Assembly (NCBI RefSeq): GCF_007744515.1
Contig: NZ_CP036268.1
Location: 2,581,712 to 2,645,711 of the forward strand
DNA: 64,000 bases
Direction: 5' to 3'
DNA from: Stratiformator vulcanicus
GTDB lineage: Bacteria; Planctomycetota; Planctomycetia; Planctomycetales; Planctomycetaceae
Shown: one piece after another, positions 1-64,000 of the stretch
How positions within the stretch are numbered: position 1 is the first letter of the stretch
How the letters are laid out: every line of letters starts with the position of its first letter
Notes under the pieces: model-generated
The model's input: the letters and a program-made list of their open reading frames with translations, nothing else
Database searches by the model: none
Told to the model about the DNA's origin: nothing
Translations under genes and position numbers: made by a program

Positions 1-1642
1 CAATATTATTTCGCTCGATGGCGTCACAACGCAATATGTGGAGATTAAAGCTCACTTCAGTGGCGGCGGCCTGAAGAAATTGATGGAACCCGTCACAGAC
101 GGGGCCGGCAAAGGAAATCGATTCGTCCGGGTGCAGGCTCCGCAAGGCGAATGGATCGAGCGGATTCACTTCGACGGCTCGCGGGTTCGCTTTGGCGATC
201 ACGTTGCTTTCGATGATCTGACATTGTTTTTTGGCGATGTCAGCAGCACTTGGCAGCCGTTTGACGGTATCAGCCGCGTCGACTTACTTCGAATGTTTAT
301 CGAGCGCGCTTTCCGGAAACCGCTGTCGGACGGCGAATACCAGAAGTATCTAGGCATCTATGAGATGTTGCGAGCGACGGGAATTGACGAGCGCTCCGCA
401 GCGAGGGATGTGTTGCGTGCCATCCTTTCTTCACCGCGGTTCATTTACCGGATTGAAAACTTCCGCCGTGACGAGCCGAAGGTTCGGCAGCTCGATGATT
501 TCGAGTTGGCATCGCGGTTGTCGTTTTTTCTTTGGAACAGCTGTCCCGATGCAGAGTTATTAGCGGCTGCACGGCGAGGCGAACTTCAAAGCGATGAGGG
601 ACTCATCCGCCAACTCCGCCGGATGCTGAACGACCCGAAGGCGAAAGAGCTTTCAGAGTCATTTGCCGTGCAATGGCTGCAATTGAACGAACTGTTCGGG
701 ACGCGGCCGGACACGAAACGGTTCTCTAACTTTTATTTCGGAATTTCGAATAGCTCGACACTCCATCAGGACATGTTATTGGAACCGCTATTGCTGTTCG
801 AATCGATTCTCGTGGAAGACCGCAGTGTGTTGGAATTTATCGATACGAATTACGGATATCTCAATGAGAAATTAATCCAACATTACGGGTACGAAGAAGA
901 ATTGGCCGAAACGCTCGCATCGCTTAAAGGGAAAGGAGAGCGGGCATTAATCGGTCGCGGAACGAAAGGAATTCGGGATATCTGGTTTCGCTGCCGATTG
1001 CCAGATCGGCGTCGCGGCGGCGTGTTTACCACGGGAGCCGTCCTGACTTTGACATCGACACCGCTAAGGACAAGCCCGGTCTATCGCGGGGCCTGGATGC
1101 TGGAGGCAATATTTAATAATCCGCCGCCGCCGCCGACTATCGCGGTTCCGCCGCTCGGTGCGGATGACCGCAAGATTGAGGAAGAGGGTTTGTCACTGCG
1201 TGAGAAGTTAGCCCAGCACCGCGAGGATGCCTCCTGCTCGGTCTGTCACGATCGGATCGATCCCCTCGGCATCGCACTGGAAAACTATGACCCCATCGGG
1301 AGATGGCGGGACCGGTCTGGAAAGTTTGAAGTGGATGCGACCGGGACATTGTCACACGGTCGTGCATACGATGGCGCCGTTGACTTCAAGGATGCGTTGC
1401 TGGATCGCCCGGAAGAGTTCGTCCATGGCTTCTCCGGTCATTTGCTTTCATACGCGCTGGGGAGAAAACTGAATTACTTTGATCGCATTGCGATTGATGA
1501 GATCGTCCAACGTTCCGCTCGGCACGATTACCGAATTAAGTCGGTTCTTGAAGGGGTCGTGCTGAGCTATCCGTTTCGCCATACTCGAAACCTGCCGGCC
1601 GTTCCTGTTGCGGATACCGTCAAGGAAGTATCTCATGATTAA
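1..1642 (+). CDS. DUF1592/DUF1588/DUF1585 secreted protein, 5' end outside window
   Basis: The reading frame is open back to the first bases with no stop, so the true start lies upstream; the GTG near position 38 is only an internal codon. Family members usually run 700-900 residues and start with a cytochrome-c-like PSD1 domain; only the C-terminal part is here. In order one sees a DUF1595-like helical segment (about 290-500), DUF1592 (about 510-920), DUF1588 (about 1020-1330) with the heme-type motif CSVCH at 1235-1249 followed by DRIDPLG, and DUF1585 (about 1400-1600). These planctomycete proteins are extracytoplasmic and often linked to polysaccharide use, but no reaction is established. 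The stop overlaps the next gene by 8 bases, so the two are probably translated together. Family assignment is confident; function is unknown. Confidence 0.88.
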   Translation, partial: NIISLDGVTTQYVEIKAHFSGGGLKKLMEPVTDGAGKGNRFVRVQAPQGEWIERIHFDGSRVRFGDHVAFDDLTLFFGDVSSTWQPFDGISRVDLLRMFIERAFRKPLSDGEYQKYLGIYEMLRATGIDERSAARDVLRAILSSPRFIYRIENFRRDEPKVRQLDDFELASRLSFFLWNSCPDAELLAAARRGELQSDEGLIRQLRRMLNDPKAKELSESFAVQWLQLNELFGTRPDTKRFSNFYFGISNSSTLHQDMLLEPLLLFESILVEDRSVLEFIDTNYGYLNEKLIQHYGYEEELAETLASLKGKGERALIGRGTKGIRDIWFRCRLPDRRRGGVFTTGAVLTLTSTPLRTSPVYRGAWMLEAIFNNPPPPPTIAVPPLGADDRKIEEEGLSLREKLAQHREDASCSVCHDRIDPLGIALENYDPIGRWRDRSGKFEVDATGTLSHGRAYDGAVDFKDALLDRPEEFVHGFSGHLLSYALGRKLNYFDRIAIDEIVQRSARHDYRIKSVLEGVVLSYPFRHTRNLPAVPVADTVKEVSHD

Positions 1643-2939
1643 GACCAATCCCGTCTCTCGCCGCAAAATATTGAAAGCGGGTGGGATTACGTTTGCACTT
1701 CCGCTGTTGGAATCACTCGTCCCTCAAGTGGCACGCGCTTCCGAACAGGCTGTGGAGCAATCTTTGCCGGTGCGAACTGCGTTTTTCTATATCCCCAATG
1801 GCGTCAACCTTGAGACGTGGATTCCGAAGCAAGAAGGAAGCGATTACGAAATACCGGCAGCGCTCAAGCCGATCGAAAAGGTACGTGATGACATCACCAT
1901 TCTGACCGGCTTGAATCGGACGTATGCGGCCGGCACGACATTACACTCGCAGGCGGGCTCCTGCTGGTTGACCAGTTCGCCACCGTCAGAAACGAAAGAC
2001 GGGGCCTACCCGACGAATCTGACCCTCGACCAAATGATCGCCCGCAATGTCGGAACGTCATCGCCGTTTCCATCGCTGGAATTAAGCTGCAACGACCACA
2101 CGAATAATAAAGAAACCAAATACTTTGAGTCCGTGTCCTGGTACGGGCCGGGATACGCCGCTGCGACGGAGAAAAATCCCCGCGAGGTCTTCCGGCGGCT
2201 CTTCGGGGTAAGCGGGAAGGGGAAGCGTTATCGCAGCGTTCTCGACGCAATCATGGAAGATGCGGCCGGATTAAGAACCGACCTGGGTGCCGGCGACCGG
2301 GAAAAGCTGGACGAGTATTTTGAATCGGTTCGATCGATCGAACGCCGTATTAATCGGGCAGAGAAATTTCAGATTGATCGTTCGGAACTTCCGATTTCCG
2401 AGCCTGCGGGAATTCCGGAAGATCGCCGCGATTATATCCGCCTGATGGGAAGCCTGATGGCTCTGGCGTTCCGGCTTGATTTAACGCGCGTTGCAACGCT
2501 GCTGGTCGACCCGGAACGCTGGGACACCCCGCGCGAATATCCCGGATACTTTGACAAGCCCCAAAACCATCACGTCTTAACGCACACCAAAGGTGACGAA
2601 CCGAAAGAAGCCCTCACGAAGATCGATGCCTTTCATGTCGAACAGTTCGCCGCGATCGTTGAAGCGATGCGTGAGACGCCCGAAGGTGACGGCTCTTTGC
2701 TCGACAATTGCCAATTAGTACTCGGTTCTGGGATGGGCCGAGGCGATTGGCATAGTTATCGGAATCTGCCCGTTGTCATCGCGGGGCGGGCCGGCGGTCG
2801 AATTGATCCGGGTCGGCACGTCGTTTATCCGAAGGGGACGCCGCTGGCAAATCTGTGGCTGTCGGTACTTGATCATCACGACATTGAACGACCTCGCTAT
2901 GCGGATAGTACGGCGCAGCTTGCCGGGCTGATGACATAA
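1635..2939 (+). CDS. DUF1552 domain protein with twin-arginine-like leader
   Basis: This is a 434-residue protein. I start it at ATG 1635, preceded by AAGGAAG seven bases upstream, rather than at the earlier TTG at 1608. The N-terminus (SRRKILKAGG followed by a hydrophobic stretch) resembles a Tat export signal. The rest matches DUF1552, a family almost always encoded next to DUF1592/DUF1588 proteins in Planctomycetota. It resembles DUF1501/alkaline-phosphatase-like proteins in layout, but the reaction is unknown. The start lies inside the end of the upstream gene, which argues for one operon and a joint extracytoplasmic role. Confidence 0.88.
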   Translation: MIKTNPVSRRKILKAGGITFALPLLESLVPQVARASEQAVEQSLPVRTAFFYIPNGVNLETWIPKQEGSDYEIPAALKPIEKVRDDITILTGLNRTYAAGTTLHSQAGSCWLTSSPPSETKDGAYPTNLTLDQMIARNVGTSSPFPSLELSCNDHTNNKETKYFESVSWYGPGYAAATEKNPREVFRRLFGVSGKGKRYRSVLDAIMEDAAGLRTDLGAGDREKLDEYFESVRSIERRINRAEKFQIDRSELPISEPAGIPEDRRDYIRLMGSLMALAFRLDLTRVATLLVDPERWDTPREYPGYFDKPQNHHVLTHTKGDEPKEALTKIDAFHVEQFAAIVEAMRETPEGDGSLLDNCQLVLGSGMGRGDWHSYRNLPVVIAGRAGGRIDPGRHVVYPKGTPLANLWLSVLDHHDIERPRYADSTAQLAGLMT

Positions 2940-3126
2940 GTTAGGGTTGGTGTGATCAGGTATACAAGGCGCAAGACTCGACGTCAATTTGTCAGATTGG
3001 TACGGACTCCTTTAACGCCCGCATTGTCATCAAAGTGCCGCCGTGCAAGAAGTGATGGCAACGCTGGACACGCGGACTCCGAGCGTGTCCAATACACGTC
3101 CAGAATCCTCTTGATGAGCGCTTTTG

Positions 3127-4149
3127 ATGACCGCACCATTGCTCGCGATAACGATGGGTGACCCGGCCGGGATCGGGCCTGAGATTTGTCTTGATCTACT
3201 CGATCATGGCTCGGCCACCGGCGATTATCGGCCCATCGTCTTCGGCGACGCTCATGTTCTCTCGGCCGTCGCCGATCGCTTAAATAAGCCGCGACCTAGG
3301 CATATTATTTCGCAGCAGGATTGGTCGGCAGAATATCGATCGATCGATGCCCCGGCCGTGCTTGATGTGGCGGACCATCGGGTTCCGAACCTGGAGCCGG
3401 GAAAGATTGACGGCGATACCGGCCAAGCGTCTTTTCGATATGTAATCTGCGCAATTGAGGCCGCGTTGGCCGGAGAGGTCGCAGGCGTGACGACGGGTCC
3501 AATCAATAAAGAGGCTCTCTTTCAAGGCGGGATCCGCTATCCGGGGCACACGGAAATTTTCGCTGAGAAAGCGAAAGCCGAACGATCTTGCATGATGCTG
3601 ACGTCGGACGAAATTACCTGCGCGTTCGCGACGACCCACGTCGGATATTCCTCAGTCCCAGGACTGTTAAGTATCGAACGGATTTCTGACGTAATCGAAC
3701 TCGCCGCTGACGCGATGCGGCTGTTGCGTGAGCGCGAACCGAAGTTGGTGGTTTGCGGGCTCAATCCCCACGCCGGTGAACATGGCCTTTTCGGTGACCG
3801 GGAGGAAGAGCGAATCATTGTTCCGGCGATCGAGCAAGCTCGGCAAAATGGTATCGATATTGAAGGCCCGCTTCCGCCCGATACGGCCTTCTTAAAATGG
3901 CGACGCGAATCGACCGATGCTTTTATTTGTATGTATCACGACCAAGGGCATATCCCGCTGAAAGCATTAGCCTTCGATAAAGCAATCAATATCACGCTCG
4001 GTCTTCCAATGATACGCACCAGCGTTGATCATGGAACGGCGCTCGACATCGCTTGGCAGGGAAAAGCTGATTCGAGCAGCCTGTTTCTCGCCGCCGAACT
4101 CGCCGGGAAGCTCGCGCGCGGCCGTGAGACTGTGGTTGCCGAATCGTGA
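3127..4149 (+). CDS. pdxA2: PdxA-family 4-phospho-sugar-acid / 4-phosphohydroxythreonine dehydrogenase
   Basis: The 340-residue protein carries the full PdxA signature set: GDPAGIGPE (11-19), GPINKEA (124-130), GHTEIF (140-145), NPHAGEHG (213-220) and MYHDQGHIPLK (269-279). The likely divalent-metal histidines are His171, His215 and His271, by alignment with E. coli PdxA. PdxA proper oxidises 4-phosphohydroxythreonine for pyridoxal phosphate synthesis. PdxA2 paralogues oxidise 4-phospho-D-erythronate or 4-phospho-threonate in sugar-acid breakdown. The downstream DUF1537 kinase, overlapping by four bases, makes the PdxA2 role more likely; no other vitamin B6 gene is nearby. ATG 3127 is chosen over the adjacent TTG at 3124. 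Confidence 0.9.
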   Translation: MTAPLLAITMGDPAGIGPEICLDLLDHGSATGDYRPIVFGDAHVLSAVADRLNKPRPRHIISQQDWSAEYRSIDAPAVLDVADHRVPNLEPGKIDGDTGQASFRYVICAIEAALAGEVAGVTTGPINKEALFQGGIRYPGHTEIFAEKAKAERSCMMLTSDEITCAFATTHVGYSSVPGLLSIERISDVIELAADAMRLLREREPKLVVCGLNPHAGEHGLFGDREEERIIVPAIEQARQNGIDIEGPLPPDTAFLKWRRESTDAFICMYHDQGHIPLKALAFDKAINITLGLPMIRTSVDHGTALDIAWQGKADSSSLFLAAELAGKLARGRETVVAES

Positions 4150-5342
4150 GTGTCCGGCATGTAATCATTGCCGACGATCTTTCCGGCGCCGCCGAAATTT
4201 CGGGGGTCGCAAGTAAGAAAGGATACCGTTCCACCTTAACAACACGTTTGGGAGGCTTCTCGGGCGAACCGATCTTGTCGATCGATACCGACAGTCGTTC
4301 TGATGCCGCAGCGTCGGCGGCTCATAAAATTCGCGTCATCAGTTCAAATCTTAGGCAGACCGGGTTTCCGCTACTTTTTAAGAAGACGGATTCGGTCTTG
4401 CGTGGGAATGTGCATAGCGAAATTGATGCGTTGCTGCAAGATTCTCCTTACACTCGCTGCGTATTGATCCCTGCAAATCCGTCAAAGAGACGGACGATTG
4501 TCGATGGCCATTACTTCGTTGAAGGCGTGCCGCTCGAGCAAACGGCATTCGCCCGCGACCCCGAGTATCCGCGGAAAACAAGCGACGTCGCCGAATTGGT
4601 CGGCGGGAAGGTCGTGCTCGTCGATCCTGAAGATGTCTGGCCCGAACAGGGCATTATCATCCCCCGCAACTTGACGGTCGACGACTTAAGTCGATGGGTC
4701 CGGCGAATTGATGACCGCACACTACCTGCCGGCGGCGCTGATTTTTTTGACGCATTTCTGCCAGCCCCGATGGACCCCAAGAGCGTTCAATTATCGGAGC
4801 AACTTACACCTTGTCGACAGCTTTTTGTTTGCGGTAGCTTGGCCGCGTGGGAGTCCCGCGAAGCGGATTGCATTACGCATGGCGTGCCTCTTGTCCCGAT
4901 GCCGACGGACTTATTTGAAGGCAGGTCGAAGAACGAATTGGATGACTTGAGAGAATGGCAAGACACGGTCGTTCAAACGCTTAAGCAGGATGACTGCCTG
5001 GTCGGCATCTGCCGACGGATGCCGCCGCAGAAGAGGTCGCCGCGCGACCTTCAGCGGCTTCTGGCTCACGCGGTGGCTTCGATCGCAATGCAAGTCGGCG
5101 GACTCCGCCTGCTGCTGGAGGGCGGCGCGACCGCTGCCGCCGTGATGAAAGAGTTGGATTATACGGACTTGCAGGTCGATCAGGTTCTTCCGGAAGGCTT
5201 GGTCGAGTTCTTACCGAAACGCTCCTCGCTCCATCGCCCCGCTGATGAGCGACCGCTGCGACTGATTATTAAACCCGGTAGCTACACATGGCCCGAAATC
5301 GTTTGGAAAGATGCAACCGGAGTTGCAGGAAATCTCACTTAG
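4146..5342 (+). CDS. DUF1537 four-carbon acid sugar kinase family protein
   Basis: A 398-residue protein starting at GTG, which overlaps the TGA of the previous gene as GTGA, so translation is probably coupled. The N-terminal substrate domain shows ADDLSGA (9-15) and KKTDSVLRGN (79-88), hallmarks of DUF1537. The C-terminal nucleotide-binding domain has LLEGGATAAAV and, near the end, IKPGSYTWPEIV, close to the usual K-P-G motif. Characterised members (DtnK, DenK, OtnK types) phosphorylate D-threonate, D-erythronate or 3-oxo-tetronates at C4. The product would be the substrate of the PdxA2-like enzyme just upstream. Which acid is used cannot be told from the sequence. No aldolase/decarboxylase (OtnC type) is visible in the window. 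Confidence 0.88.
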   Translation: MSVRHVIIADDLSGAAEISGVASKKGYRSTLTTRLGGFSGEPILSIDTDSRSDAAASAAHKIRVISSNLRQTGFPLLFKKTDSVLRGNVHSEIDALLQDSPYTRCVLIPANPSKRRTIVDGHYFVEGVPLEQTAFARDPEYPRKTSDVAELVGGKVVLVDPEDVWPEQGIIIPRNLTVDDLSRWVRRIDDRTLPAGGADFFDAFLPAPMDPKSVQLSEQLTPCRQLFVCGSLAAWESREADCITHGVPLVPMPTDLFEGRSKNELDDLREWQDTVVQTLKQDDCLVGICRRMPPQKRSPRDLQRLLAHAVASIAMQVGGLRLLLEGGATAAAVMKELDYTDLQVDQVLPEGLVEFLPKRSSLHRPADERPLRLIIKPGSYTWPEIVWKDATGVAGNLT

Positions 5343-5365
5343 AACAGTATTAAAGGTGAATCACG

Positions 5366-6277
5366 ATGCATCAGAGAATGGCCGTCGCGCTGGCTGCCGC
5401 CGTCGCTCTTTCGATCGCAGCTGGGGTAGAGGCCGAAGACTATAGAACGATTAAGAATATCGAGTTTGCAAAGACAGGTCAGCAGCCGCTTAAGCTCGAT
5501 TTATATCTGCCTGACGGGCAGTCTGAAGGACCACTCGTCGTCTGGGTGCATGGCGGTGCATGGATGCGTGGCTCGCGTGACAATGTGCCGGTTCTCTATC
5601 TCGTCGAGAAGGGGTACGCCGTGGCGAGCGTCGACTACCGCCTCAGCCCCGTCGCGAAGTTTCCCGCACAAGTTCATGACATCAAGGCCGCGATCCGCTT
5701 CCTGCGAGCAAAGGAAAACCAATTCGGGTATGACGCATCACGGATCGGAATCGCGGGGGCATCGGCGGGTGGTCACCTTGCCGCGCTCGTCGGCGTAACG
5801 AATGGGCACGAAGAGCTTGAAGGCTCGGTCGGCGAATACTCTGGCGAATCATCCGATGTCGCCGCCGTCGTCGACCTTTACGGTCCGACGAATTTCCTCA
5901 CGATCCTCGCTCAATCCACACCCCATGGGCTGAGTGTCCGAGTGCCTGCGCTGAAACTGTTATTAGATGGTCATGTGAATGAGCGACCGCAGGCTGCCGG
6001 CTTGGCGAGTGTGACCTCGCATGTCGATCCGTCCGATCCGCCGCTCTTAATACTTCACGGCGACCAGGACCCGCAAGTTCCAATTAATCAATCTCACGAG
6101 TTGTATGGGCTGTACGACGATCAGAACCTCGACGTGACATTTGAAGTCGTCCACGGCGGCGCGCATGGCGGGAAGCAGTTTCACGATGACGAGCGTCAAG
6201 AGCTTGTCGTTACCTTCTTCAACCGCGCATTGTCCAAGGGCAAGACATCGCCAGTGCTTGACGAAGAGTTGGAATAA
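5366..6277 (+). CDS. Secreted alpha/beta hydrolase (BD-FAE/esterase-lipase type)
   Basis: A 303-residue protein with a signal peptide (about 1-23, ending VEAED). The hydrolase core shows the oxyanion HGG at 62-64, the nucleophile motif GASAGGH with Ser133, the acid in HGDQDPQVP (Asp235) and His267 in HGGAHGG. This is the carboxylesterase group common in planctomycetes, often acting on acetyl or feruloyl esters of plant polysaccharides; the natural substrate is unknown. It lies 23 bases after the DUF1537 gene with AAAGGTGA before the ATG, and probably shares that transcript. A secreted esterase beside a sugar-acid kinase suggests release of an esterified or lactonised acid outside the cytoplasm, which is inference. 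Confidence 0.87.
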   Translation: MHQRMAVALAAAVALSIAAGVEAEDYRTIKNIEFAKTGQQPLKLDLYLPDGQSEGPLVVWVHGGAWMRGSRDNVPVLYLVEKGYAVASVDYRLSPVAKFPAQVHDIKAAIRFLRAKENQFGYDASRIGIAGASAGGHLAALVGVTNGHEELEGSVGEYSGESSDVAAVVDLYGPTNFLTILAQSTPHGLSVRVPALKLLLDGHVNERPQAAGLASVTSHVDPSDPPLLILHGDQDPQVPINQSHELYGLYDDQNLDVTFEVVHGGAHGGKQFHDDERQELVVTFFNRALSKGKTSPVLDEELE

Positions 6278-6342
6278 TTCGCTTCACGAAATAGTCACAG
6301 TAGAGTTTAGATCAGCCGCAATACTATAAGATAACTACGCTC

Positions 6343-7476
6343 ATGTCGCTCCGAGAAATCCTCGCCAAGATCCCCGGCGGATTGATGATCGTGCCGCTGA
6401 TGGTCGGGGCGTTACTCAATACGGTCGACGAGATGCACCTCGGACCGGTTGAAGCCGCGCTCAAGTTCATTAATGCCCCGGCGATTGAAGAGACGGTCGA
6501 AGACCCTCACACCGGTGAAGAAGTCACGGTCAAATATTACGAATTCCTGGAAATTGGCGGCTTTACGACGGCACTTGCGCGGAAGGGAACGCTCCCGCTC
6601 ATTGGGATGTTTCTGGTGTGCGTTGCCTCGCAGATGAATTTTCGTGTCGGGGCTCAGGCATTAAAGAAGGGGGCCGTGATCACGACGGCGAAATTCATCG
6701 CGGCCATCTCTATGGGATACCTTATCTCGACGCTGACCGACCCGTTCAGTGGCTTGTTCGGGCTGTCGCTCGTTGCCATCGTCGCGGCGATGTCGAATGG
6801 CAACGGTGGGCTCTATCTCGCCCTTACCGGCGAGTACGGCGATCGCTCCGACGTCGGCGCTGTCAGCGTCATCTCACTGAATGACGGCCCATTCCTCACA
6901 TTGGTCGCGTTGGGATTAACAGGGGAAAGCTTCCCGTTCGTGGCGTTCTTGGCGGTGCTGCTCCCGATGCTCGTCGGGTTCCTACTTGGCCAATGGCACG
7001 AATCGATTCGAACATTCTTAAGCCACGGTGAAAAACTTGTAATCCCGTTCTTCGCGTTCGCGCTGGGAACCACGATGAGCTTTGCCGCGTTTTTTGACTT
7101 AAACGTGCTGACCGGCGGGTTATTTCTCGGAATTGCAACGGTGGTCTGCTCGGGCGGACTTGGAGTGCTCGCCCTAAAAATAATTGGTGAGCCAAACCAG
7201 ATTGCGGCGGTTGCCGAGGCCTCGACCGCAGGAAATGCCGTGCAAACTCCGCTCGCCGTCGCCAGCGCCGCTTCACTCGCCGCGGCGGCCGGCGCCATGT
7301 CGGCTGAGCGTGCGGAAGATTATCAAAGTATTGTTGAAACGGCGACCGCGCAGATTTCAATCTCCACAATCACGACCGCCATCCTCTGCCCCCTCGCGGT
7401 CATTGCGTGGCATCGCTGGCAAAACGGGTGTTCGAATAGTGACGAGACCGAATCGTCTCGTGATCAAGACGAATAA
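6343..7476 (+). CDS. kdgT: KdgT-type 2-keto-3-deoxygluconate permease family transporter
   Basis: This 377-residue membrane protein begins like KdgT (EILAKIPGGLMIVPLMVGALLN) and keeps family landmarks such as AAMSNGNGGLYLAL, SLNDGPFLTLVALG and LVIPFFAFALG. About ten hydrophobic segments are visible. It is roughly 50 residues longer than E. coli KdgT, with an extra charged stretch after the first membrane segment (about residues 46-75). KdgT imports 2-keto-3-deoxygluconate with protons. Here the neighbours are a four-carbon-acid kinase and dehydrogenase rather than KDG kinase or aldolase, so the physiological substrate may be a tetronate. No clear ribosome binding site is seen at the ATG. It converges on the next gene with an 11-base gap. 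Confidence 0.88.
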   Translation: MSLREILAKIPGGLMIVPLMVGALLNTVDEMHLGPVEAALKFINAPAIEETVEDPHTGEEVTVKYYEFLEIGGFTTALARKGTLPLIGMFLVCVASQMNFRVGAQALKKGAVITTAKFIAAISMGYLISTLTDPFSGLFGLSLVAIVAAMSNGNGGLYLALTGEYGDRSDVGAVSVISLNDGPFLTLVALGLTGESFPFVAFLAVLLPMLVGFLLGQWHESIRTFLSHGEKLVIPFFAFALGTTMSFAAFFDLNVLTGGLFLGIATVVCSGGLGVLALKIIGEPNQIAAVAEASTAGNAVQTPLAVASAASLAAAAGAMSAERAEDYQSIVETATAQISISTITTAILCPLAVIAWHRWQNGCSNSDETESSRDQDE

Positions 7477-7487
7477 GTCGTTTTCTC

Positions 7488-7952
7488 TTAATCAGATTCC
7501 GTCCGTTCGGCTTCCTTAAAATGCTTCGGCTCGCGTAGTGGGCACTTTAAAAGATAGTCGCGGAACGCCCGCTTAAGATCGATCTTCCTGCCGAACCTTC
7601 TGCGGTACGTGCACGCCCCGAATTTCCCGTGCGCGTCGATCTCTTCATACGACGGCAAGTGCTTCAGCTCTTGCGTCAGCCGGTGCAGCTCGCACAGCAG
7701 CTCGTGGTCGGTGATTTTTTTCCACGAGGAATATCGCTGAGGCGGCAGCCCGGCCGCGGCTCTTAATTTCGCCCACCCCCCACACTTCGACGTGACCGGC
7801 CCCGCCGACACCCCGGCCGCGTCCTGAAACTCTCGAAACGTCACATTCTCCCCGCGCTCAAAGGCGATCTCGCGCAGCGTGAGAATCAGCAATTCGCGCG
7901 TCCAACGGCAAGGCATGGGTACCGCGATGTGTTCGGGGTGAAGGGCATCCAT
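7488..7952 (-). CDS. Homing-endonuclease-associated (HNH) repeat protein
   Basis: A 154-residue basic protein with two copies of a helix-turn-helix-like unit. The first (about 18-70) starts WTRELLILTLREIA and ends GWAKLRAAAGL; the second (about 82-135) starts ITDHELLCELHRL and ends LKRAFRDYL. This pattern matches the HNH_repeat family found next to homing endonucleases and as stand-alone DNA-binding proteins. No HNH nuclease motif is present. It is the last gene on the minus strand before the divergent ParA-like gene and could regulate or accompany it. The assignment rests on pattern memory. Confidence 0.6.
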   Translation of the reverse strand: MDALHPEHIAVPMPCRWTRELLILTLREIAFERGENVTFREFQDAAGVSAGPVTSKCGGWAKLRAAAGLPPQRYSSWKKITDHELLCELHRLTQELKHLPSYEEIDAHGKFGACTYRRRFGRKIDLKRAFRDYLLKCPLREPKHFKEAERTESD

Positions 7953-8117
7953 TAGAGACGGCGGTAGTTGCGCGGACCCCGTGTACTTACCCGAGCCTTA
8001 CTGATCCGAACCGGTTCGGATGATCTGTATTCAACCGTTCCGTTCTGTCTTGAAATTACGCGCACGATTCCTCACCCTCATGGGGCGCGACCAGATGGAC
8101 ACCCCAGCGAGATCCCG

Positions 8118-9434
8118 ATGCTGGAAAACACGTTCGACTATCTTGTATTGCTCTCCGAGCGATCCGCGCCGGTCTTTGTCGCTGGAATCGTCGGGCTGAT
8201 TCTCGGTGCATTGTTTACGGCTTCTCTGACGACGCCGCTCGGATTTCTGCTGCGTCGCGTCTTCGGCGGCTCGTCACGCCCCAAGCGTGTCGACGACCTC
8301 GTCGCCGCTTGCGAGGCCGCCGTCCAACGGGCGGAGCAAGCAGAGGCCGAACGAAAGGCATTGCAAAGCGACTACGACCAACTCGAAGCCGACCGCGCCG
8401 GCGAGCGGGAACAGGCAGCCGACGAAGCGGCCGAACTGCAGCAGGAAATTGATCGGCTCAACGAACAGATTCAGGAAATCGTCGACTCCGACGGTCGGGT
8501 GTGGGAGAAGCTGCCGACCGATGACGTGCCCCCCTTCATCCCCAAGCAAGATCGCCAGGCCCTGGTGGTCGCCGTCGCCAACTTGAAGGGCGGCGTGGGG
8601 AAGACGACGGTCACCGCCAATCTCGGCGCCGCGCTCGCCTCCGGCGGCAGCCGCGTGCTGTTGATCGATCTCGACCATCAGCATTCACTCAGCGACCTGT
8701 GTTTCCCCGAGCAGAAGCGGGGCGATCTGAAGTGTTCCGGGCGCCTGATCGACCACTTCTTCGATCCCGATCGCGCGCCGCACCGTCCCCTGCGGGAGTG
8801 CATCGAGCGCGTCGGCGATACCGAACTGCACTGCATCGTGTCCGACGAATTCCTCGCCGATGCCGAAACCAAAGCGATGGCGACCTGGCTCGTCGGGCAG
8901 AGTGACTCCGACGTGCGATACTGGCTGCGGACGCTGCTGCACGATCCCGACATCAGCGAGCGGTTCGATTGGATTCTGATCGACTGTCCGCCCCGGCTGA
9001 CGACCGGAACCGTCAACGCCCTCGCCGCGGCTGACGAAGTCCTCGTCCCGGTGCTGCTCGACGCCCCGTCGATGAACGCCGTGCCGCGGATGCTGAAGTG
9101 GCTTTATCAACTGAAGCACCATGCCGGCGTGTGCCCGAACGCCTCCTTACTGGGCGTTATCGCGAATCGCACGAACAAACAGCCGTCGCTCACGAGCAAT
9201 GAACGGGACAGTTGGCAGGGCCTGCAGGCTAAAGCCAATGACCGTTGGGATGATCCGATCCACTTCTTCGAGCGTTTCATCCCCGGCAAGGTCGCATTTG
9301 CCGACGCGGCCAAGGACAGTAAATTCGCCGCCGATGACCCGGCTCTTAAAGCCGTTTTTCTTGATCTCGTCCGTGAAGTCCGCACCCAAGTGCCGCATCA
9401 TCATGAAGGTTCAACATCTCCTCAATTATCTTAG
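8118..9434 (+). CDS. Membrane-anchored ParA/MinD-like ATPase
   Basis: The frame is open from 7968, but I start at ATG 8118 because the upstream residues look non-coding and the protein then begins with a proper membrane segment. The 438 residues hold a transmembrane helix (about 15-45), a long charged coiled coil (about 57-122) and a ParA-type P-loop ATPase. The deviant Walker A is LKGGVGKTT (156-164), followed by VLLIDLDHQHS and IDCPPRLTTGTVNAL. ParA proteins sort DNA or protein cargo on a surface; an N-terminal membrane anchor plus coiled coil is unusual. No ParB gene or parS cluster is visible. The end overlaps the next gene by 32 bases, so the two proteins probably form a functional pair. 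Confidence 0.8.
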   Translation: MLENTFDYLVLLSERSAPVFVAGIVGLILGALFTASLTTPLGFLLRRVFGGSSRPKRVDDLVAACEAAVQRAEQAEAERKALQSDYDQLEADRAGEREQAADEAAELQQEIDRLNEQIQEIVDSDGRVWEKLPTDDVPPFIPKQDRQALVVAVANLKGGVGKTTVTANLGAALASGGSRVLLIDLDHQHSLSDLCFPEQKRGDLKCSGRLIDHFFDPDRAPHRPLRECIERVGDTELHCIVSDEFLADAETKAMATWLVGQSDSDVRYWLRTLLHDPDISERFDWILIDCPPRLTTGTVNALAAADEVLVPVLLDAPSMNAVPRMLKWLYQLKHHAGVCPNASLLGVIANRTNKQPSLTSNERDSWQGLQAKANDRWDDPIHFFERFIPGKVAFADAAKDSKFAADDPALKAVFLDLVREVRTQVPHHHEGSTSPQLS

Positions 9435-9888
9435 TTGCCTGCAGGGACCGCTCTGCGAAACGGGCGGCTCCAAGGCGGCTAACGATCTTGCCTCCGCCTG
9501 CGAGTCGCTCAACGCCTTCGGCGATATGAAGGTCGAAGACTTCGCCGCCTTCCTCAAGCTGGCCGAGCATTACAAACGCACCGGCGAGGTCCCCGTCACG
9601 GCGGGCCGCAAGAAAGTGACGAAAAAGGCCGCTGATCCCGAGCGGATTAAAAAAGCCGCGCAAACGGTGAGCGACCTCTATGAAAAATCAATCGACCGCA
9701 GCCTCGACTACGCCACGATCGAAGCCGAGCTGAAAAAGATCAACAAAGACCTCTCCGCACCAGAAATGAAAACCCTCTGCAAAGAGGTCAACATCGCCAC
9801 GGTGCCCAAGACAAAGAAGGACGCATTCGAGGCGATTAAGGGGCGAATCTTTGACCGGAAACAGAGTTTTGAGCGGACTGCGTTTTGA
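9403..9888 (+). CDS. Unknown helical partner of the ParA-like ATPase
   Basis: A 161-residue protein I do not recognise. ATG 9403 lies inside the end of the ParA-like gene (32-base overlap, different frame), the usual sign of tight co-translation. The N-terminal half (1-65) is moderately hydrophobic and helical; a lysine-rich stretch (about 66-85: GRKKVTKKAADPERIKKAA) precedes a second helical part (86-150). The Lys-rich segment could bind nucleic acid or the ATPase. Codon use resembles that of the ParA gene and differs from the AT-rich gene downstream, so these two genes seem to have one history and the next gene another. Confidence 0.72.
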   Translation: MKVQHLLNYLSCLQGPLCETGGSKAANDLASACESLNAFGDMKVEDFAAFLKLAEHYKRTGEVPVTAGRKKVTKKAADPERIKKAAQTVSDLYEKSIDRSLDYATIEAELKKINKDLSAPEMKTLCKEVNIATVPKTKKDAFEAIKGRIFDRKQSFERTAF

Positions 9889-9920
9889 GCGGGTGGCTGA
9901 GTCGATTTAAATATATTTTA

Positions 9921-9965
9921 TTGTCTGCAATTTCACTCTGAAATTTTCAGGACTATTGTAGACAA
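9921..9965. promoter_or_regulatory. Nested inverted repeats before the conflict-like gene (candidate operator)
   Basis: An outer imperfect inverted repeat pairs TTGTCTGCAAT (9921-9931) with ATTGTAGACAA (9955-9965), with one mismatch. A perfect inner palindrome CTGAAATTTTCAG lies at 9938-9950. They sit in the only very AT-rich spacer here, 34 bases before ATG 10000 and just after a TTTAAATATATTTTA stretch that could hold a promoter. The layout resembles a repressor site, but a structured 5' leader is also possible. Confidence 0.5.
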
Positions 9966-9999
9966 CCAACAAATGTTGGTCCGACCTAAGAAGGCAATA

Positions 10000-11310
10000 A
10001 TGGCGAATACTCGATTTTCGCAGCATTTTGAATTAGAAAAGTCTCAGGCTGATTTGGAATTCGTTGACATACCGCTGAATACTGATATTCGGCTATATGT
10101 GGATCCGTATGCTTTCGCAATAAGTAACGACAATTGGTACATAGAGTGTAACAATTCGATCGTCGGTTTTTTCAATAGCCTCATTAAGTGTATTCGGACC
10201 GGCAACAATCGTATTGGACTGGAAATGCTAGGAGGTTGTAGAGAACCAAATGAAACCCATTTAGGTCAGTCAACTGCCAGTCCACGTGGACGAGGCCTCG
10301 GTCCTGAAAAGGGCCGAGTCTTATACAAGAGCCTTTCAGAAAGCGAGGCTGCAAAGACTGGATTCCTAGAAGACCTGAATGACTGCGAGCTTATGATTCC
10401 GGGATTCGGGCCAGATACGATTTCGGATATATCTATCAACATTATTCGAGGGCACTTGGTTAGTTTTACACAGAATCAATGCAAATTGCATGGCATTCCT
10501 TCGCAGAGAGTTCGTGCTGGAAAAATTTGGAATCCTGCCAAATCGCAATGGGAATCTCACTTCTCCTCACTTCCAGTTGTGGCAGATGAGCCGTTGCTGC
10601 TGGTTCCGAGGGACGCTGTTCGAATAGAATCGTCGGTTAGCGCTAAGAAATTCGAGGCCCGGGCTATCGATTTTCTTGTACAAGAGAATCTTGACGCGCA
10701 CACTTCATTAGTTCGCGTCCTGAAAAATGGCGAACGTGTTGTGCATAAGAAGACCATCAAAGAGGAGGTTATTCAAAAGAGAATTCAGCAAAAAGAATTG
10801 CAAGGTCTAAAAGGATTCTTGTTTGATTTTGCACGCGAGCACCCTGAAGTGCTCGTTGACTACAAACGTGAAGCTATCGAGAGATCGCAACCGGTTCCGG
10901 TTGATCAGCTTTCAATTATTGTGAATAACTATTCGGAGGTAAGTGTCGAGATGAGCGGCGATAATGCGAATTTTGTTGGTGGAGACAATATGGGTGGAGT
11001 TGTCGGGAGTGGTCAAATTAATGCTCATGATATCACTGCATTCAAGGGGCATATTGAACAGTCCCAGATTTCAGAAGATGCCCGCGAGGCACTTCTGAGC
11101 GCTCGTCAAGAGGTCGAACAATTAGTAATTTCTGAGGGTGAGAAAACCGATATTTGTGATGACATAGGTAAGATGACTTCCGAACTCGAAAACGCTGAAC
11201 CAGATTCTGGACGTATCAGCACAATATTTGATCGAATCAACAAGATGGCTTCCTCGGTTGGTGCTATCTTAAAGGGGATCGCCGCTGTCGCATCCGCGAT
11301 AGATGTGTGA
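10000..11310 (+). CDS. Conflict-system-like protein: unknown N-domain, Gly/Asn linker, C-terminal hydrophobic helix
   Basis: I start at ATG 10000, preceded by TAAGAAGG, rather than at ATG 9973. The 436 residues split into an unrecognised N-terminal domain (1-190; conserved-looking [20 protein letters not shown] at 82-101 and SFTQNQCKLHGIP at 155-167), a charged middle (210-300), a Gly/Asn/Val-rich segment (319-345: SGDNANFVGGDNMGGVVGSG), a helical region (355-410) and a hydrophobic terminal helix (about 415-434). Such Gly/Asn linkers followed by a helical tail are common in bacterial immunity-type proteins, where the tail may attack membranes; that role is inferred here. The gene is strikingly AT-rich (about 38 percent GC in the sampled 60 bases from 10021, against a far GC-richer ParA gene), which suggests transfer. 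Confidence 0.7.
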   Translation: MANTRFSQHFELEKSQADLEFVDIPLNTDIRLYVDPYAFAISNDNWYIECNNSIVGFFNSLIKCIRTGNNRIGLEMLGGCREPNETHLGQSTASPRGRGLGPEKGRVLYKSLSESEAAKTGFLEDLNDCELMIPGFGPDTISDISINIIRGHLVSFTQNQCKLHGIPSQRVRAGKIWNPAKSQWESHFSSLPVVADEPLLLVPRDAVRIESSVSAKKFEARAIDFLVQENLDAHTSLVRVLKNGERVVHKKTIKEEVIQKRIQQKELQGLKGFLFDFAREHPEVLVDYKREAIERSQPVPVDQLSIIVNNYSEVSVEMSGDNANFVGGDNMGGVVGSGQINAHDITAFKGHIEQSQISEDAREALLSARQEVEQLVISEGEKTDICDDIGKMTSELENAEPDSGRISTIFDRINKMASSVGAILKGIAAVASAIDV

Positions 11311-11743
11311 CGGGGGCGGCTCGCCCCCGCTGTGAGCGGTCTGTTCCGTTATTGCGAAGTATCTTCTACTCAATGATCAAGGCGGAATCCAATGCCCCGC
11401 CGTCGAACGTTTAACACCCCGGGCACGCTCACGAGCTCACATTTCCCTGCTTCCGACGGCTGCCTCTACTGAGCCGCGAGCGCACCTGCTCGTGGTTGGC
11501 CGAATCGATCGATGCCGCCCGCGAACGACTCGAGTTCCATCTTTGGGGCGACGTCTTCATGCCCGAGCACGTTCACCTGATCGTGAAGCCGTCGGCACCC
11601 GATTACGATATGGGTTCCATCCGAACTGCCATCAAGTCACCGGTCTCGAAGAGAGCCGTCGGACTGGTTCAATAAACGCCGGAGGTGGATGGAAGTGTGC
11701 AAGAAGCAAGCGGACAACCAGATGCGGGGGCGAGCCGCCCCCG
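11311..11743 (+). mobile_element. 433-bp RAYT-derived element A (deleted, non-autonomous)
   Basis: The element is bounded by a 19-base hairpin CGGGGGCGGCTCGCCCCCG (11311-11329) and its exact reverse complement (11725-11743). It holds the N-terminal half of a REP-associated tyrosine transposase from ATG 11392, including MPEHVHLIV with the His-x-His motif, but one C is missing near 11425, shifting the frame. The C-terminal half is deleted, so the sequence jumps from the SPVSKRAV region to the tail after the stop. It begins directly after the stop codon of the preceding gene. It has the same length and organisation as element B (14455-14887). Confidence 0.82.
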
Positions 11744-11929
11744 GCACCCGGCCGGAATAAGTGGTGGAAAATGATCGCGCTTGGGGTGTTTTTGGCATCG
11801 GGACTGGAAAGTCCTTGACGGGGAGGTTCCCATGGGCGAACGATTTGATTGGTTGATTTCGGCAGGGCGGCTACGCGTCTTCAGGGATGAGCCAGGAAAC
11901 CACCGACCTCCGACCTGACTTCGTCGCTC
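11744..11929. other. Spacer upstream of the kinase gene
   Basis: This is the rest of the 619-base gene-free stretch after element A. I see no convincing ORF, terminator or clear promoter. The kinase ATG at 11930 has no strong ribosome binding site. Confidence 0.5.
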
Positions 11930-14365
11930 ATGACCGAGGACCACGCATCCAGCTCTCAGGGTACCCAAGGCAACCCTGACTTTGGTGATACGGTGGCGCC
12001 GGTGCCTTCGACTTCGCATTCCACCGCGACGGGCGGAGAGCAATTAGACGCCACGTTTGTGGTTCAAGGGGGTGTGGAAGTCGATGAGTTCGGGGCCGGC
12101 ACCAAGCAGGAACGTGACATCGCCTTCGGTGTGACGGCACTCGAAAGCGGCAAGGTGACCGAGCGGCAGATCGCGAAAGCGGTTTCCGACTGGACGATTC
12201 ACGGGCACGAGTCGCTCGCGGGTCATCTGATGGGCAAGGGTCTGCTCGATCCGGCAGTGCGACAGGAGCTGGAAGCGTCTGCGGCGACACGTCTTAAGAA
12301 CGTGGGGAACAGCATCGCTCCAGCCGATCGACTTTCCGCCAGTGGTCTGGGCTCGCTCCTGCTGGTCGACCGCTTGGACAAGCAAGGTCGCGTTTCGAAG
12401 TTACTGGGCATTGCGAATTCGGCGGCCGTCACGATTGATGACGATTCGCGCCGCTTGAATTCCCGTTTCCGTCTGCTGCGTAAGTTGGGACAGGGCGGGT
12501 TGGGGACGGTCTGGCTGGCCAGTGACGAAAGCCTGCGACGACTCGTGGCGATTAAAGAAATTAATCCCGCCGCGCAACATGATGAAGCCGCCATCGCCCG
12601 CTTTAAACGAGAAGCCGAGGTGACGGGACGGTTGGAACATCCCGGCATCGTGCCGATCTATCAATTCGGGACTGACGAATCAACGGAGCGGTATTTTTAT
12701 GTGATGCGGTTTCTAGGTAAGCAAACGCTGCAGGATGCGATTGCCGAATACCACGAGCGCCGGGAAGCGGGGCATCACGATCCAATGGACCTGCACCGGT
12801 TGCTGACGGCCTTCGTTAGTATCTGCCAGTCGGTCGCGCACGCCCATTCGCGAAAAATTATTCATCGTGATTTAAAGCCGGAGAACGTCGCGCTCGACAA
12901 CTTCGGTCAAGTGGTGCTGCTTGACTGGGGTCTGGCCAAATTAAATGACGAGACGGGACTGTTTGAACTGGCCGGTTCGATGTCTTCGGACGATCCGCAC
13001 GACTCGGGCGCGACCGTGGCCGGGCAGGTGCTGGGCACGCCGATGTACATGGCCCCGGAGCAGGCGGCCGGGCGTATCGACGAGATCGACGAACGGACCG
13101 ACGTATTCGGTTTGGGAGCGATTCTCTTCGCTATTCTGACGGGAGCGGCGCCGCACGAACGCTCGCGCGAGGCCGCCAGCGCCGCGGGTCGAATGGCGGA
13201 GCTTTTTAGTTCCATCGTCAGTGATCCCGTTCCCGACCCGTTGCTATATGACCCGGAATTGCCCGCCGACCTGCGGGCGATTTGCATGAAGGCGATCGCC
13301 AAGAAACGGTATCTCAGATATGAGACAGCCGAGGCGCTGGCCGACGATATTCAGCGTCAAATGGCGGGGGAGCCTGTCCGAGCGTATGAGGAACCGGCAT
13401 CGAAACGCATTCAGCGTTGGATCGGCGATCATCCGCGGCTGTCGCAGGCGTTGGGAGTGGTGGCCGCAATATTACTGGCGATCGTTTTCCTTGCTGCCGT
13501 GAAAACCTATCAGGACGGCGTGACCGCCGAGCGGGATCGCTTTGCGGCCATCAAGGCCGATGTCCGTGAGATGGAAATTAATCTGCGCTCGGATGCGGAC
13601 GACTTAAGTAAGGCGGTGCGGTTTATGTCCGACCTGCCGCCGATCGGCGCGCTGATCGATCTTGAAAATCAACGGGCGTCCGCGGACGCCGCCGAGGGTC
13701 GTGATGTGTGGCGGCGTCGGCTGGGGTCCATCTATAGCGGGCTATTAAAGTCGACACCGACCTGTCTGTCGGTCACCTTCGGTAAAGTCGACGAGGTCAC
13801 GTTTGATGAAATCGTCCGCGTGGAGCGCGGCTCGTTCGCGGGGGGGATTCCGCAGGTCCTTCCGGAAAGCCGCCTCGCCAGCTTTCCCATTGATAAGGCC
13901 GGCCTACTGGTGCGTTCCTTAAAGCCGGGCGAAGTCCTGGTGCTTGATCGCACGGTATTAACGGTGCCTGAAGCCGTTTTCAGCCGCGACCACCTCGTCT
14001 TAGTCGCGGGGACTCCGATCTACGATCAGGCCACCGGCGAAGTCTTCGGTATTGTGGCGATCGAATCCAACCTCGAACGGATGGTTCGCGAGTTAATCAG
14101 CCGGGTCGTGCGGCCGACCGAGCGGGTTCTGGTCCTCGACAGCAAGAATCACGTGCGAATCGATTATCAGGAGGCGACGGGCTTTCGAGAGATTCCCGAA
14201 CAGGTACGGGGGGAAGCGGTCGTGCCGGCACTCGACGGGTTCCTGAAGCAGACGGTCGACACGGAGTTTTCCGATAAGCGGGATATTTACGCAGTCAAAA
14301 TCCGCTTCGATCCCCGCCAACCCGACTCGGTCATCACGCTGGTGCTGATGAATGCGGAGGGTTAA
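11930..14365 (+). CDS. Receptor-like Ser/Thr protein kinase with C-terminal Cache-like sensor
   Basis: An 811-residue protein. Residues 1-180 are a non-catalytic N-terminal region with a helical part (60-125). The Hanks-type kinase domain (about 180-480) shows LGQGGLGTV (186-194), catalytic Lys209 in VAIKE, HRDLKPEN (312-319), DWG instead of DFG (332-334) and APE (375-377). One transmembrane helix lies at about 506-524. The remaining 285 residues would be outside the cytoplasm and resemble a Cache-type sensor: helix KTYQDGVTAERDRF, then strands ending in LVLVAGTPIYDQATGEVFGIVAIE, a classic PAS/Cache core strand. Kinase activity looks intact. The gene lies between RAYT elements A and B, which are direct repeats that could recombine and delete it. 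The ligand is unknown. Confidence 0.88.
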   Translation: MTEDHASSSQGTQGNPDFGDTVAPVPSTSHSTATGGEQLDATFVVQGGVEVDEFGAGTKQERDIAFGVTALESGKVTERQIAKAVSDWTIHGHESLAGHLMGKGLLDPAVRQELEASAATRLKNVGNSIAPADRLSASGLGSLLLVDRLDKQGRVSKLLGIANSAAVTIDDDSRRLNSRFRLLRKLGQGGLGTVWLASDESLRRLVAIKEINPAAQHDEAAIARFKREAEVTGRLEHPGIVPIYQFGTDESTERYFYVMRFLGKQTLQDAIAEYHERREAGHHDPMDLHRLLTAFVSICQSVAHAHSRKIIHRDLKPENVALDNFGQVVLLDWGLAKLNDETGLFELAGSMSSDDPHDSGATVAGQVLGTPMYMAPEQAAGRIDEIDERTDVFGLGAILFAILTGAAPHERSREAASAAGRMAELFSSIVSDPVPDPLLYDPELPADLRAICMKAIAKKRYLRYETAEALADDIQRQMAGEPVRAYEEPASKRIQRWIGDHPRLSQALGVVAAILLAIVFLAAVKTYQDGVTAERDRFAAIKADVREMEINLRSDADDLSKAVRFMSDLPPIGALIDLENQRASADAAEGRDVWRRRLGSIYSGLLKSTPTCLSVTFGKVDEVTFDEIVRVERGSFAGGIPQVLPESRLASFPIDKAGLLVRSLKPGEVLVLDRTVLTVPEAVFSRDHLVLVAGTPIYDQATGEVFGIVAIESNLERMVRELISRVVRPTERVLVLDSKNHVRIDYQEATGFREIPEQVRGEAVVPALDGFLKQTVDTEFSDKRDIYAVKIRFDPRQPDSVITLVLMNAEG

Positions 14366-14454
14366 CGGGCAACGGAATTGGACTAGGGGCAACATCTTAA
14401 CGACTATCTCTTGACGGCTATTTCTTTAGCATCCGGTCGAGTTCCGCCGGGTGC

Positions 14455-14887
14455 CGGGGGCGGCTCGCCCCCGCAGTGAGCGCGCTGTACCCGCATTGCA
14501 AACTATCTACTCCCAATGATTAAGGCGGAACCCAATGCCCCGCCGTCGAACCTCTAACACCCCCGGGCACGCTCACGAGCTCACGTTCTCCTGCTTCCGA
14601 CGGCTGCCTCTACTGAGCCGCGAGCGTAACTGCTCGTGGCTGGCCGAATCGATCGATGCCGCCCGCGAACGACTCAGGTTCCATCTTCGGGCCTACGTCT
14701 TCATGCTCGAGCACGTTCACCTGATCGTGAAGCCGTCGGCACCCGATTACGATATGGGTTCCATCCGAACCGCCATCAAGTCACCGGTCTCGAAGAGAGC
14801 CGTCGATTGGCTCGATAAACGCCGGGGGCGGTTGGCTGATGTGCAAGAAGCAATCGAGCGACCAGATGCGGGGGCGAGCCGCCTCCG
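14455..14887 (+). mobile_element. 433-bp RAYT-derived element B (deleted, non-autonomous)
   Basis: The head hairpin CGGGGGCGGCTCGCCCCCG (14455-14473) and the inverted tail hairpin (14869-14887, one mismatch) bound an element exactly as long as element A. The transposase frame from ATG 14535 reads RRRTSNTPGHAHELTFSC, then LEHVHLIVKP and SPVSKRAVDWLD before the internal deletion. The deletion appears to join codons GAT TGG CTC GAT in the middle of the gene to the GAC TGG CTC GAT near its end, as seen intact in element C. The matching Tyr and C-terminal half are gone, so this copy cannot encode an active transposase. Confidence 0.83.
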
Positions 14888-14990
14888 GCACCCGGCGAAA
14901 TGTTCCAAAAAAGACGTGGACGTGCAACCCGGGGGACATGATGCTGCGAACTGTAACTGTGAGCCGTTCGCCCAAACGCCCTGCCCTTAA
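14535..14990 (+). pseudogene. Truncated REP-associated tyrosine transposase (Y1_Tnp) in element B
   Basis: The first about 95 residues match the N-terminus of RAYT transposases (PGHAHELTFSCFRRLPLL, then YVFMLEHVHLIVKP with the HUH-type His-x-His). After SPVSKRAVDWLD the frame runs through the element tail and beyond the terminal hairpin into unrelated sequence. Full-length relatives are about 180-220 residues, with the catalytic Tyr in the missing part. The usual Pro before Glu-His-Val-His is Leu here. Confidence 0.75.
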
Positions 14991-15014
14991 TTCAGTCAGT
15001 GAGAAGGTGTTAGA

Positions 15015-16094
15015 ATGATCTTCCTTCAGCGTAACGCTGTATTCGCATTGGTGAGTGGTCTTTCCGTCTTGGCGGCTCTGTCGCAAAATGCCCAATCCCA
15101 ATGCCCCGAGATAGTAGAGGTTCCCCGCTTCCTCACTACCAACGAAAGCATACGCGACACATTTCGTGTTGTGCCTGATGAGGGCTCGCGGTCGGAGGAA
15201 ATCGTCGTCAAGGTTGTCCAAAAAAATAAAGTCACTGATGCGAGCCCCGGGTGCGTGGTTTTTAACCATGCAAACTCACGGTGGGAGAGGCCAGCAGATG
15301 CACTCATATTTCCAGGTCGCGGGTTTCCAAAGGGGTTCCGCTTCGAGTTCGACCCGTCGAGAGAAGTCAATATTTCGAAAGGATATAAGCTTGATAGCAA
15401 GACTGCGTATACCTTGGGGATCGTCAATCGGTCAGAGAAAGTCGAGCCAGCGTTTTATTACGCTGGAACATATTGTAGGGACTCCAAAGAATTCCGGTGC
15501 TTCCAAGGTCGTTCGAAGGGAAAGGATGTGAAACAAGAGCAGTTCAAATTTGATTGGAAGGTCGCGGAAGTTACTCAAGCGGACATTCCGCTCCGAATTC
15601 GGACTGAGGGTGATCGGAAACTCTTTTTTGTCGACGAAGCTATCGAAATCGACGTGCATATCTCAAACCTCTCCGATCAGCAACTATCCTTACGGCGAGA
15701 CTCTCTTTCAGGCCCGATCGCGGCAATGCGACTGTCTCAGGCTTATTTTGGCAAGGCAAGCGACTGGAGTGGAGAGCGTGATGCGAGCTCCGTTGCAGAC
15801 TACGATGCAGGTGAGCCTACCAACCCCTTCTATGCTGAACTTGCGATGCTTACAGATAAGGGATTTGGCGTAAGAATGCTTCGCAATGAAGGTGTTAAGG
15901 CGATTTCCATCCATCCAAGGTCGTCGATTTTGCTAACCGTCAAGCTAACGGATTTTTACAACATACAAGAGCTGGGAGATTGGGCTCATCTAGAGTGGCA
16001 ACTTGAGGGTGTGCACAAGGACGGATCAGCGTGGAAGGCCGCAGCTGGCCTTACAATATACCTCCAGTGGAGAGAGAAAGCCGAGAACAACTGA
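15015..16094 (+). CDS. Secreted protein of unknown function
   Basis: A 359-residue protein with a signal peptide (about 1-28, ending QNAQSQ) that I do not recognise. After it come a mixed region with two cysteines in CRDSKEFRCF (about 155-164) and a C-terminal half (about 200-350) that looks beta-rich and Ig/CARDB-like (VDEAIEIDVHISNLSDQQLSL; SSILLTVKLTDF). Proteins of this outline often bind partners at the cell surface. GAGAAGG precedes the ATG by seven bases. Base composition is AT-richer than the kinase gene, and it sits between RAYT elements B and C, so it may be part of an acquired segment. Confidence 0.68.
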   Translation: MIFLQRNAVFALVSGLSVLAALSQNAQSQCPEIVEVPRFLTTNESIRDTFRVVPDEGSRSEEIVVKVVQKNKVTDASPGCVVFNHANSRWERPADALIFPGRGFPKGFRFEFDPSREVNISKGYKLDSKTAYTLGIVNRSEKVEPAFYYAGTYCRDSKEFRCFQGRSKGKDVKQEQFKFDWKVAEVTQADIPLRIRTEGDRKLFFVDEAIEIDVHISNLSDQQLSLRRDSLSGPIAAMRLSQAYFGKASDWSGERDASSVADYDAGEPTNPFYAELAMLTDKGFGVRMLRNEGVKAISIHPRSSILLTVKLTDFYNIQELGDWAHLEWQLEGVHKDGSAWKAAAGLTIYLQWREKAENN

Positions 16095-16520
16095 ATGATT
16101 TCAGCGAGTTCCTATGCATCGAACTTCTTGCCCGACAGAGCGTGTGGCTGGGCCAAAGATTTGTTGCTTTATCCGTTGACGACTCGACACGAATGCTAGC
16201 TGACTATACTGGTCTAGTACTGGCAGATCCACGTGATTTATATAGATGACAGGTTCCAGCAATCTCGCCGCTTGCCGGGGGCGGCGCGCCCCCGCAGTGT
16301 GCGGTTCGTTTCCTTATTGCACAATATCCACTCCTTGAATTTAAGGTGGAATCAAGCAGCCCTCCGCCGCACCTTCAAGGCGCCGACAGAACCAGAGTAC
16401 CGGCACCCACGGGCAACTCCGACACCCGGAGCTACATGCAACTAACTGTGTCAAGACGTACCCGGTACGATTTCAACCAAATTCTTTCCCACGGCAATCA
16501 TTCTCGATTCGGTGGTAGAT
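16095..16520. other. Gene-free stretch holding the head of RAYT element C
   Basis: Apart from the terminal hairpin CGGGGGCGGCGCGCCCCCG at 16276-16294 and about 100 bases that still resemble the heads of elements A and B, nothing is recognised. The transposase start region is degenerate here (16350-16400). Confidence 0.6.
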
Positions 16521-17354
16521 ATGCGATGTGTTGCGATTGCAGTTGCAATAAGCCTTGTCGGCGCGGGCGCGATTGCCAGCGACGAATCACCGGCTCTTGC
16601 GGAGTTCGATCGATTTCACGGAGTCAGGTCAGTTGAAGATGGAAAACCGTGCGTTGATTGCAAGTTGACCCTGCGTGTGGCAACTTCGGCGGAAAATAGC
16701 TATTTCACTTCCGGCTATCAACTCTTCGACATTTTGCCCGCAAACAGTAGTTCACTTTTTAAATCACCGTCTATTGCACAAGCCAAGTTCTCAAGGAAAT
16801 CTGTACCGATCGAAGGATTATTGGTTGACGGAAAAATCGATCACTACAGCTTCTCGGCAGTACTGGGCACCATCGAGGAAGGAAGCGAGTTTGTGCTCCC
16901 CGATGGCTCACAGTGGACGGCGCAGAAGATTGAAGTTGACGCTGGTGGCGTCGAGTTCAACGTAACATCGCCCAGTTGGAACTTCTCATCCGACGAAGAC
17001 GTGGCAACTGACCTGTTGGAGCTTCCCGTCGACTCCAGCATCACTATTTTGCATGAAGAGTCATCCAAGGTGTGGGTTAGTAAAGCCCTATTCCATACGA
17101 CGCTGGGAGTTTCACGCCGCCTCGTCGACGGCCGCTTCTTGACGGACGTGAAGATTTCAGTACCGGTCCGTAATGAAAGTGCGGCTGGACGAAAATCCGT
17201 CAAGAGGAACTACTTCGACATTGAGGATGGTGACGTGATTGAGCTATTCCCCGGCATCAAACGGGTCGTCAAGACAGTTGTTGCGTCTTCCCCCTCAAAA
17301 GGGGTCCGAGGAAAGGTCGTGATTGCGTCTATGACTCAAGGAAACGGATCTTGA
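16521..17354 (+). CDS. Secreted protein of unknown function inside element C
   Basis: A 277-residue protein; I use ATG 16521 rather than the GTG nine bases earlier. Signal peptide about 1-19 (VAIAVAISLVGAGAIA). The rest is strand-rich with no family I can name. A region near 175-265 (IEDGDVIELFPGIKRVVKTVVAS, and earlier LPDGSQWTAQKIEVDAGGVEF) gives two similar units ending in a V-V-hydrophobic strand, suggesting two related beta domains. CVDC at about 46-49 might bind metal or form a disulfide. The gene lies between the ends of RAYT element C. Confidence 0.62.
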   Translation: MRCVAIAVAISLVGAGAIASDESPALAEFDRFHGVRSVEDGKPCVDCKLTLRVATSAENSYFTSGYQLFDILPANSSSLFKSPSIAQAKFSRKSVPIEGLLVDGKIDHYSFSAVLGTIEEGSEFVLPDGSQWTAQKIEVDAGGVEFNVTSPSWNFSSDEDVATDLLELPVDSSITILHEESSKVWVSKALFHTTLGVSRRLVDGRFLTDVKISVPVRNESAAGRKSVKRNYFDIEDGDVIELFPGIKRVVKTVVASSPSKGVRGKVVIASMTQGNGS

Positions 17355-17369
17355 AATTTGAGTGACGGC

Positions 17370-17494
17370 GGGTGGCTGGGGACAGGCGTTTTCGCCTGCC
17401 CTAAGTCGAGCGCGTTTGAAGATAACCCCTCCAGCAAGGCCGCGTTACCCCGCGCTCGCCGGGGGCGGTTCTGCGAGACCGTCCCCAGCCACCC
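17370..17494. repeat. 125-bp inverted-repeat insert
   Basis: Perfect 14-base arms GGGTGGCTGGGGAC (17370-17383) and GTCCCCAGCCACCC (17481-17494) enclose 97 bases that include a small hairpin CAGGCG-TTTT-CGCCTG (17383-17398). It abuts the transposase fragment at 17498. It looks like a MITE-type or REP-type element of a different family from the hairpins bounding elements A to C. Confidence 0.65.
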
Positions 17495-17497
17495 CCC

Positions 17498-17698
17498 GGC
17501 TACGACGGCAACATCACGGAGTCGAAGACGTTGTTGAAAACGTTGCTGAAGATGGTCGACTATATCCACGCCAACCTGCTTCGCCGTGGGCTGGTGGAAC
17601 GGCCGACTGATTGGAAGTGCTCAAGTGCGGCGGAGTTAATCGACGAGCGACCCGGACCGCTCCGAGTCGACCGAGTGCCGCCGGACTGGCTCGATTAA
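17498..17698 (+). pseudogene. C-terminal fragment of a RAYT transposase
   Basis: The frame reads GYDGNITESKTLLK, then MVDYIHANLLRRGLVERP and finally DRVPPDWLD before TAA. This is the typical end of REP-associated transposases (YDRNI, DYIHANPVRRGLV, DWKWSSA); here TDWKCSSAAE is seen. No start or N-terminal half is present. The segment corresponds to the part that elements A and B lost, and its last codons show where their deletion ended. Confidence 0.82.
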
Positions 17699-17767
17699 CG
17701 CCGGGGGGCGGTTGGCTAATGTGCAAGAAGCAACCGGACAACCAGATGCGGGGGCGAGCCGCCCCCG

Positions 17768-17936
17768 GCGGGGGATCGGGTGATTTCGGTCTCACGCAAG
17801 TGTTTACGCTCACCCGCCTCCCACGATCACGCTCCGTTTTGGGAATCGTGCACTAAAAGCTGAAGTTCTGCGAAACGATCCCGCACTTGCGGTGTTTCAC
17901 ATCCCACAAGCTCCTGAGCCGACGGGGTAACGCACC
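17768..17936. other. Spacer upstream of the RG-rich protein gene
   Basis: This is the remainder of the gene-free stretch between 17355 and 17936; the first part is covered by the 125-bp insert and the transposase fragment. I see no ORF. It probably holds the promoter of the 17937-22469 operon, but no clear boxes stand out. Confidence 0.4.
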
Positions 17937-18440
17937 ATGAAAATGCTGTTGATATTTTGCTGGTGCCTGGCGGTAGCGGCCGTGGCGAATGCGGAGGAGA
18001 CCTTTGTCACAATCCATAAGGTCAGCGGAAATCGGATTGTCGTGTCGAAGGAAGATCAATCAGCTGGTCGGCGCGGCGGCGGGCGATTCCAAGGGAATTC
18101 GGACGACGCTTCGCGCGGCCGCCGGGGACGGGGAGCGGCACAATCTGCCCCGCAGGCGGTCGTCACCATCGCAGCCGATGTGAAGATCACCGGCGCGATG
18201 CGAGAGCGGCGGACAAGCGATTTCATGGTGCTCGCCGAATTGCCCGGCGGTTTGCGGAACTCAGTATTCCGCAATATGAAGCAACCGCTGTCGGCCCGCG
18301 TGATCACGGAGGGAAAACGCATCCTTGAGATCAACGTCCTGACACCGGTGACAGACATCAACCAGTCGCTGGTCGATGCCGACGGCGAAGCGGTCATCGC
18401 CGTCCGACCGAAGCGACCACCCATGAAGGAGAACCGGTGA
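17937..18440 (+). CDS. Small secreted protein with RG-rich segment
   Basis: A 167-residue protein with a clear signal peptide (about 1-20, LAVAAVANAEE). After a short strand-rich part follows a low-complexity segment rich in Arg and Gly (about 43-65, RRGGGRFQG and SRGRRGRGAA), then a folded-looking C-terminal part (72-167). The family is unknown to me. It overlaps the next gene by four bases (GTGA), so its product is made together with a DUF1549/DUF1553 protein that carries its own RG-rich tract near its C-terminus. It may be a partner or accessory subunit of that protein. Confidence 0.72.
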   Translation: MKMLLIFCWCLAVAAVANAEETFVTIHKVSGNRIVVSKEDQSAGRRGGGRFQGNSDDASRGRRGRGAAQSAPQAVVTIAADVKITGAMRERRTSDFMVLAELPGGLRNSVFRNMKQPLSARVITEGKRILEINVLTPVTDINQSLVDADGEAVIAVRPKRPPMKENR

Positions 18441-21025
18441 GAGCATATGCTCAGTCGACTTTCATCTTAATGGCGGTGGTCGCCGGGCTCGCGGCCGTGA
18501 TGAATTTAAACAGCGCTGCGGCCGACGAGACCGATGCGGGATTAAGATTCTTCGAGGCGAAGATTCGGCCGGCCCTCATCAAACATTGCTATGAATGTCA
18601 CTCGACCGAATCGGGAAAAGCGAAAGGTGGCCTGCGCGTTGATACCCGTGATGCGCTGCTTCGTGGCGGTGAAGGCGGACCTGCGGTTGTGGCGAAATCG
18701 ACGACGCGCAGTCTTCTCTATGAGGCAATCCTCTATGAGGACGGTGGTTATCAGATGCCGCCGAAAGGTAAGCTCCCGGCTCAGGTGATCGCTGACTTCC
18801 GCAAGTGGATCTTAATGGGGGCGCCTGATCCGCGAGTTACTCGCTCGCAGCCCGCCGTGGCGACGGAAATCGATATCGAGCAGGGTCGCAACTATTGGGC
18901 TTATCGGCAGCCGCAAGAGGCGAAGCCGTCGATGTCTACGGACGATTGGCTCCGGACGACGATCGACCGATTCGTGCACCAGTCGCAGCGATTACACGGG
19001 GTATCGCCGGTCGCGGACGCGGATGCACGTACTTTAATAAGGCGACTTCATTTTGTACTGACCGGTCTGCCGCCATCTCGCGATGCTGCGCAGGAGTGGA
19101 AGCGTGAGATCGAAGCGGCCGGTTCGGTCGGGCAGCGGCAAAGGGTCATTTCGAATCTGATCGACGAACTGCTCGCCTCGCCCCGGTTCGGAGAACATTG
19201 GGGTCGTCATTGGATGGACGTGGCCCGCTTCGCCGAATCAACCGGCGGCGACCAGAACAACATTTATCCCCACGCGTGGCGCTATCGCGATTACGTGATC
19301 GACAGCTTTAATTCCGACAAACCTTTCGACGACTTCATTAAGCAGCAGATTGCCGGTGACCTCCTGCCAATCGAGGACGATCAAGAGTGGGGTGAGAACG
19401 TCGTCGCGACCGGCTTCTTAGCCATTGGCGTTAAGTTCGTCGGTGAAGAGGACCAGCAGAAGTATCTCGCCGACTTGGTCGATGAGCAGGTCGATACGAC
19501 GACCCGCGCCTTCCTCGCGACGACGGTCGCTTGTGCCCGCTGTCACGACCACAAGTTCGATCCGATCCCGCAGCATGACTATTACGCGATGGCGGGCATC
19601 TTCCGGTCGACCGCCACGCATTACGGCTTGCTGAGAGCACAGGCCCGCCAAGCCACGACACTCCTCGATCTCACCGGGATGGGTCTGCCCGCCGGTACGC
19701 CGCAGGCCACGAGAGAAGAACTCGCGCAGCTTCAACAGGATCGCGATGATGCTGAGAAGGCCTTGTCCGACGCGATGTCGAAGATCCGCTCCGGGGAGAA
19801 CGTGTTTCGAGGAACATTGCGTCGGTTGCGGTCTCAACGCGATGAGACCGCCGCCGCGCTCCTAGCCTACGGCGCCGGCGGAGAAGCCCGGGTGCTTGCG
19901 ATGGGAACGCAAGATCATGAGTTTCCATTACGAACCCGTTTGCTCGTTCGGGGCGAATTGGACAAGCCGGCTCAAGAGGTCTCGAGGGGCGTTTTGCAGG
20001 TCTTGTCCGAGTCGGGAAAAAACTCATTTCCACCGACGATGAGGGGTAGCGGACGCGTTGAACTCGCGGAATGGATCGCCTCGAAAGACAATCCGCTCAC
20101 CGCGCGAGTAATGGCCAACCGCATCTGGCACTGGATGTTCGGCCGCGGCCTCGTCCGAACTGTCGATGATTTCGGCGAGAGCGGTGACCGTCCTTCCAAC
20201 CCGGAATTGCTCGACTATTTGGCGACTCGATTTGTCGACGAAGATTGGTCCACGAAATCATTAATTCGAGAAATCGCTCAATCGCGGACTTGGCAATTGT
20301 CATCGCAGTACGACGAAGCCGACGCCGAGATCGATCCTGACAATCGCTATCTGTGGAGAGCGAACAGGCGACGGTTGGAAGCGGAATCGATTCGCGATGC
20401 CATGCTCGCCGTATCGGGCCAACTTGAGGTCCAGCGCCCCGCCGGAACTCTGTTGCGGTCGGTCGGCGAGGGTGGTGTCGGGCAAAATGTCTTCGAGCCC
20501 GATATTCGAGCGATCGAGACGAACTGCCGCTCGGTCTATCTTCCCCGGGTGCGGGGCGTGTTGCCGGAAGTGATTGAACTCTTTGACGCACCTGACGCAG
20601 GTCTGGTGACCGGCGCGAGGGAGAGCACGGCGAGTCCGCTGCAGGCACTCTACCTGATGAACAATGCCTTCGTTCAAGAGCAGGCGATCGATGCTGCGGG
20701 GCGAACAAAGAAGGGTAATGTTCGAGAGCAAGTCGCCGATGTGTTTCATCTCGTCCTCGGGCGTTCGCCGACGGCGGTAGAAGCCGCAGCTGCCGAAGTG
20801 TACTTGGCGAACCGTCTCAATTCGGTGACACAAACTCAAATTCAGTCGGATCAACCTGGTCGAAATGATCGCGGTTTTGGACGGCGAGGTCGCGGGCGGG
20901 GACAACGTTCGGCGATCCCAGCGGACGAACCCCCAGTGACCGAGGCTGCAGTGACACCGATGCCCGCGTTGGCCGAACTCATTCAAGCATTAATGTGCAC
21001 GGCCGAATTCCAACAAATTAATTAA
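18437..21025 (+). CDS. DUF1549/DUF1553 protein with PSD1 cytochrome-c-like domain
   Basis: An 862-residue secreted protein starting at GTG within the preceding stop (GTGA), with AAGGAG seven bases upstream. Signal segment 1-30; PSD1 domain with CYECH at 51-55; DUF1549 (about 165-400) with a second CxxCH in VACARCHDHKFDP; DUF1553 (about 540-800). An RG-rich tract (RGFGRRGRGRGQR) interrupts the C-terminal end. In Planctomycetota these proteins are always paired with a DUF1501 protein, as here 20 bases downstream, and may form heme-bearing extracytoplasmic complexes for complex carbohydrate use. No reaction is established. Confidence 0.9.
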   Translation: MRAYAQSTFILMAVVAGLAAVMNLNSAAADETDAGLRFFEAKIRPALIKHCYECHSTESGKAKGGLRVDTRDALLRGGEGGPAVVAKSTTRSLLYEAILYEDGGYQMPPKGKLPAQVIADFRKWILMGAPDPRVTRSQPAVATEIDIEQGRNYWAYRQPQEAKPSMSTDDWLRTTIDRFVHQSQRLHGVSPVADADARTLIRRLHFVLTGLPPSRDAAQEWKREIEAAGSVGQRQRVISNLIDELLASPRFGEHWGRHWMDVARFAESTGGDQNNIYPHAWRYRDYVIDSFNSDKPFDDFIKQQIAGDLLPIEDDQEWGENVVATGFLAIGVKFVGEEDQQKYLADLVDEQVDTTTRAFLATTVACARCHDHKFDPIPQHDYYAMAGIFRSTATHYGLLRAQARQATTLLDLTGMGLPAGTPQATREELAQLQQDRDDAEKALSDAMSKIRSGENVFRGTLRRLRSQRDETAAALLAYGAGGEARVLAMGTQDHEFPLRTRLLVRGELDKPAQEVSRGVLQVLSESGKNSFPPTMRGSGRVELAEWIASKDNPLTARVMANRIWHWMFGRGLVRTVDDFGESGDRPSNPELLDYLATRFVDEDWSTKSLIREIAQSRTWQLSSQYDEADAEIDPDNRYLWRANRRRLEAESIRDAMLAVSGQLEVQRPAGTLLRSVGEGGVGQNVFEPDIRAIETNCRSVYLPRVRGVLPEVIELFDAPDAGLVTGARESTASPLQALYLMNNAFVQEQAIDAAGRTKKGNVREQVADVFHLVLGRSPTAVEAAAAEVYLANRLNSVTQTQIQSDQPGRNDRGFGRRGRGRGQRSAIPADEPPVTEAAVTPMPALAELIQALMCTAEFQQIN

Positions 21026-21044
21026 GAGCCACGGGACGCGTCTC

Positions 21045-22469
21045 ATGTCACGTAACTATTGCGGAAAGCGGTACTCGGTCGCATCGCGACGTGATGCTTT
21101 AAAGACCCTCTCGGCCGGTTTCGGATTTCTCGGCTTTGCCGGTCTCGCCGCTGCCGAGAGTTCGTCAAAGCAACCGCTGCTGGCGTCAAAGAGACCGCAC
21201 TTCGAACCGAAAGCAAAACGGGTCATCTTCCTGTGCATGCGCGGCGGTCCCTCTCACGTCGACACTTTTGATTACAAGCCGAGACTCAAGGCCGACCACG
21301 GCAGAGCCTCTCATTACGGAACGCCGTGGTGTCGATCGCCGTGGAATTTTAAGCAGCATGGCGAGAGCGGACTCTATCTCTCCGAGCTGTTCCCGAATCT
21401 GGCGAATCACGCCGACGATCTTTGCGTGCTTAACGGCATGCACTGCGATCAACCGGCGCATGCCCAGGCGATGCTGCAGATGCATACCGGCAGTTTCCAG
21501 TTCGTGCGGCCCTCGCTTGGGGCATGGACGCTGTACGGGCTGGGCACGGAGAGCCGGGACCTTCCCGGCTTCATCTCGATCAATCCGCCGACCGCGACCG
21601 GCGGAGCTCAAAATTACGGCAGTGCATTTTTGCCGGCGGCGTACCAAGGGACGAAGTTCAACATTCAAGACAGCAGTCAGCGCAACCGCCGTATTGATCG
21701 CATGCGGCGTGGCGAAGCCAACCCGCACGGAATTAATAACGCCGTTAATGATCGCCTGACGAATACCGCACAACGCGCGCAGTTAGATCTGATCGGCGAA
21801 CTGAATCGAGCGAAGCTCACCCGTGATGGTCATAACCCGCACGTCGAAGCGGCGATTGAAAACTACGAGCTTGCCTTCCGCATGCAGGACGCGGTTCCCG
21901 AGGTGATGGATATTTCAAGGGAGACCGACGAGACGTTCCAGCTCTATGGAATTAATGAAGACCCGACCGACGGTTTCGGACGGCAATGTCTGCTCGCACG
22001 ACGCTTTGCCGAGGCGGGTGTTCGGTTTATCGAACTCGGCCACGGCAGTTGGGATCAGCACAGCAACCTGCAAACGGCGATGGCCGACAACTGCGCCGAA
22101 ACGGACAAGCCGATCGCGGGCCTGCTCGCCGATCTAAAGCGGCAAGATCTGCTGAAAGACACGCTCGTGATCTGGGGCGGCGAATTCGGGCGGACCCCCT
22201 ACAGCGACAGCGGTTCCGGTCGAGACCACAATCATAAAGGTTACACAATGTGGATGGCCGGAGGCGGAGTGAAGGGCGGCTTCTCCTATGGCCGCACCGA
22301 CGAACACGGCTACGAAGCCATCGAAAACAAGATGCACGTCCGGGATTGGCACGCCACGATCCTGCACTTGCTCGGCCTGGACCATGAAGAACTGACCTAT
22401 CGACACGCGGGCCGCGAAATGCGAATCACCGACGTCGGCGGCTCCGTCGCGCAGGAGATCATTGCCTGA
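21045..22469 (+). CDS. DUF1501 protein (sulfatase/phosphatase-like fold)
   Basis: A 474-residue protein with a short basic leader containing RRDALKTLSAGFGFLGFAG, a twin-arginine-like signal. The DUF1501 core follows: FLCMRGGPSHVDTFDYKP near 65-82, GHGSWDQH and GGEFGRTP in the middle and GRDHNHKGYTMWMAGGGVKGG near the end. These Asp/His-rich motifs resemble the metal-binding parts of the alkaline phosphatase superfamily. It is the standard operon partner of the upstream DUF1549/DUF1553 protein. The substrate is unknown. Confidence 0.9.
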   Translation: MSRNYCGKRYSVASRRDALKTLSAGFGFLGFAGLAAAESSSKQPLLASKRPHFEPKAKRVIFLCMRGGPSHVDTFDYKPRLKADHGRASHYGTPWCRSPWNFKQHGESGLYLSELFPNLANHADDLCVLNGMHCDQPAHAQAMLQMHTGSFQFVRPSLGAWTLYGLGTESRDLPGFISINPPTATGGAQNYGSAFLPAAYQGTKFNIQDSSQRNRRIDRMRRGEANPHGINNAVNDRLTNTAQRAQLDLIGELNRAKLTRDGHNPHVEAAIENYELAFRMQDAVPEVMDISRETDETFQLYGINEDPTDGFGRQCLLARRFAEAGVRFIELGHGSWDQHSNLQTAMADNCAETDKPIAGLLADLKRQDLLKDTLVIWGGEFGRTPYSDSGSGRDHNHKGYTMWMAGGGVKGGFSYGRTDEHGYEAIENKMHVRDWHATILHLLGLDHEELTYRHAGREMRITDVGGSVAQEIIA

Positions 22470-22825
22470 AGGTCGGCTTATGTCGCGGGGGGACGCGTCG
22501 GTGTCCACTCCAACCGCTGCGCGCGCTCGATCCGCGGCTCACAGGAGCCTCGGCTTGTATGAGTCATTATTTTTTTCACCCACCACGAGCACCGCTTCCT
22601 GAGAAGCGGTGGCCGAGCGCGGCGACGAGCATCGCGGATTATTGAGCGGCGATAGCCCGATCGGCCTGCGTCTCTCAGGAGACGCGGCTTGTAACGCTCT
22701 CCGATGGCTGGCGCCTCGGGCTGGTATGACGGGGAGATCGGGAGAGGCGGGAGAGGTTCGAAAGATGCTCGTCTCGCCCATTCACTCGTCTCACCCCCTT
22801 TAGCCTCTCGCCTCTCACCGCTCAC
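22470..22825. other. Convergent intergenic region with repeat-like sequences
   Basis: This 356-base region between convergent genes has no convincing ORF. It holds a 9-base-stem hairpin (CACCGCTTC-CTGA-GAAGCGGTG, 22590-22611) without a T-run on either side. It also holds a segment (22705-22729) which on the minus strand would read YQPEAP, a translation I associate with a family of intergenic repeats in planctomycetes. Two further pieces (around 22548 and 22678) both contain CAGGAG followed by CGGCTTGTA. Confidence 0.45.
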
Positions 22826-24634
22826 CTACTTCTTCGCCCGCTTGCGTTCATTCTCGGTGAGCAGGATCTTTCGCAGGCGGATCGCGTCGGGGGTGACTTC
22901 GACCCATTCGTCCGACTCAATATATTCCAGGGCCGACTCTAAGGTGAGTTGGCGGGGGGGCTTGAGCATGATCGCGTCGTCGGCGCCGGAGCTGCGAACG
23001 TTGGTCAGTTTCTTCTCACGGATCGGATTAACGACGAGGTCGTTGTCGCGGCTGTTTTCGCCGATGAGCATGCCTTCATAGACTGGGGCACCGGGGGGGA
23101 CGAGCATTTCGGCTCGTTCCTGTAACTTCCACAATGCGTAGGCGACAGCCTGCCCTTGCACCTGAGAAATTAAGACTCCGTTCTTGCGATGGGGCACATC
23201 CCCTTCCTGCGGCTTATAAGCATCGAAGCGGTGGTGGATGATCGCTTCGCCCCGGCTGGCATTTAAGAGCTTGGTTCTTAATCCGATCAAGCCGCGAGCG
23301 GGGATGCTGAATTCGAGATGGGTCATTCCCGTGGAGCCGGCGGTCATTTCGTTGACCTGACCCCGACGATTACCGACCAATTCCATAATGCCGCCCACGG
23401 ACTCTGCGGGCACATCAATGACGAGTTCTTCGAACGGCTCATGCCACTTGCCGTCGATCTCGCGACGGATGACCTCCGGCTTGCCGACGGAAAGTTCGTA
23501 GCCTTCGCGGCGCATCGTTTCAATTAAGACGGCCAGGTGCAGGACTCCGCGGCCGGAGACTTTAAAGCTGTCTTTATCGCCGGTCTCTTCGACGCGAAGG
23601 GCGACGTTCGACTCGAGTTCGCGCATCAGTCGTTCGCGGATATTCCGGCTGGTGACGTACTTGCCGCTCTTACCGGCGAAGGGGCTGCTGTTGACGGTGA
23701 AGAGCATTGAGAGGGTTGGCTCGTCGACGCTGATGCGGTTCAGCGGGGTGCCGCCCTCGGCGTCGGTGACGGTATCGCCGATGTCGGGCTGGGGCAGGCC
23801 GATTAATGCGACGACGTCGCCGGCCTGGGCATCTTCGACGGCGATGCGACCGAGTTTGTCGAACATTTCGATCGAGTCGATCTTGCCGGTCGTCGTAGTG
23901 CCGTCGGCGCGGTGGAGGGCGATCTTCTGTCCCTTTTTTACTCGGCCCGAGGCAACGCGACCGGTCACGATGCGGCCGACGAACTCTGAGTAGGAAAGGG
24001 TCGTGACCATCATTTGGAACGGGCCGTCGGGGTCGACGTCGGGACCGGGAACCCTCTCAACGACGAGGTCGAGGATCGGCGCGATGGTGCCTTCGCGCTC
24101 GGCGGGGTCGTGGACAGCGTAGCCCGACCGGCCGGAGGCGAAGATATAAGGGAAGTCGAGTGTTTCATCGTCCGCTCCGAGTTCCATAAAGAGCTCGAAG
24201 GTTTCGTCGAGCACTTCGGACGGGCGGGCATCGGGGCGATCGATTTTGTTGACGACCACGATTGGTCGCAGGCCGACCTCCAGCGCTTTTTGGACCACGA
24301 AGCGGGTTTGGGGGCGGGGGCCTTCGAAGGAATCGACCAGCACGAGGCAACCATCGGCCATGCGCAGAACGCGTTCGACTTCGCCTCCGAAATCGGCGTG
24401 GCCCGGTGTATCAATGATGTTGATTCGGACGTCTTTATAGGTCAGCGCAATGTTCTTGCTCAAAATAGTGATGCCGCGCTCGCGCTCCAAATCATTGGAA
24501 TCGAGAATGCAATCCTGGGTCAGTTGGGCATCACGGAATTGACCGGATTGCCGGAGAAGGGCATCAACGAGTGTGGTCTTGCCGTGATCGACATGCGCGA
24601 TAATGGCTAAATTTCGGACGTCTTGTCGGCGCAT
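22826..24634 (-). CDS. typA: Ribosome-associated GTPase TypA/BipA
   Basis: A 602-residue protein of normal TypA length. G1 motif AHVDHGKTT (13-21), [16 protein letters not shown] as G3, NKIDRP as G4 and the TypA-specific C-terminal segments ([33 protein letters not shown]) are all present. TypA binds the ribosome like EF-G and supports assembly of the large subunit and growth under stress or cold. It is transcribed alone and divergently from the ATPase gene at 24955. I see no oddity. Confidence 0.97.
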
Positions 24635-24954
24635 CGGAAGGGCAATCGTAAGGCGGGAAGCGGAACAGGGCGGGATTCTATAGCGTTGCGGCTAAGTACG
24701 ATAGCGCGTTGGACCAGAGACGCGGTGCAATTGCGTACTCCGAATGTCGCAAGACGATTTCCGCTGAGTGGTTGGAGTGAGTGCGGGTTTCACAATGCCT
24801 GCTGCACGGGGTTGCCTGACGGTCGAATCGGGAGTGTTTTCCAAATTATGAGACTTCCGTTAATCCCGGCGACGGGTGTTCCGGGCCGCATAGACACCCG
24901 GTCGAGGGCCGCTCATATTGGAGAAGTCCAGAAGTTCAGCGGAGCCTGTGCACG
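24635..24954. other. Divergent promoter region between typA and the OLD-like gene
   Basis: These 320 bases hold no ORF that I believe. They must carry the typA promoter and probably that of the OLD-like gene; I could not pick convincing boxes. Confidence 0.4.
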
Positions 24955-26961
24955 ATGCGATTGCTGTCAGCACGCGTTCAGAATTTCAAATGCGTCAACG
25001 ATTCGGGCGTTTTCGCAGTGCATCCGCGCGTCACGTGCCTGATCGGGCGCAACGAGAGCGGCAAAACGGCAATTCTGCAGGCGCTGGAAAGGACCAATCC
25101 GGAGCCTCGCAGGCCGAGCCGATTTGAGGAGCTCGAGTTTCCGCGGATTCGAGCGACGGAACTGGGTTCAAGCGACAGCCAGTTTGAGGTCGTCCGGACC
25201 ACTTGGACGGTCGATGAAGCGACTCGAACGGCTATCGAGGAATTTGTCGGACCGGGAGTGCTCATCTCGGACGATGTCGAGTTTATCAAGCATTTCGATG
25301 GCTCGGAAAAGTGGAATGTCAAGATTGACGAAACGCGTTGCCTGGAGAGCAATCTCTGCGACACGGAATTGCCGGCTGGGGAGAAGCAGTCTTTGCGAGA
25401 CGCAAAGACGATCAAACGCGCGGTCGAATACCTGGAAGGTAAGAAAAACGGTGAAGGAGGGTTGTCCCATGCGGAGGGCGAGCTTCTCGGTCGTTTGTGG
25501 GACCGATTCGGTGAGGCCGATTTTTCGTGCCGGACGGCGATCGGTCACCGGATCAAGAGCACCCTACCCCGGCTCGTTTATTTTGACGAGTATACGCGGC
25601 TGCCGGGAACGGTGTCGCTCGACGATCTCCGAAGCCGCCCAGGTGCGTGGGATGAACCTGGGATGCGTGTTTTCCGTGCCCTCCTCGAATTGGCGAATTG
25701 CGATGTCGACACGCTCGCGGAGATACGGCAGTACGACCGGTTGCAGGCGGATCTGTCGGCGATTTCCGCGAAGCTGACGCGTGAACTGCACAAGTACTGG
25801 AGCTCGAATCGGGACCTCCGGGTGCAGTTCCGATTCGAATCCGGTATGCCGGACGACCCGCCTCCGTTCAATTCCGGTCTCGTGATGCGGACCCGTGTCG
25901 AAAACATCAAGACCGGAGTGTCGACCGGCTTCGACGACCGCAGCACCGGGTTCACATGGTTCTTTTCGTTTCTCATCTGGTTCAGCCAGATTCGGAGCCA
26001 ACTTGGTGAAAACGTGTTGCTGCTGCTCGACGAGCCGGGCTTGGCCTTGCACGCTCGGGCCCAGCAGGATTTGCTCCGATTCATCGAAGACCGTCTTGCC
26101 GGAACTGTGCAGGTAATCTATTCGACGCACTCACCATTTATGATCGACACGCGTGATCTGACGAAGGTCCGCGGCGTCGAAGACCAGCCGGGCATCGAGG
26201 ACGATCCGGACGACCCGTTTGCCGACGTTTCGGCCGGCGGCACGAAGGTGATCGGCGACGTCCTCACAGCCGGTCCCGATACGCTTTGGACGGTCAAAAC
26301 CGCCGTCGGTGTCGATCTGTCAAAAAATCACGCAATCGGCGATGCGGCCACGCTATTCGTCGATGGGCCGGTGGAATCGCTTTATATCCCTTTCTTCAGT
26401 CGAAAATTACGCGACGCAGGTCGCGCCGGTTTGGACGACCGTTGGCACGTGCTTGCCGTCGGCGGGGTGAGCAGGCTCGGCGCAGTGCTTCAACACGTTG
26501 CTCCGAACCCGGCAGCCGTCGCCGCGATCGTGCGGGCTGAACCGGATGCGATCGTCAACGGTCGTATTCGTGAGTTTCCGGCAGAACGTATTTCGTTCTG
26601 GAGCCGCTACGCCGTTGGTGACGGCCAAGAAATTGAAGACCTGTTCGGCGTCGAGGCGTACGTCGATCTTGTTGTCGCGAGCTACGGATTGAAGAGAGAG
26701 GAATTGGCCTTTTGTTCAGGAGGACCGGTGCTCAGCGAGGTTGCCGCTACGTTGAAATCAGTTAAGGGAGCGGGGCATCGATTTGACCGCTATCGGGTCG
26801 CCGAATTTCTGACAATCCGAAAGAAACAGACGGCATTTCGTGACGAACAGGCCGTCCTCGCGCGTTTTGAGAAACTCTTCAACGATCTCAACGCTCTGCT
26901 TAACGGTTTCGGACCGTCCGCAAATCAGGAATCCGAAGAGCCACAATTTGCAAACCGCTGA
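24955..26961 (+). CDS. OLD-like AAA ATPase with degenerate TOPRIM-like C-terminus
   Basis: A 668-residue protein. Walker A is GRNESGKT (31-38), the family signature is STGFTWFFSFLIWF (330-343), Walker B is LLLLDEPGLALHARAQQ (355-371) and the H-loop is STHSPFMID (390-398). This is the SMC/RecF-type ATPase head of OLD proteins. A TOPRIM-like part starts at TLFVDGPVESLYI (466-478), where Asp replaces the usual Glu, and the DxD that normally follows after about 60 residues is not visible (AVAAIVRAEPDAIVNG). It may therefore lack nuclease activity. No UvrD helicase (Gabija) or reverse transcriptase is next to it. A defence or repair role is possible. Confidence 0.83.
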   Translation: MRLLSARVQNFKCVNDSGVFAVHPRVTCLIGRNESGKTAILQALERTNPEPRRPSRFEELEFPRIRATELGSSDSQFEVVRTTWTVDEATRTAIEEFVGPGVLISDDVEFIKHFDGSEKWNVKIDETRCLESNLCDTELPAGEKQSLRDAKTIKRAVEYLEGKKNGEGGLSHAEGELLGRLWDRFGEADFSCRTAIGHRIKSTLPRLVYFDEYTRLPGTVSLDDLRSRPGAWDEPGMRVFRALLELANCDVDTLAEIRQYDRLQADLSAISAKLTRELHKYWSSNRDLRVQFRFESGMPDDPPPFNSGLVMRTRVENIKTGVSTGFDDRSTGFTWFFSFLIWFSQIRSQLGENVLLLLDEPGLALHARAQQDLLRFIEDRLAGTVQVIYSTHSPFMIDTRDLTKVRGVEDQPGIEDDPDDPFADVSAGGTKVIGDVLTAGPDTLWTVKTAVGVDLSKNHAIGDAATLFVDGPVESLYIPFFSRKLRDAGRAGLDDRWHVLAVGGVSRLGAVLQHVAPNPAAVAAIVRAEPDAIVNGRIREFPAERISFWSRYAVGDGQEIEDLFGVEAYVDLVVASYGLKREELAFCSGGPVLSEVAATLKSVKGAGHRFDRYRVAEFLTIRKKQTAFRDEQAVLARFEKLFNDLNALLNGFGPSANQESEEPQFANR

Positions 26962-26998
26962 GGCCAAACGCGGGATACGTCTTATTGGAGTGTCCGCA

Positions 26999-28318
26999 TC
27001 ATAGCCGCTTGTCATCCGCCCATTTTCTTGACGGAGAGGGCGGGTCGCGGTCTGTCGGCTGGTAGAACTTGCGATCGGCTCCGAGATAGTCCTGCGCGAT
27101 CCAACCGTCGGGATCGTCGTGCGGATATTTGTAGCCGTCACCTTTGCCGCCGAAGCGGGCCGCCGTTGAGTTTCCATCACGCAGGTGGGGAGGCACGGGG
27201 AGCGACGGATTGTTGCGGACGTCGGATAAGGCGGCGTCGATGGCTCGATAGCAGGCATTCGACTTGGGAGCGCACGCGACATAAATCGCTGCTTCCGCTA
27301 GCGGAATGCGGCCTTCAGGCATTCCGATGAACTCCAGCGCCTGTGCTGCGGATTGGGCGACGACGAGCGCCTGCGGGTCAGCAGTGCCAACGTCTTCGGC
27401 CGCACAAATCAAGATGCGGCGGGCGATAAACCGAGGATCGTCCCCTGCCTCAAGCATCATAGCCATCCAGTAGATCGCCGCGTCGGGATCGCCGCCGCGC
27501 ATACTCTTGATGAACGCGCTGATGATGTTGTAGTGGTCGTCCCCGGTTCCGTCGTAGCGAAGCGCTTTTTTCTGGACGGACTCTTGGGCGACGTCGAGAT
27601 CGACAGTCGCCTCCGGCGGCACGGAAAGCACGGCTACTTCGAGTCCCGTTAGTGCCCGGCGGGCATCGCCGTCGCTGACGCGAACCAGGAAGTCGATCGC
27701 GTCGTCGGTCACCGTGACGGAACGATCACCGAGCCCTCGCTCGCTGTCGTGGATCGCTCGCCGAAGCAAGTCGGCCAATTCCGAATCGGCAATCGGTTGG
27801 AACTCGAAGATCGTGCTACGCGACAGCAGCGGGGCGACAAGTGCGAAATAGGGATTGGCCGTAGTGGCCCCGACCAGAATTACAACGCCCCGTTCGACGT
27901 CCGGAAGCAGGACGTCCTGCTGAGCTTTGTTGAAGCGGTGCAGCTCGTCGATGAACAAGACGGTCCGTTGCCCGGAGGCTTCGATCCGATCGACCGCCCT
28001 CGCCAGAATCTCTCGCACGTCCTTCACACCGGCGGCAGCGGCGTTCAGGGTCTCCATCACGCTGTCGGAGCCTTTGGCGATCAGCCGCGCGAGAGAAGTC
28101 TTTCCCGTGCCGGGAGGGCCGACGAACACGACCGATCCGAGCCGGTCGGCTTCGATCATCCGCCGCAGCAATTTGCCGGGGCCGAGAAAGTGCTGCTGGC
28201 CGACGAACTCATCAATGCTGCGGGGACGCATCCGTTCGGCGAGCGGCTTGACCTCGTCGAGCCGGCGTCGTTCCTGCTCGGCAAATAGATTGGTGCCGTC
28301 TTTGAATTGCTTTGCCAT
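26999..28318 (-). CDS. rarA: Replication-associated recombination protein RarA (MgsA)
   Basis: I start at ATG 28318 (MAKQFKDGTNLFAEQE), not at the longer frame beginning at 28369, because relatives start near this point; that gives 439 residues. AAA+ motifs: GPPGTGKTS (67-75), DELHRFNKAQQD as Walker B and GATTANPYF as sensor 1; the C-terminal tetramerisation part includes GDPDAAIYWMAMMLEAGDD. RarA acts at stalled replication forks. It stands between the OLD-like gene (convergent) and the DUF4912 gene (same strand). Confidence 0.95.
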   Translation of the reverse strand: MAKQFKDGTNLFAEQERRRLDEVKPLAERMRPRSIDEFVGQQHFLGPGKLLRRMIEADRLGSVVFVGPPGTGKTSLARLIAKGSDSVMETLNAAAAGVKDVREILARAVDRIEASGQRTVLFIDELHRFNKAQQDVLLPDVERGVVILVGATTANPYFALVAPLLSRSTIFEFQPIADSELADLLRRAIHDSERGLGDRSVTVTDDAIDFLVRVSDGDARRALTGLEVAVLSVPPEATVDLDVAQESVQKKALRYDGTGDDHYNIISAFIKSMRGGDPDAAIYWMAMMLEAGDDPRFIARRILICAAEDVGTADPQALVVAQSAAQALEFIGMPEGRIPLAEAAIYVACAPKSNACYRAIDAALSDVRNNPSLPVPPHLRDGNSTAARFGGKGDGYKYPHDDPDGWIAQDYLGADRKFYQPTDRDPPSPSRKWADDKRL

Positions 28319-28722
28319 GCGAGCAGCATGACGTGAGAAGGCGGCGCGGTCACGCGCAAGTGCTTCCAAAGCTGTGAGAGCGCATAGAAAACCCCTACCG
28401 CGGTAGATCCGGGAGTTTGCACCGACCCGTAGATAGCTACGTGGGCACCCTGCCTCCGGGTTGCGTGATCCGATACCAGGTCGGCTATACGCGCGGCCGG
28501 AGAATGTCAGGGTTCCCTATATCGGTGCTTGTAGGGCCGGCAAACTGGCCCGGATCAGCACGGCAGGGGCAAGCAATTCACTTGAACTGCGTCACGATCG
28601 TAGCTCGCCGGCCGAAGGCGGGCAAGCTGTAAATTCAGCGGTGAAGCAGCAATCTATTGAATCGCGATCTCGCCCGATTTCCGGTTGACAATCCCGTTTT
28701 TCGAATCGCTCGCAGCCAGCAC
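28319..28722. other. Gene-free stretch upstream of rarA
   Basis: About 400 bases between the stop of the DUF4912 gene and the rarA start, both on the minus strand. No ORF, repeat or terminator was recognised. It should contain the rarA promoter. Confidence 0.4.
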
Positions 28723-29832
28723 CTACAACTCTTCGATCGACTGCGGTTCAAGCTCTTTGACGTTCTGTTCGACGGCCAGGATCGAGGTCCGCTGCTCGAC
28801 GCCATCGGGACTGACGGCCACCGCAGGAATGACCATACGGCCGTCTTCGAGGCGGATTTTCATCGTGAATCGACCATCCCGACCGAGGCGGACGACCTCA
28901 CCCATCACCGTGACCTGAGCTTCCGGATGAGTTGAGCCGTTGATGACCAGTTCGGTCTCCAGTTCCAACTGCCCGTGCGATGACGAGCGGCCATCTTTGG
29001 CGAGGGCGAATGACGCGGCCCGGGCGCTGAGGAACTTTTCGAATTGCGGATCAGCCCCGGACGTCTTGGCCGGGACCAGTCGCTCCAAATCGTTCCCGTT
29101 CGAATCGCTGTTCCACCCGGGCCGCTCGGCTGCTTTCGATCCGGGACGCGGTGTGGCCACCCGGCGGGATTTTCCGAGAGCGTAGAACTTGTTCTTGGTG
29201 GTCAGGTAGCCGACTTCGAGGCGAAATTGCGAGGGTGCATTGCTGACCGGGACGAACCAATGGTCAACCTCACCGTGAATAGGAATATCGCAGACGAAGG
29301 ACGACTTGGCGGCACGAACCTCATCCATTTCAACGGAATGGACGCGGATGACCGGAATTGCCGCATACCAGTCGTGCGCCAACGCGGCGGCAGCTCGTTG
29401 CACAGAAGATTTTTTGATAACCCAGCGGGCGTGCAGCCAGTGCGGGTCGTGAGCCACAACGGTCAATCCTTCCTGACCGGGATCGCCATCAAGGACGGTC
29501 GAAATATCCTTGCGAATCGCGCGAGTCCCTGCCCCGGCGACGTGCATTCCGCTTCCTGATTGCTTCGCCAAAGCTTGAATTCGATTCTCGGGACGGCTGC
29601 TGTGAGCTTGCACATTCCGATTCCCGTTTGATTTCGACTTCGCACTCAACTTGGCCGATGCGGGACGAGTCTTGACGGCTGAATTGCCGTTGCGTCCGCC
29701 CGGACCGAACACGTCGATCAACGCTTCAATCAACTCGTCTTTTCGCATTCCGTGCCAACCGGCAACCTGGTGCTGCTTCGCAAGCTCGGCGAGCTCTTTG
29801 CGAGTGTTGTCTTTGAGCTGTGCTTGAGTCAT
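28723..29832 (-). CDS. DUF4912 protein with N-terminal Rho_N (SAP-like) domain
   Basis: A 369-residue protein. Residues about 1-45 (KDNTRKELAELAKQHQV then MRKDELIEALI) form a Rho N-terminal, SAP-like helix-extended-loop-helix that usually binds nucleic acids. A disordered basic linker follows (46-115). DUF4912 (about 130-240) includes DPHWLHARWVI and HSVEMDEVRAAKSSFVCDIPIHG. The last part (285-369) repeats a GSTHPEAQVTVMGEVVRLG-like strand pattern. DUF4912 proteins are of unknown function; the fold may resemble galactose-binding or Ig-like domains. It is a single gene with no obvious partner. Confidence 0.83.
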   Translation of the reverse strand: MTQAQLKDNTRKELAELAKQHQVAGWHGMRKDELIEALIDVFGPGGRNGNSAVKTRPASAKLSAKSKSNGNRNVQAHSSRPENRIQALAKQSGSGMHVAGAGTRAIRKDISTVLDGDPGQEGLTVVAHDPHWLHARWVIKKSSVQRAAAALAHDWYAAIPVIRVHSVEMDEVRAAKSSFVCDIPIHGEVDHWFVPVSNAPSQFRLEVGYLTTKNKFYALGKSRRVATPRPGSKAAERPGWNSDSNGNDLERLVPAKTSGADPQFEKFLSARAASFALAKDGRSSSHGQLELETELVINGSTHPEAQVTVMGEVVRLGRDGRFTMKIRLEDGRMVIPAVAVSPDGVEQRTSILAVEQNVKELEPQSIEEL

Positions 29833-30610
29833 TGGCTCAATGTCCTTTTCGAAACACTATTAAAATGCTTGGATTACGGAGAGGTCGGGCCGACGTTCTT
29901 TTCGTTCCCGGCATTTGCCTGCTCGAGTTGAACGAACTGGGGCAGTCTGCGGTTCAATTCGATCAGCCGAAGAAAAAACGGCATCCCGTTGACGTGGATG
30001 CCGTTCGATGTGTCGAGCAGAAGACGCGGCAGATGTCGGATGTTTGCCGTCAGTCATTCGGAAGTCGGAATCGATCGAGCAAGTCGGAAATTTGCCTTCC
30101 GACTGAGCGAAATCGCTGCGTCCCGTGATGCCGGTCGGTCCGTAAAAAGCCATGAACATCGTCCAAGGCACTCCCAGGTCGAATGCGATTTAGCTCGACT
30201 TTGGCGATCCCTGCCGACGTCCGTTGATGGATTCCGTCGCGGATGGACATCGGAGCAGTTCGCTACCCATCCGCATCACGATTTCTTTTGTACCGGAACG
30301 TCAGGCCGTGAACAATTTGACGAAGGGTTGCCGTGAGGCATCGGAAGGCCGACTTCGATTCAAAGCCTTTTGATATGAGTGAGTTGCGCCATCAATGAAT
30401 TTCGCGTTCAGATTTCGTGACGATCTCAAAAAATAGGTAGAACCACCTGTTGGCCGCGGAAGTTCACTCAATTGGGGGTGTCGACTCGACAGGTCGGCAG
30501 CTGATCTCTAACGTCATCGGATGCGCTCGAAGCTCTGCCGCTTGCTTGCTTGGCGTCACGGATTCGAACTGTTCTCTGCGAAGAATTGCATCGAAACGGA
30601 TTGCACTGGA
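29833..30610. other. 778-base gene-free region before the ATP synthase operon
   Basis: No protein-coding frame here looks real. It holds an isolated minus-strand intrinsic terminator (29973-30005) and a second hairpin (30082-30104, AGTCGGAA paired with TTCCGACT). It must also hold the promoters of the DUF4912 gene and of the atp operon, which I cannot pinpoint. Confidence 0.5.
29973..30005 (-). terminator. Orphan intrinsic terminator (minus strand)
   Basis: On the minus strand a perfect 10-base stem (AACGGCATCC at 30005-29996 paired with GGATGCCGTT at 29986-29977, loop of 9) runs into TTTTTT. No gene ends just before it on that strand: the nearest upstream sequence (30006 to about 30600) has no credible ORF. 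It may terminate a small non-coding RNA that includes the hairpin at 30082-30104. Confidence 0.65.
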
Positions 30611-30886
30611 ATGGCTCAGCCCGACCGAACCGACGAGAGTGGCCGCTCACCTTTGGCCGTTGGTTTGGCGTGGTCCTCCAGAATCACCACGATCGCTCTG
30701 GAAATGGCGCTGCCGCCGTTGTTGGGTTGGTGGCTTGATACCAAGCTTGGAACGACGCCGCTGCTGGTCATCTTGCTAAGCATTCTCGGATTTGCCTCGG
30801 CGATGTTTCACCTGATCGCGCTGGCTCGCAGCTTGAGTCCTTCGAAGCCTGAAACAGGCTCAATCACGGAAGGCGACGACTCTTGA
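30611..30886 (+). CDS. atpZ: AtpZ-like ATP synthase accessory protein
   Basis: A 91-residue protein; I start at ATG 30611 (MAQPDRTDE), dropping 30 unlikely residues of the longer frame. Two membrane helices span about 22-42 and 46-70, with PPLLGWWLDTKLGTTPLLVI in between and after, which matches the AtpZ family encoded first in many atp operons. AtpZ works with AtpI in assembly of the c ring and possibly Mg/Ca transport. The stop overlaps the next start (TTGA). Confidence 0.82.
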   Translation: MAQPDRTDESGRSPLAVGLAWSSRITTIALEMALPPLLGWWLDTKLGTTPLLVILLSILGFASAMFHLIALARSLSPSKPETGSITEGDDS

Positions 30887-31347
30887 GCGAGACACCGCGA
30901 CGATCTGACGCACGTTTGGGGGCGGGAGTTCTGACGGCCGTAATCGTCGGACTTTCCTTGCTTTTCTCAGTTCCGGCGTGGTTTACGGCGGGGCCGACGG
31001 GACTGCGCGGCTTAATCTTCGCCGCTGTGCTGTGTTTGTTGCCCGGTTGGGTGGTGTTCGCGATCCTTGGGCTGTATAAGTCCGCGAAGTCTCGGGCGTT
31101 TGGGGTGCTGGCCGGAGCAGGAATTCGTTTCGCGGTTGCGATCGCGGGCGTCCTGTGGGTCAAGACTCAGTGGTCGGAAGACGGTTGGCAGGCGTTTCTC
31201 GTCTGGATGGCCGTGTTATATCCGATCTGCTTGGTGGTCGAGACGATCCTGATTCTCCGTCAGACCTCGGATCAATCGACGATCGGGTCGGGCGGCACTG
31301 AACCTGATTATCCTCCGCAGAATACCGAAGCCACCGATGGCAGCTGA
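30883..31347 (+). CDS. atpI: AtpI-like membrane protein
   Basis: A 154-residue protein that starts at TTG overlapping the stop of atpZ (TTGA), with GGAAGG upstream. Four hydrophobic segments (about 13-35, 40-64, 70-92, 100-122) and position directly before atpB fit AtpI, the chaperone-like subunit that helps c-ring assembly, although sequence similarity is weak. The tail (125-154) is polar. The end overlaps the atpB start by 11 bases. Confidence 0.68.
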   Translation: MSETPRRSDARLGAGVLTAVIVGLSLLFSVPAWFTAGPTGLRGLIFAAVLCLLPGWVVFAILGLYKSAKSRAFGVLAGAGIRFAVAIAGVLWVKTQWSEDGWQAFLVWMAVLYPICLVVETILILRQTSDQSTIGSGGTEPDYPPQNTEATDGS

Positions 31348-32341
31348 ATCCGCAGGAGCTGAAACCGCCGGCCCTTTTGATGTCGTGCAAGACACGGCAT
31401 TCCATCACGTCGCGGATAGTGGTTTCTTCGAACTGCCGATGGGCGGTGAGCTTGAGATTCCCGGCTTCTTGCTGGCGATCGGCATCACGAAGTACGTGAT
31501 TCTGCAATTCATTGCTTTCGCGCTCGCCTTCTTGGTCTTCAGCGTGCTCGCCCGCAAAATGCGGAGCGGTCAGCCGATCAAAGGCCGCTTCTGGAACTTC
31601 TGGGAAGTTCTTTGCGTGTACCTCAGAGACGAAGTCGTCCGTCCGACCATCGGTGACCCGCACGCCCATCAGGAGCACGGCGATGGCGCCGGAGAGCCGG
31701 AAGGGCAGTTCGACCCGGGTCACAGTGATCCGCTCAAAGAAGCGAACGCTCCGTTCTCGACCCGCAATGAGGGGACGGAGTTGCCGACGGCCGAACTCGG
31801 TGGTCATCCCGCCGATGTTTATCTGCCGGTCATTTGGTCGCTGTTCTTTTTTATCCTGTTTTGCAATCTGCTCGGCGCGATTCCCTATCTGGGATCGCCG
31901 ACCGGGAATCTGTTCGTCACCGGCGTGCTGGCCCTGTTTGTGTTCGGCTACGTCGTGTGGACAGGATCGAAGCAATCGGGCTTTGTTGGATTCTTTAAGT
32001 CGCTGGTGCCGGGAATGGAGCTGCCGGGCATCATGAAGCCGATCCTGATTCCCATGATTTGGGTGATCGAGTTCTTCGGGCTGCTCGTGAAGCACTTCGT
32101 CTTGGCCGTGCGACTTTTCGCAAACATGCTCGCCGGACACATGGTGGTCGGCGCGATTTTGGGATTTATCGGCGTTGCCGCGACTTTCGAAAGCTCGGCG
32201 ATGTTCGGTGCAATTACAACGGCAAGTATTGTCGGGCAGGTCTTCATCGGACTGCTCGAGCTTTTTGTGGCGTTTCTCCAGGCGTATATCTTCGCGTTTC
32301 TGGCGACGCTGTTTATCTCGTCGGCGGTGCATCCGCACTAA
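31337..32341 (+). CDS. atpB: F1Fo ATP synthase subunit a
   Basis: A 334-residue membrane protein; family members are usually 240-280. The helix with the essential arginine is intact (FVLAVRLFANMLAGHMVVGA, about residues 254-273). The extra length comes from a long polar, His/Asp/Glu-rich insert after the first helices (about 110-160: DPHAHQEHGDGAGEPEG), probably exposed on the membrane side opposite F1. Subunit a forms the proton half-channels next to the c ring. It is part of the atpZ-to-atpC operon. Confidence 0.95.
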   Translation: MAAESAGAETAGPFDVVQDTAFHHVADSGFFELPMGGELEIPGFLLAIGITKYVILQFIAFALAFLVFSVLARKMRSGQPIKGRFWNFWEVLCVYLRDEVVRPTIGDPHAHQEHGDGAGEPEGQFDPGHSDPLKEANAPFSTRNEGTELPTAELGGHPADVYLPVIWSLFFFILFCNLLGAIPYLGSPTGNLFVTGVLALFVFGYVVWTGSKQSGFVGFFKSLVPGMELPGIMKPILIPMIWVIEFFGLLVKHFVLAVRLFANMLAGHMVVGAILGFIGVAATFESSAMFGAITTASIVGQVFIGLLELFVAFLQAYIFAFLATLFISSAVHPH

Positions 32342-32426
32342 CCGATCGAGCTCGACTCAAAGTTGGGACCATTAAGAACCGCGGCCTCTTGAGGTCAGTT
32401 TCGTTTCCAAGAAGGATTGAACCGGG

Positions 32427-32726
32427 ATGTTTGCTCTGATTCGCGGCGTGCAGATGACTTTAATGGTAGTGGGCGCACTTGTGATGCTCACCGCCCCGGC
32501 AATGGCCCAAGACGGAGACAGCTTAATTGCTGCCGGTGGCGCCTTCGGCGCTGGTCTGGCGATCCTGGGGGCCGGGCTCGGCATTGGGCGTATTGGTGGG
32601 CAAGCCGTCGAGGCGATGGCTCGTCAGCCGGAAGTGGCCGGGCAGATTCAGACCGCGATGATTATCGCTGCGGCTCTGATTGAAGGGGCGACCTTCTTCG
32701 CACTGATCGTGTGCATTATTAAATAA
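32427..32726 (+). CDS. atpE: F1Fo ATP synthase subunit c with N-terminal leader
   Basis: A 99-residue protein; the mature hairpin would be about 72. Residues 1-27 (VVGALVMLTAPAMA before QDGD) look like a signal peptide, giving the c subunit a cleavable leader. Helix 1 has the GxGxG-type pattern AGLGIGRIGG, the loop ARQPE is intact (65-69) and the ion-carrying Glu86 lies in AALIEGATFF. The Gln and Ser/Thr ligands typical of sodium-driven c rings are Ile, Gly and Ala here, so protons are the likely coupling ion. AGAAGGA precedes the ATG. Confidence 0.95.
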   Translation: MFALIRGVQMTLMVVGALVMLTAPAMAQDGDSLIAAGGAFGAGLAILGAGLGIGRIGGQAVEAMARQPEVAGQIQTAMIIAAALIEGATFFALIVCIIK

Positions 32727-32820
32727 GTGGTCGGATTGATCGTTAAGCGTTCAGTCGATTCCTGCGGTCGCGCGAAGGCTGTTGAGGCTGCTTGGTATGT
32801 TCCTGAGTTCTGAGGCTGGT

Positions 32821-33561
32821 ATGCATTGTCATCCATTGCATCGGGCGGCACCGATCTTAACTCTGGCGGTGGTTTGCATTCTCTCGCTTGTCGGCGTACC
32901 TGCTTTAGCGCAGGAGTCGGGAGAGGCTGATGTCGTCGAGCAGGAAAGCCATGAGGCTGAAGACGGCGATTCGCACGAGCACGACTCAGATCACGATGCG
33001 GGGCACGACGGCGAGCACGGTGAACATCACGTCGATGTCGACGATCTGATGGATCAAAACGCTGGCCTTAAGGGCTTGCCGTTGGCGTTCTGGACCGGTG
33101 TCACCTTTGTCGTGTTCTTAATCGTGCTCTCGCGAGTAGCGTGGGGGCCGATGGTGACGGCACTCGATCAACGGGAGCAACGCATTCGCGATGACATCGC
33201 GGCTGCGGAATCGGCTCGCGTGAAATCGGAGCAGATGCTGGCCGATCACGAGAAAAAGCTCGACGCCGTTCAGGACGAGGTCAAAGAGATTCTCGCCGAA
33301 GCGCGTCGCGATGCGGAGACCGCGAAGTCAAATATCATGGCTGAAGCTCAGTCCGAAGCGGAAGCCGCCCGGCGTCGGGCGGAAACCGATATCGAACGGG
33401 CCAAGGACCAAGCGCTCAAAGAACTTTTCGATCGCCTGAACGACCGCGTCGTCGATATGAGCGGCTACGTCCTCGGCCGGTCGATGGACGATGCGGATCA
33501 CCGAAAGCTTATTGACGAAGCGTTGGTTTCATTCGAGGCGAATGGTCCAACCAAGGCGTAA
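32821..33561 (+). CDS. atpF: F1Fo ATP synthase subunit b with secreted-type N-terminus
   Basis: A 246-residue protein from ATG 32821 (TGAGG just upstream); ATG 32797 is a possible alternative adding eight residues. It begins with a signal-like segment (about 8-32, ending VPALAQ), then an acidic, His-rich stretch (about 34-80: HEHDSDHDAGHDGEHGEHH), one transmembrane helix (about 92-114) and a long coiled coil (120-220) that links to F1. Ordinary b subunits are about 160 residues and lack the leader and the His/Asp part. Since the c subunit also seems to have a leader, export-style insertion of Fo subunits may be general in this organism. Confidence 0.93.
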   Translation: MHCHPLHRAAPILTLAVVCILSLVGVPALAQESGEADVVEQESHEAEDGDSHEHDSDHDAGHDGEHGEHHVDVDDLMDQNAGLKGLPLAFWTGVTFVVFLIVLSRVAWGPMVTALDQREQRIRDDIAAAESARVKSEQMLADHEKKLDAVQDEVKEILAEARRDAETAKSNIMAEAQSEAEAARRRAETDIERAKDQALKELFDRLNDRVVDMSGYVLGRSMDDADHRKLIDEALVSFEANGPTKA

Positions 33562-34288
33562 GGCCGACAGATAGTCTCAAGGGAAACTCGCTTAACGACC
33601 TCCCATCAACTATCTCTTGCTGCTTTCCGCTTTTTAACGGAACGATACGACTCCAAACTTTCGAGAACCTTCCCGCGATTAATTACCCCTATGTCCTCTG
33701 AAACTGCCGATCTGGCCCAAGACCGTGTTCGCAGCGTGATGGAAGACCCCAGCGCGCTGTCGATCGCGCGGGTCTATGCACAGGCTTTGGTCGAGGCAGC
33801 GGGGGATGAACTTGACGACGTGATCGCTGAGTTAGATGCCTATTTCGAACACATTGCGGGCAAGTTTCCGGAGTTCGGCGCAGCGATGTCGGGCGGCATG
33901 CTCAGTATCGACCGGGTTCAGCACCTGATCGATCAGGCGTTCGCGCCGAATTGCTCGGAAGTCTTCACTAACTTTTTGCGTGTCCTCGCCAAGCGGGAAC
34001 GACTCGATTTATTGCCGTTGATTCTGCAACAGGTCGAAAAGGTCCGCCGGCGATTACACGGACAAAAACGCGTTATCGTGACCACGGCGGTTCCGCTCGG
34101 TGACGAACAACTCGATCAGATGAAGTCACGCTTCCGCAATCAACTTCCGTTCGACCCGGTCGTCGAGACCAACGTCAAACCGGAGTTGATCGGCGGAATG
34201 GTGATTCAAATCGGTGACACCGTTTACGATTCCTCGGTGCGGGCCCGGCTCAAACAGCTAAGGTCGCGACTGCGAGAGAAAACCAACT

Positions 34289-35827
<1,539 letters not shown>

Positions 35828-35832
35828 CGAAA

Positions 35833-35905
35833 GCCGTCAGCTGTCAGCCGTTAGCTGTCAGCTTTCGTGTTTAAGGACTTGCTGATAGCTGACAGCCGAT
35901 AGCTA
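35833..35905. repeat. Palindromic repeats between atpA and atpG
   Basis: Copies of AGCTGTCAGC-type units run in one orientation (35837-35862) and in the reverse orientation (GCTGATAGCTGACAGCC, 35881-35897), so the spacer can fold into a long imperfect hairpin. The same units recur between atpG and atpD. There is no T-run, so it is not a simple terminator; it may adjust mRNA stability between the two genes. Confidence 0.72.
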
Positions 35906-35922
35906 AGAGCTTTTAAGAAAAC

Positions 35923-36798
35923 ATGGCCAAAGCCCGCGCAATTGTTAAACGCCTCAAGGCGGTCAAGAACATCCGCAAGATTACGCGGACGATGGAATTG
36001 ATCGCGACTGCGCGCTTCAAGAAAGCGATGGATCGCGCGACGGAGGCGGCTGCGTACACGCGAAAGATTTCCGAAATCGTTGCTGATCTCGCCAAGTCCT
36101 CGGGTGAAATTTCGCATCCGCTGTTGGTCCAGCCGGCTTCGACGCAGAACGTCACGCTGCTGGTACTGACATCGAATCGCGGGCTGTGCGGAGGCTTCAA
36201 CGCCGCCGTGCTGCGCCAGGCGACGGGCCGCTATAAATCACTTAAGAAGCAGTCGCTCGATACGACAGTCGAGGTCTGCGGGAAGCGGGGCATCTCTTTC
36301 CTGAAGTTTCAGGACATCGCGATGGATCGCACCTATACGAATTTCGAAGACAAGCCGGGCTTCAATGAGGTCGAAGAACTCGCCGACCGATACATTGAGG
36401 ACTACACGAGTGGAAAGCTCGACCGGCTTGACGTGGCCTACACGAGATTCGAATCGGCCGGCAAACAGACTGCAATCATTGAGACGCTGCTGCCCATTGG
36501 CGATTTGGCCGCCGGAGATGACGCGGGCGTCGGCAGCACCATCGACTACGAATTTCTGCCCTCGGCCGAAGACATTTTGATGGAGATCGTCCCCGCGGCC
36601 TTCAAGGCCCGGTTGTTTAAGTGCTTCCTCGATAGCGCCGTCAGCGAGCAGATTGCCCGGATGGTCGCGATGAAGGGGGCCACCGAGAATGCCGACGAGA
36701 TGATCGGCACGCTCTCACAGAAATATAACCGGGCCCGTCAGGCCCAGATTACGTCCGAACTCGCCGAAGTCATCGGCGGTGCAGCAGCGTTGGAATAA
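35923..36798 (+). CDS. atpG: F1Fo ATP synthase subunit gamma
   Basis: A 291-residue protein with the typical start (AKARAIVKRLKAVKNIRKIT), the SNRGLCGGFN motif (about 86-95) and the C-terminal helix MVAMKGATENADEMIG then KYNRARQAQITSELAEVIGGAAAL. Gamma is the rotor shaft inside the alpha/beta ring. Repeat-rich spacers flank it on both sides. Confidence 0.97.
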   Translation: MAKARAIVKRLKAVKNIRKITRTMELIATARFKKAMDRATEAAAYTRKISEIVADLAKSSGEISHPLLVQPASTQNVTLLVLTSNRGLCGGFNAAVLRQATGRYKSLKKQSLDTTVEVCGKRGISFLKFQDIAMDRTYTNFEDKPGFNEVEELADRYIEDYTSGKLDRLDVAYTRFESAGKQTAIIETLLPIGDLAAGDDAGVGSTIDYEFLPSAEDILMEIVPAAFKARLFKCFLDSAVSEQIARMVAMKGATENADEMIGTLSQKYNRARQAQITSELAEVIGGAAALE

Positions 36799-36805
36799 AG
36801 CTCTC

Positions 36806-36892
36806 AGCTGTCAGTTCTCGGCTGTCAGCTCGTTTCAATAACAAATTTGATCGCAGAAAAGCTGATAGCTGACGGCTGAATGCTGACAGCTT
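36806..36892. repeat. Palindromic repeats between atpG and atpD
   Basis: Units of AGCTGTCAG type (36806-36830) face AGCTGATAGCTGACGGC and TGCTGACAGCTT (36860-36892) across a short AT-rich middle. It is the same family as the repeats between atpA and atpG, and could again fold into a hairpin. Confidence 0.72.
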
Positions 36893-36901
36893 CCGGAGTG
36901 A

Positions 36902-38344
<1,443 letters not shown>

Positions 38345-38354
38345 GACGCCCCTA

Positions 38355-38591
38355 ATGGCCAATGTGTTCGAGTTTGTGCCCGGCCGGTGGTACCGGTTTC
38401 ATTACCCCGGCGGGTTCTCGGACGAAGCGCGTTGCAAGGGATTCGATCAGAAGCGACAAACCTATCTGGTGGAATTCCGCGGCGACCCCGGAGCGGTGGT
38501 GACACTGACCGACCTGTTGATCAACGCGTATAAATTTGAAGAGATTCCCGCGGCCGTGGCTCCGCCTTCCCCGACGGCTCCGCGGTCATAA
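38355..38591 (+). CDS. Unknown 78-residue ORF between atpD and atpC
   Basis: A 78-residue product from ATG 38355, ten bases after atpD and 23 before atpC, on the same strand. It reads MANVFEFVPGRWYRFHY at the start, FRGDPGAVVTLTDLLINAYKFEEI in the middle and a Pro/Ala tail. The strand-rich, aromatic pattern could be a small SH3-like barrel. I know no such gene in standard atp operons. Its position within a tight operon and its plausible composition make it likely coding. It may act in assembly or regulation of the enzyme. Confidence 0.7.
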   Translation: MANVFEFVPGRWYRFHYPGGFSDEARCKGFDQKRQTYLVEFRGDPGAVVTLTDLLINAYKFEEIPAAVAPPSPTAPRS

Positions 38592-38614
38592 GTCCAGCAA
38601 AGTTCGGTTCGATC

Positions 38615-39019
38615 ATGGCCCGCGATCTTCGACTGATTCTCGTCACTCCCGAGCGCACGCTCCTCGACGAGCCGGTGCGCTCGATCACGCTGCCTCTGTT
38701 TGACGGCATGGCCGGCGTTTTCCCAGGCCGGGCTCCCATGGTCGGTCGGCTCGGCTACGGCACAATGACGGTCTACGATCACTCGGGCGAGGCGCGACAC
38801 TTCTTTCTCGACGGAGGGTTCGTGCAGGTCGCTGACGATACGGCTTCGGTCCTGACCAATCGCGCCCTGAAAAAGGGAGAGGTCGACGCGCCGGAGGCTT
38901 CCGAGAAATTGGCCGAAGCCACAATGCGTATCACCCGCGGCGAGCAGGAATACGAGGCGAGGGCAAAGGACCAAGCCCGCTACCGCGGCATGAAAGCCTT
39001 TGCTGCCAAAGCGAAATAA
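38615..39019 (+). CDS. atpC: F1Fo ATP synthase subunit epsilon
   Basis: A 134-residue protein with the N-terminal beta sandwich (LRLILVTPERTLLDEPVRSITLPLFDGMAGVFPGRAPMVGRLG, residues about 4-46; FFLDGGFVQVADDTASVLTNRA, 68-89) and a helical C-terminal part (90-134). Epsilon caps the central stalk. The FPGRAPM stretch takes the place of the usual LPGHAP. It is the last ATP synthase gene in the operon. Confidence 0.93.
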   Translation: MARDLRLILVTPERTLLDEPVRSITLPLFDGMAGVFPGRAPMVGRLGYGTMTVYDHSGEARHFFLDGGFVQVADDTASVLTNRALKKGEVDAPEASEKLAEATMRITRGEQEYEARAKDQARYRGMKAFAAKAK

Positions 39020-39031
39020 GTAAGTGCCGCC

Positions 39032-39058
39032 CACAAGTCGCGCACGCAGTAAGAGGAT
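39032..39058 (+). repeat. Degenerate copy of the dispersed 26-bp repeat
   Basis: Reads ACAAGTCGCGCACG then CAGTAAGAGGAT, three mismatches from the consensus seen at 39489, between atpC and the DoxX-like gene. Confidence 0.6.
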
Positions 39059-39067
39059 TTGTTAACG

Positions 39068-39484
39068 ATGAGTGACCCCGCTAATGCTGTCGAGACAAAG
39101 AAGGGCTCATCAAAGCCTTCCAAGGCGGCCTCGATTGTCGGTTGGGTCTTAACCGTCCTCCCCGCATTAATGCTCTTTGCCAGCGCCGGCTTCAAGCTCT
39201 CGATGGCGGAAGACGTCCGCAAAAGCTTTACCGAGTTTGGATACCCGGAATCGGCAATCATTCCGATCGGGATTACCGAATTAATCTGCACCGTCCTGTT
39301 CCTCATTCCGCAGACGGCAATTCTCGGCGCAATCCTCTTGACCGGATACATGGGCGGCGCGATCGCCACCCATGTGCAGGCGGGCGATCCGTTCTACGTT
39401 CAGGCAGCGATCGGCGTCGTGCTTTGGATCGCCCTCTATCTGCGGGAGCCGCGATTGCGAAGCATCGCCCCGTGGCGAGGTTAA
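39068..39484 (+). CDS. DoxX-like membrane protein
   Basis: A 138-residue protein from ATG 39068 (a TTG nine bases earlier is less likely). After a polar N-terminus (1-22, with VETKKGSSKPSK) come four membrane helices (about 24-46, 62-85, 88-108, 110-128). The pattern ASAGFKLSMAEDVRKSFTEFGYPE followed by GITELICTVLFLIPQTAILGAILLTGYMGGAIATHV fits the DoxX-like (DoxX_2) family. Its function is uncertain; relatives are linked to redox or stress. It follows atpC by 48 bases and may be on the same transcript. It ends inside a repeat unit. Confidence 0.82.
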   Translation: MSDPANAVETKKGSSKPSKAASIVGWVLTVLPALMLFASAGFKLSMAEDVRKSFTEFGYPESAIIPIGITELICTVLFLIPQTAILGAILLTGYMGGAIATHVQAGDPFYVQAAIGVVLWIALYLREPRLRSIAPWRG

Positions 39485-39617
39485 GCCCTACAAGCCGCGC
39501 ACGAAGTAAGCGGATTGCCGTAGCGAGATTAAGCCCAACAAGCCGCGCACGAAGTAAGCGGATAGACCCCAGCGATGGCGGGCCGTGTGATCCGCTTACT
39601 ACGTGCGCGGCTTGTTG
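39473..39617. repeat. Cluster of the dispersed 26-bp repeat (two direct, one inverted copy)
   Basis: Two tandem units (39473-39515 and 39521-39563, period 48) share the core CCGCGCACGAAGTAAGCGG. An inverted copy follows at 39589-39617. The second direct copy and the inverted copy can pair over about 26 bases with a loop of about 25. Further copies lie at 39032-39058 (degenerate), 40142-40168 and 62653-62680 (both inverted). The DoxX-like gene ends within the first unit. The hairpin may help end the atp-operon transcript. Confidence 0.8.
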
Positions 39618-39639
39618 TGATTGGGATTCGTGACGAAAT

Positions 39640-40128
39640 CTACCACAGCTTCCTGTCCATCGAGCGCAGGCATGTTCGTATTCGAATCCGAAATAATCGG
39701 CCGTAAATAAGTATCGGTCGAAGTCGTTTCCGGTCCATAACCGCTCGGCGATACTGCTGCCAAAGTTGCCGAACGTTGCGGCCGCCGAGGAAGATAATCC
39801 ACGTAAAGCTTAACTGCCATATCACGAATGACGCGACGAATAGACGGAAATAAATTGAGTGTGGCGAAAGTGTTAGTGGATAGAGATAGGTTAGCGATAT
39901 GAGGGCTAGGGGACAGCTCATGAGAACGAGCATCGCCACCATCAATGCGACGCAAAAACCTGTCAGAGCGACGACTCGCAGCCGATCCCGACGGTCATCT
40001 CGAACGTCTCGCCAAGCGAGACGAACAAGCTGCCACAGAAGCGGGGTCGTGATCACCGCGCAAAAAAACCAAAGCAGACTGGTAGGCGCGACTGTCCAGA
40101 GTAAATCAGTGAGTTCGGGGTCCGGCAT
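39640..40128 (-). CDS. Possible small membrane protein
   Basis: A 162-residue frame with hydrophobic segments at about 11-36, 52-78 and 88-113 and a very basic tail. The topology of three helices with Arg-rich cytoplasmic loops (RLAWRDVRDDRRDRLR) is believable. I know no family, and another frame of the same strand is open through the 3' half (39599-39955), so the end of the gene may be frameshifted. Copies of the 26-bp repeat lie on both sides (39589 and 40142). Confidence 0.42.
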   Translation of the reverse strand: MPDPELTDLLWTVAPTSLLWFFCAVITTPLLWQLVRLAWRDVRDDRRDRLRVVALTGFCVALMVAMLVLMSCPLALISLTYLYPLTLSPHSIYFRLFVASFVIWQLSFTWIIFLGGRNVRQLWQQYRRAVMDRKRLRPILIYGRLFRIRIRTCLRSMDRKLW

Positions 40129-40141
40129 CGGGCTTATAAAG

Positions 40142-40168
40142 GATCCGCTTACTTCGTGCGCGGCTTGT
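40142..40168 (-). repeat. Copy of the dispersed 26-bp repeat
   Basis: Inverted copy (GATCCGCTTACTTCGTGC then GCGGCTTGT) nine bases after the cysI stop, on the downstream side of that minus-strand gene. Confidence 0.8.
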
Positions 40169-40176
40169 ACCGGAGT

Positions 40177-42111
40177 CTACGTCCGTAGAACGTCAAATCG
40201 TTTCTCGGCATCGACAAGATATTCGCCAAGGCGACCATTCGCACCAGCTCTGGTTCGCTTCTGGCCTTCCGTCACGATCGATTCTAACTGCTCGGCGCTC
40301 AGGTCATCGGCGAACTTCTCGATGAACTCCGCCAGTTGGTCGTCGCTGAGAGCACCGAGTTCGCCGGAGAGGACTTTCGCTTCCTGTTCCAATAGTTTGG
40401 CGTAGCGCTCGATGTCTTCCTGTCCCACGCGGGCACAGAAGTCGCCGAAGGTTTCGCCGTCGTTGCGGGCCAGTTTGAAGTATTGCAGGGCGGGGGAGAG
40501 CACATCGGCGACGTGTTCTTCCCGCACGAGGTCTTTATAGATGTATGCGAGGCGGGTGCCGATGTCGTTACCGCCGAGGTAGACGGTGTAGCGGCTTTTC
40601 GCCTTGCCGACGAGGCCGATGTCGGGCGTGTAGGGACGGGCGCAGCCGTTGGGGCAGCCAGTCATGTGAATGGTGATTCGTTCGCCGGCGAGGCCGTACT
40701 GAGCGATCCGCTTTTCAATGTCGTCGATCACGGTTGGGAATATCCGTTCGCTCTCCGTCACGGCTAACCCGCACATCGGCAGCGCCGGGCAAGCCATTGA
40801 ATAGCGACGGACCAGCGAAAGTTCCGCGGCCTGTTTAATGTCGTGCTTCTTAAGGATCGCGTTAATATCCTCGCGGTCCTCCGGCTTAATATCGCACAGG
40901 ATCGCTCCCTGCAGTGCGGTGAGCCGAATCTCCATGCCGTAGGTCTGAAGCAGTTCCCGCAGCGCGGTCTTCCATTTAGGGCCATTTTCAAAGTCGGCAA
41001 CACGGCCGTTCTCGATATTAAGACCGAGGAACCAGTTTCCGTCCCCCTGCTCATTCCAGCCCATGTGGTCTGGGGCGTCGGTTACATCGGCGGGATGAGG
41101 CTCCGGCAATGATGCTCCGAAGTGTTCCTCGACCTTCGCCTTAAACCATTCGAGGCCCTGCTTTGCAATCAGATACTTCATGCGGGCTTGCTTGCGGTCG
41201 GCGCGGTTGCCGTGATCGCGCTGCACCTTCACGACGGCGGTTGCGACTTGCATCACTTGGTCGGGCGTGACGTATGCCATGCGTTTGGCGAGCGCGGGGA
41301 ACGTCTCCGACTTCGCGGGCGTCATGCCCATGCCGCCGCCGACCAGCACGTTGTAGCCGACAATCTCGCCCTCCTCGACGATCGCCAGAAATCCGAGGTC
41401 CTGCGTGTAGACGTCGATGCAGTTGTCTTCGGGCAGGGCGATCCCCATCTTGAATTTGCGGGGCAGATAGACTTCACCGTAAACCGGCTCCACCGGCTCA
41501 GCGGGATCGTCACTGAGATTGGCCTTCAGGTTCTGCGGGTCGGCGTCATCTCGCAGCCACAGGTCGTAATAGGCTTTCGTTTGCGGACGGAGCAATTCGG
41601 CGAGTCCGAACGCCATCCGCTGCATCTCCTCGCGGACGTTGTCCCTCTTGAACGGGGCGGGGCAGGCCATCACGTTCCGGGACACGTCGCCGCAGGCGGC
41701 GAAGGTGGTCAGTTTGGTTTCGTTGATCTTGCGGATCGTCTCCCGCAGGCTTCCCTTGGGAACGCCGTGAAGCTGGAAACCTTGCCGCGTCGTGATGCGG
41801 ACGGTTCCCTCGCCTAACAGGTCGCCCAGGTCGATTTCCGCGAGAAACTGCTCGGCGGTGACGCGGCCACCGGGGATTCGCGTGCGGACCATCATGGAGA
41901 ACTGTTTTCCCAGCGGCTTGCCGTCTGGCCCTTTGGCCTTGCGCAGGTCGCGGTTGTCCTGCTGATAGGTTCCGTGGTGTTTGAGCAGTTGGATCGCTTC
42001 GCCGGAGAAGTCGGGGCGATCGTTCTGCAGTTCCTCCGCGATCGAACCGCGAAGGTAATTACTGGAAGCTTTAATGCCTTCCAACTTGCTCAGTTCGGCC
42101 TGATCCGCCAT
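40177..42111 (-). CDS. cysI: Sulfite reductase hemoprotein (CysI/Sir type)
   Basis: A 644-residue protein with two ferredoxin-like halves. The siroheme/4Fe-4S cysteines are complete: CPALPMC (Cys441, Cys447) and TGCPNGCARPY (Cys486, Cys490). The siroheme-binding TTRQGFQLHGV (107-117) and NVMACPAP (146-153) are also present. It reduces sulfite to sulfide for cysteine synthesis; a nitrite reductase is the alternative, but the sequence fits CysI better. About 70 residues beyond the usual end (from about 585, with LSDDQLAEFIEKFADDLSAEQL) are extra and helical. There is no flavoprotein subunit (CysJ) next to it, so ferredoxin may be the donor. Confidence 0.93.
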   Translation of the reverse strand: MADQAELSKLEGIKASSNYLRGSIAEELQNDRPDFSGEAIQLLKHHGTYQQDNRDLRKAKGPDGKPLGKQFSMMVRTRIPGGRVTAEQFLAEIDLGDLLGEGTVRITTRQGFQLHGVPKGSLRETIRKINETKLTTFAACGDVSRNVMACPAPFKRDNVREEMQRMAFGLAELLRPQTKAYYDLWLRDDADPQNLKANLSDDPAEPVEPVYGEVYLPRKFKMGIALPEDNCIDVYTQDLGFLAIVEEGEIVGYNVLVGGGMGMTPAKSETFPALAKRMAYVTPDQVMQVATAVVKVQRDHGNRADRKQARMKYLIAKQGLEWFKAKVEEHFGASLPEPHPADVTDAPDHMGWNEQGDGNWFLGLNIENGRVADFENGPKWKTALRELLQTYGMEIRLTALQGAILCDIKPEDREDINAILKKHDIKQAAELSLVRRYSMACPALPMCGLAVTESERIFPTVIDDIEKRIAQYGLAGERITIHMTGCPNGCARPYTPDIGLVGKAKSRYTVYLGGNDIGTRLAYIYKDLVREEHVADVLSPALQYFKLARNDGETFGDFCARVGQEDIERYAKLLEQEAKVLSGELGALSDDQLAEFIEKFADDLSAEQLESIVTEGQKRTRAGANGRLGEYLVDAEKRFDVLRT

Positions 42112-42178
42112 GTTCGCCTCTATCCGCGTTCAAACGGGCGAGCAGCACGCGTCAGCCTGCTGAATTCAATTCGCCCAG

Positions 42179-42892
42179 ATGTCTGTTTTAGCCAAATTTG
42201 TTCCTGGTCCGGGCCGGGGGCCCATCTACTGTGAGTATAGATACGTGCGGGAAAGAAACGAAGGCGAAGATGACCTTGAGGGCAGGCTCGCGGAGCCGAA
42301 GTCATCGCTTCCGCTCGGGACGCGGATTTGCCTGCTTCTGGCGACCGGTTTTGGCACGGGGCTCAGCCCAATCGCCCCGGGGACGGTGGGGAGCCTTTTG
42401 GGGCCGCCGCTGGTGTGGGGCGTGCAATACTTCCTGCCGATTTGGGCCTATTGGCCGGTTGCGGGGTTAGTTTTGGTCGGTGGGACGATTGTGTGCGAAA
42501 TTGCCGCACGTCATCTTCGCCTCGACGACCCGCCCGCGGTCGTGATCGATGAAATTGCCGCCTTTTTTATCGTGTACGCCCTCGTCCCGGTGACGCCGGC
42601 AACCGCCGTGATCGGGTTCGCTTTGTTCCGGCTGTTCGACATTTCCAAGGTCTGGCCGGTCAGTTTGATGGAAGACTTCCACGGCGGAGTCGGAATCATG
42701 CTCGACGACCTCGTCGCGGGCTTTTACGCAGGATTGGTGCTGACCGGGATTTTCGTCGCGACGGGAACCGTCGGGCCGATCACAGATGATCGCACTTCGA
42801 CTTTGCCTCATCGCTCGGCGGTGGCTACGTTGCAATTTGAAGACTACGAGTTCGGGGGAGAGGACCAGAAACATGCCCGCGAAGATTATTGA
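42179..42892 (+). CDS. pgpA: Phosphatidylglycerophosphatase A (PgpA)
   Basis: A 237-residue membrane protein from ATG 42179; GTG 42248 is an alternative start, since the first about 40 residues are polar and unusual. Family motifs: GTGLSPIAPGTVGSL (about 58-72), DPPAVVIDEIAAF (about 118-130), DISKVWPVSLMEDFHGGVGIMLDDLVAGFYAG (about 155-186), with the acidic residues needed for Mg2+ present. The enzyme removes the phosphate from phosphatidylglycerophosphate to give phosphatidylglycerol. It overlaps folD by 20 bases. The C-terminal about 40 residues are polar and beyond the usual length. Confidence 0.92.
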   Translation: MSVLAKFVPGPGRGPIYCEYRYVRERNEGEDDLEGRLAEPKSSLPLGTRICLLLATGFGTGLSPIAPGTVGSLLGPPLVWGVQYFLPIWAYWPVAGLVLVGGTIVCEIAARHLRLDDPPAVVIDEIAAFFIVYALVPVTPATAVIGFALFRLFDISKVWPVSLMEDFHGGVGIMLDDLVAGFYAGLVLTGIFVATGTVGPITDDRTSTLPHRSAVATLQFEDYEFGGEDQKHAREDY

Positions 42893-43739
42893 CGGCAAAG
42901 CGATCGCGGCCGATCTGCGGGAAAAGATTGCCGCGGATGTGGCTGAGTTTCACGCTTCGACCTCCGTTACGCCTCACCTCGTCGCGATCCTCGTCGGCGA
43001 TGACCAGGCCAGTGCCGTCTATGTCCGTAATAAGGAGGCTGATTGCGCGAAGGTCGGGATCAAGAGCACGCTGCATCGGCTTCCCGCTGAGACGACGCAG
43101 GCCGACCTGCTCGAACTGATCCAGAGTCTGAATCACTACCCGGACGTGCACGGCATCCTGTGCCAACTCCCGCTGCCGGCACAGATCGACGAGCAAACGA
43201 TTCTCGACTCGATCGATCCGTCCAAAGACGTCGATGCCTTTCATCCTGAGAACGTCGGTCGGATCGCGCAGGGCCGACCGCGGTTTCTCCCCTGCACGCC
43301 GCACGGCTGTCAGCACTTACTGATCGCCAGCGGAATTGAGACCAAGGGTGCCCACGCCGTCGTGCTGGGCCGCAGTGAGATCGTCGGCAAGCCACTCGCC
43401 ATGATGCTCATGCAGCGCGGCGCAGGAGGTGACGCCACCGTGACTATCTGCCATAGCCGTACGAAAGGCCTCTCCGAAATCACCCGACAGGCCGACATCC
43501 TGATCGCCGCGATCGGTAAGACGAAGTTCGTTACCGCCGACATGGTGAAGCCGGGAGCAGCAGTGATTGACGTCGGCATTAATCGAGACGAATCGACCGG
43601 CAAGCTCGTCGGGGACGTTGATTACGAAGCGCTACTCGACGTGGCGTCGGCAATCACCCCGGTGCCCGGCGGCGTCGGACCGATGACGCGGGCGATGTTA
43701 TTAAGGAATACGCTGACTGCGGCGAAGTTAAGCAGATAG
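42873..43739 (+). CDS. folD: Bifunctional methylene-THF dehydrogenase/cyclohydrolase FolD
   Basis: A 288-residue protein starting at ATG 42873, with GGGGGAGAGGA upstream, 20 bases inside pgpA. Signature motifs: YVRNKEADCAKVGI with the catalytic Lys, DVDAFHPENVGR, VLGRSEIVGKPLAMML for NADP binding and PVPGGVGPMTRAML. It interconverts methylene-, methenyl- and formyl-tetrahydrofolate for one-carbon metabolism. Length is standard. Confidence 0.97.
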   Translation: MPAKIIDGKAIAADLREKIAADVAEFHASTSVTPHLVAILVGDDQASAVYVRNKEADCAKVGIKSTLHRLPAETTQADLLELIQSLNHYPDVHGILCQLPLPAQIDEQTILDSIDPSKDVDAFHPENVGRIAQGRPRFLPCTPHGCQHLLIASGIETKGAHAVVLGRSEIVGKPLAMMLMQRGAGGDATVTICHSRTKGLSEITRQADILIAAIGKTKFVTADMVKPGAAVIDVGINRDESTGKLVGDVDYEALLDVASAITPVPGGVGPMTRAMLLRNTLTAAKLSR

Positions 43740-43780
43740 TATTTGGCGTTATTCTCGCATTTAATTCTATACCAGAAGGC

Positions 43781-44524
43781 TTACGCCTTCCGTTCGCCCG
43801 CGGTTGATTCAAGTCGCTCGACGAATTTTTCGTGCTCCGGTGCATTAATGCCGGTTTGCAGCTTGACGAGCACCGTCTTTAGATCGCCCGACAGCATCGC
43901 CTTAGCGTCGAGCCATAATCCCGGGAAGGCTTGGCTATAATAAAGCCCGTCTTCGCCGGGCTGCTGCTTTTCGAAGCGGCCTTCGTTCCCGGCGAACCAA
44001 TCGATCTCGCCGTCTTCGACACGCCAGACAATGTATTCTTTCACGCCCGAGCGGCAATAAAGTTCCAGCTTGTCGTGGAGGTCATAATTGACGCTGCTGG
44101 CGGCAATTTCGCAGACGAGTTCGGGGGCATTCTCAATATAGTCCTCGTCCGATTCGTCCGACTGGCCTCCCGAACTCTTCAAGATGCGAAGTAGTGCATC
44201 CGGTTGTGTAAGATTGTCATCTTCCAGAACGACGGTCCCGTTGGTTCCGGGTTCGACGCCGGGCGTGTGAATCGCGTAGTGCGTGACCCACCAGGTGAAG
44301 CTCGAATTGGGGACGCTGTGCCTGCTGTTGCGTACCGGTGAAGCCACGTAAACTCTCCCGTCAATCAGCTCCGCCTTCAGTCCCGGCGACGCTTCGTAGC
44401 GTCGCATGAACTCATCCGCGTCCATGCGATCACCGTTTTGCAGTAGCGGTCCTCGATCCGCCCGATCGAGAATCGGATGATTCTGTGCGGTGATCGGCTT
44501 TTTTGCAGCGGTGTCGGTCGACAT
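43781..44524 (-). CDS. Uma2-family (DUF820) PD-(D/E)XK-like protein
   Basis: A 247-residue protein. The Uma2 layout is clear: an N-terminal MDADEFMRRYEASPGLKAELIDGRVY (about 34-59), then QPDALLRI (Asp of the nuclease motif, about 131-138), LVCEIAASSVNYDLHDKLELYCRSGVKEYIVW (about 159-190, E-x-A with Lys of the motif in HDKLELY). The family is restriction-endonuclease-like, found in many copies in cyanobacteria and planctomycetes, and of unknown role. A short disordered N-terminus (1-33) is extra. It is transcribed after dinB, 76 bases apart. Confidence 0.88.
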   Translation of the reverse strand: MSTDTAAKKPITAQNHPILDRADRGPLLQNGDRMDADEFMRRYEASPGLKAELIDGRVYVASPVRNSRHSVPNSSFTWWVTHYAIHTPGVEPGTNGTVVLEDDNLTQPDALLRILKSSGGQSDESDEDYIENAPELVCEIAASSVNYDLHDKLELYCRSGVKEYIVWRVEDGEIDWFAGNEGRFEKQQPGEDGLYYSQAFPGLWLDAKAMLSGDLKTVLVKLQTGINAPEHEKFVERLESTAGERKA

Positions 44525-44600
44525 GGCAGTTCCTCCTCGCCGAATTATACATCGTTAAGGAGGCGTGAGACAGAGGATTCCGCAAGCCCAACTCGGTGCG

Positions 44601-45794
44601 TTACTGCTTCAGATCGTCGGTGTTCTCGGATGCTTCTCGTCGCCCGACTCCCAGCGACAACGCATGCTTTACTGCTCCGGAACCGAATCGCTCGGTAATC
44701 TCGTCACAGACGCCGTCCAGTTGCTGCAGTCGCGACGTGTCTTCGTCAAACAGCGATCGTTGCACCAGCGGCGACGCTTCGATCTGCGAGACGCCAATGC
44801 CCAGCAGCCGGACCGACAGCCGGCGCGACGGTAAGTGCTCACGCAGTAATTCGTCCGCCGCCCGCCAAAATAGTTCGGTGACATTGGTTGGCTCCGGCAA
44901 GGTGCGGGAGCGCGAATAGGTCGCGAAGTCTTCATAACGAATTTTTAAGGTCACGGTGCGAGCTTTGCGATCGTGCCGACGCAGGCGGCGGCCGACCTGA
45001 TCGGTTAATTCACGCAGCCAGCTTCGCAGGATTTCGAGATCACGAATGTCATCGCCGAATGTGTGTTCGTGCGAGATCGACTTGGCCGTGTGATCAGGAA
45101 TCACTTCACGGTCGTCGATAGCTCGCGACAGGCGCGCAAGGTGTTCGCCATGTGAGCCGAACCTGGATTTCATGATGTCCATCGGGACGGCTCGAAGCTG
45201 CGCGACCGTTTCGATGCCGAGTGCGGCGAGCTTCTTCTGGGCGACCGGGCCGACGCCCCAGATGCGGCTCACCGACAGGGGGGCAAGGAAATCGAGTTCG
45301 GTCCCCGGCTGCACGACGGTAAAGCCGTTGGGCTTCTCCAGATCACTTGCGATCTTGGCCAAAAATTTGTTCGGTGCTACTCCGACCGAGCAGGGCAGAT
45401 CGAGCTCAGTGCCGATGTCAGTTTGGATGCGGCGACCGACATCGACAGCGGGACCGAACAGCCGCTCGGAACCCGTCACATCCAGAAACGCCTCGTCGAG
45501 TGATAGCGGCTGCACCAGCGGCGTGTATCGGTGAAAAATCTCCCGGATCTGCTTGGACACCTCGGCGTAGCGCGACATCCGCCCCTTCACGAAGATGGCG
45601 TGCGGACACAGCCGCTTTGCCTTGAAGCCGGGCATCGCGCTGTGAATGCCGAATTTTCGGGCGACGTAGTTTGCCGCCGAGACGACACCCCGGCCGCTGC
45701 GCCCTCCCACGACCACCGGCTTTCCGCGCAGCTCCGGCCGGTCGCGCTCCTCGACCGAGGCGTAGAAAGCGTCCATGTCGACGTGCAGGATCAT
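44601..45794 (-). CDS. dinB: DNA polymerase IV (Y family)
   Basis: A 397-residue protein beginning MILHVDMDAFYASVEERDRPEL, with catalytic Asp6 and Asp8, and LSLDEAFLDVTG for the third carboxylate. The helix-hairpin-helix (VSRIWGVGPVAQKKLAALGIETVAQL) and little-finger domain (about 235-345) follow. The last about 40 residues (LQQLDGVCDEITERFG) are helical and end without a plain beta-clamp-binding tail. It copies past damaged bases with low fidelity. I see no LexA-type site just upstream (45795-45884). Confidence 0.95.
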   Translation of the reverse strand: MILHVDMDAFYASVEERDRPELRGKPVVVGGRSGRGVVSAANYVARKFGIHSAMPGFKAKRLCPHAIFVKGRMSRYAEVSKQIREIFHRYTPLVQPLSLDEAFLDVTGSERLFGPAVDVGRRIQTDIGTELDLPCSVGVAPNKFLAKIASDLEKPNGFTVVQPGTELDFLAPLSVSRIWGVGPVAQKKLAALGIETVAQLRAVPMDIMKSRFGSHGEHLARLSRAIDDREVIPDHTAKSISHEHTFGDDIRDLEILRSWLRELTDQVGRRLRRHDRKARTVTLKIRYEDFATYSRSRTLPEPTNVTELFWRAADELLREHLPSRRLSVRLLGIGVSQIEASPLVQRSLFDEDTSRLQQLDGVCDEITERFGSGAVKHALSLGVGRREASENTDDLKQ

Positions 45795-45884
45795 GGACTG
45801 AGTATATCGCGAAGAGTACTTTTAGCCGCTACCGGCAGGGAGCGCTCCCTCGCGGTCGCGGCTTAACAAATTCACAACGCCTCT

Positions 45885-47942
45885 CTACGGCACGAATGCG
45901 AACTCATTGGAGTTCAGCAGCGCCCAAGCATAATTCTGCAACCCGGTTGCAGGCGATGTCTGCGGACCGGTGCGGCTGTTTCGCATCAACTGCTTGATGG
46001 CGGCCATCTCGCCTGCGGTGGGATTGCGAGAAAGGATCGTGCGGCAAACATCCTTAATTTTTTCGGCATCAGATGCTCGCGCGGTGGCGATGTCGTAGAG
46101 GCGACGGCCGGGCCTGACCTCAAGTGCTTCATCGACTAATTCGCTATTCATCATGGCCAGCGCCTGAGGTAGCGTCCCGACAGTCGATGCCTCGTCATTC
46201 TCATCGTTTTGGTAGTTGAAGAAGAACTGCCCCAACCACTCATCGCGGTCAGGAATTCCGCCGTGTTCAACACCGGAGGCGACAACCAACGAGTCATATA
46301 TTTGTTCGACGGTCATCGGCTTTACATAGACCCGGCTGAACAGAGGCATGTGTCCGGCCGCGGGATCGTCGATCGTGTTGTCTTCACTGAAGCGGCTCGA
46401 AAGTGCGTAGGCCTTGGTGCTGCAAATCCAAAGCGCGAGCTGCCGCACGTCGTATTCGGAGGCTACGAACGCCTCGGTCAGAGCATTAAGAATCTCAGGA
46501 TGCGACGGCGGATTGTGCGGGCCCATGTCGTCGACCGGCCGCGTGAAACCCGCCCCGAAAAAGTGCGCCCATGTTCGGTTCACGAAGGCCCGAGCCAACT
46601 GACGGTCACTCCCCGTTGAGATCAGGCGGGCCAATTCCGCACGCCGATTTACTTCGGCCGCTTCGGAGACTTCGTGGCCGCCGTACTTGGGATAAGCCGC
46701 CCTCATAATGCCGCGACGATTCTCATAAAACGTCGGCCCGCCGCCCGACCGCTCCACAAGCTCGCCGAACATTCGGTCGCCTTGCTTGCGCTCAACAAGG
46801 TCCACCTGTTTAAAGAAGCTATTAAGCTCCCAGAAGTCGGACTGCTTCCAATCGTTGAAGGGGTGATCGTGGCACTGCATGCACTGAACCTGCGTGCCAA
46901 GAAGTACGCGCGACGTAATTGCCGTTGCGGGAACCGCTTCGTTGTTGACGTGCGCGACCAGAAAACCAGCCGCTCCGTTCTCCTTTGGGGAACCCTCGGC
47001 TGAGATCAGATCGGCTACGATCTCGTCCCAACCGCGATCTCGGGCGAAACTCCGCGTCATATAGAGTTCGAGAAATTCGCGATCCGTCGATCGTTCCGGC
47101 TGCCGCCCGACGAGCAAATTCGTCCAGACCGACCCGAGATGTCGGGCGTATTCGTCCGAGGCGATAAGTTGCTCGACGATCAGCCGACGTGCCGAGGCCG
47201 AACGTGTAGACAAGTCTGCGGACAGGAATTGATCGACGGTTTCTTTTTGGGGAATTCGACCGGTGATGTCGAGAGACACCCGCCGCAGCCATGCGCCCGG
47301 CTTCGCGCGGTCGGAGGGAGTAATGCCGGCATCCTGCCATCCGGCTTCCAAACGTTGGTCGATGAAAGCGATTAATTCCGGACTACTTAGAGGCGAACCG
47401 TTTCGGGCGAACTCGTCTCCCATCAACGCAGGGCGATCCGCTTCATCGGGCGACGACTCATTAACCGCTGAGTTCGTTTCAGGATCGGCCGTGGCTGCCA
47501 GTTCGATCGGTCGACGCTCCGGTAGGACGACCTCAGGCGACGACCCTATCGAGTCTTCCGGCGTTTCGCTGATCACGTCAGTCTGCGGATCAGCATCGAC
47601 TACAACGGGGACCTCTTGATTTCCGCTAAGGCTGTAAAGGGCTGCGGACAAACCGACGAGTAACGCCGCCGCTAAGGCCATTGCCGACGCGAATCGTTTT
47701 CGAATGCGTCGTTCTTCAGTCGTGACAGGCTGCTTCAGCGGGTGATCGCTTAAAGCCGCATCCCACACAAGCGTTCCATGCAGACACATCAATTCGAGAT
47801 AGCGACGGCGCGTCTGCGGGTCTTCAATCACCAGGCGTTCCATCCGGCGCATGCCGTCAGCGTCGAGCGCGTCTTCGCAAAACGCGTCGAATAGCTGATC
47901 GAATTCGCTCAGGCCGGATTGGGCCGCGACATCTCGCATCAC
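45885..47942 (-). CDS. Anti-sigma-like N-terminus fused to DUF1549/DUF1553
   Basis: A 685-residue protein starting five bases after the sigma-factor stop. The N-terminus (about 1-70: FDQLFDAFCEDALDADGMRRMERLVIEDPQTRRRYLELM) is the cytoplasmic part usual in planctomycete FecR-like anti-sigma proteins. One transmembrane helix follows (about 84-106), then a Ser/Glu/Pro-rich linker (110-180), DUF1549 (about 190-400, with CMQCHDHPFNDWK) and DUF1553 (about 420-670). It could hold the sigma factor at the membrane and release it in response to the outside domain. No protease site is visible. The fusion is the main oddity. Confidence 0.87.
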   Translation of the reverse strand: MMRDVAAQSGLSEFDQLFDAFCEDALDADGMRRMERLVIEDPQTRRRYLELMCLHGTLVWDAALSDHPLKQPVTTEERRIRKRFASAMALAAALLVGLSAALYSLSGNQEVPVVVDADPQTDVISETPEDSIGSSPEVVLPERRPIELAATADPETNSAVNESSPDEADRPALMGDEFARNGSPLSSPELIAFIDQRLEAGWQDAGITPSDRAKPGAWLRRVSLDITGRIPQKETVDQFLSADLSTRSASARRLIVEQLIASDEYARHLGSVWTNLLVGRQPERSTDREFLELYMTRSFARDRGWDEIVADLISAEGSPKENGAAGFLVAHVNNEAVPATAITSRVLLGTQVQCMQCHDHPFNDWKQSDFWELNSFFKQVDLVERKQGDRMFGELVERSGGGPTFYENRRGIMRAAYPKYGGHEVSEAAEVNRRAELARLISTGSDRQLARAFVNRTWAHFFGAGFTRPVDDMGPHNPPSHPEILNALTEAFVASEYDVRQLALWICSTKAYALSSRFSEDNTIDDPAAGHMPLFSRVYVKPMTVEQIYDSLVVASGVEHGGIPDRDEWLGQFFFNYQNDENDEASTVGTLPQALAMMNSELVDEALEVRPGRRLYDIATARASDAEKIKDVCRTILSRNPTAGEMAAIKQLMRNSRTGPQTSPATGLQNYAWALLNSNEFAFVP

Positions 47943-47947
47943 GTCTC

Positions 47948-48571
47948 TTAAACCTCATTGCCGGTCGGATAGTTCGGTTCTAATACCGATTTAACTTCGC
48001 GATTGATGCACTCCAGCAGTTGGCGACGAACACGCCCGATCGACTGATAAACCGCATTCACCGGTCGGCCGAGTGTCTCGGCGATGTCTTTCCCTGATTT
48101 TCCTGGGGCATATCGCCGAGTAATTAGTTCCCGGTCGTTCGGTCGAAGCTTCTCAAGACAGGTTGCGAGAGCCTTTCGTCGCTCTTCATAAACAAGCGAG
48201 ATTGCCTCAGCCTCTTCGGTGATCGATTCCACGAACTCGGGACTGAAATGTAGTTTGTCCCGGCCTTTTCGTTCTCGGTGCTTCAGAACTTCGTAAACCG
48301 CGATGCGTGATGCCCACGCGAAGAAATTAGAACCGAGTTCGAACTTTGAAGCCTTCCGCCAGATGACGATGTTCGTCTCTTGCAGAATCTCTTCGGCATC
48401 GTTTGGGCGGCCCACCTGACTCAGAATGAACAGGTAGAGTCGACGCTGACTCTTGGTGAACAGTCCGATAAATTCATCGCCGGGTGCAAAGCGAGTGTCA
48501 TCACCCGCTTGCCGATCGGGACCGACGAAATCGGCCCCGGAATGACCTTGCGCATCCGAGGACGTACTCAT
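47948..48571 (-). CDS. ECF-type sigma-70 factor
   Basis: A 207-residue sigma factor with region 2 (about 45-105: NDAEEILQETNIVIWRKASKFELGSNFFAWASRIAVYEVLKHRERKG) and region 4 (about 140-195: CLEKLRPNDRELITRRYAPGKSGKDIAETLGRPVNAVYQSIGRVRRQL). It fits the planctomycete/verrucomicrobial group of ECF factors that pair with FecR-type or DUF1549-linked regulators. The anti-sigma-like fusion follows directly. A terminator (48642-48677) separates it from the upstream DUF1501 gene, so the pair has its own promoter in 48572-48641. Targets cannot be read from the window. Confidence 0.93.
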   Translation of the reverse strand: MSTSSDAQGHSGADFVGPDRQAGDDTRFAPGDEFIGLFTKSQRRLYLFILSQVGRPNDAEEILQETNIVIWRKASKFELGSNFFAWASRIAVYEVLKHRERKGRDKLHFSPEFVESITEEAEAISLVYEERRKALATCLEKLRPNDRELITRRYAPGKSGKDIAETLGRPVNAVYQSIGRVRRQLLECINREVKSVLEPNYPTGNEV

Positions 48572-48641
48572 ACGCTCTGAATCTTAATCAACAGTCGGAA
48601 TACCAAGTGAGGTTGTCGATACCCGGTCAACCGTAAGGTGC

Positions 48642-48677
48642 AAAAACGCGGGAAGCCGAAAAGGTCGGCTTCCCGCG
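48642..48677 (-). terminator. Intrinsic terminator after the DUF1501 gene
   Basis: On the minus strand a perfect 13-base stem (CGCGGGAAGCCGA with TCGGCTTCCCGCG, loop of 5) is followed by TTTTTG. It lies 36 bases after the stop of the DUF1501 gene and ends the transcript before the sigma-factor gene. Confidence 0.88.
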
Positions 48678-48712
48678 GGCCCGCTGAATAGTTCTTTCGA
48701 ACGACCGTGTTC

Positions 48713-49981
48713 TTAACCAATCAAATCCTGGATCGGCTGACCGCCGTTAGCGATTCGCATCGGACGACCACGCTTGCTCGTGTGAACCGTGTCGAGCGGA
48801 ATGCCGAGGGCGTGAGCAACGGTCGCCCAGATGTCTCCGGGCTGATAGCTCTTACCGACGACGCGAACGCCGTCCGCGTCAGTCTCACCGACGGCAACAC
48901 CGCCATTAAGACCGCCGCCGCCGACCATCACACTCCACGCCGCGGCAAAGTGATCACGGCCGACGTTCTGGTTAATACGCGGAGTTCGTCCGAATTCACC
49001 CATGCACACAAGTACGACATCATCGGCCATACCACGCTGTTTCAGGTCCGCGGCGAGCGCCGAGATTCCTTGGTCGAGCTGCGGCAGTCGTTGGTCACGC
49101 AATGTCTGGAAGACGTTGTTGTGCAGGTCCCAGCCGCCCATGTTGACTTCGATAAATGGAACGCCCACTTCGACAAGTCGCCGAGCCATAAGCAGTCCGC
49201 GACCGAACTGCGATGTCCCGTAGGACGCCTGCGTTTCGGAGGACTCCTGTTCGACTTTGAACGCGTCCATTTGAGAGGACGTCATGAGATTGACGGCCTT
49301 CTCATAGACCTGCCGGTGAGCCAAGGGGCTATCACCGCGATTCGAATTAATGAAGTTGTTCTCGACGACATCGAGCATCGCCAGCCGATTCTTTAGCCGT
49401 TGCTGATCCATACTGTCCATGTTGGCATTACGGATTCGCCCGTTGCTATCAACGGTGAACGGGGCATGGGCCATCCCGAGGAAGCCGGGGCTGCCGGCCG
49501 CGCCACCAATGCTGATGAACGACGGAATCTCGAGTTCGCTGCGAGCACTTCCAAGTTCATAGCTAACAACGCTACCGAAGACCGGATGCACGACCGTCGG
49601 ATTCGGCACGTAGGCCGTGTGCATGTAATAGCGACCACGTGTGTGATCAGCTTCGCGAGTGCTCATGCTGCGGACGACCGAGAGGTTGTCCATCTGCATG
49701 GCCGTCTTGGGCATGTGCTCCGAAATCTGGAGATCGCCCTTAGTCGAGATCGGATTGAACTCGCCGCCGTTCTTGCTGCCCGGCTTCAGGTCCCAAATAT
49801 CAATGGTCGGGGCACCGCCACCGAGCCACATCAAGATGCAGGCTTTTTGCTTCTTACGAACCTCAGCCGCATTCGCTTTGACGTGCGAAATAAACTCGAG
49901 CGTCGGGACCGTCGCGGCCGCCGTCGCCAGATGCCGCATAAAGTGGCGACGGTCCATGCCGGAAGGAGTGGGAAGATTCAT
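48713..49981 (-). CDS. DUF1501 protein
   Basis: A 422-residue protein with a basic leader ([24 protein letters not shown]), twin-arginine-like. The DUF1501 core shows [20 protein letters not shown] (about 50-69), [22 protein letters not shown] and [21 protein letters not shown]. It is the partner of the DUF1549/DUF1553 gene encoded 510 bases upstream. An unrelated four-helix-bundle gene is interposed. Confidence 0.9.
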
Positions 49982-50084
49982 TGGTTTCTCCAGAAAGTCT
50001 AGTTGTTGTTATCTTATCGTTCGAGAAGCGATGAGGGAGAAGCGCGAAGCGATTTCAGCACTACCCGATTCCGTTTCGCTTCGA

Positions 50085-50468
50085 CTAAGTCTTGCTTCTA
50101 CGCAGTCCACTTATCAGTTGGCAGCAACGAAACGCAGTCTGTCTCAACACGCAACAATCGCTATCGGAAGGGAAACCTTGTCGATGAGCGATTACTGAGT
50201 GCGAAATTACCTCCATCAGTGAACTATATGAGATTTCAAGAAACCTGATCTCGTCTCTCGGACCAGTTCTTGCATTCCCTTCGGCGATATTCGCACCAAC
50301 CGAGACTGCTGCCCGCCGCATCTGGCTGACCAATCCGAACTGTTCAGAATTTGGAAACTTTCGGGTGACTCGATAGACCTCGTCGGCAAACGACATCGCT
50401 ACCTGCCATGCATCCAATCTCTCGAACGCAAAAGTCGGCCAATCAGCCTCCTGTCGCTTCTCGCTCAC
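50085..50468 (-). CDS. S23/IVP-type four-helix-bundle protein
   Basis: A 127-residue protein. FERLDAWQVAMSFADEVYRVT (about 15-35), SQMRRAAVSVGANIAEGNAR (about 48-67) and FLEISYSSLMEVISH are the hallmarks of the S23 family, first seen inside rRNA intervening sequences and now found as scattered chromosomal genes. The function is unknown. It sits between a DUF1549/DUF1553 gene and a DUF1501 gene that are normally adjacent, so it looks like an insertion. Flanking sequence is rich in GAGAAGCG-like units (about 50030-50060 and 50455-50480). Confidence 0.85.
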   Translation of the reverse strand: MSEKRQEADWPTFAFERLDAWQVAMSFADEVYRVTRKFPNSEQFGLVSQMRRAAVSVGANIAEGNARTGPRDEIRFLEISYSSLMEVISHSVIAHRQGFPSDSDCCVLRQTAFRCCQLISGLRRSKT

Positions 50469-50491
50469 CGCTTCTCTCTTCTCGTATTGAG

Positions 50492-52183
50492 CTATCGAAT
50501 AAAGATGAACTCGTTGCTGTTCAGCAGCGCCCAGAAGAGGTCCTGATATCCCGCCAGCGGCGTCTCGCTGCCGCGGATCAGCTTCATTGCGGTATTTCGT
50601 TCCGACCCGCTCGCCGGTCTACCCAGTGAGGCCAGATAGATTCGGCCGATCGCTTCGGGATGATTCTTCGAATCGGTCATGACCGTGTGCAGGAAACTGC
50701 CCGGCTCGGCGCTGACCGCTTCTCGGATGAGTTCGCCATTCATCAACATCAATGCCTGCGGAATCGTGCCGTCAAATGTCGTCGCTTCGGTTCCTTCGTC
50801 ATTTCCGAAGGCGACCACGAATTGCTGCAGCCATCGCTGGCGCTGCTGCTCGGCGGCGTCCCAACTCGTTCGGCCTGATTTGTGAGCTTCCGTCGCGATA
50901 ATCAGCGAATCATAGAGCTGCTCGGCACCCATCCGCTTAACATACATGTGGCTGAATAACGGCGTCTCGCCGGCTGCCGGATTGTCGTATGTGTTGTTCT
51001 CGTTGAATTGGCTGGTCAAATGATAGGCGCGGCTGTTCGTGATCCAGCGAATCAGCCGTTTCACGTCATAGTCGGCCTCGACGAACTGCTCCGTCAAATA
51101 GTCGAGCAACACGGGGTGCGACGGCGGATTGTGAGGGCCCATGTCGTCGACCGGGCGAGTAAATCCGTACCCAAAGAAGTGTCCCCACGTGCGATTGACG
51201 AACGCCTTCGCGACCAGCGGATCGGCCTGCTCGGAGATCATCAGGCGTGCCAACTCGGACCGTCGATTCGTCCCCTCGGACGGATCGACTTCCACGCCGA
51301 AGTAGGTCGGAAAGGCGACTTGCATCAGCCCGCTGCGTTTTTCGAAGAACACAGGACCGGCCGCCCGCGGGTCGTCCGTCGCGTCTTTCAACTCGACGTA
51401 GTCTGTGACCATTTGGCCCGACGTTTCGTCGTACCGCTCGAATTCCTCCGAACGTGTCTGCCGGAAGAAACTATTGAACTGCCAGAACTGATCCTGCTTC
51501 CAATCGTTGAACGGATGGTTGTGGCACTGCGTACATTGCACTTGGATCCCGAGGAACAACCGCGTGGCGTTCGCGGTGGCCCGCACCCCTTCATCTTCCC
51601 GAATGTCCTGCGCCAATAGAAAGTTGACTTCGCCGTTGAGTTCGTAGTGACCCGAGCCCGAAATCAATTCGTAGACCGCTTCATCCCACGGACGATTCTT
51701 GCCGAATACTTCGCGGAAGAATCGCCGCATGCCTAACCGGCTCACGCCATCGGGGTTGCCCAGACCGATCGCGAGATTCGTCCAGTTTGTCGTCCAAAAT
51801 CGCACATACGCCGGATCGTCGAGTAGCTTTTCGATGAGCTGAGCCCGCTTGGCGCGGCCTTCGGAGGCCACGAATTGCTCAATCTCGTCCCCCGGCGGAA
51901 TGTGACCGACCGTATCCAGATAAGCCCGGCGGGCCCATTCAAAATCGTCCGCCATCGCGCTGGGCTCGACTTCGTTGTCGGTCCACGATTGCTCGATCAG
52001 ACGATTGATCTCCGCAATCACTTCTGCATCGGTCAACGACTCGCTAATCGGTGACTCGCTGACCGATGCAGATTCGCTTTGGGCGAATCCGAACGATGCG
52101 TGGCAAATGCCGATCGCCGCCACGCTGAGGACAACAGCGGTTTGAAGAATTCCAAATCGAGTTTGCATTGCAAATTTGGGCAT
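50492..52183 (-). CDS. DUF1549/DUF1553 protein
   Basis: About 563 residues, using ATG 52183 (MPKFAMQTRFGILQT...); ATG 52168 and an open frame to 52267 are alternatives, and none has a strong ribosome binding site. Signal peptide about 6-36 (ending FGFAQS). There is no separate PSD1 heme domain, unlike the 862-residue relative at 18437. DUF1549 follows (about 50-270, with VQCTQCHNHPFNDWK), then DUF1553 (about 300-550). It probably works with the DUF1501 protein encoded downstream. Confidence 0.88.
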   Translation of the reverse strand: MPKFAMQTRFGILQTAVVLSVAAIGICHASFGFAQSESASVSESPISESLTDAEVIAEINRLIEQSWTDNEVEPSAMADDFEWARRAYLDTVGHIPPGDEIEQFVASEGRAKRAQLIEKLLDDPAYVRFWTTNWTNLAIGLGNPDGVSRLGMRRFFREVFGKNRPWDEAVYELISGSGHYELNGEVNFLLAQDIREDEGVRATANATRLFLGIQVQCTQCHNHPFNDWKQDQFWQFNSFFRQTRSEEFERYDETSGQMVTDYVELKDATDDPRAAGPVFFEKRSGLMQVAFPTYFGVEVDPSEGTNRRSELARLMISEQADPLVAKAFVNRTWGHFFGYGFTRPVDDMGPHNPPSHPVLLDYLTEQFVEADYDVKRLIRWITNSRAYHLTSQFNENNTYDNPAAGETPLFSHMYVKRMGAEQLYDSLIIATEAHKSGRTSWDAAEQQRQRWLQQFVVAFGNDEGTEATTFDGTIPQALMLMNGELIREAVSAEPGSFLHTVMTDSKNHPEAIGRIYLASLGRPASGSERNTAMKLIRGSETPLAGYQDLFWALLNSNEFIFIR

Positions 52184-52641
52184 GAGCGTTGGCTGATGAA
52201 AGCGTAAATTGCTTGCAATTGACGGAAACTGGCCGGAGGTCTGCAATATCGGAACCCGCGACGGCAATCATCCCGATCGCATGCGTCGAAAGTCGAATCG
52301 ACCTTGGCGTTGCTTGACCAACTCCATCACTAGTAGACCCGCCAAGGCAGGTCGTGATTCGTCCGAATTTCGGGCGGAAAGACCCTCAAAACGGGCCATG
52401 CAGAACATTGTCTCGCTTAACCTGTTATTGTCAAGTTGTTTACGTCGAATATTCGACGACCGGCAAGATCGAAAAATTTTGCTCCGAGGTGGACGCAAAA
52501 TCGAGAATTCGGCGATTGGTTGGCTGAATGAGCCGGGCGAGATTGGTACGTTGGGTACGTCGAGATTGAACGAGACGCCGCCGCAGGCGTTGTCTTGTTT
52601 CTCAGCCGAGAATCCGAAACAGCGTTGAACGAGATAGAGAC
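52184..52641. other. Divergent intergenic region with a 16-bp palindrome
   Basis: About 450 bases between divergent genes. Apart from the palindrome at 52443-52458 and a TTGTCA at 52428-52433 that could be a promoter -35 box, I see no ORF or repeat that convinces. Confidence 0.45.
52443..52458. promoter_or_regulatory. Perfect 16-bp palindrome (candidate regulator site)
   Basis: CGTCGAATATTCGACG is a perfect palindrome about 184 bases before the pterin dehydratase gene, just after a TTGTCA box at 52428-52433. A repressor dimer could bind there. Confidence 0.4.
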
Positions 52642-52986
52642 ATGGCCGTCCAAACCGCCGACCAACTTCGCCAGGGAAGCTGCAAGCCTTGCGAAGGGGG
52701 TGTTGAAAAGATGTCTGCCGCCGAGGCCAAAGAGCAGTTGGAGTCGCTTGATGGATGGCAGTTGAGTGATGACGCCACGGTGATCAGCAAGAAGTGGAAC
52801 CGAGGCGATTTCGTCTCTGCGATCGACTTCTTCAAGCAGGTCGCGGACGTCGCCGAAGCGGAGCAGCATCATCCCGATTTACACCTGACCGGTTATCGCA
52901 ACGTCCGCATCGATTTGTCGACACATGCCATCGGAGGGCTTTCCGAGAACGATTTCATCGTCGCGGCGAAGATCGATTCGATCTGA
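52642..52986 (+). CDS. phhB: 4a-hydroxytetrahydrobiopterin dehydratase (PCD/DCoH)
   Basis: A 114-residue protein of standard length. The catalytic pattern is EQHHPDLHLTGYRNVRIDLSTHAIGGL, with His76, His77 and His95. The family recycles pterin cofactor after aromatic amino acid hydroxylation, and some members act in molybdopterin or folate metabolism. No hydroxylase gene is in the window. CKPCEGG (14-20) is a typical N-terminal motif of the bacterial family. Confidence 0.93.
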   Translation: MAVQTADQLRQGSCKPCEGGVEKMSAAEAKEQLESLDGWQLSDDATVISKKWNRGDFVSAIDFFKQVADVAEAEQHHPDLHLTGYRNVRIDLSTHAIGGLSENDFIVAAKIDSI

Positions 52987-53016
52987 GCTCGCGATTCGCT
53001 ATCGCCGAGAACGCCC

Positions 53017-53415
53017 ATGAAGCATTACCTCATCCCGCAGCCCAACGGGAAACCGATCCTGCTCAATCGAGCCGTGATCCTGATCGGTCGACACCCCGAT
53101 TGCGACATCTCTGTCGGAGAGAGCGAACGAGTTTCGCGGCGGCACTGCTGCGTCGTGCAGGTCAACGAAACCTTCCTCATCCGTGATCTCGGCAGCACCA
53201 ACGGCGTTCGCGTCAACGGTCGACATGTCGATCGCGAAGAAACACTGGAGCAAGGCGACGAGATAACGGTCGGCGACTCTCGCTTCGTCTTCGCCGGCGG
53301 GCAGCCGAATGCTGATGGGAAGGGCATGAAGCAATTTAAGCAGACACTTGCAACCAGCGACGACGCGGGTGACGTGGAAGACTTTAGCGGAGAGGTCGAG
53401 GTTCTGGAGGACTGA
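53017..53415 (+). CDS. FHA-domain protein
   Basis: A 132-residue protein that is almost only an FHA domain. It shows LIGRHPDCDI (22-31), ERVSRRHCCV (37-46) and LGSTNGVRVNG (58-68). FHA domains bind phosphothreonine and so read out Ser/Thr kinases such as the one at 11930. The last about 35 residues are acidic and disordered. It is 30 bases after the pterin dehydratase gene and may be co-transcribed. Confidence 0.92.
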   Translation: MKHYLIPQPNGKPILLNRAVILIGRHPDCDISVGESERVSRRHCCVVQVNETFLIRDLGSTNGVRVNGRHVDREETLEQGDEITVGDSRFVFAGGQPNADGKGMKQFKQTLATSDDAGDVEDFSGEVEVLED

Positions 53416-53526
53416 GAGTCGCGAACTCTAGCTCCAACTTGAGAGCCTCATCCCATGTTGCTATCTGTCTGATCAATTCGCACTCCCTGCGTTTTTCCTC
53501 TTAATCGTATCCAGAATGGATTCAGC

Positions 53527-54900
53527 ATGGCCGATTCAATGGCTTCGGTGGAATCAATCCTTGCGCAGGACGCCGATCGCTACGTCGAGGATTTAAAAGC
53601 GCTGCTTCGAATTCCAAGTGTCAGCGCCGACACGGCATTTCATGACCATTGTCTCAGTGCGGCGGCCGAGACCGCCGAGCAACTTGAGGCGGCAGGCTGC
53701 TCAGCCGAAATTATTAGCACTGCGGGCTTTCCAATAGTCCTCGGTCGTTCTCCGGAAGTGCCGGGAGCTTCCACGGTGCTCGTTTATGGGCATTACGACG
53801 TCCAGCCGCCCGATCCGTTGGATGAGTGGGAGACGCCCGCGTTCGAGCCGACAATTCGCGACGGCCGCATTTATGCCAGAGGGGCGACCGACGACAAGGG
53901 GCAGATGCTGACGCATATTAAATCCGTCGATGCTTGGACAAAGGCTGCCGGACACCCCCCGATTAACGTGGTTTTTGTCATCGAGGGCGAGGAAGAAGTC
54001 GGGAGCGACAACCTCGATCAGTTCCTGAAGGATCATCGCGAGAAATTAAAAGCCGATGTCGCTGTCATCAGCGATACCAGTATGTACGGACCCGACATTC
54101 CTGCGATCACGTACGGTCTGCGGGGCATTGTCGCCTGTGAAGTGACACTGACCGGGCCGTCGCAAGATCTTCACAGCGGAATCTTCGGCGGTGCGATTGC
54201 CAACCCGTGCAACGAACTGGCGACATTAATCGGATCGCTTCACGATGCCGATGGTCGCGTGACCGTCGAAGGCTTCTATGACGATGTGCGCTCGTTAACG
54301 GATCAGGAACGGCAGGCGTTTGCCGATCTCCCGTTCGACGAAGCAACATTTTGTAACAATATCGGTGTGAAAGCCCCTCGCGGCGAAGCCGGCTTCACCA
54401 CGACGGAGCGGCGTTGGGCTCGTCCGACGTGCGATGTCAACGGTCTGTTCGGCGGCTATTCGGGCGAAGGCCCTAAGACAATCGTGCCCTCCAAGGCGAC
54501 CGCCAAGATCACCTGTCGGCTGGTCCCGGATCAAAAGCCTGAGGCAATCCTGGACGCACTGAAGAGGCATCTCGAAGACAGACTCCCCGACGGGGTCACG
54601 ATGAGCTTTATGACGTATCACGGCGCTCCGGCGTTTGTGATGGACCCGGATCACCCGGCGATGGCGGCCGCCAGCACGGCCATCGATCGTGCTTTCGGAA
54701 AACCGCCGGTATTAATCCGCGAAGGTGGCTCCATTCCGGTCGTCGCTTCTCTGAAAAGTATTCTTGACGTCGACACTCTCCTGTTGGGGTGGGGCCAGAA
54801 CACCGATAATCTCCACAGCCCTAATGAACGATTCTCACTCAAAGATTTCCAGCGAGGAATTCACGCCAGTGCCGCCCTGTGGGCAGAGTTAGCGAAGTAG
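53527..54900 (+). CDS. M20-family metallopeptidase (dipeptidase)
   Basis: A 457-residue protein. Metal-binding motifs: [17 protein letters not shown] (about 79-95), [10 protein letters not shown] (about 118-127), EGEEEVGS (about 154-161), and late [15 protein letters not shown] with [17 protein letters not shown] for the dimetal site and substrate pocket. This is the M20 subgroup of dipeptidases near DapE/CNDP. There is no signal peptide, so it acts in the cytoplasm on imported peptides. Confidence 0.93.
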
Positions 54901-54959
54901 CCACTTACGGGCGAAACAGATTTGCGAAGTTTCGACTGCGATGGATCCGAAAACGGTTC

Positions 54960-56573
<1,614 letters not shown>

Positions 56574-56647
56574 CGCGGGTATCCGTCGGACAAATCGGTA
56601 GGCCGAAAGGCGACTCAAGTGAGTTACATTAACGAGTGTGCAATGCG

Positions 56648-57973
56648 TTAATTGCTCTTCGCGGCATCGGCGAGTTCTGTCAGCCTTCTGACAAGTTCCG
56701 GGTTCTCAGCCGCGAGATTGTCAGCTTCGCCCGGATCGTCAGCCAACTGATATAGTTCCGCCTCCTGCGTTCCGCGATCTAACTCTGACCATTTGCGAAT
56801 TTTCTTAATCCCGGGAAGCCGCAGCTTCCAATCACCCTTGCGGATGGCTTGCAGTTCGCCGCTAGCGTAATAGTGAAACTCGTCTCTTGCACCCTTTTCG
56901 CTACCGCCTACGAGGAGGTCTCGTTGATCGACGCCGTCGATCACGCGGTCAGTCGGAACATGGTCGGCCGCCCCCGCCAACGAAGCAAACGTGGGTAGCA
57001 CGTCGAGCGTCGAGATCATGGCATCGCTGGTGCGTCCGGCAGGAACATGGCCGGGCCAGCGGACGATTGCGGGCACGCGTAGGCCACCCTCCCATGTCGA
57101 ACCCTTCGCACCGCGCAGAGGCCCTGAACTTCCCCACGGAATCTCAGGTCCATCGGTCCATTCAATGTACTTTGCGTTTTTAGCCCGCTGGCGTTTGTGA
57201 TCGTTCGACCAAGGGCCGTTGTCTGAGGTAAACAGCACCAGGGTGTTTTCATCAAGGTCCAGTTCCTCAAGAGTCTTGAGCAGGCGTCCGATTTCCGTAT
57301 CGAGTTCTAATAGAGTGTCGGCGTAAAGCCCGTTGCCGGTGCGGTTGCGATATTCAGGAGACGCGTCGATTACGACGTGCATCATCGTGTGTGCGAGATA
57401 GAGAAAGAATGGCTCGTCCTTATGACGCTTTAAAAATTCGATGCTCTCATCCGTATAAAGTCGCGTCAGGGCGGCCATGTCATTCGACGTTTCGAGTTCT
57501 TCCCGATTGCGGTAGAGCGTTACTCGATTCTGGTCATTGGCCCCGAGCGGTCCGAAGTAGTAGTCGAATCCCTGCGAATTAGGCACCAGTTTTTCTTGGT
57601 ACCTGCGGGCCGACATGTCCCATTTGCCGACGCATCCGGTGGTGTAACCGGCTTGCTGTAAGATCTCGGCGACGGTGACCTCTTCGGCGTTCGTGGTCCA
57701 TCCTCCGCCAACGCGTACGGGGTACCGGCCGGTCATCAACGCCCCACGCGAAGGCCCGCAGACGGTTTGAGCATAGAAGGACGTAAACCGCGTCCCTTCC
57801 GCTGCCAGTGCGTCGATATGCGGCGTCGGTGCCGCGGTGCCGCCGTAGCAACCGGGATCGCCATAGCCCATGTCGTCGATAAAGATGATCAAGAAGTTGG
57901 GCCGGTCCTCGGCGGCGAAAACCGCCGAGCCAGTGACGAGGCACGCGAGAGCAACGACAATCAATTTTCGCAT
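56648..57973 (-). CDS. Secreted sulfatase (formylglycine type) 1
   Basis: A 441-residue protein from ATG 57973. Signal peptide 1-21 (ends FAAEDR). Metal site Asp33/Asp34 in FIDDMGYGDPGCYGG; formylglycine site CGPSRGALMTGRYP with Cys72; later LYLAHTMMHVVIDASPEY and FTSDNGPWSNDHK. It removes sulfate esters, probably from polysaccharides. It needs a maturase (formylglycine-generating enzyme) not in this window. 74 bases downstream of it is the FAD oxidoreductase gene, so the two may be linked. Confidence 0.92.
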   Translation of the reverse strand: MRKLIVVALACLVTGSAVFAAEDRPNFLIIFIDDMGYGDPGCYGGTAAPTPHIDALAAEGTRFTSFYAQTVCGPSRGALMTGRYPVRVGGGWTTNAEEVTVAEILQQAGYTTGCVGKWDMSARRYQEKLVPNSQGFDYYFGPLGANDQNRVTLYRNREELETSNDMAALTRLYTDESIEFLKRHKDEPFFLYLAHTMMHVVIDASPEYRNRTGNGLYADTLLELDTEIGRLLKTLEELDLDENTLVLFTSDNGPWSNDHKRQRAKNAKYIEWTDGPEIPWGSSGPLRGAKGSTWEGGLRVPAIVRWPGHVPAGRTSDAMISTLDVLPTFASLAGAADHVPTDRVIDGVDQRDLLVGGSEKGARDEFHYYASGELQAIRKGDWKLRLPGIKKIRKWSELDRGTQEAELYQLADDPGEADNLAAENPELVRRLTELADAAKSN

Positions 57974-58411
57974 AACGCGACTTCCCTCGATGAGCGCAAG
58001 TGGTCCGAAGACCACCCAACTTACTCACCGAGTCGACGATCCGCTATGAAATCGCGATAAATCACCGTCTGTCAGTTCTTATCACGCTCGCTTTCGGCTC
58101 CTCTCGATTCTGGTCTCTTCTCTTGACTCTCGACTGAAAAAATCCGAACGCGTCCGGGCCGTATGCCGCGGCATCATCCGCCGCATGGGCCAACTGCAGC
58201 CACTCGGCCGCACCCACCGGCGGGGTGAAAAGAGGTGGTGCACCCTTCCTCTACCACACGGGAGAAGGTTGCGCGGAAATCGGGCCGCACCGGGTTTGCC
58301 CGTGCGCCGCAGTCGGAGACCCGGACTTGAAATCACCCGCAACCACCGGCGAGTGCCTGCGGCATCGGTCGCACAGCGCTCGGACGCAAGAACTTTTCTG
58401 GATTGATATCC
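57974..58411. other. Gene-free stretch between the two sulfatase genes
   Basis: About 440 bases. No ORF here is believable, and I see no terminator. It probably has the promoter of sulfatase gene 1. Confidence 0.4.
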
Positions 58412-60046
58412 TCAATCGACGCGTGCCCGGTCTTGCTCGAAGTCGGTGTCGAGACTTTCCCATCGTGCGACCATTCGCTGAGTCAGTTCAGGATGTTCCG
58501 CCGCGAGATCGTGCTGCTCGGCTCGATCGTTGGACAGGTCAAAGAGCGACCATGTTTCGGAATCCCGATCGCTGAGCACCTTCCAATCACCCACGCGGAG
58601 CGCTCGATGACCGCCGTGGCGGAAATAGATTTCTTCGCGTGTCAGTCTCACGTCTTCGTCAAAGGTCGTGACGAGGCTTTCGCCGTGCCGCATCGGAAGT
58701 CCCTGAGATGGCGGCCCTGTTTCAGGGCAGCCGGCGATGTCGACAATCGTTTCGAACAGGTCGATGCAATGGCCGTGTGCGGTCCGAAGCTCTCCGGCGG
58801 CGGTAATGCCGGTCGGCCAACTCACGATTAACGGGGTCGACACACCGCCCTCGTGAACCCACGACTTGTGTCGCCGCCACGGCGTGTTGGACGCGGTCGA
58901 AAAACCCGGCCCGAGGCACAGATAAGAGCCGGCCGAACCGGGCGAAGCACTCCTGTCGTGACGGTCGCCCCGATTGATAATTTCGGCACTCGCTCCGTTG
59001 TCACTCAAAAATATGAAGAGTGTATTGCTCAGTCCACCGTTGCCCATCCCCCGAACTTGATCGACGACGCGTCCGACTTCTTGATCCATTCGGTCGACCA
59101 TGGCCGCGTGAATCGCCATTTTCGTCGCCTGGAATTGTTGCTCGCCTTCGCTCAATTTTTGCCACGCGACCGCTCGCCCGGTCTCGTCCGGATCGATCTG
59201 GGTCCGAAGTTCCTCTTCCGACATGCTCCAGTGTGCGAAGACGCCGGGCTCTCTCTCGGCGGGCGACGAATCAGTGAGGCCGAGTTCGCGAATTTTCGCC
59301 ACACGTTCCTCTCGTAGCCGATCCCATCCCTCGAGATAGCGGTCGGCGTAGCCTGCGATATCGTCGGCGGGGGCGTGAAGCGGGAAATGGGGCGCGTCGA
59401 ACGCCAAATAAAGAAAGAACGGCTGTTCAGAATAGCGTTCGGTATGTTCCTCCAAAAATTGAATCGCGAAGTCGGCAATCGCAGTGGAGGAGTAGTACCC
59501 GCTCCCCGGTTCGACCACGGGGAGGGGCTGATCGTCAAAAATATGGCGCTGCGGCGTGAACGAACGACTGTGGTCGCGAAGCCAGTACGAGTGATCGAAG
59601 CCCCCGTCCTTCACGACCCGAGCCGCCCGGAAGATGTGCCACTTTCCGCTATGATAACTGCGATAATTTTGTTCCCGCAGCCGGTGCGGTAACAAAGGCA
59701 GATTCTCCGGGAAGGGGGTCTTCGCGATCGGATCCATCCCGACCTGCTGCGGATAAAATCCCGTCATCAAGGCCGCGCGGGTCGGCCAGCACCGCGCAGT
59801 ATTATAAAACTGCGTGTACTGGAGGCCTTTCGAGGCCAGTTTGTCGAGATGCGGCGTCGCAATCTCACCGCCATAGCAACCCAAATCGGACCAGCCGAGA
59901 TCGTCCGCCAGAATTAAGACGATATTCGGGCGTTTCGAACCCGCCCTTGAAGCCGGATCGTCCGCACTAACCGCCGTTCCCGCCGTGACGATCAAAGTGA
60001 GAACCAGCAAGCACAATCCCGCCGTCGCGTCAGAACCAGTTCGCAT
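58412..60046 (-). CDS. Secreted sulfatase (formylglycine type) 2
   Basis: A 544-residue protein from ATG 60046 (earlier ATG 60076 would give a poorer signal peptide). Signal segment about 9-27. ADDLGWSDLGCYGG (47-60) is the metal site. The formylglycine motif is CWPTRAALMTGFYP with Cys86 and Thr where most bacterial sulfatases have Ser. It resembles large arylsulfatases (AtsA-type) more than its neighbour, so the two probably act on different sulfated sugars. The start is 65 bases after the thrS stop. Confidence 0.92.
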   Translation of the reverse strand: MRTGSDATAGLCLLVLTLIVTAGTAVSADDPASRAGSKRPNIVLILADDLGWSDLGCYGGEIATPHLDKLASKGLQYTQFYNTARCWPTRAALMTGFYPQQVGMDPIAKTPFPENLPLLPHRLREQNYRSYHSGKWHIFRAARVVKDGGFDHSYWLRDHSRSFTPQRHIFDDQPLPVVEPGSGYYSSTAIADFAIQFLEEHTERYSEQPFFLYLAFDAPHFPLHAPADDIAGYADRYLEGWDRLREERVAKIRELGLTDSSPAEREPGVFAHWSMSEEELRTQIDPDETGRAVAWQKLSEGEQQFQATKMAIHAAMVDRMDQEVGRVVDQVRGMGNGGLSNTLFIFLSDNGASAEIINRGDRHDRSASPGSAGSYLCLGPGFSTASNTPWRRHKSWVHEGGVSTPLIVSWPTGITAAGELRTAHGHCIDLFETIVDIAGCPETGPPSQGLPMRHGESLVTTFDEDVRLTREEIYFRHGGHRALRVGDWKVLSDRDSETWSLFDLSNDRAEQHDLAAEHPELTQRMVARWESLDTDFEQDRARVD

Positions 60047-60110
60047 AATGCGTATCTCAACTCCGAATAGTTTCATTGACTCGAAAAAAGTGCATCGATC
60101 GCGATGAATC

Positions 60111-62327
60111 TCAATACTCATTCACCTCATCCCCATCATCACCAAAGCCGCTGAACTCACTCTTCACCACCTGCCGGATGCGCTTCTCCTCGACTTCGCC
60201 TTGGAGTTTGGCGATCGCTTCCTCCAACGCCATCGCGCCGAGGTCGCCGTCGATGCGGTCTCGGACGGCGACGGTGCCTTGTTCGGCTTCTTTGGGGCCG
60301 ACGACGAACATGTAGGGGATCAACTCCAGTTGGGCCTCGCGGATTTTGGCTTGGAGTTTGGCGTCGTGGAGATCGGTTTCGGTGCGGAAGCCCGCGGTTT
60401 GGAGTTGGGCGGCGACTTCCTGCGCGTAGTCGAAACTCTTTTCGCTCAGCGGCAGGACGCGGACCTGGACCGGGGCGAGCCAGAGGGGGAAGGCCCCGGC
60501 GAAGTGTTCGATGAGCATGCCGACGAAGCGTTCGAGTGAGCCGAACGGGGCGCGGTGGATCATCACCGGGCGGTGCGGGCGGTTGTCGGAGCCGATGTAT
60601 TCCAGCTCAAACCGCTCGGGCAGGTTGTAATCGAGCTGTACGGTGCCGAGCTGCCACTCGCGGCCGAGGGCATCGCGCACCATAAAGTCGGCCTTGGGTC
60701 CGTAAAACGCGGCTTCGCCTTCCTCTGCGGTGAAATTCAAACCGGAGTTCTCCAGCACCCGCCTTAAAGCCGCCTCAGCGTTGGACCAGTTCTCTTCCGA
60801 GCCGACGTATTTATCGGACTTGGGATCTCTTAACGAAAGCTGCACACGGTAGTCGTCGAGTCCGACGCTTTTCAGCGCGACCTGTACCAATTCCAAAGTC
60901 TCGCGGAACTCGCCCTCGACCTGCTCCGGGGTGCAGAAAATGTGGGCATCGTCCTGAGTGAAGCCTCGGACTCTTAACAGGCCGTTGAGTTCGCCCGATT
61001 GCTCGAAGCGATAGACGGTTCCGAATTCGGCGAGCTTAATCGGCAGTTCGCGGTAAGAGTGGGGCCGCGACTTATACATCATGCAATGATGCGGGCAGTT
61101 CATCGGCTTGACGAGGAACCGCTCGTGATGGGCGTTCCACTCGTCGAGGGCGGCGATTTGGTCATCGATCGATTTCGCGGCGCGAAAATCTTTCAGATCG
61201 ACGTTTAAGACTTCGGCGGCAATCGCGAGTTTGTCAATCGCGTTCTCATCTAAGCCCGGAGGCATGCCTCCGGCTTGGTTCGATCTCGCCTCTCTTAATC
61301 GAGTCAGGATCTCATCGACGACCTGCCCCGCCTGATGCGAGAAGAGCGGGGGGAATTGGGAGTCGCGGTAGTAAGGGAAGTGCCCGCTGGTTTCGTAGAG
61401 TTCGACGCGGCCGAGGTGCGGGCTGTAGACGGGGGTGTAACCCCGCTGAATTAATTCTCCTCTTAAAAAGTCTTCCAAGGCCGCGCGGATCGTCGCCCCT
61501 TTGGGCAGCCACAGGGCCATGCCGGAGCCGACCTTGGGGTCGATGTGGAAGAGATTTAATTTCTTTCCGAGATTTCGGTGATCGCGCTTCTTCGCCTCTT
61601 CCACCTGTTCCAGATATGCCTTCATCGCCTTCTTGTCGAAGAAGGCGGTGCCGTAGAGGCGTTGGAGCGGTTTGCCGGATGAGTCGCCCTTCCAGTGCGC
61701 ACCGGCGACGGAGAGAAGTTTAAAGGCCTTAATCTTGCCGGCGTGGGGGATGTGGGGGCCGCGGCAGAGGTCGACAAATTCGCCCTGGCGGTAAAAGCCG
61801 AGCTGCTCGTGCGCGGCGAGGCCGGTGTTGATGTGCTCGACCTTCAATTCCTGATTCATGCCCTCGCAGAACTCGACGGCTTCGCCGCGCGGCAGGCTGA
61901 ACTGCTCGAACGGCTCGGCCTCTTTAACGATTTTCTTCATCTCGGCTTCGATCGCCGCAAAGTCTTCCTCGGAGATCGGCCGGTCGAGGTCGAAGTCGTA
62001 GTAGAAACCGGTGGAGGTGGTTGGACCGAAAGCGAGGCCGACCCCCTCATAGAGCTGCATGACGGCGCGGGCCATGACGTGCGCGGCGGAGTGCCTTAGA
62101 ACGCCAAGGGCCTCGGGGTCACGATCGGTGAGCAGCTTGAACTTCACCGGCTCGTCGGCCGAGGTCAGCTCGGCGATGGGGCGGGTGGCGTCTTTGATCT
62201 CGCCGTTGAGTTCGGCGGCGACGACTTGCTGGGCGAGGCGTTCGCTGATGCCCTCGGCGATTTTGACGGCGGTGACGTCGTCGGGATGCTCTTGAAGGTT
62301 GCCGTCGGGAAGTTGAATTTGAATCAT
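60111..62327 (-). CDS. thrS: Threonyl-tRNA synthetase
   Basis: A 738-residue enzyme (typical about 640) starting at ATG 62327 with AAGGAG seven bases upstream; a longer open frame to 62399 is ignored. TGS domain (1-65, [17 protein letters not shown]), SAD editing domain (about 70-235, [14 protein letters not shown] for metal binding), class II catalytic core with [21 protein letters not shown] (zinc), and the C-terminal anticodon-binding domain (about 640-738). The extra length is mostly an insert in the catalytic part (about 370-420) and the end. No T-box leader is visible in front. Confidence 0.95.
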
Positions 62328-62659
62328 CAAATCGCTCCTTATTCTGACGCCGGTACGAAGGGCGTTCATGGGGGTTGCGACGTGTGCTGACCAATTCAAC
62401 GCGTCCGTCGCCAGGGATTAAGACGCCGCAGGTTGTATCGGGTTCGCTATTTCCAGGTCAAACGGGCGGGCACGGCCCGCTTCCGTGCCTGCGGCGGGCA
62501 TGGCCCGCTTCTGTGCCTGCGGCAGCTCTTGGGTGTGCGTTGTGATTGCCTTATGTAGTGGGGAGGCCGCGGGCTTGGGGGGTGCGGCCGTTGTGATCCC
62601 CTTCCTGCCGGTCGGGGCTGCATGGAGTGGAGTTGAGGTCAGGCCGCGTTTAGATCCGC
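62328..62659. other. Gene-free stretch with a 28-bp tandem duplication
   Basis: Between the thrS start and the stop of the next minus-strand gene. It holds two tandem 28-base units (62468-62495 and 62496-62523), each reading GGGCACGGCCCGCTTCCGTG or a close variant followed by CCTGCGGC. The 26-bp dispersed repeat starts at 62653. The thrS promoter must be in 62328-62467. I see no ORF that convinces. Confidence 0.5.
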
Positions 62660-62680
62660 TTACTTCGTGCGCGGCTTGTT
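62653..62680 (-). repeat. Copy of the dispersed 26-bp repeat
   Basis: Reads GATCCGCTTACTTCGTGC followed by GCGGCTTGTT. It overlaps the 3' end of the gene at 62660, so the last residues of that protein (NKPRTK) are encoded by the repeat. Confidence 0.82.
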
Positions 62681-64000
62681 TTCAGAGCTCTCGCTGAGTG
62701 TTCGGACGTGGTTAAGCACGCGATGATGGATGCGGTGGATGATCACGTCGGACCACATCGTCCAGTAGCCGTGCGGGGCTAGGCCGAGGCGGTACCACGT
62801 GGTGCCGCTGAGCTGCGTGCGGCCATCGGGGAGTGGTTCGAGGCGGAACTCGCCGCGCTCGCAGACGAGACCCTGCGTCATGTGCGGCGTGTGGACGTGC
62901 CCCCAAGGCGTGAGTTCCCGCATCGGATCGGGCTGTTCGCGGACGTCAAAGGCGAGGCGGTGCGGGGCGTTCCAAGCGGTGATTGGTTCGACGAAGGTGC
63001 CGGTAGTGAAGCGGCAATGACGAACCGCGCCGACGCCTTGACCTTCGATCGTCGCACCGACGGGACAAGAAATACCCAGGTCGAAAAACCACTCGCGCTC
63101 GGCGGGCAAATCGGGAAAGGAGACGACGTTCTGCCAAACGATTTCAGGCGGGGCATCGACGATAGTCACCGTTCGCACGGCGCGGAGAGGCGGCGAGAAC
63201 ATGCAGGCATCGATCATCCCGCCGACCGGAAGCACGAGTGCGATCGGGGCGAGAGAATAGAATCGGTCGTTGCGAAACGCCTGTCGCTCGGCCAGCGAGA
63301 TCGTCCACCCGAGTAACGCCCCGAGCAGCGTCAAGATGGCGACAATTGGAGCGGCCATCGCAATACAGATCGCTCCCTCCAAAGCGAACGCCAACAGGCA
63401 GAAGGCGCCGAGCGCGGCTGATAGCATCGCCCAGCCGAGACTTGGCAAAAACCCACGATAGACGCGGCAGTTGACGAGAAACGCCGTCCACGCCGCCGCG
63501 TGAATCGGAGCGAGGAAGAACAGGGCGATGCCATACTCGCCCAGTCCGTAGACGTAGAAGGCCATGGAAAATAGCGCCATCGCCGGGCCCATCAGAAGCG
63601 CAATGATGTCAGTGCCGGCGGTCGAGCCGTGAGCTTTCTCCCAGCGCTCGGTCTCCGCGTTCAACCGTTGTTCAGGATTGTTTTCATCATTGAGCGATGA
63701 CCCTTCGATCGATGACACCTCTCGCGGCCAGAAGGCGAGGGCCGCAAACATCAAAACATTGGCATAGGGCACGATGGCCCAGAGACCCCACCACGGCGAG
63801 AGACCGGCATCGATCGCCCGGCGGACGCTCAGTGACAGGGCCAAAAACGCGAAGGGGATGCTCCACACGAAATAGGCCGGAGGAAACCAGTCGGGGGCAC
63901 CGCTGAAGAGCGTTTCAAATGTTGAGTATTTGGGAAGCCAGAGTTGCCAGACCGGCGGAAAGCGATCGGTGAAAATCACGAAGCCGAGCGCTTCGGTGAA
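62660..64000 (-). CDS. Membrane protein with C-terminal SRPBCC domain, 5' end outside window
   Basis: The frame stays open to the last base of the window; the GTG near 63979 is just the first start codon seen, and the upstream codons (FTEALGF) look coding. About 445 residues are visible: hydrophobic segments in the N-terminal 275 residues (for example PPAYFVWSIPFAFLALSLSV and ALFFLAPIHAAAWTAFLV) and a SRPBCC/START-like domain in the last 165 (VTIVDAPPEIVWQNVVSFPDLP, TWYRLGLAPHGYWTMWSDVII). SRPBCC domains bind hydrophobic ligands. The stop codon and last six residues lie within a 26-bp repeat. Function unknown. Confidence 0.78.
   Translation of the reverse strand, partial: FTEALGFVIFTDRFPPVWQLWLPKYSTFETLFSGAPDWFPPAYFVWSIPFAFLALSLSVRRAIDAGLSPWWGLWAIVPYANVLMFAALAFWPREVSSIEGSSLNDENNPEQRLNAETERWEKAHGSTAGTDIIALLMGPAMALFSMAFYVYGLGEYGIALFFLAPIHAAAWTAFLVNCRVYRGFLPSLGWAMLSAALGAFCLLAFALEGAICIAMAAPIVAILTLLGALLGWTISLAERQAFRNDRFYSLAPIALVLPVGGMIDACMFSPPLRAVRTVTIVDAPPEIVWQNVVSFPDLPAEREWFFDLGISCPVGATIEGQGVGAVRHCRFTTGTFVEPITAWNAPHRLAFDVREQPDPMRELTPWGHVHTPHMTQGLVCERGEFRLEPLPDGRTQLSGTTWYRLGLAPHGYWTMWSDVIIHRIHHRVLNHVRTLSESSENKPRTK

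Follow-up and report, generated by a model that had tools for sequence, protein, structure and literature searches.

A putative defence-type receptor of Stratiformator vulcanicus that joins a family-wide N-terminal domain to a candidate adaptor tail

This locus raises the question of what a gene that stands alone and is conspicuously rich in A+T might do in a chromosomal region that carries genes of planctomycete type (PSCyt/PSD, DUF1501). The region analysed is a stretch of 64,000 nucleotides of Stratiformator vulcanicus DNA, referred to below as the window. The best explanation, to which we assign a probability of roughly 0.6, is that the gene is a horizontally acquired, single-gene receptor of defence type, in which an N-terminal domain known with several exchangeable ends is joined to a putative adaptor tail.

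The gene and its N-terminal domain

The ORF runs without interruption for 436 codons from the ATG at 10000 to the stop at 11310 (Table 1). A good ribosome site, AAGAAGG (9988–9994), is well spaced 5' of this ATG, and an in-frame ATG at 9973 is without an obvious one. A sequence-only reading of the locus had described the gene as far AT-richer than its neighbors and had placed in the protein the motifs EPNETHLGQ and SFTQNQCKLHGIP (residues 155–167) and a Gly/Asn segment. Both points were borne out: the motif and segment positions are correct, and compared with the other large ORFs in the window (n = 36) the gene has a GC content of 45.0% vs 57.9 ± 2.7% (z −4.8) and a GC3 of 41.9% vs 66.8% (z −4.0), being the most AT-rich among them. 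Two relatives share the layout of the protein. The full-length one belongs to another family of the same class and the third protein (L065) comes from yet another planctomycete family. About one third of the positions, including those of the Gly/Asn core, are invariant across all three, which argues that both halves of the protein are under constraint.

Table 1. Features of the gene and its upstream region, in window coordinates.
Feature	Position	Strand	Basis
Whole gene, 436 aa, single-gene unit	10000..11310	+	ORF, ribosome site, two relatives of the same architecture (one full-length, 56% identical)
Inverted repeats TTGTCTGCAAT...ATTGTAGACAA (10/11 matching) and CCAACAAATGTTGG; candidate region for a possible operator or promoter	9921..9979	+	Sequence reading
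N-terminal domain (residues 1–300), PDC-M36A / phrog_27295 / 'DUF8370' group, putative sensor	10000..10899	+	PADLOC, PHROG, AlphaFold
Motif EPNETHLGQ (82–90); E82 and G89 invariant across the family	10243..10269	+	Alignments A1, A4
Motif FGPDTISDISINII (136–149); D139, S142 and D143 invariant	10405..10446	+	Alignments A1, A4
Gly/Asn segment (about 316–346), presumed beta character, core VGSGQINAHDI	10945..11037	+	Alignments A5, A8; low model confidence
C-terminal helical module (343–436), with homologues in the tails of planctomycete Roc-COR GTPases and in small separate proteins	11026..11307	+	hhalign, fusions
Last helix, borderline hydrophobic, amphipathic	11245..11301	+	Kyte-Doolittle

The N-terminal domain had been described as unrecognised. 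This holds for Pfam and NCBIfam, in which no model matched, and for the PDB, but not for two specialised collections: the PADLOC candidate PDC-M36A (PDLC04597) matched residues 3–243 at 1e-27, and the PHROG model phrog_27295 matched residues 5–304 at 4e-60. An E. coli relative, WP_247142595.1, bears the RefSeq name 'DUF8370 family protein'; this link consists of the name on a homologue, and a DUF8370 model was absent from the matches in the Pfam copy searched. The AlphaFold model of the domain has pLDDT values mostly of 85–97 (22 family rows), and a Foldseek search gave no counterpart in the PDB or among the viral models of BFVD at E≤0.001. Searching PDB sequences with the domain profile returned a chance match at 0.32 and nothing else, and no housekeeping or metabolic identity emerged by Pfam, NCBIfam, PDB sequence or fold. 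Since the predicted structure is of high confidence and has no fold match, the N-terminal domain is, as modelled, well formed and lacks known structural relatives. The residues invariant in alignments A1 and A4 include D29, P36, G97 and those listed in Table 1.

C-terminal parts across the family

Comparison of the relatives indicated a family with a constant N-terminal domain and an exchanged C-terminal part, the latter being a PD-(D/E)XK nuclease, a TIR domain, a CHAT protease, a helical module or nothing at all. In most relatives (L015–L028) it spans approximately 190 residues and contains RKRiDI...ECKNY...DQ, corresponding to the D-ExK-Q pattern of PD-(D/E)XK nucleases; the D, ExK and Q are invariant in the 13 proteins of alignment A9. 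The best PDB fold matches of the modelled nuclease part were FokI and N.BspD6I (probability 0.96–1.00, E about 0.01); MspJI and the Cap4 nuclease receptor ranked lower. Other restriction-nuclease-like ends were observed in L008/L009 and L013/L014/L072, of which that of L008 matched PDDEXK_3 at 0.003 and the rest were judged by motif. TIR domains end L003, L069 and L070 (TIR_2, 1e-27 to 1e-29), and L066 possesses a CHAT protease domain (2e-6) with HFAGH and NTCHS; this domain is preceded by a segment, SGSVVGSG, which resembles that of the window protein and has VGSG in common with its Gly/Asn core. A Gly/Asn segment followed by helices ends the window protein, L002 and L065, and several plasmid versions comprise the N-terminal domain alone (approximately 300 aa).

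Two side observations concern individual members. Behind the TIR domain, the last 100 residues of L069 and L070 form a further helical domain that by eye resembles effector-associated domains and has no Pfam match. In L033, from Armatimonadota, the N-terminal domain is cut at about residue 117 and continues in-frame with a sulfatase-like gene, which may be an artefact of assembly or recombination.

In a tree of the N-terminal domain, the deep forks of which are unsettled and which contains long branches, the window protein pairs with L002 (100/100), and L065 pairs with the CHAT member (90/87). Mapped onto this tree, the seven end-types require 10 changes, the fewest possible being 6, which argues that the C-terminal ends have probably been exchanged during the history of the family. 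Such a combination, one constant domain with exchanged ends, is what marks an immune sensor whose outputs can be swapped. We considered whether the N-terminal domain might instead be an enzyme working alone, for example on nucleotides or nucleic acid, with the C-terminal parts adding to its activity or localising it. Acidic and polar residues that are invariant even in distant members (D29, E82, D139, S142 and D143) and the stand-alone plasmid versions are consistent with such a role. We nonetheless find it unlikely, as the domain has no likeness to known enzymes by sequence or fold and, being regularly fused to whole effector domains, looks more like a sensor or regulatory part.

The Gly/Asn segment and helical tail

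In the tail of the window protein, about four helices are predicted in addition to the Gly/Asn part; the structural model of the tail is unreliable (pLDDT 27–71), as it had no related rows to draw on. When the tails of the three proteins of the same layout were aligned by hhalign with those of planctomycete Roc-COR GTPases and small proteins, a probability of 96.6% and a score of 60.5 were obtained, compared with a highest score of 20.3 among 60 column shuffles used as control. The Roc-COR identity was assigned by Pfam for L047 and L053, and by sequence likeness for L044 and L048. In a further genome (G344) the tail is encoded by a separate gene of 122 aa located 36 bp behind an LRR-Roc-COR gene. 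As the tail occurs either in fusion with Roc-COR GTPases or in a gene next to theirs, we read it as a putative adaptor, and these arrangements suggest that the Gly/Asn segment and helices behave as a shared protein-protein module. The expectation that variable N-domains would be found on one and the same tail was partly reversed: within the family the N-terminal domain is constant and the C-terminal parts vary, although the tail does also occur on the unrelated Roc-COR GTPases. No fusion to a classical effector was seen among the tail-bearing proteins found, no second tail-bearing gene was detected in the genome of the window (next match E 0.38), and searches of plasmids and viral contigs with the tail returned none. 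Among candidate identities for the tail, SseC, DUF4404, GAAD, PqqD and PAS all gave matches below the cut-off, and identification of the Gly/Asn segment as a RHIM/BASS amyloid motif was unsupported by sequence.

The sequence-only reading had proposed a membrane-attacking tail, and it is conceivable that the tail itself kills, its helices inserting into or perturbing the inner membrane upon activation. The tail does occupy the position of the nuclease, TIR and CHAT domains, and a weak match to the translocator SseC (0.023, below the cut-off) points in the same direction, as does the last helix, for which the best 19-residue Kyte-Doolittle mean is 1.65, at about the usual transmembrane cut-off. 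In eight relatives, however, the corresponding values are 0.5–1.5 and the helix contains charged residues; hydrophobicity thus seems not to be maintained, and the last helix does not appear to be conserved as a transmembrane segment. Fusion to Roc-COR GTPases and the small separate proteins beside them also suit an interaction module better. We hence judge a killing tail to be improbable and retain the adaptor reading.

Genomic setting, putative function and relation to known systems

Relatives of the gene adjoin the DUF927/primase, ogr/delta and psu genes of P4-like satellites, in the order psu-psu-ogr/delta-[IS5]-gene-integrase in E. coli and DUF927-ogr/delta-gene in a second arrangement. 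In P4-like satellites, the psu-integrase interval is a cargo site for anti-phage genes (PMC9122126). Neighbors of other relatives matched the AbiLi, AriA, PDC-M62, GajB, HerA and CapP models, in a survey of 83 neighbors of about 20 loci with no matched control. Relatives were also observed on plasmids of many genera. Occurrence is patchy, ranging from 4/294 to 10/398 genomes, and neither the full protein nor a relative of E. coli type had a match in phage records. The same-layout relative L065 (L081, in genome G572) resides in an island with AbiTii (1.6e-36), AbiEi/AbiEii, Multi_ubiq, DUF6791-ThiF, an M78 peptidase, UvrD and SNF2. It directly precedes two genes with distantly related helical ends, for which hhalign against the tail scored 31.1 (shuffle maximum 18.0) and 45.8 (shuffle maximum 15.1). 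At L081 5742–7058 (−), two tandem proteins beside AbiTii each show a small N-terminal domain of beta type, a GTMTNSAIQSNSPGATQT-like segment and a helical end, with no Pfam match; they are a possible adaptor pair in this defence island.

In the window itself, a transposase-like remnant lies downstream of the gene, and the immediate neighbors include no known defence genes, with the exception of a kinase that resembles PD-T4-6 models. This 811-aa protein (11930–14365) contains a Ser/Thr kinase domain, and its match to the PADLOC PD-T4-6 models (1e-66) probably reflects general kinase similarity; it could simply be one of the usual Ser/Thr kinases of planctomycetes. Flanking the kinase gene are two copies, 90% identical, of a segment (11307–11752 and 14451–14896) that combines a hairpin rich in G+C with a degraded transposase-like ORF of IS200/REP type; the region is prone to recombination. 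Two more low-GC ORFs (50–51%) without Pfam matches occupy 15015–17354. Upstream, a ParA-like ATPase (7968–9434) that has a membrane helix at the N terminus and also a coiled coil precedes a small helical protein (about 9400–9888) for which Pfam gave no match; the two may form a membrane-bound ParA pair. A conserved operon with these ParA-like genes was rejected, the pair not being kept in G049 or other relatives.

The defence reading is favored because the protein matches candidate-defence and phage/provirus models, because the ends are swapped and relatives lie in satellites, islands and plasmids, and because occurrence is patchy and the composition foreign. The description of the protein as conflict-like is well supported by its PADLOC candidate-defence family, by the satellite, island and plasmid relatives and by the nuclease, TIR and CHAT ends; neither of the contrary findings named in advance, a housekeeping-enzyme match of the N-terminal domain or homologues always in conserved metabolic operons, was made. 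Least probable, in our estimation, is a gene for maintenance of or competition between mobile elements (plasmid stabilisation, rival exclusion) in place of host anti-phage defence: many relatives are on plasmids and satellites, some of them beside toxin-antitoxin-like genes, but several relatives, like the gene of the window, are chromosomal without replication genes, one being in a clear defence island, and outputs of the nuclease, TIR and CHAT kind are characteristic of immunity.

As a defence-type receptor, the window protein would probably have an anti-phage or anti-plasmid function. Its N-terminal domain would recognise a sign of invasion by a phage or other foreign element and switch the protein on. 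Members ending in a nuclease, TIR or CHAT part would respond by destroying DNA, NAD or proteins, respectively. In the window member, the Gly/Asn segment and helices may serve as an assembly or adaptor module, forming oligomers and recruiting or activating a second protein, which could then bring about a response resembling abortive infection.

An unnamed protein hence becomes part of a testable receptor family, with a constant domain without a known fold and nuclease, TIR, CHAT and helical outputs, to which the E. coli satellite copies offer a simple entry for anti-phage tests. Bacterial ROCO GTPases are relatives of LRRK2, the Parkinson's disease kinase, and the tail provides a lead on a possible role for them in planctomycetes. 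As a tentative extension that we hold with less confidence than the reading above, the N-terminal domain could be an intracellular sensor of invasion that belongs to a new class, has a fold outside the PDB and acts, across bacteria, as a swappable head for nuclease, TIR, CHAT or adaptor parts, and the planctomycete tail could plug into an LRR-Roc-COR (LRRK2-like) signalling module, which would tie ROCO proteins to anti-phage immunity.

No papers on PDC-M36, DUF8370 or the member accessions were found in the open literature; unpublished or subscription work may exist. PDC-M36A, of which L008 is a full-length member (798 bits), is homologous to the window protein over its N-terminal 240 residues, but ends in a PD-(D/E)XK-like domain and is followed by small genes; the window protein is without both. 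Since the match ends at residue 243, the tail lacks D..ExK..Q and no partner gene follows, the window protein, by these comparisons, shares the PDC-M36A N-terminal domain but is not a PDC-M36 system. The phrog_27295 / RefSeq 'DUF8370 family' proteins of P4-like satellites likewise have the domain in common (residues 5–304), but end in a FokI/BspD6I-like nuclease where the window protein has the Gly/Asn segment and helices. The PADLOC candidate PDC-M14B matches the C-terminal helices weakly (0.0014), the rest of the protein being unrelated, and the Gly/Asn segment resembles the motifs of bacterial amyloid signalling proteins by composition only. The likeness to effector-associated adaptor domains (EADs, death-like; eLife 2020, PMC7159879; eLife 2021, PMC8195603) is one of working principle, a small helical module common to different signalling proteins: Pfam/NCBIfam scans gave no EAD match for the tail (sub-threshold GAAD in L002, 0.058), and no homotypic partner of EAD type was found in the window genome, whereas in G572 two neighbors carry a related helical module. 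Planctomycete LRR-Roc-COR (ROCO) proteins have a C-terminal tail homologous to that of the window protein, which is without their GTPase, COR and LRR parts. Taken by its domains, the window protein is a new variant of an unstudied group of candidate-defence proteins.

Follow-up and report, generated by a model that had tools for sequence, protein, structure and literature searches.

Internal deletions in two copies of a REP-flanked RAYT element in a planctomycete genome

Introduction

RAYTs (REP-associated tyrosine transposases; TnpA-REP, forming class 2 of the TnpA-Y1 superfamily) are usually regarded as genes maintained by the host, and have been described as low-copy genes without evidence of mobility (PMC6006769), or as single-copy genes apparently unable to move themselves (PMC3116915). 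For REPINs, the miniature elements found in genomes with a RAYT, an origin from the termini of an IS200-like ancestor has been proposed (PMC3116915, PMC6006769). In a literature search, we found no report of internally deleted RAYT copies.

Here we describe two non-autonomous elements, A and B. Each is a copy of a RAYT element flanked by REPs and has lost an internal segment; the intact form, element C, lies elsewhere in the same genome. A and B are found in the window, a 64,000-nucleotide stretch at positions 2581712-2645711 of the single 5,228,745-bp contig (G000:C1) of a planctomycete; coordinates without a prefix are those of the window. Copy counts for the whole genome come from sequence searches. 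Relatives were sampled as 59 close genomes and 397 genomes of the class, two samples that overlap (about 400-450 genomes altogether).

Results

Anatomy of the two elements

The two elements lie 3.1 kb apart in identical orientation. Their features are the following:

11307..11752, plus strand: element A, 433 bp from hairpin to hairpin (11311-11743), 90% identical to B, without flank homology
11311..11329: left terminal hairpin (REP) of A, matching the pattern; single-stranded DNA fold of -11.4 kcal/mol, z -3.6
11394..11661, plus strand: RAYT ORF remnant of A, the N-terminal part with HUH, frameshifted by a C absent from a CACCCC run
11661..11673, plus strand: deletion junction of A, GGACTGGTTCAAT, aligned to the proximal and distal repeats of C
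11725..11743: right terminal hairpin (REP) of A, inverted; from fold and pattern search
14451..14896, plus strand: element B, an internally deleted RAYT, 433 bp from hairpin to hairpin (14455-14887); from pairwise alignment
14455..14473: left terminal hairpin (REP) of B; from pattern and fold
14535..14990, plus strand: truncated open RAYT ORF of B, 151 aa, HUH present, catalytic Tyr absent
14804..14815, plus strand: deletion junction of B, GATTGGCTCGAT, placed to about 1 base by alignment with the repeats of C
14869..14887: right terminal hairpin (REP) of B, inverted, with one mismatch in the stem

An earlier note had described A and B as RAYT-derived, both 433 bp long and ending in inverted hairpins, and this description was confirmed. 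The 433 bp are counted in each element from CGGGGGCGG to the last CCG; the homologous block extends slightly beyond the hairpins, to 446 bp. The equal length is partly a matter of chance, because the alignment with B shows four single-base indels in A, two +1 and two -1. In the hairpins, a GGGGGCG/CGCCCCC stem encloses the loop, which is GCT or AGC; complementarity between the left arm and the right arm of an element extends across 24-34 nt. Hairpin sites of this type occur 12 times in the window (six palindromic places, each counted on both strands), against an expectation of 0.07. For the right hairpin of B, folding was no stronger than in shuffled sequence.

Neither element encodes the complete catalytic protein of a RAYT, the region around Tyr139 being deleted in both. 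In A, nearly invariant residues have changed in addition to the frameshift. The ORF of B passes in frame across the junction and runs on beyond the end of the element, the former stop TAA now reading AAA. The NCBIfam model for REP-associated tyrosine transposases (NF047646, cut-off 80 bits) matches the B product over profile positions 2-88 of 146, with 45.6 bits.

When we compared the 1-kb flanks of A, B and C, left and right, no clear similarity was apparent and alignment scores were at the level of shuffled sequence, with the sole exception of a weak right-flank score of 31 (shuffled maximum, 26). The dissimilarity of these flanks identifies the shared block as a hairpin-bounded unit.

A 445-aa ORF (9973-11310) lies immediately upstream of A, and its stop codon TGA (11308-11310) is provided by the left end of A, which reads GTGA where C and B read GTGC. 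Two relatives of the 445-aa protein (56% and 38% identical) stop 2-3 codons later and have no such element after them; these comparisons fit an insertion of A at the 3' end of the upstream ORF.

An intact parent and a dispersed family

Sequence searches of the genome recovered one intact relative of A and B, as the earlier note had supposed. This element, C, spans G000:C1:3395195-3395908 (about 714-715 bp) and encodes a 183-aa RAYT flanked by REPs. Its product scores 96.2 bits on NF047646, above the cut-off, and has an HUH motif (HVH) at residues 60-62, Tyr139 within YIHANP (Y---NP), and DWL at 91, 99 and 180. Both ends of C are inverted hairpins with the same GCT/AGC loops as in A and B. Upstream of the junction, A and B are about 82% identical to C. 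We consider the anatomy and parentage of A and B to be solid.

At least seven pieces of the family are present in the genome: C, A, B and four fragments. Two of the fragments, D5 and D3, are in the window:

16272..16384, plus strand: D5, the 5' end of a third, decayed member, with a hairpin at 16277 and a match of about 80% to A/B/C
17365..17770, plus strand: D3, the undeleted 3' third of a member joined to a second hairpin repeat, with 220 identities to C and the distal repeat GACTGGCTCGATTAACG retained

The other two are F (G000:C1:777534-777923, minus strand) and G, a family 3' end at 780031-780097 of the contig. F is the same chimera as D3, in which a C-type RAYT, reduced to its last third, is joined to a GGGTGGCTGGGGAC hairpin repeat; the two are 92% identical, 1.8 Mb apart, and have unrelated flanks. 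Since the chimera junction does not lie on a long repeat, the case for copying of a defective piece is stronger for D3 and F than for A and B. Its mechanism could be either movement or recombination through the abundant GGGTGGCTGGGGAC repeat.

Several further features of these repeats were observed. In 16272-17770, the RAYT 5' end and 3' part bracket a 280-aa gene without a Pfam match, and at the F/G locus a gene is likewise bracketed by a RAYT 3' end and the chimera. The GGGTGGCTGGGGAC hairpin repeats, abundant in this genome, also occur in other planctomycete loci (L094, L098, L153 and L159), L098 being a dense array. A second intact RAYT, E (G000:C1:4716501-4717244), has hairpins with GTG/CAC loops. 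REPIN-like doublets of the genome (L136-L149), with hairpins spaced by about 110-125 bp, mostly have the GTG/CAC loops of E and not GCT/AGC; no short REPIN population with loops of the A/B/C type was seen among them. L144 (G000:C1:4667446, 4667579 and 4667710) is a small tandem array of three REP ends in one orientation, spaced by about 132 bp.

The deletion junction

Within the 715 bp of C, GACTGGCTCGA occurs twice, at 356 and 623, with a spacing of 267 bp (89 codons). In A and B, the first of these sites is connected to the sequence beyond the second, so that one repeat and the intervening 267 bp are gone. The loss is in frame; it removes the catalytic Tyr139 and retains the HUH motif. Alignment with C thus bore out the proposal that the deletion runs from the middle of the transposase gene to just before its stop, and the repeat GA(T/C)TGGCTCGAT that had been read at the junction is indeed present in C at both places. 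Among repeats within C, this direct repeat of 11 bp is one of the two longest. The other, of 12 bp (GCCGGACTGGCT, at 376 and 619), was used by neither A nor B.

The two junctions had been taken to be the same. They do lie on the same repeat, but their letters differ: A has GGACTGG, as in the distal repeat of C, D and F, whereas B has GATTGG, which also occurs in RAYT E at its proximal site. Both elements read AAA after the junction, where undeleted copies have TAA or CAA.

Many identical junctions were expected if the deleted form had been mobilised. In the genome, the junction occurs in two copies, A and B only, and no deleted element with this junction was found in the 59 close genomes or the 397 of the class (overlapping samples). 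Matches in these relatives are partial, none of them covering the whole deleted element, and the frames that were read are mostly full-length RAYT genes. A match in one relative (G244) that apparently spanned the junction proved to be an undeleted, frameshifted RAYT without the direct repeat. A genome-wide scan with the C protein gave 43 relatives, the full-length ones at most about 61% identical in the best segment; none of the 43 is close enough to date the deletion.

Divergence between A and B

Differences between A and B are unevenly distributed: 15 of 269 sites differ in the coding part (5.6%) and 27 of 175 in the ends (about 15%; Fisher p=0.0008). A two-breakpoint scan delimited a conserved tract at columns 77-362, with 16 differences in 284 sites, against 27 in 160 outside it (46/3000 permutations); this tract ends at the junction. 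Such a mosaic is not produced by uniform neutral decay after one copying event. It would arise if other family copies had converted the ends, or if conversion between A and B had affected the interior.

Synonymous divergence in the coding part is 0.089 between A and B and about 0.4 to C. The changes between A and B, nine nonsynonymous and six synonymous, are compatible with neutrality (p=0.23) and marginally different from the A-C pattern (p=0.05). Because these changes look neutral, the common source of A and B was probably already dead before they split. Beyond the junction, A and B are 84.6% identical to each other, compared with 84.4% (A) and 85.7% (B) to the undeleted D. This part has only 7 informative sites; the shortest tree, ahead by 2 steps, groups A with D and B with F.

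Discussion

How the deleted form came to be at two sites

The best single reading of these data, to which we give a probability of roughly 0.5, is that one repeat-mediated deletion was followed by copying in trans by a C-type RAYT. A full-length element would first have lost its interior by slipped mispairing or annealing between the GACTGGCTCGA repeats. The deleted form, with both hairpin ends intact, would then have been copied to a second site by the C-type RAYT, acting on single-stranded DNA. Both copies would have decayed later, A by frameshift, and their ends may have been partly overwritten through exchange with other copies of the family. The reading is supported by C, which is intact, carries the repeat at both ends of the deleted segment and has the same hairpin loops as A and B, and also by the unrelated flanks and by the upstream ORF of A, whose relatives fit an insertion there. 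A single deletion is favoured because A and B share the AAA after the junction and have coding parts that are close and neutral-looking. The reading is weakened by the small number of junction copies, by the differing junction letters and by the post-junction sequences, in which A and B resemble D as much as they resemble one another and the shortest tree separates them. Nor are RAYT proteins known to mobilise their own genes (PMC3116915, PMC6006769).

The earlier note had argued that a shared junction means that the deleted form itself was copied. We find this likely, but the differing letters and the mosaic divergence keep the argument short of proof, as does the position of the junction on a direct repeat; a junction at an arbitrary point would have been proof. 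With only two deleted copies, movement of the crippled form itself is uncertain and stays unproven.

Deletions between direct repeats by slipped mispairing can recur at one spot. Two full-length insertions might thus each have lost the same segment between the GACTGG repeats. The position of the junction on an 11-bp direct repeat agrees with this, the letters at the two junctions, distal in type in A and like the proximal site of RAYT E in B, fit different exchange points, and the post-junction tree separates A from B. We nevertheless regard independent deletions as less likely: the longer 12-bp repeat was left unused both times, the extra G of A is explicable as a one-base duplication in an element that already has indels, the AAA is common to both elements, and the coding changes appear neutral since the split.

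The mosaic divergence led us to retain gene conversion as a further rival, somewhat less probable again, in which one of two full-length copies was deleted and the deletion then spread with the interior to the nearby copy. The break in divergence at the junction would suit it, as would the short distance and shared orientation of A and B; however, conversion of the ends of an already deleted pair by other family copies yields the same mosaic, and the 5.6% difference in the interior means that any conversion is old. Local segmental duplication of the region, to which the proximity and shared orientation might point and for which the earlier note would have looked to homologous flanks beyond the hairpins, can be dismissed, since the homology ends at the hairpins and the 1-kb flanks are unrelated.

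Comparison with known systems

Like described RAYTs (class 2, PMC6006769), C has the HVH and YIHANP motifs and is flanked by inverted REPs of its own loop type, whereas A and B lack the Tyr and the C-terminal part. C shares with IS200/IS605 elements (TnpA-IS200) the HUH-Y1 chemistry and the hairpin ends; however, it scores 13.1 bits on the IS200 model, for which the cut-off is 55 bits. With terminal inverted repeats retained, a broken transposase and an intact source in the same genome, A and B resemble the MITEs that derive from insertion sequences by internal deletion. They differ from these in that the ends are REP hairpins and in that no target duplication is expected; with two copies of the junction, which lies on a repeat, they may or may not count as several copies of one deleted form. 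A and B share with REPINs (Bertels and Rainey 2011, PMC3116915) their non-autonomous character and the two inverted REPs at their ends, in a genome with a RAYT; unlike REPINs, which have short spacers and many copies, they are 433 bp long, contain half a RAYT gene and number two.

More unusual than the A/B junction is the REP-RAYT-REP unit itself, present in several copies with unrelated flanks. This is the more interesting point because published descriptions give RAYTs a low copy number and no demonstrated mobility (for the class 2 genes, PMC6006769). It is possible, and we propose it tentatively, that the whole unit moves like an insertion sequence, and that A, B and the D3/F chimera are trans-mobilised intermediates on the way to REPIN-like miniature elements. 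A sample of two copies is too small to serve as proof of a step from RAYT to REPIN. The genome combines a REP-flanked RAYT that is still intact with deleted copies in unrelated surroundings and with a distinct population of REPINs, and this combination makes it a concrete place to test that step.
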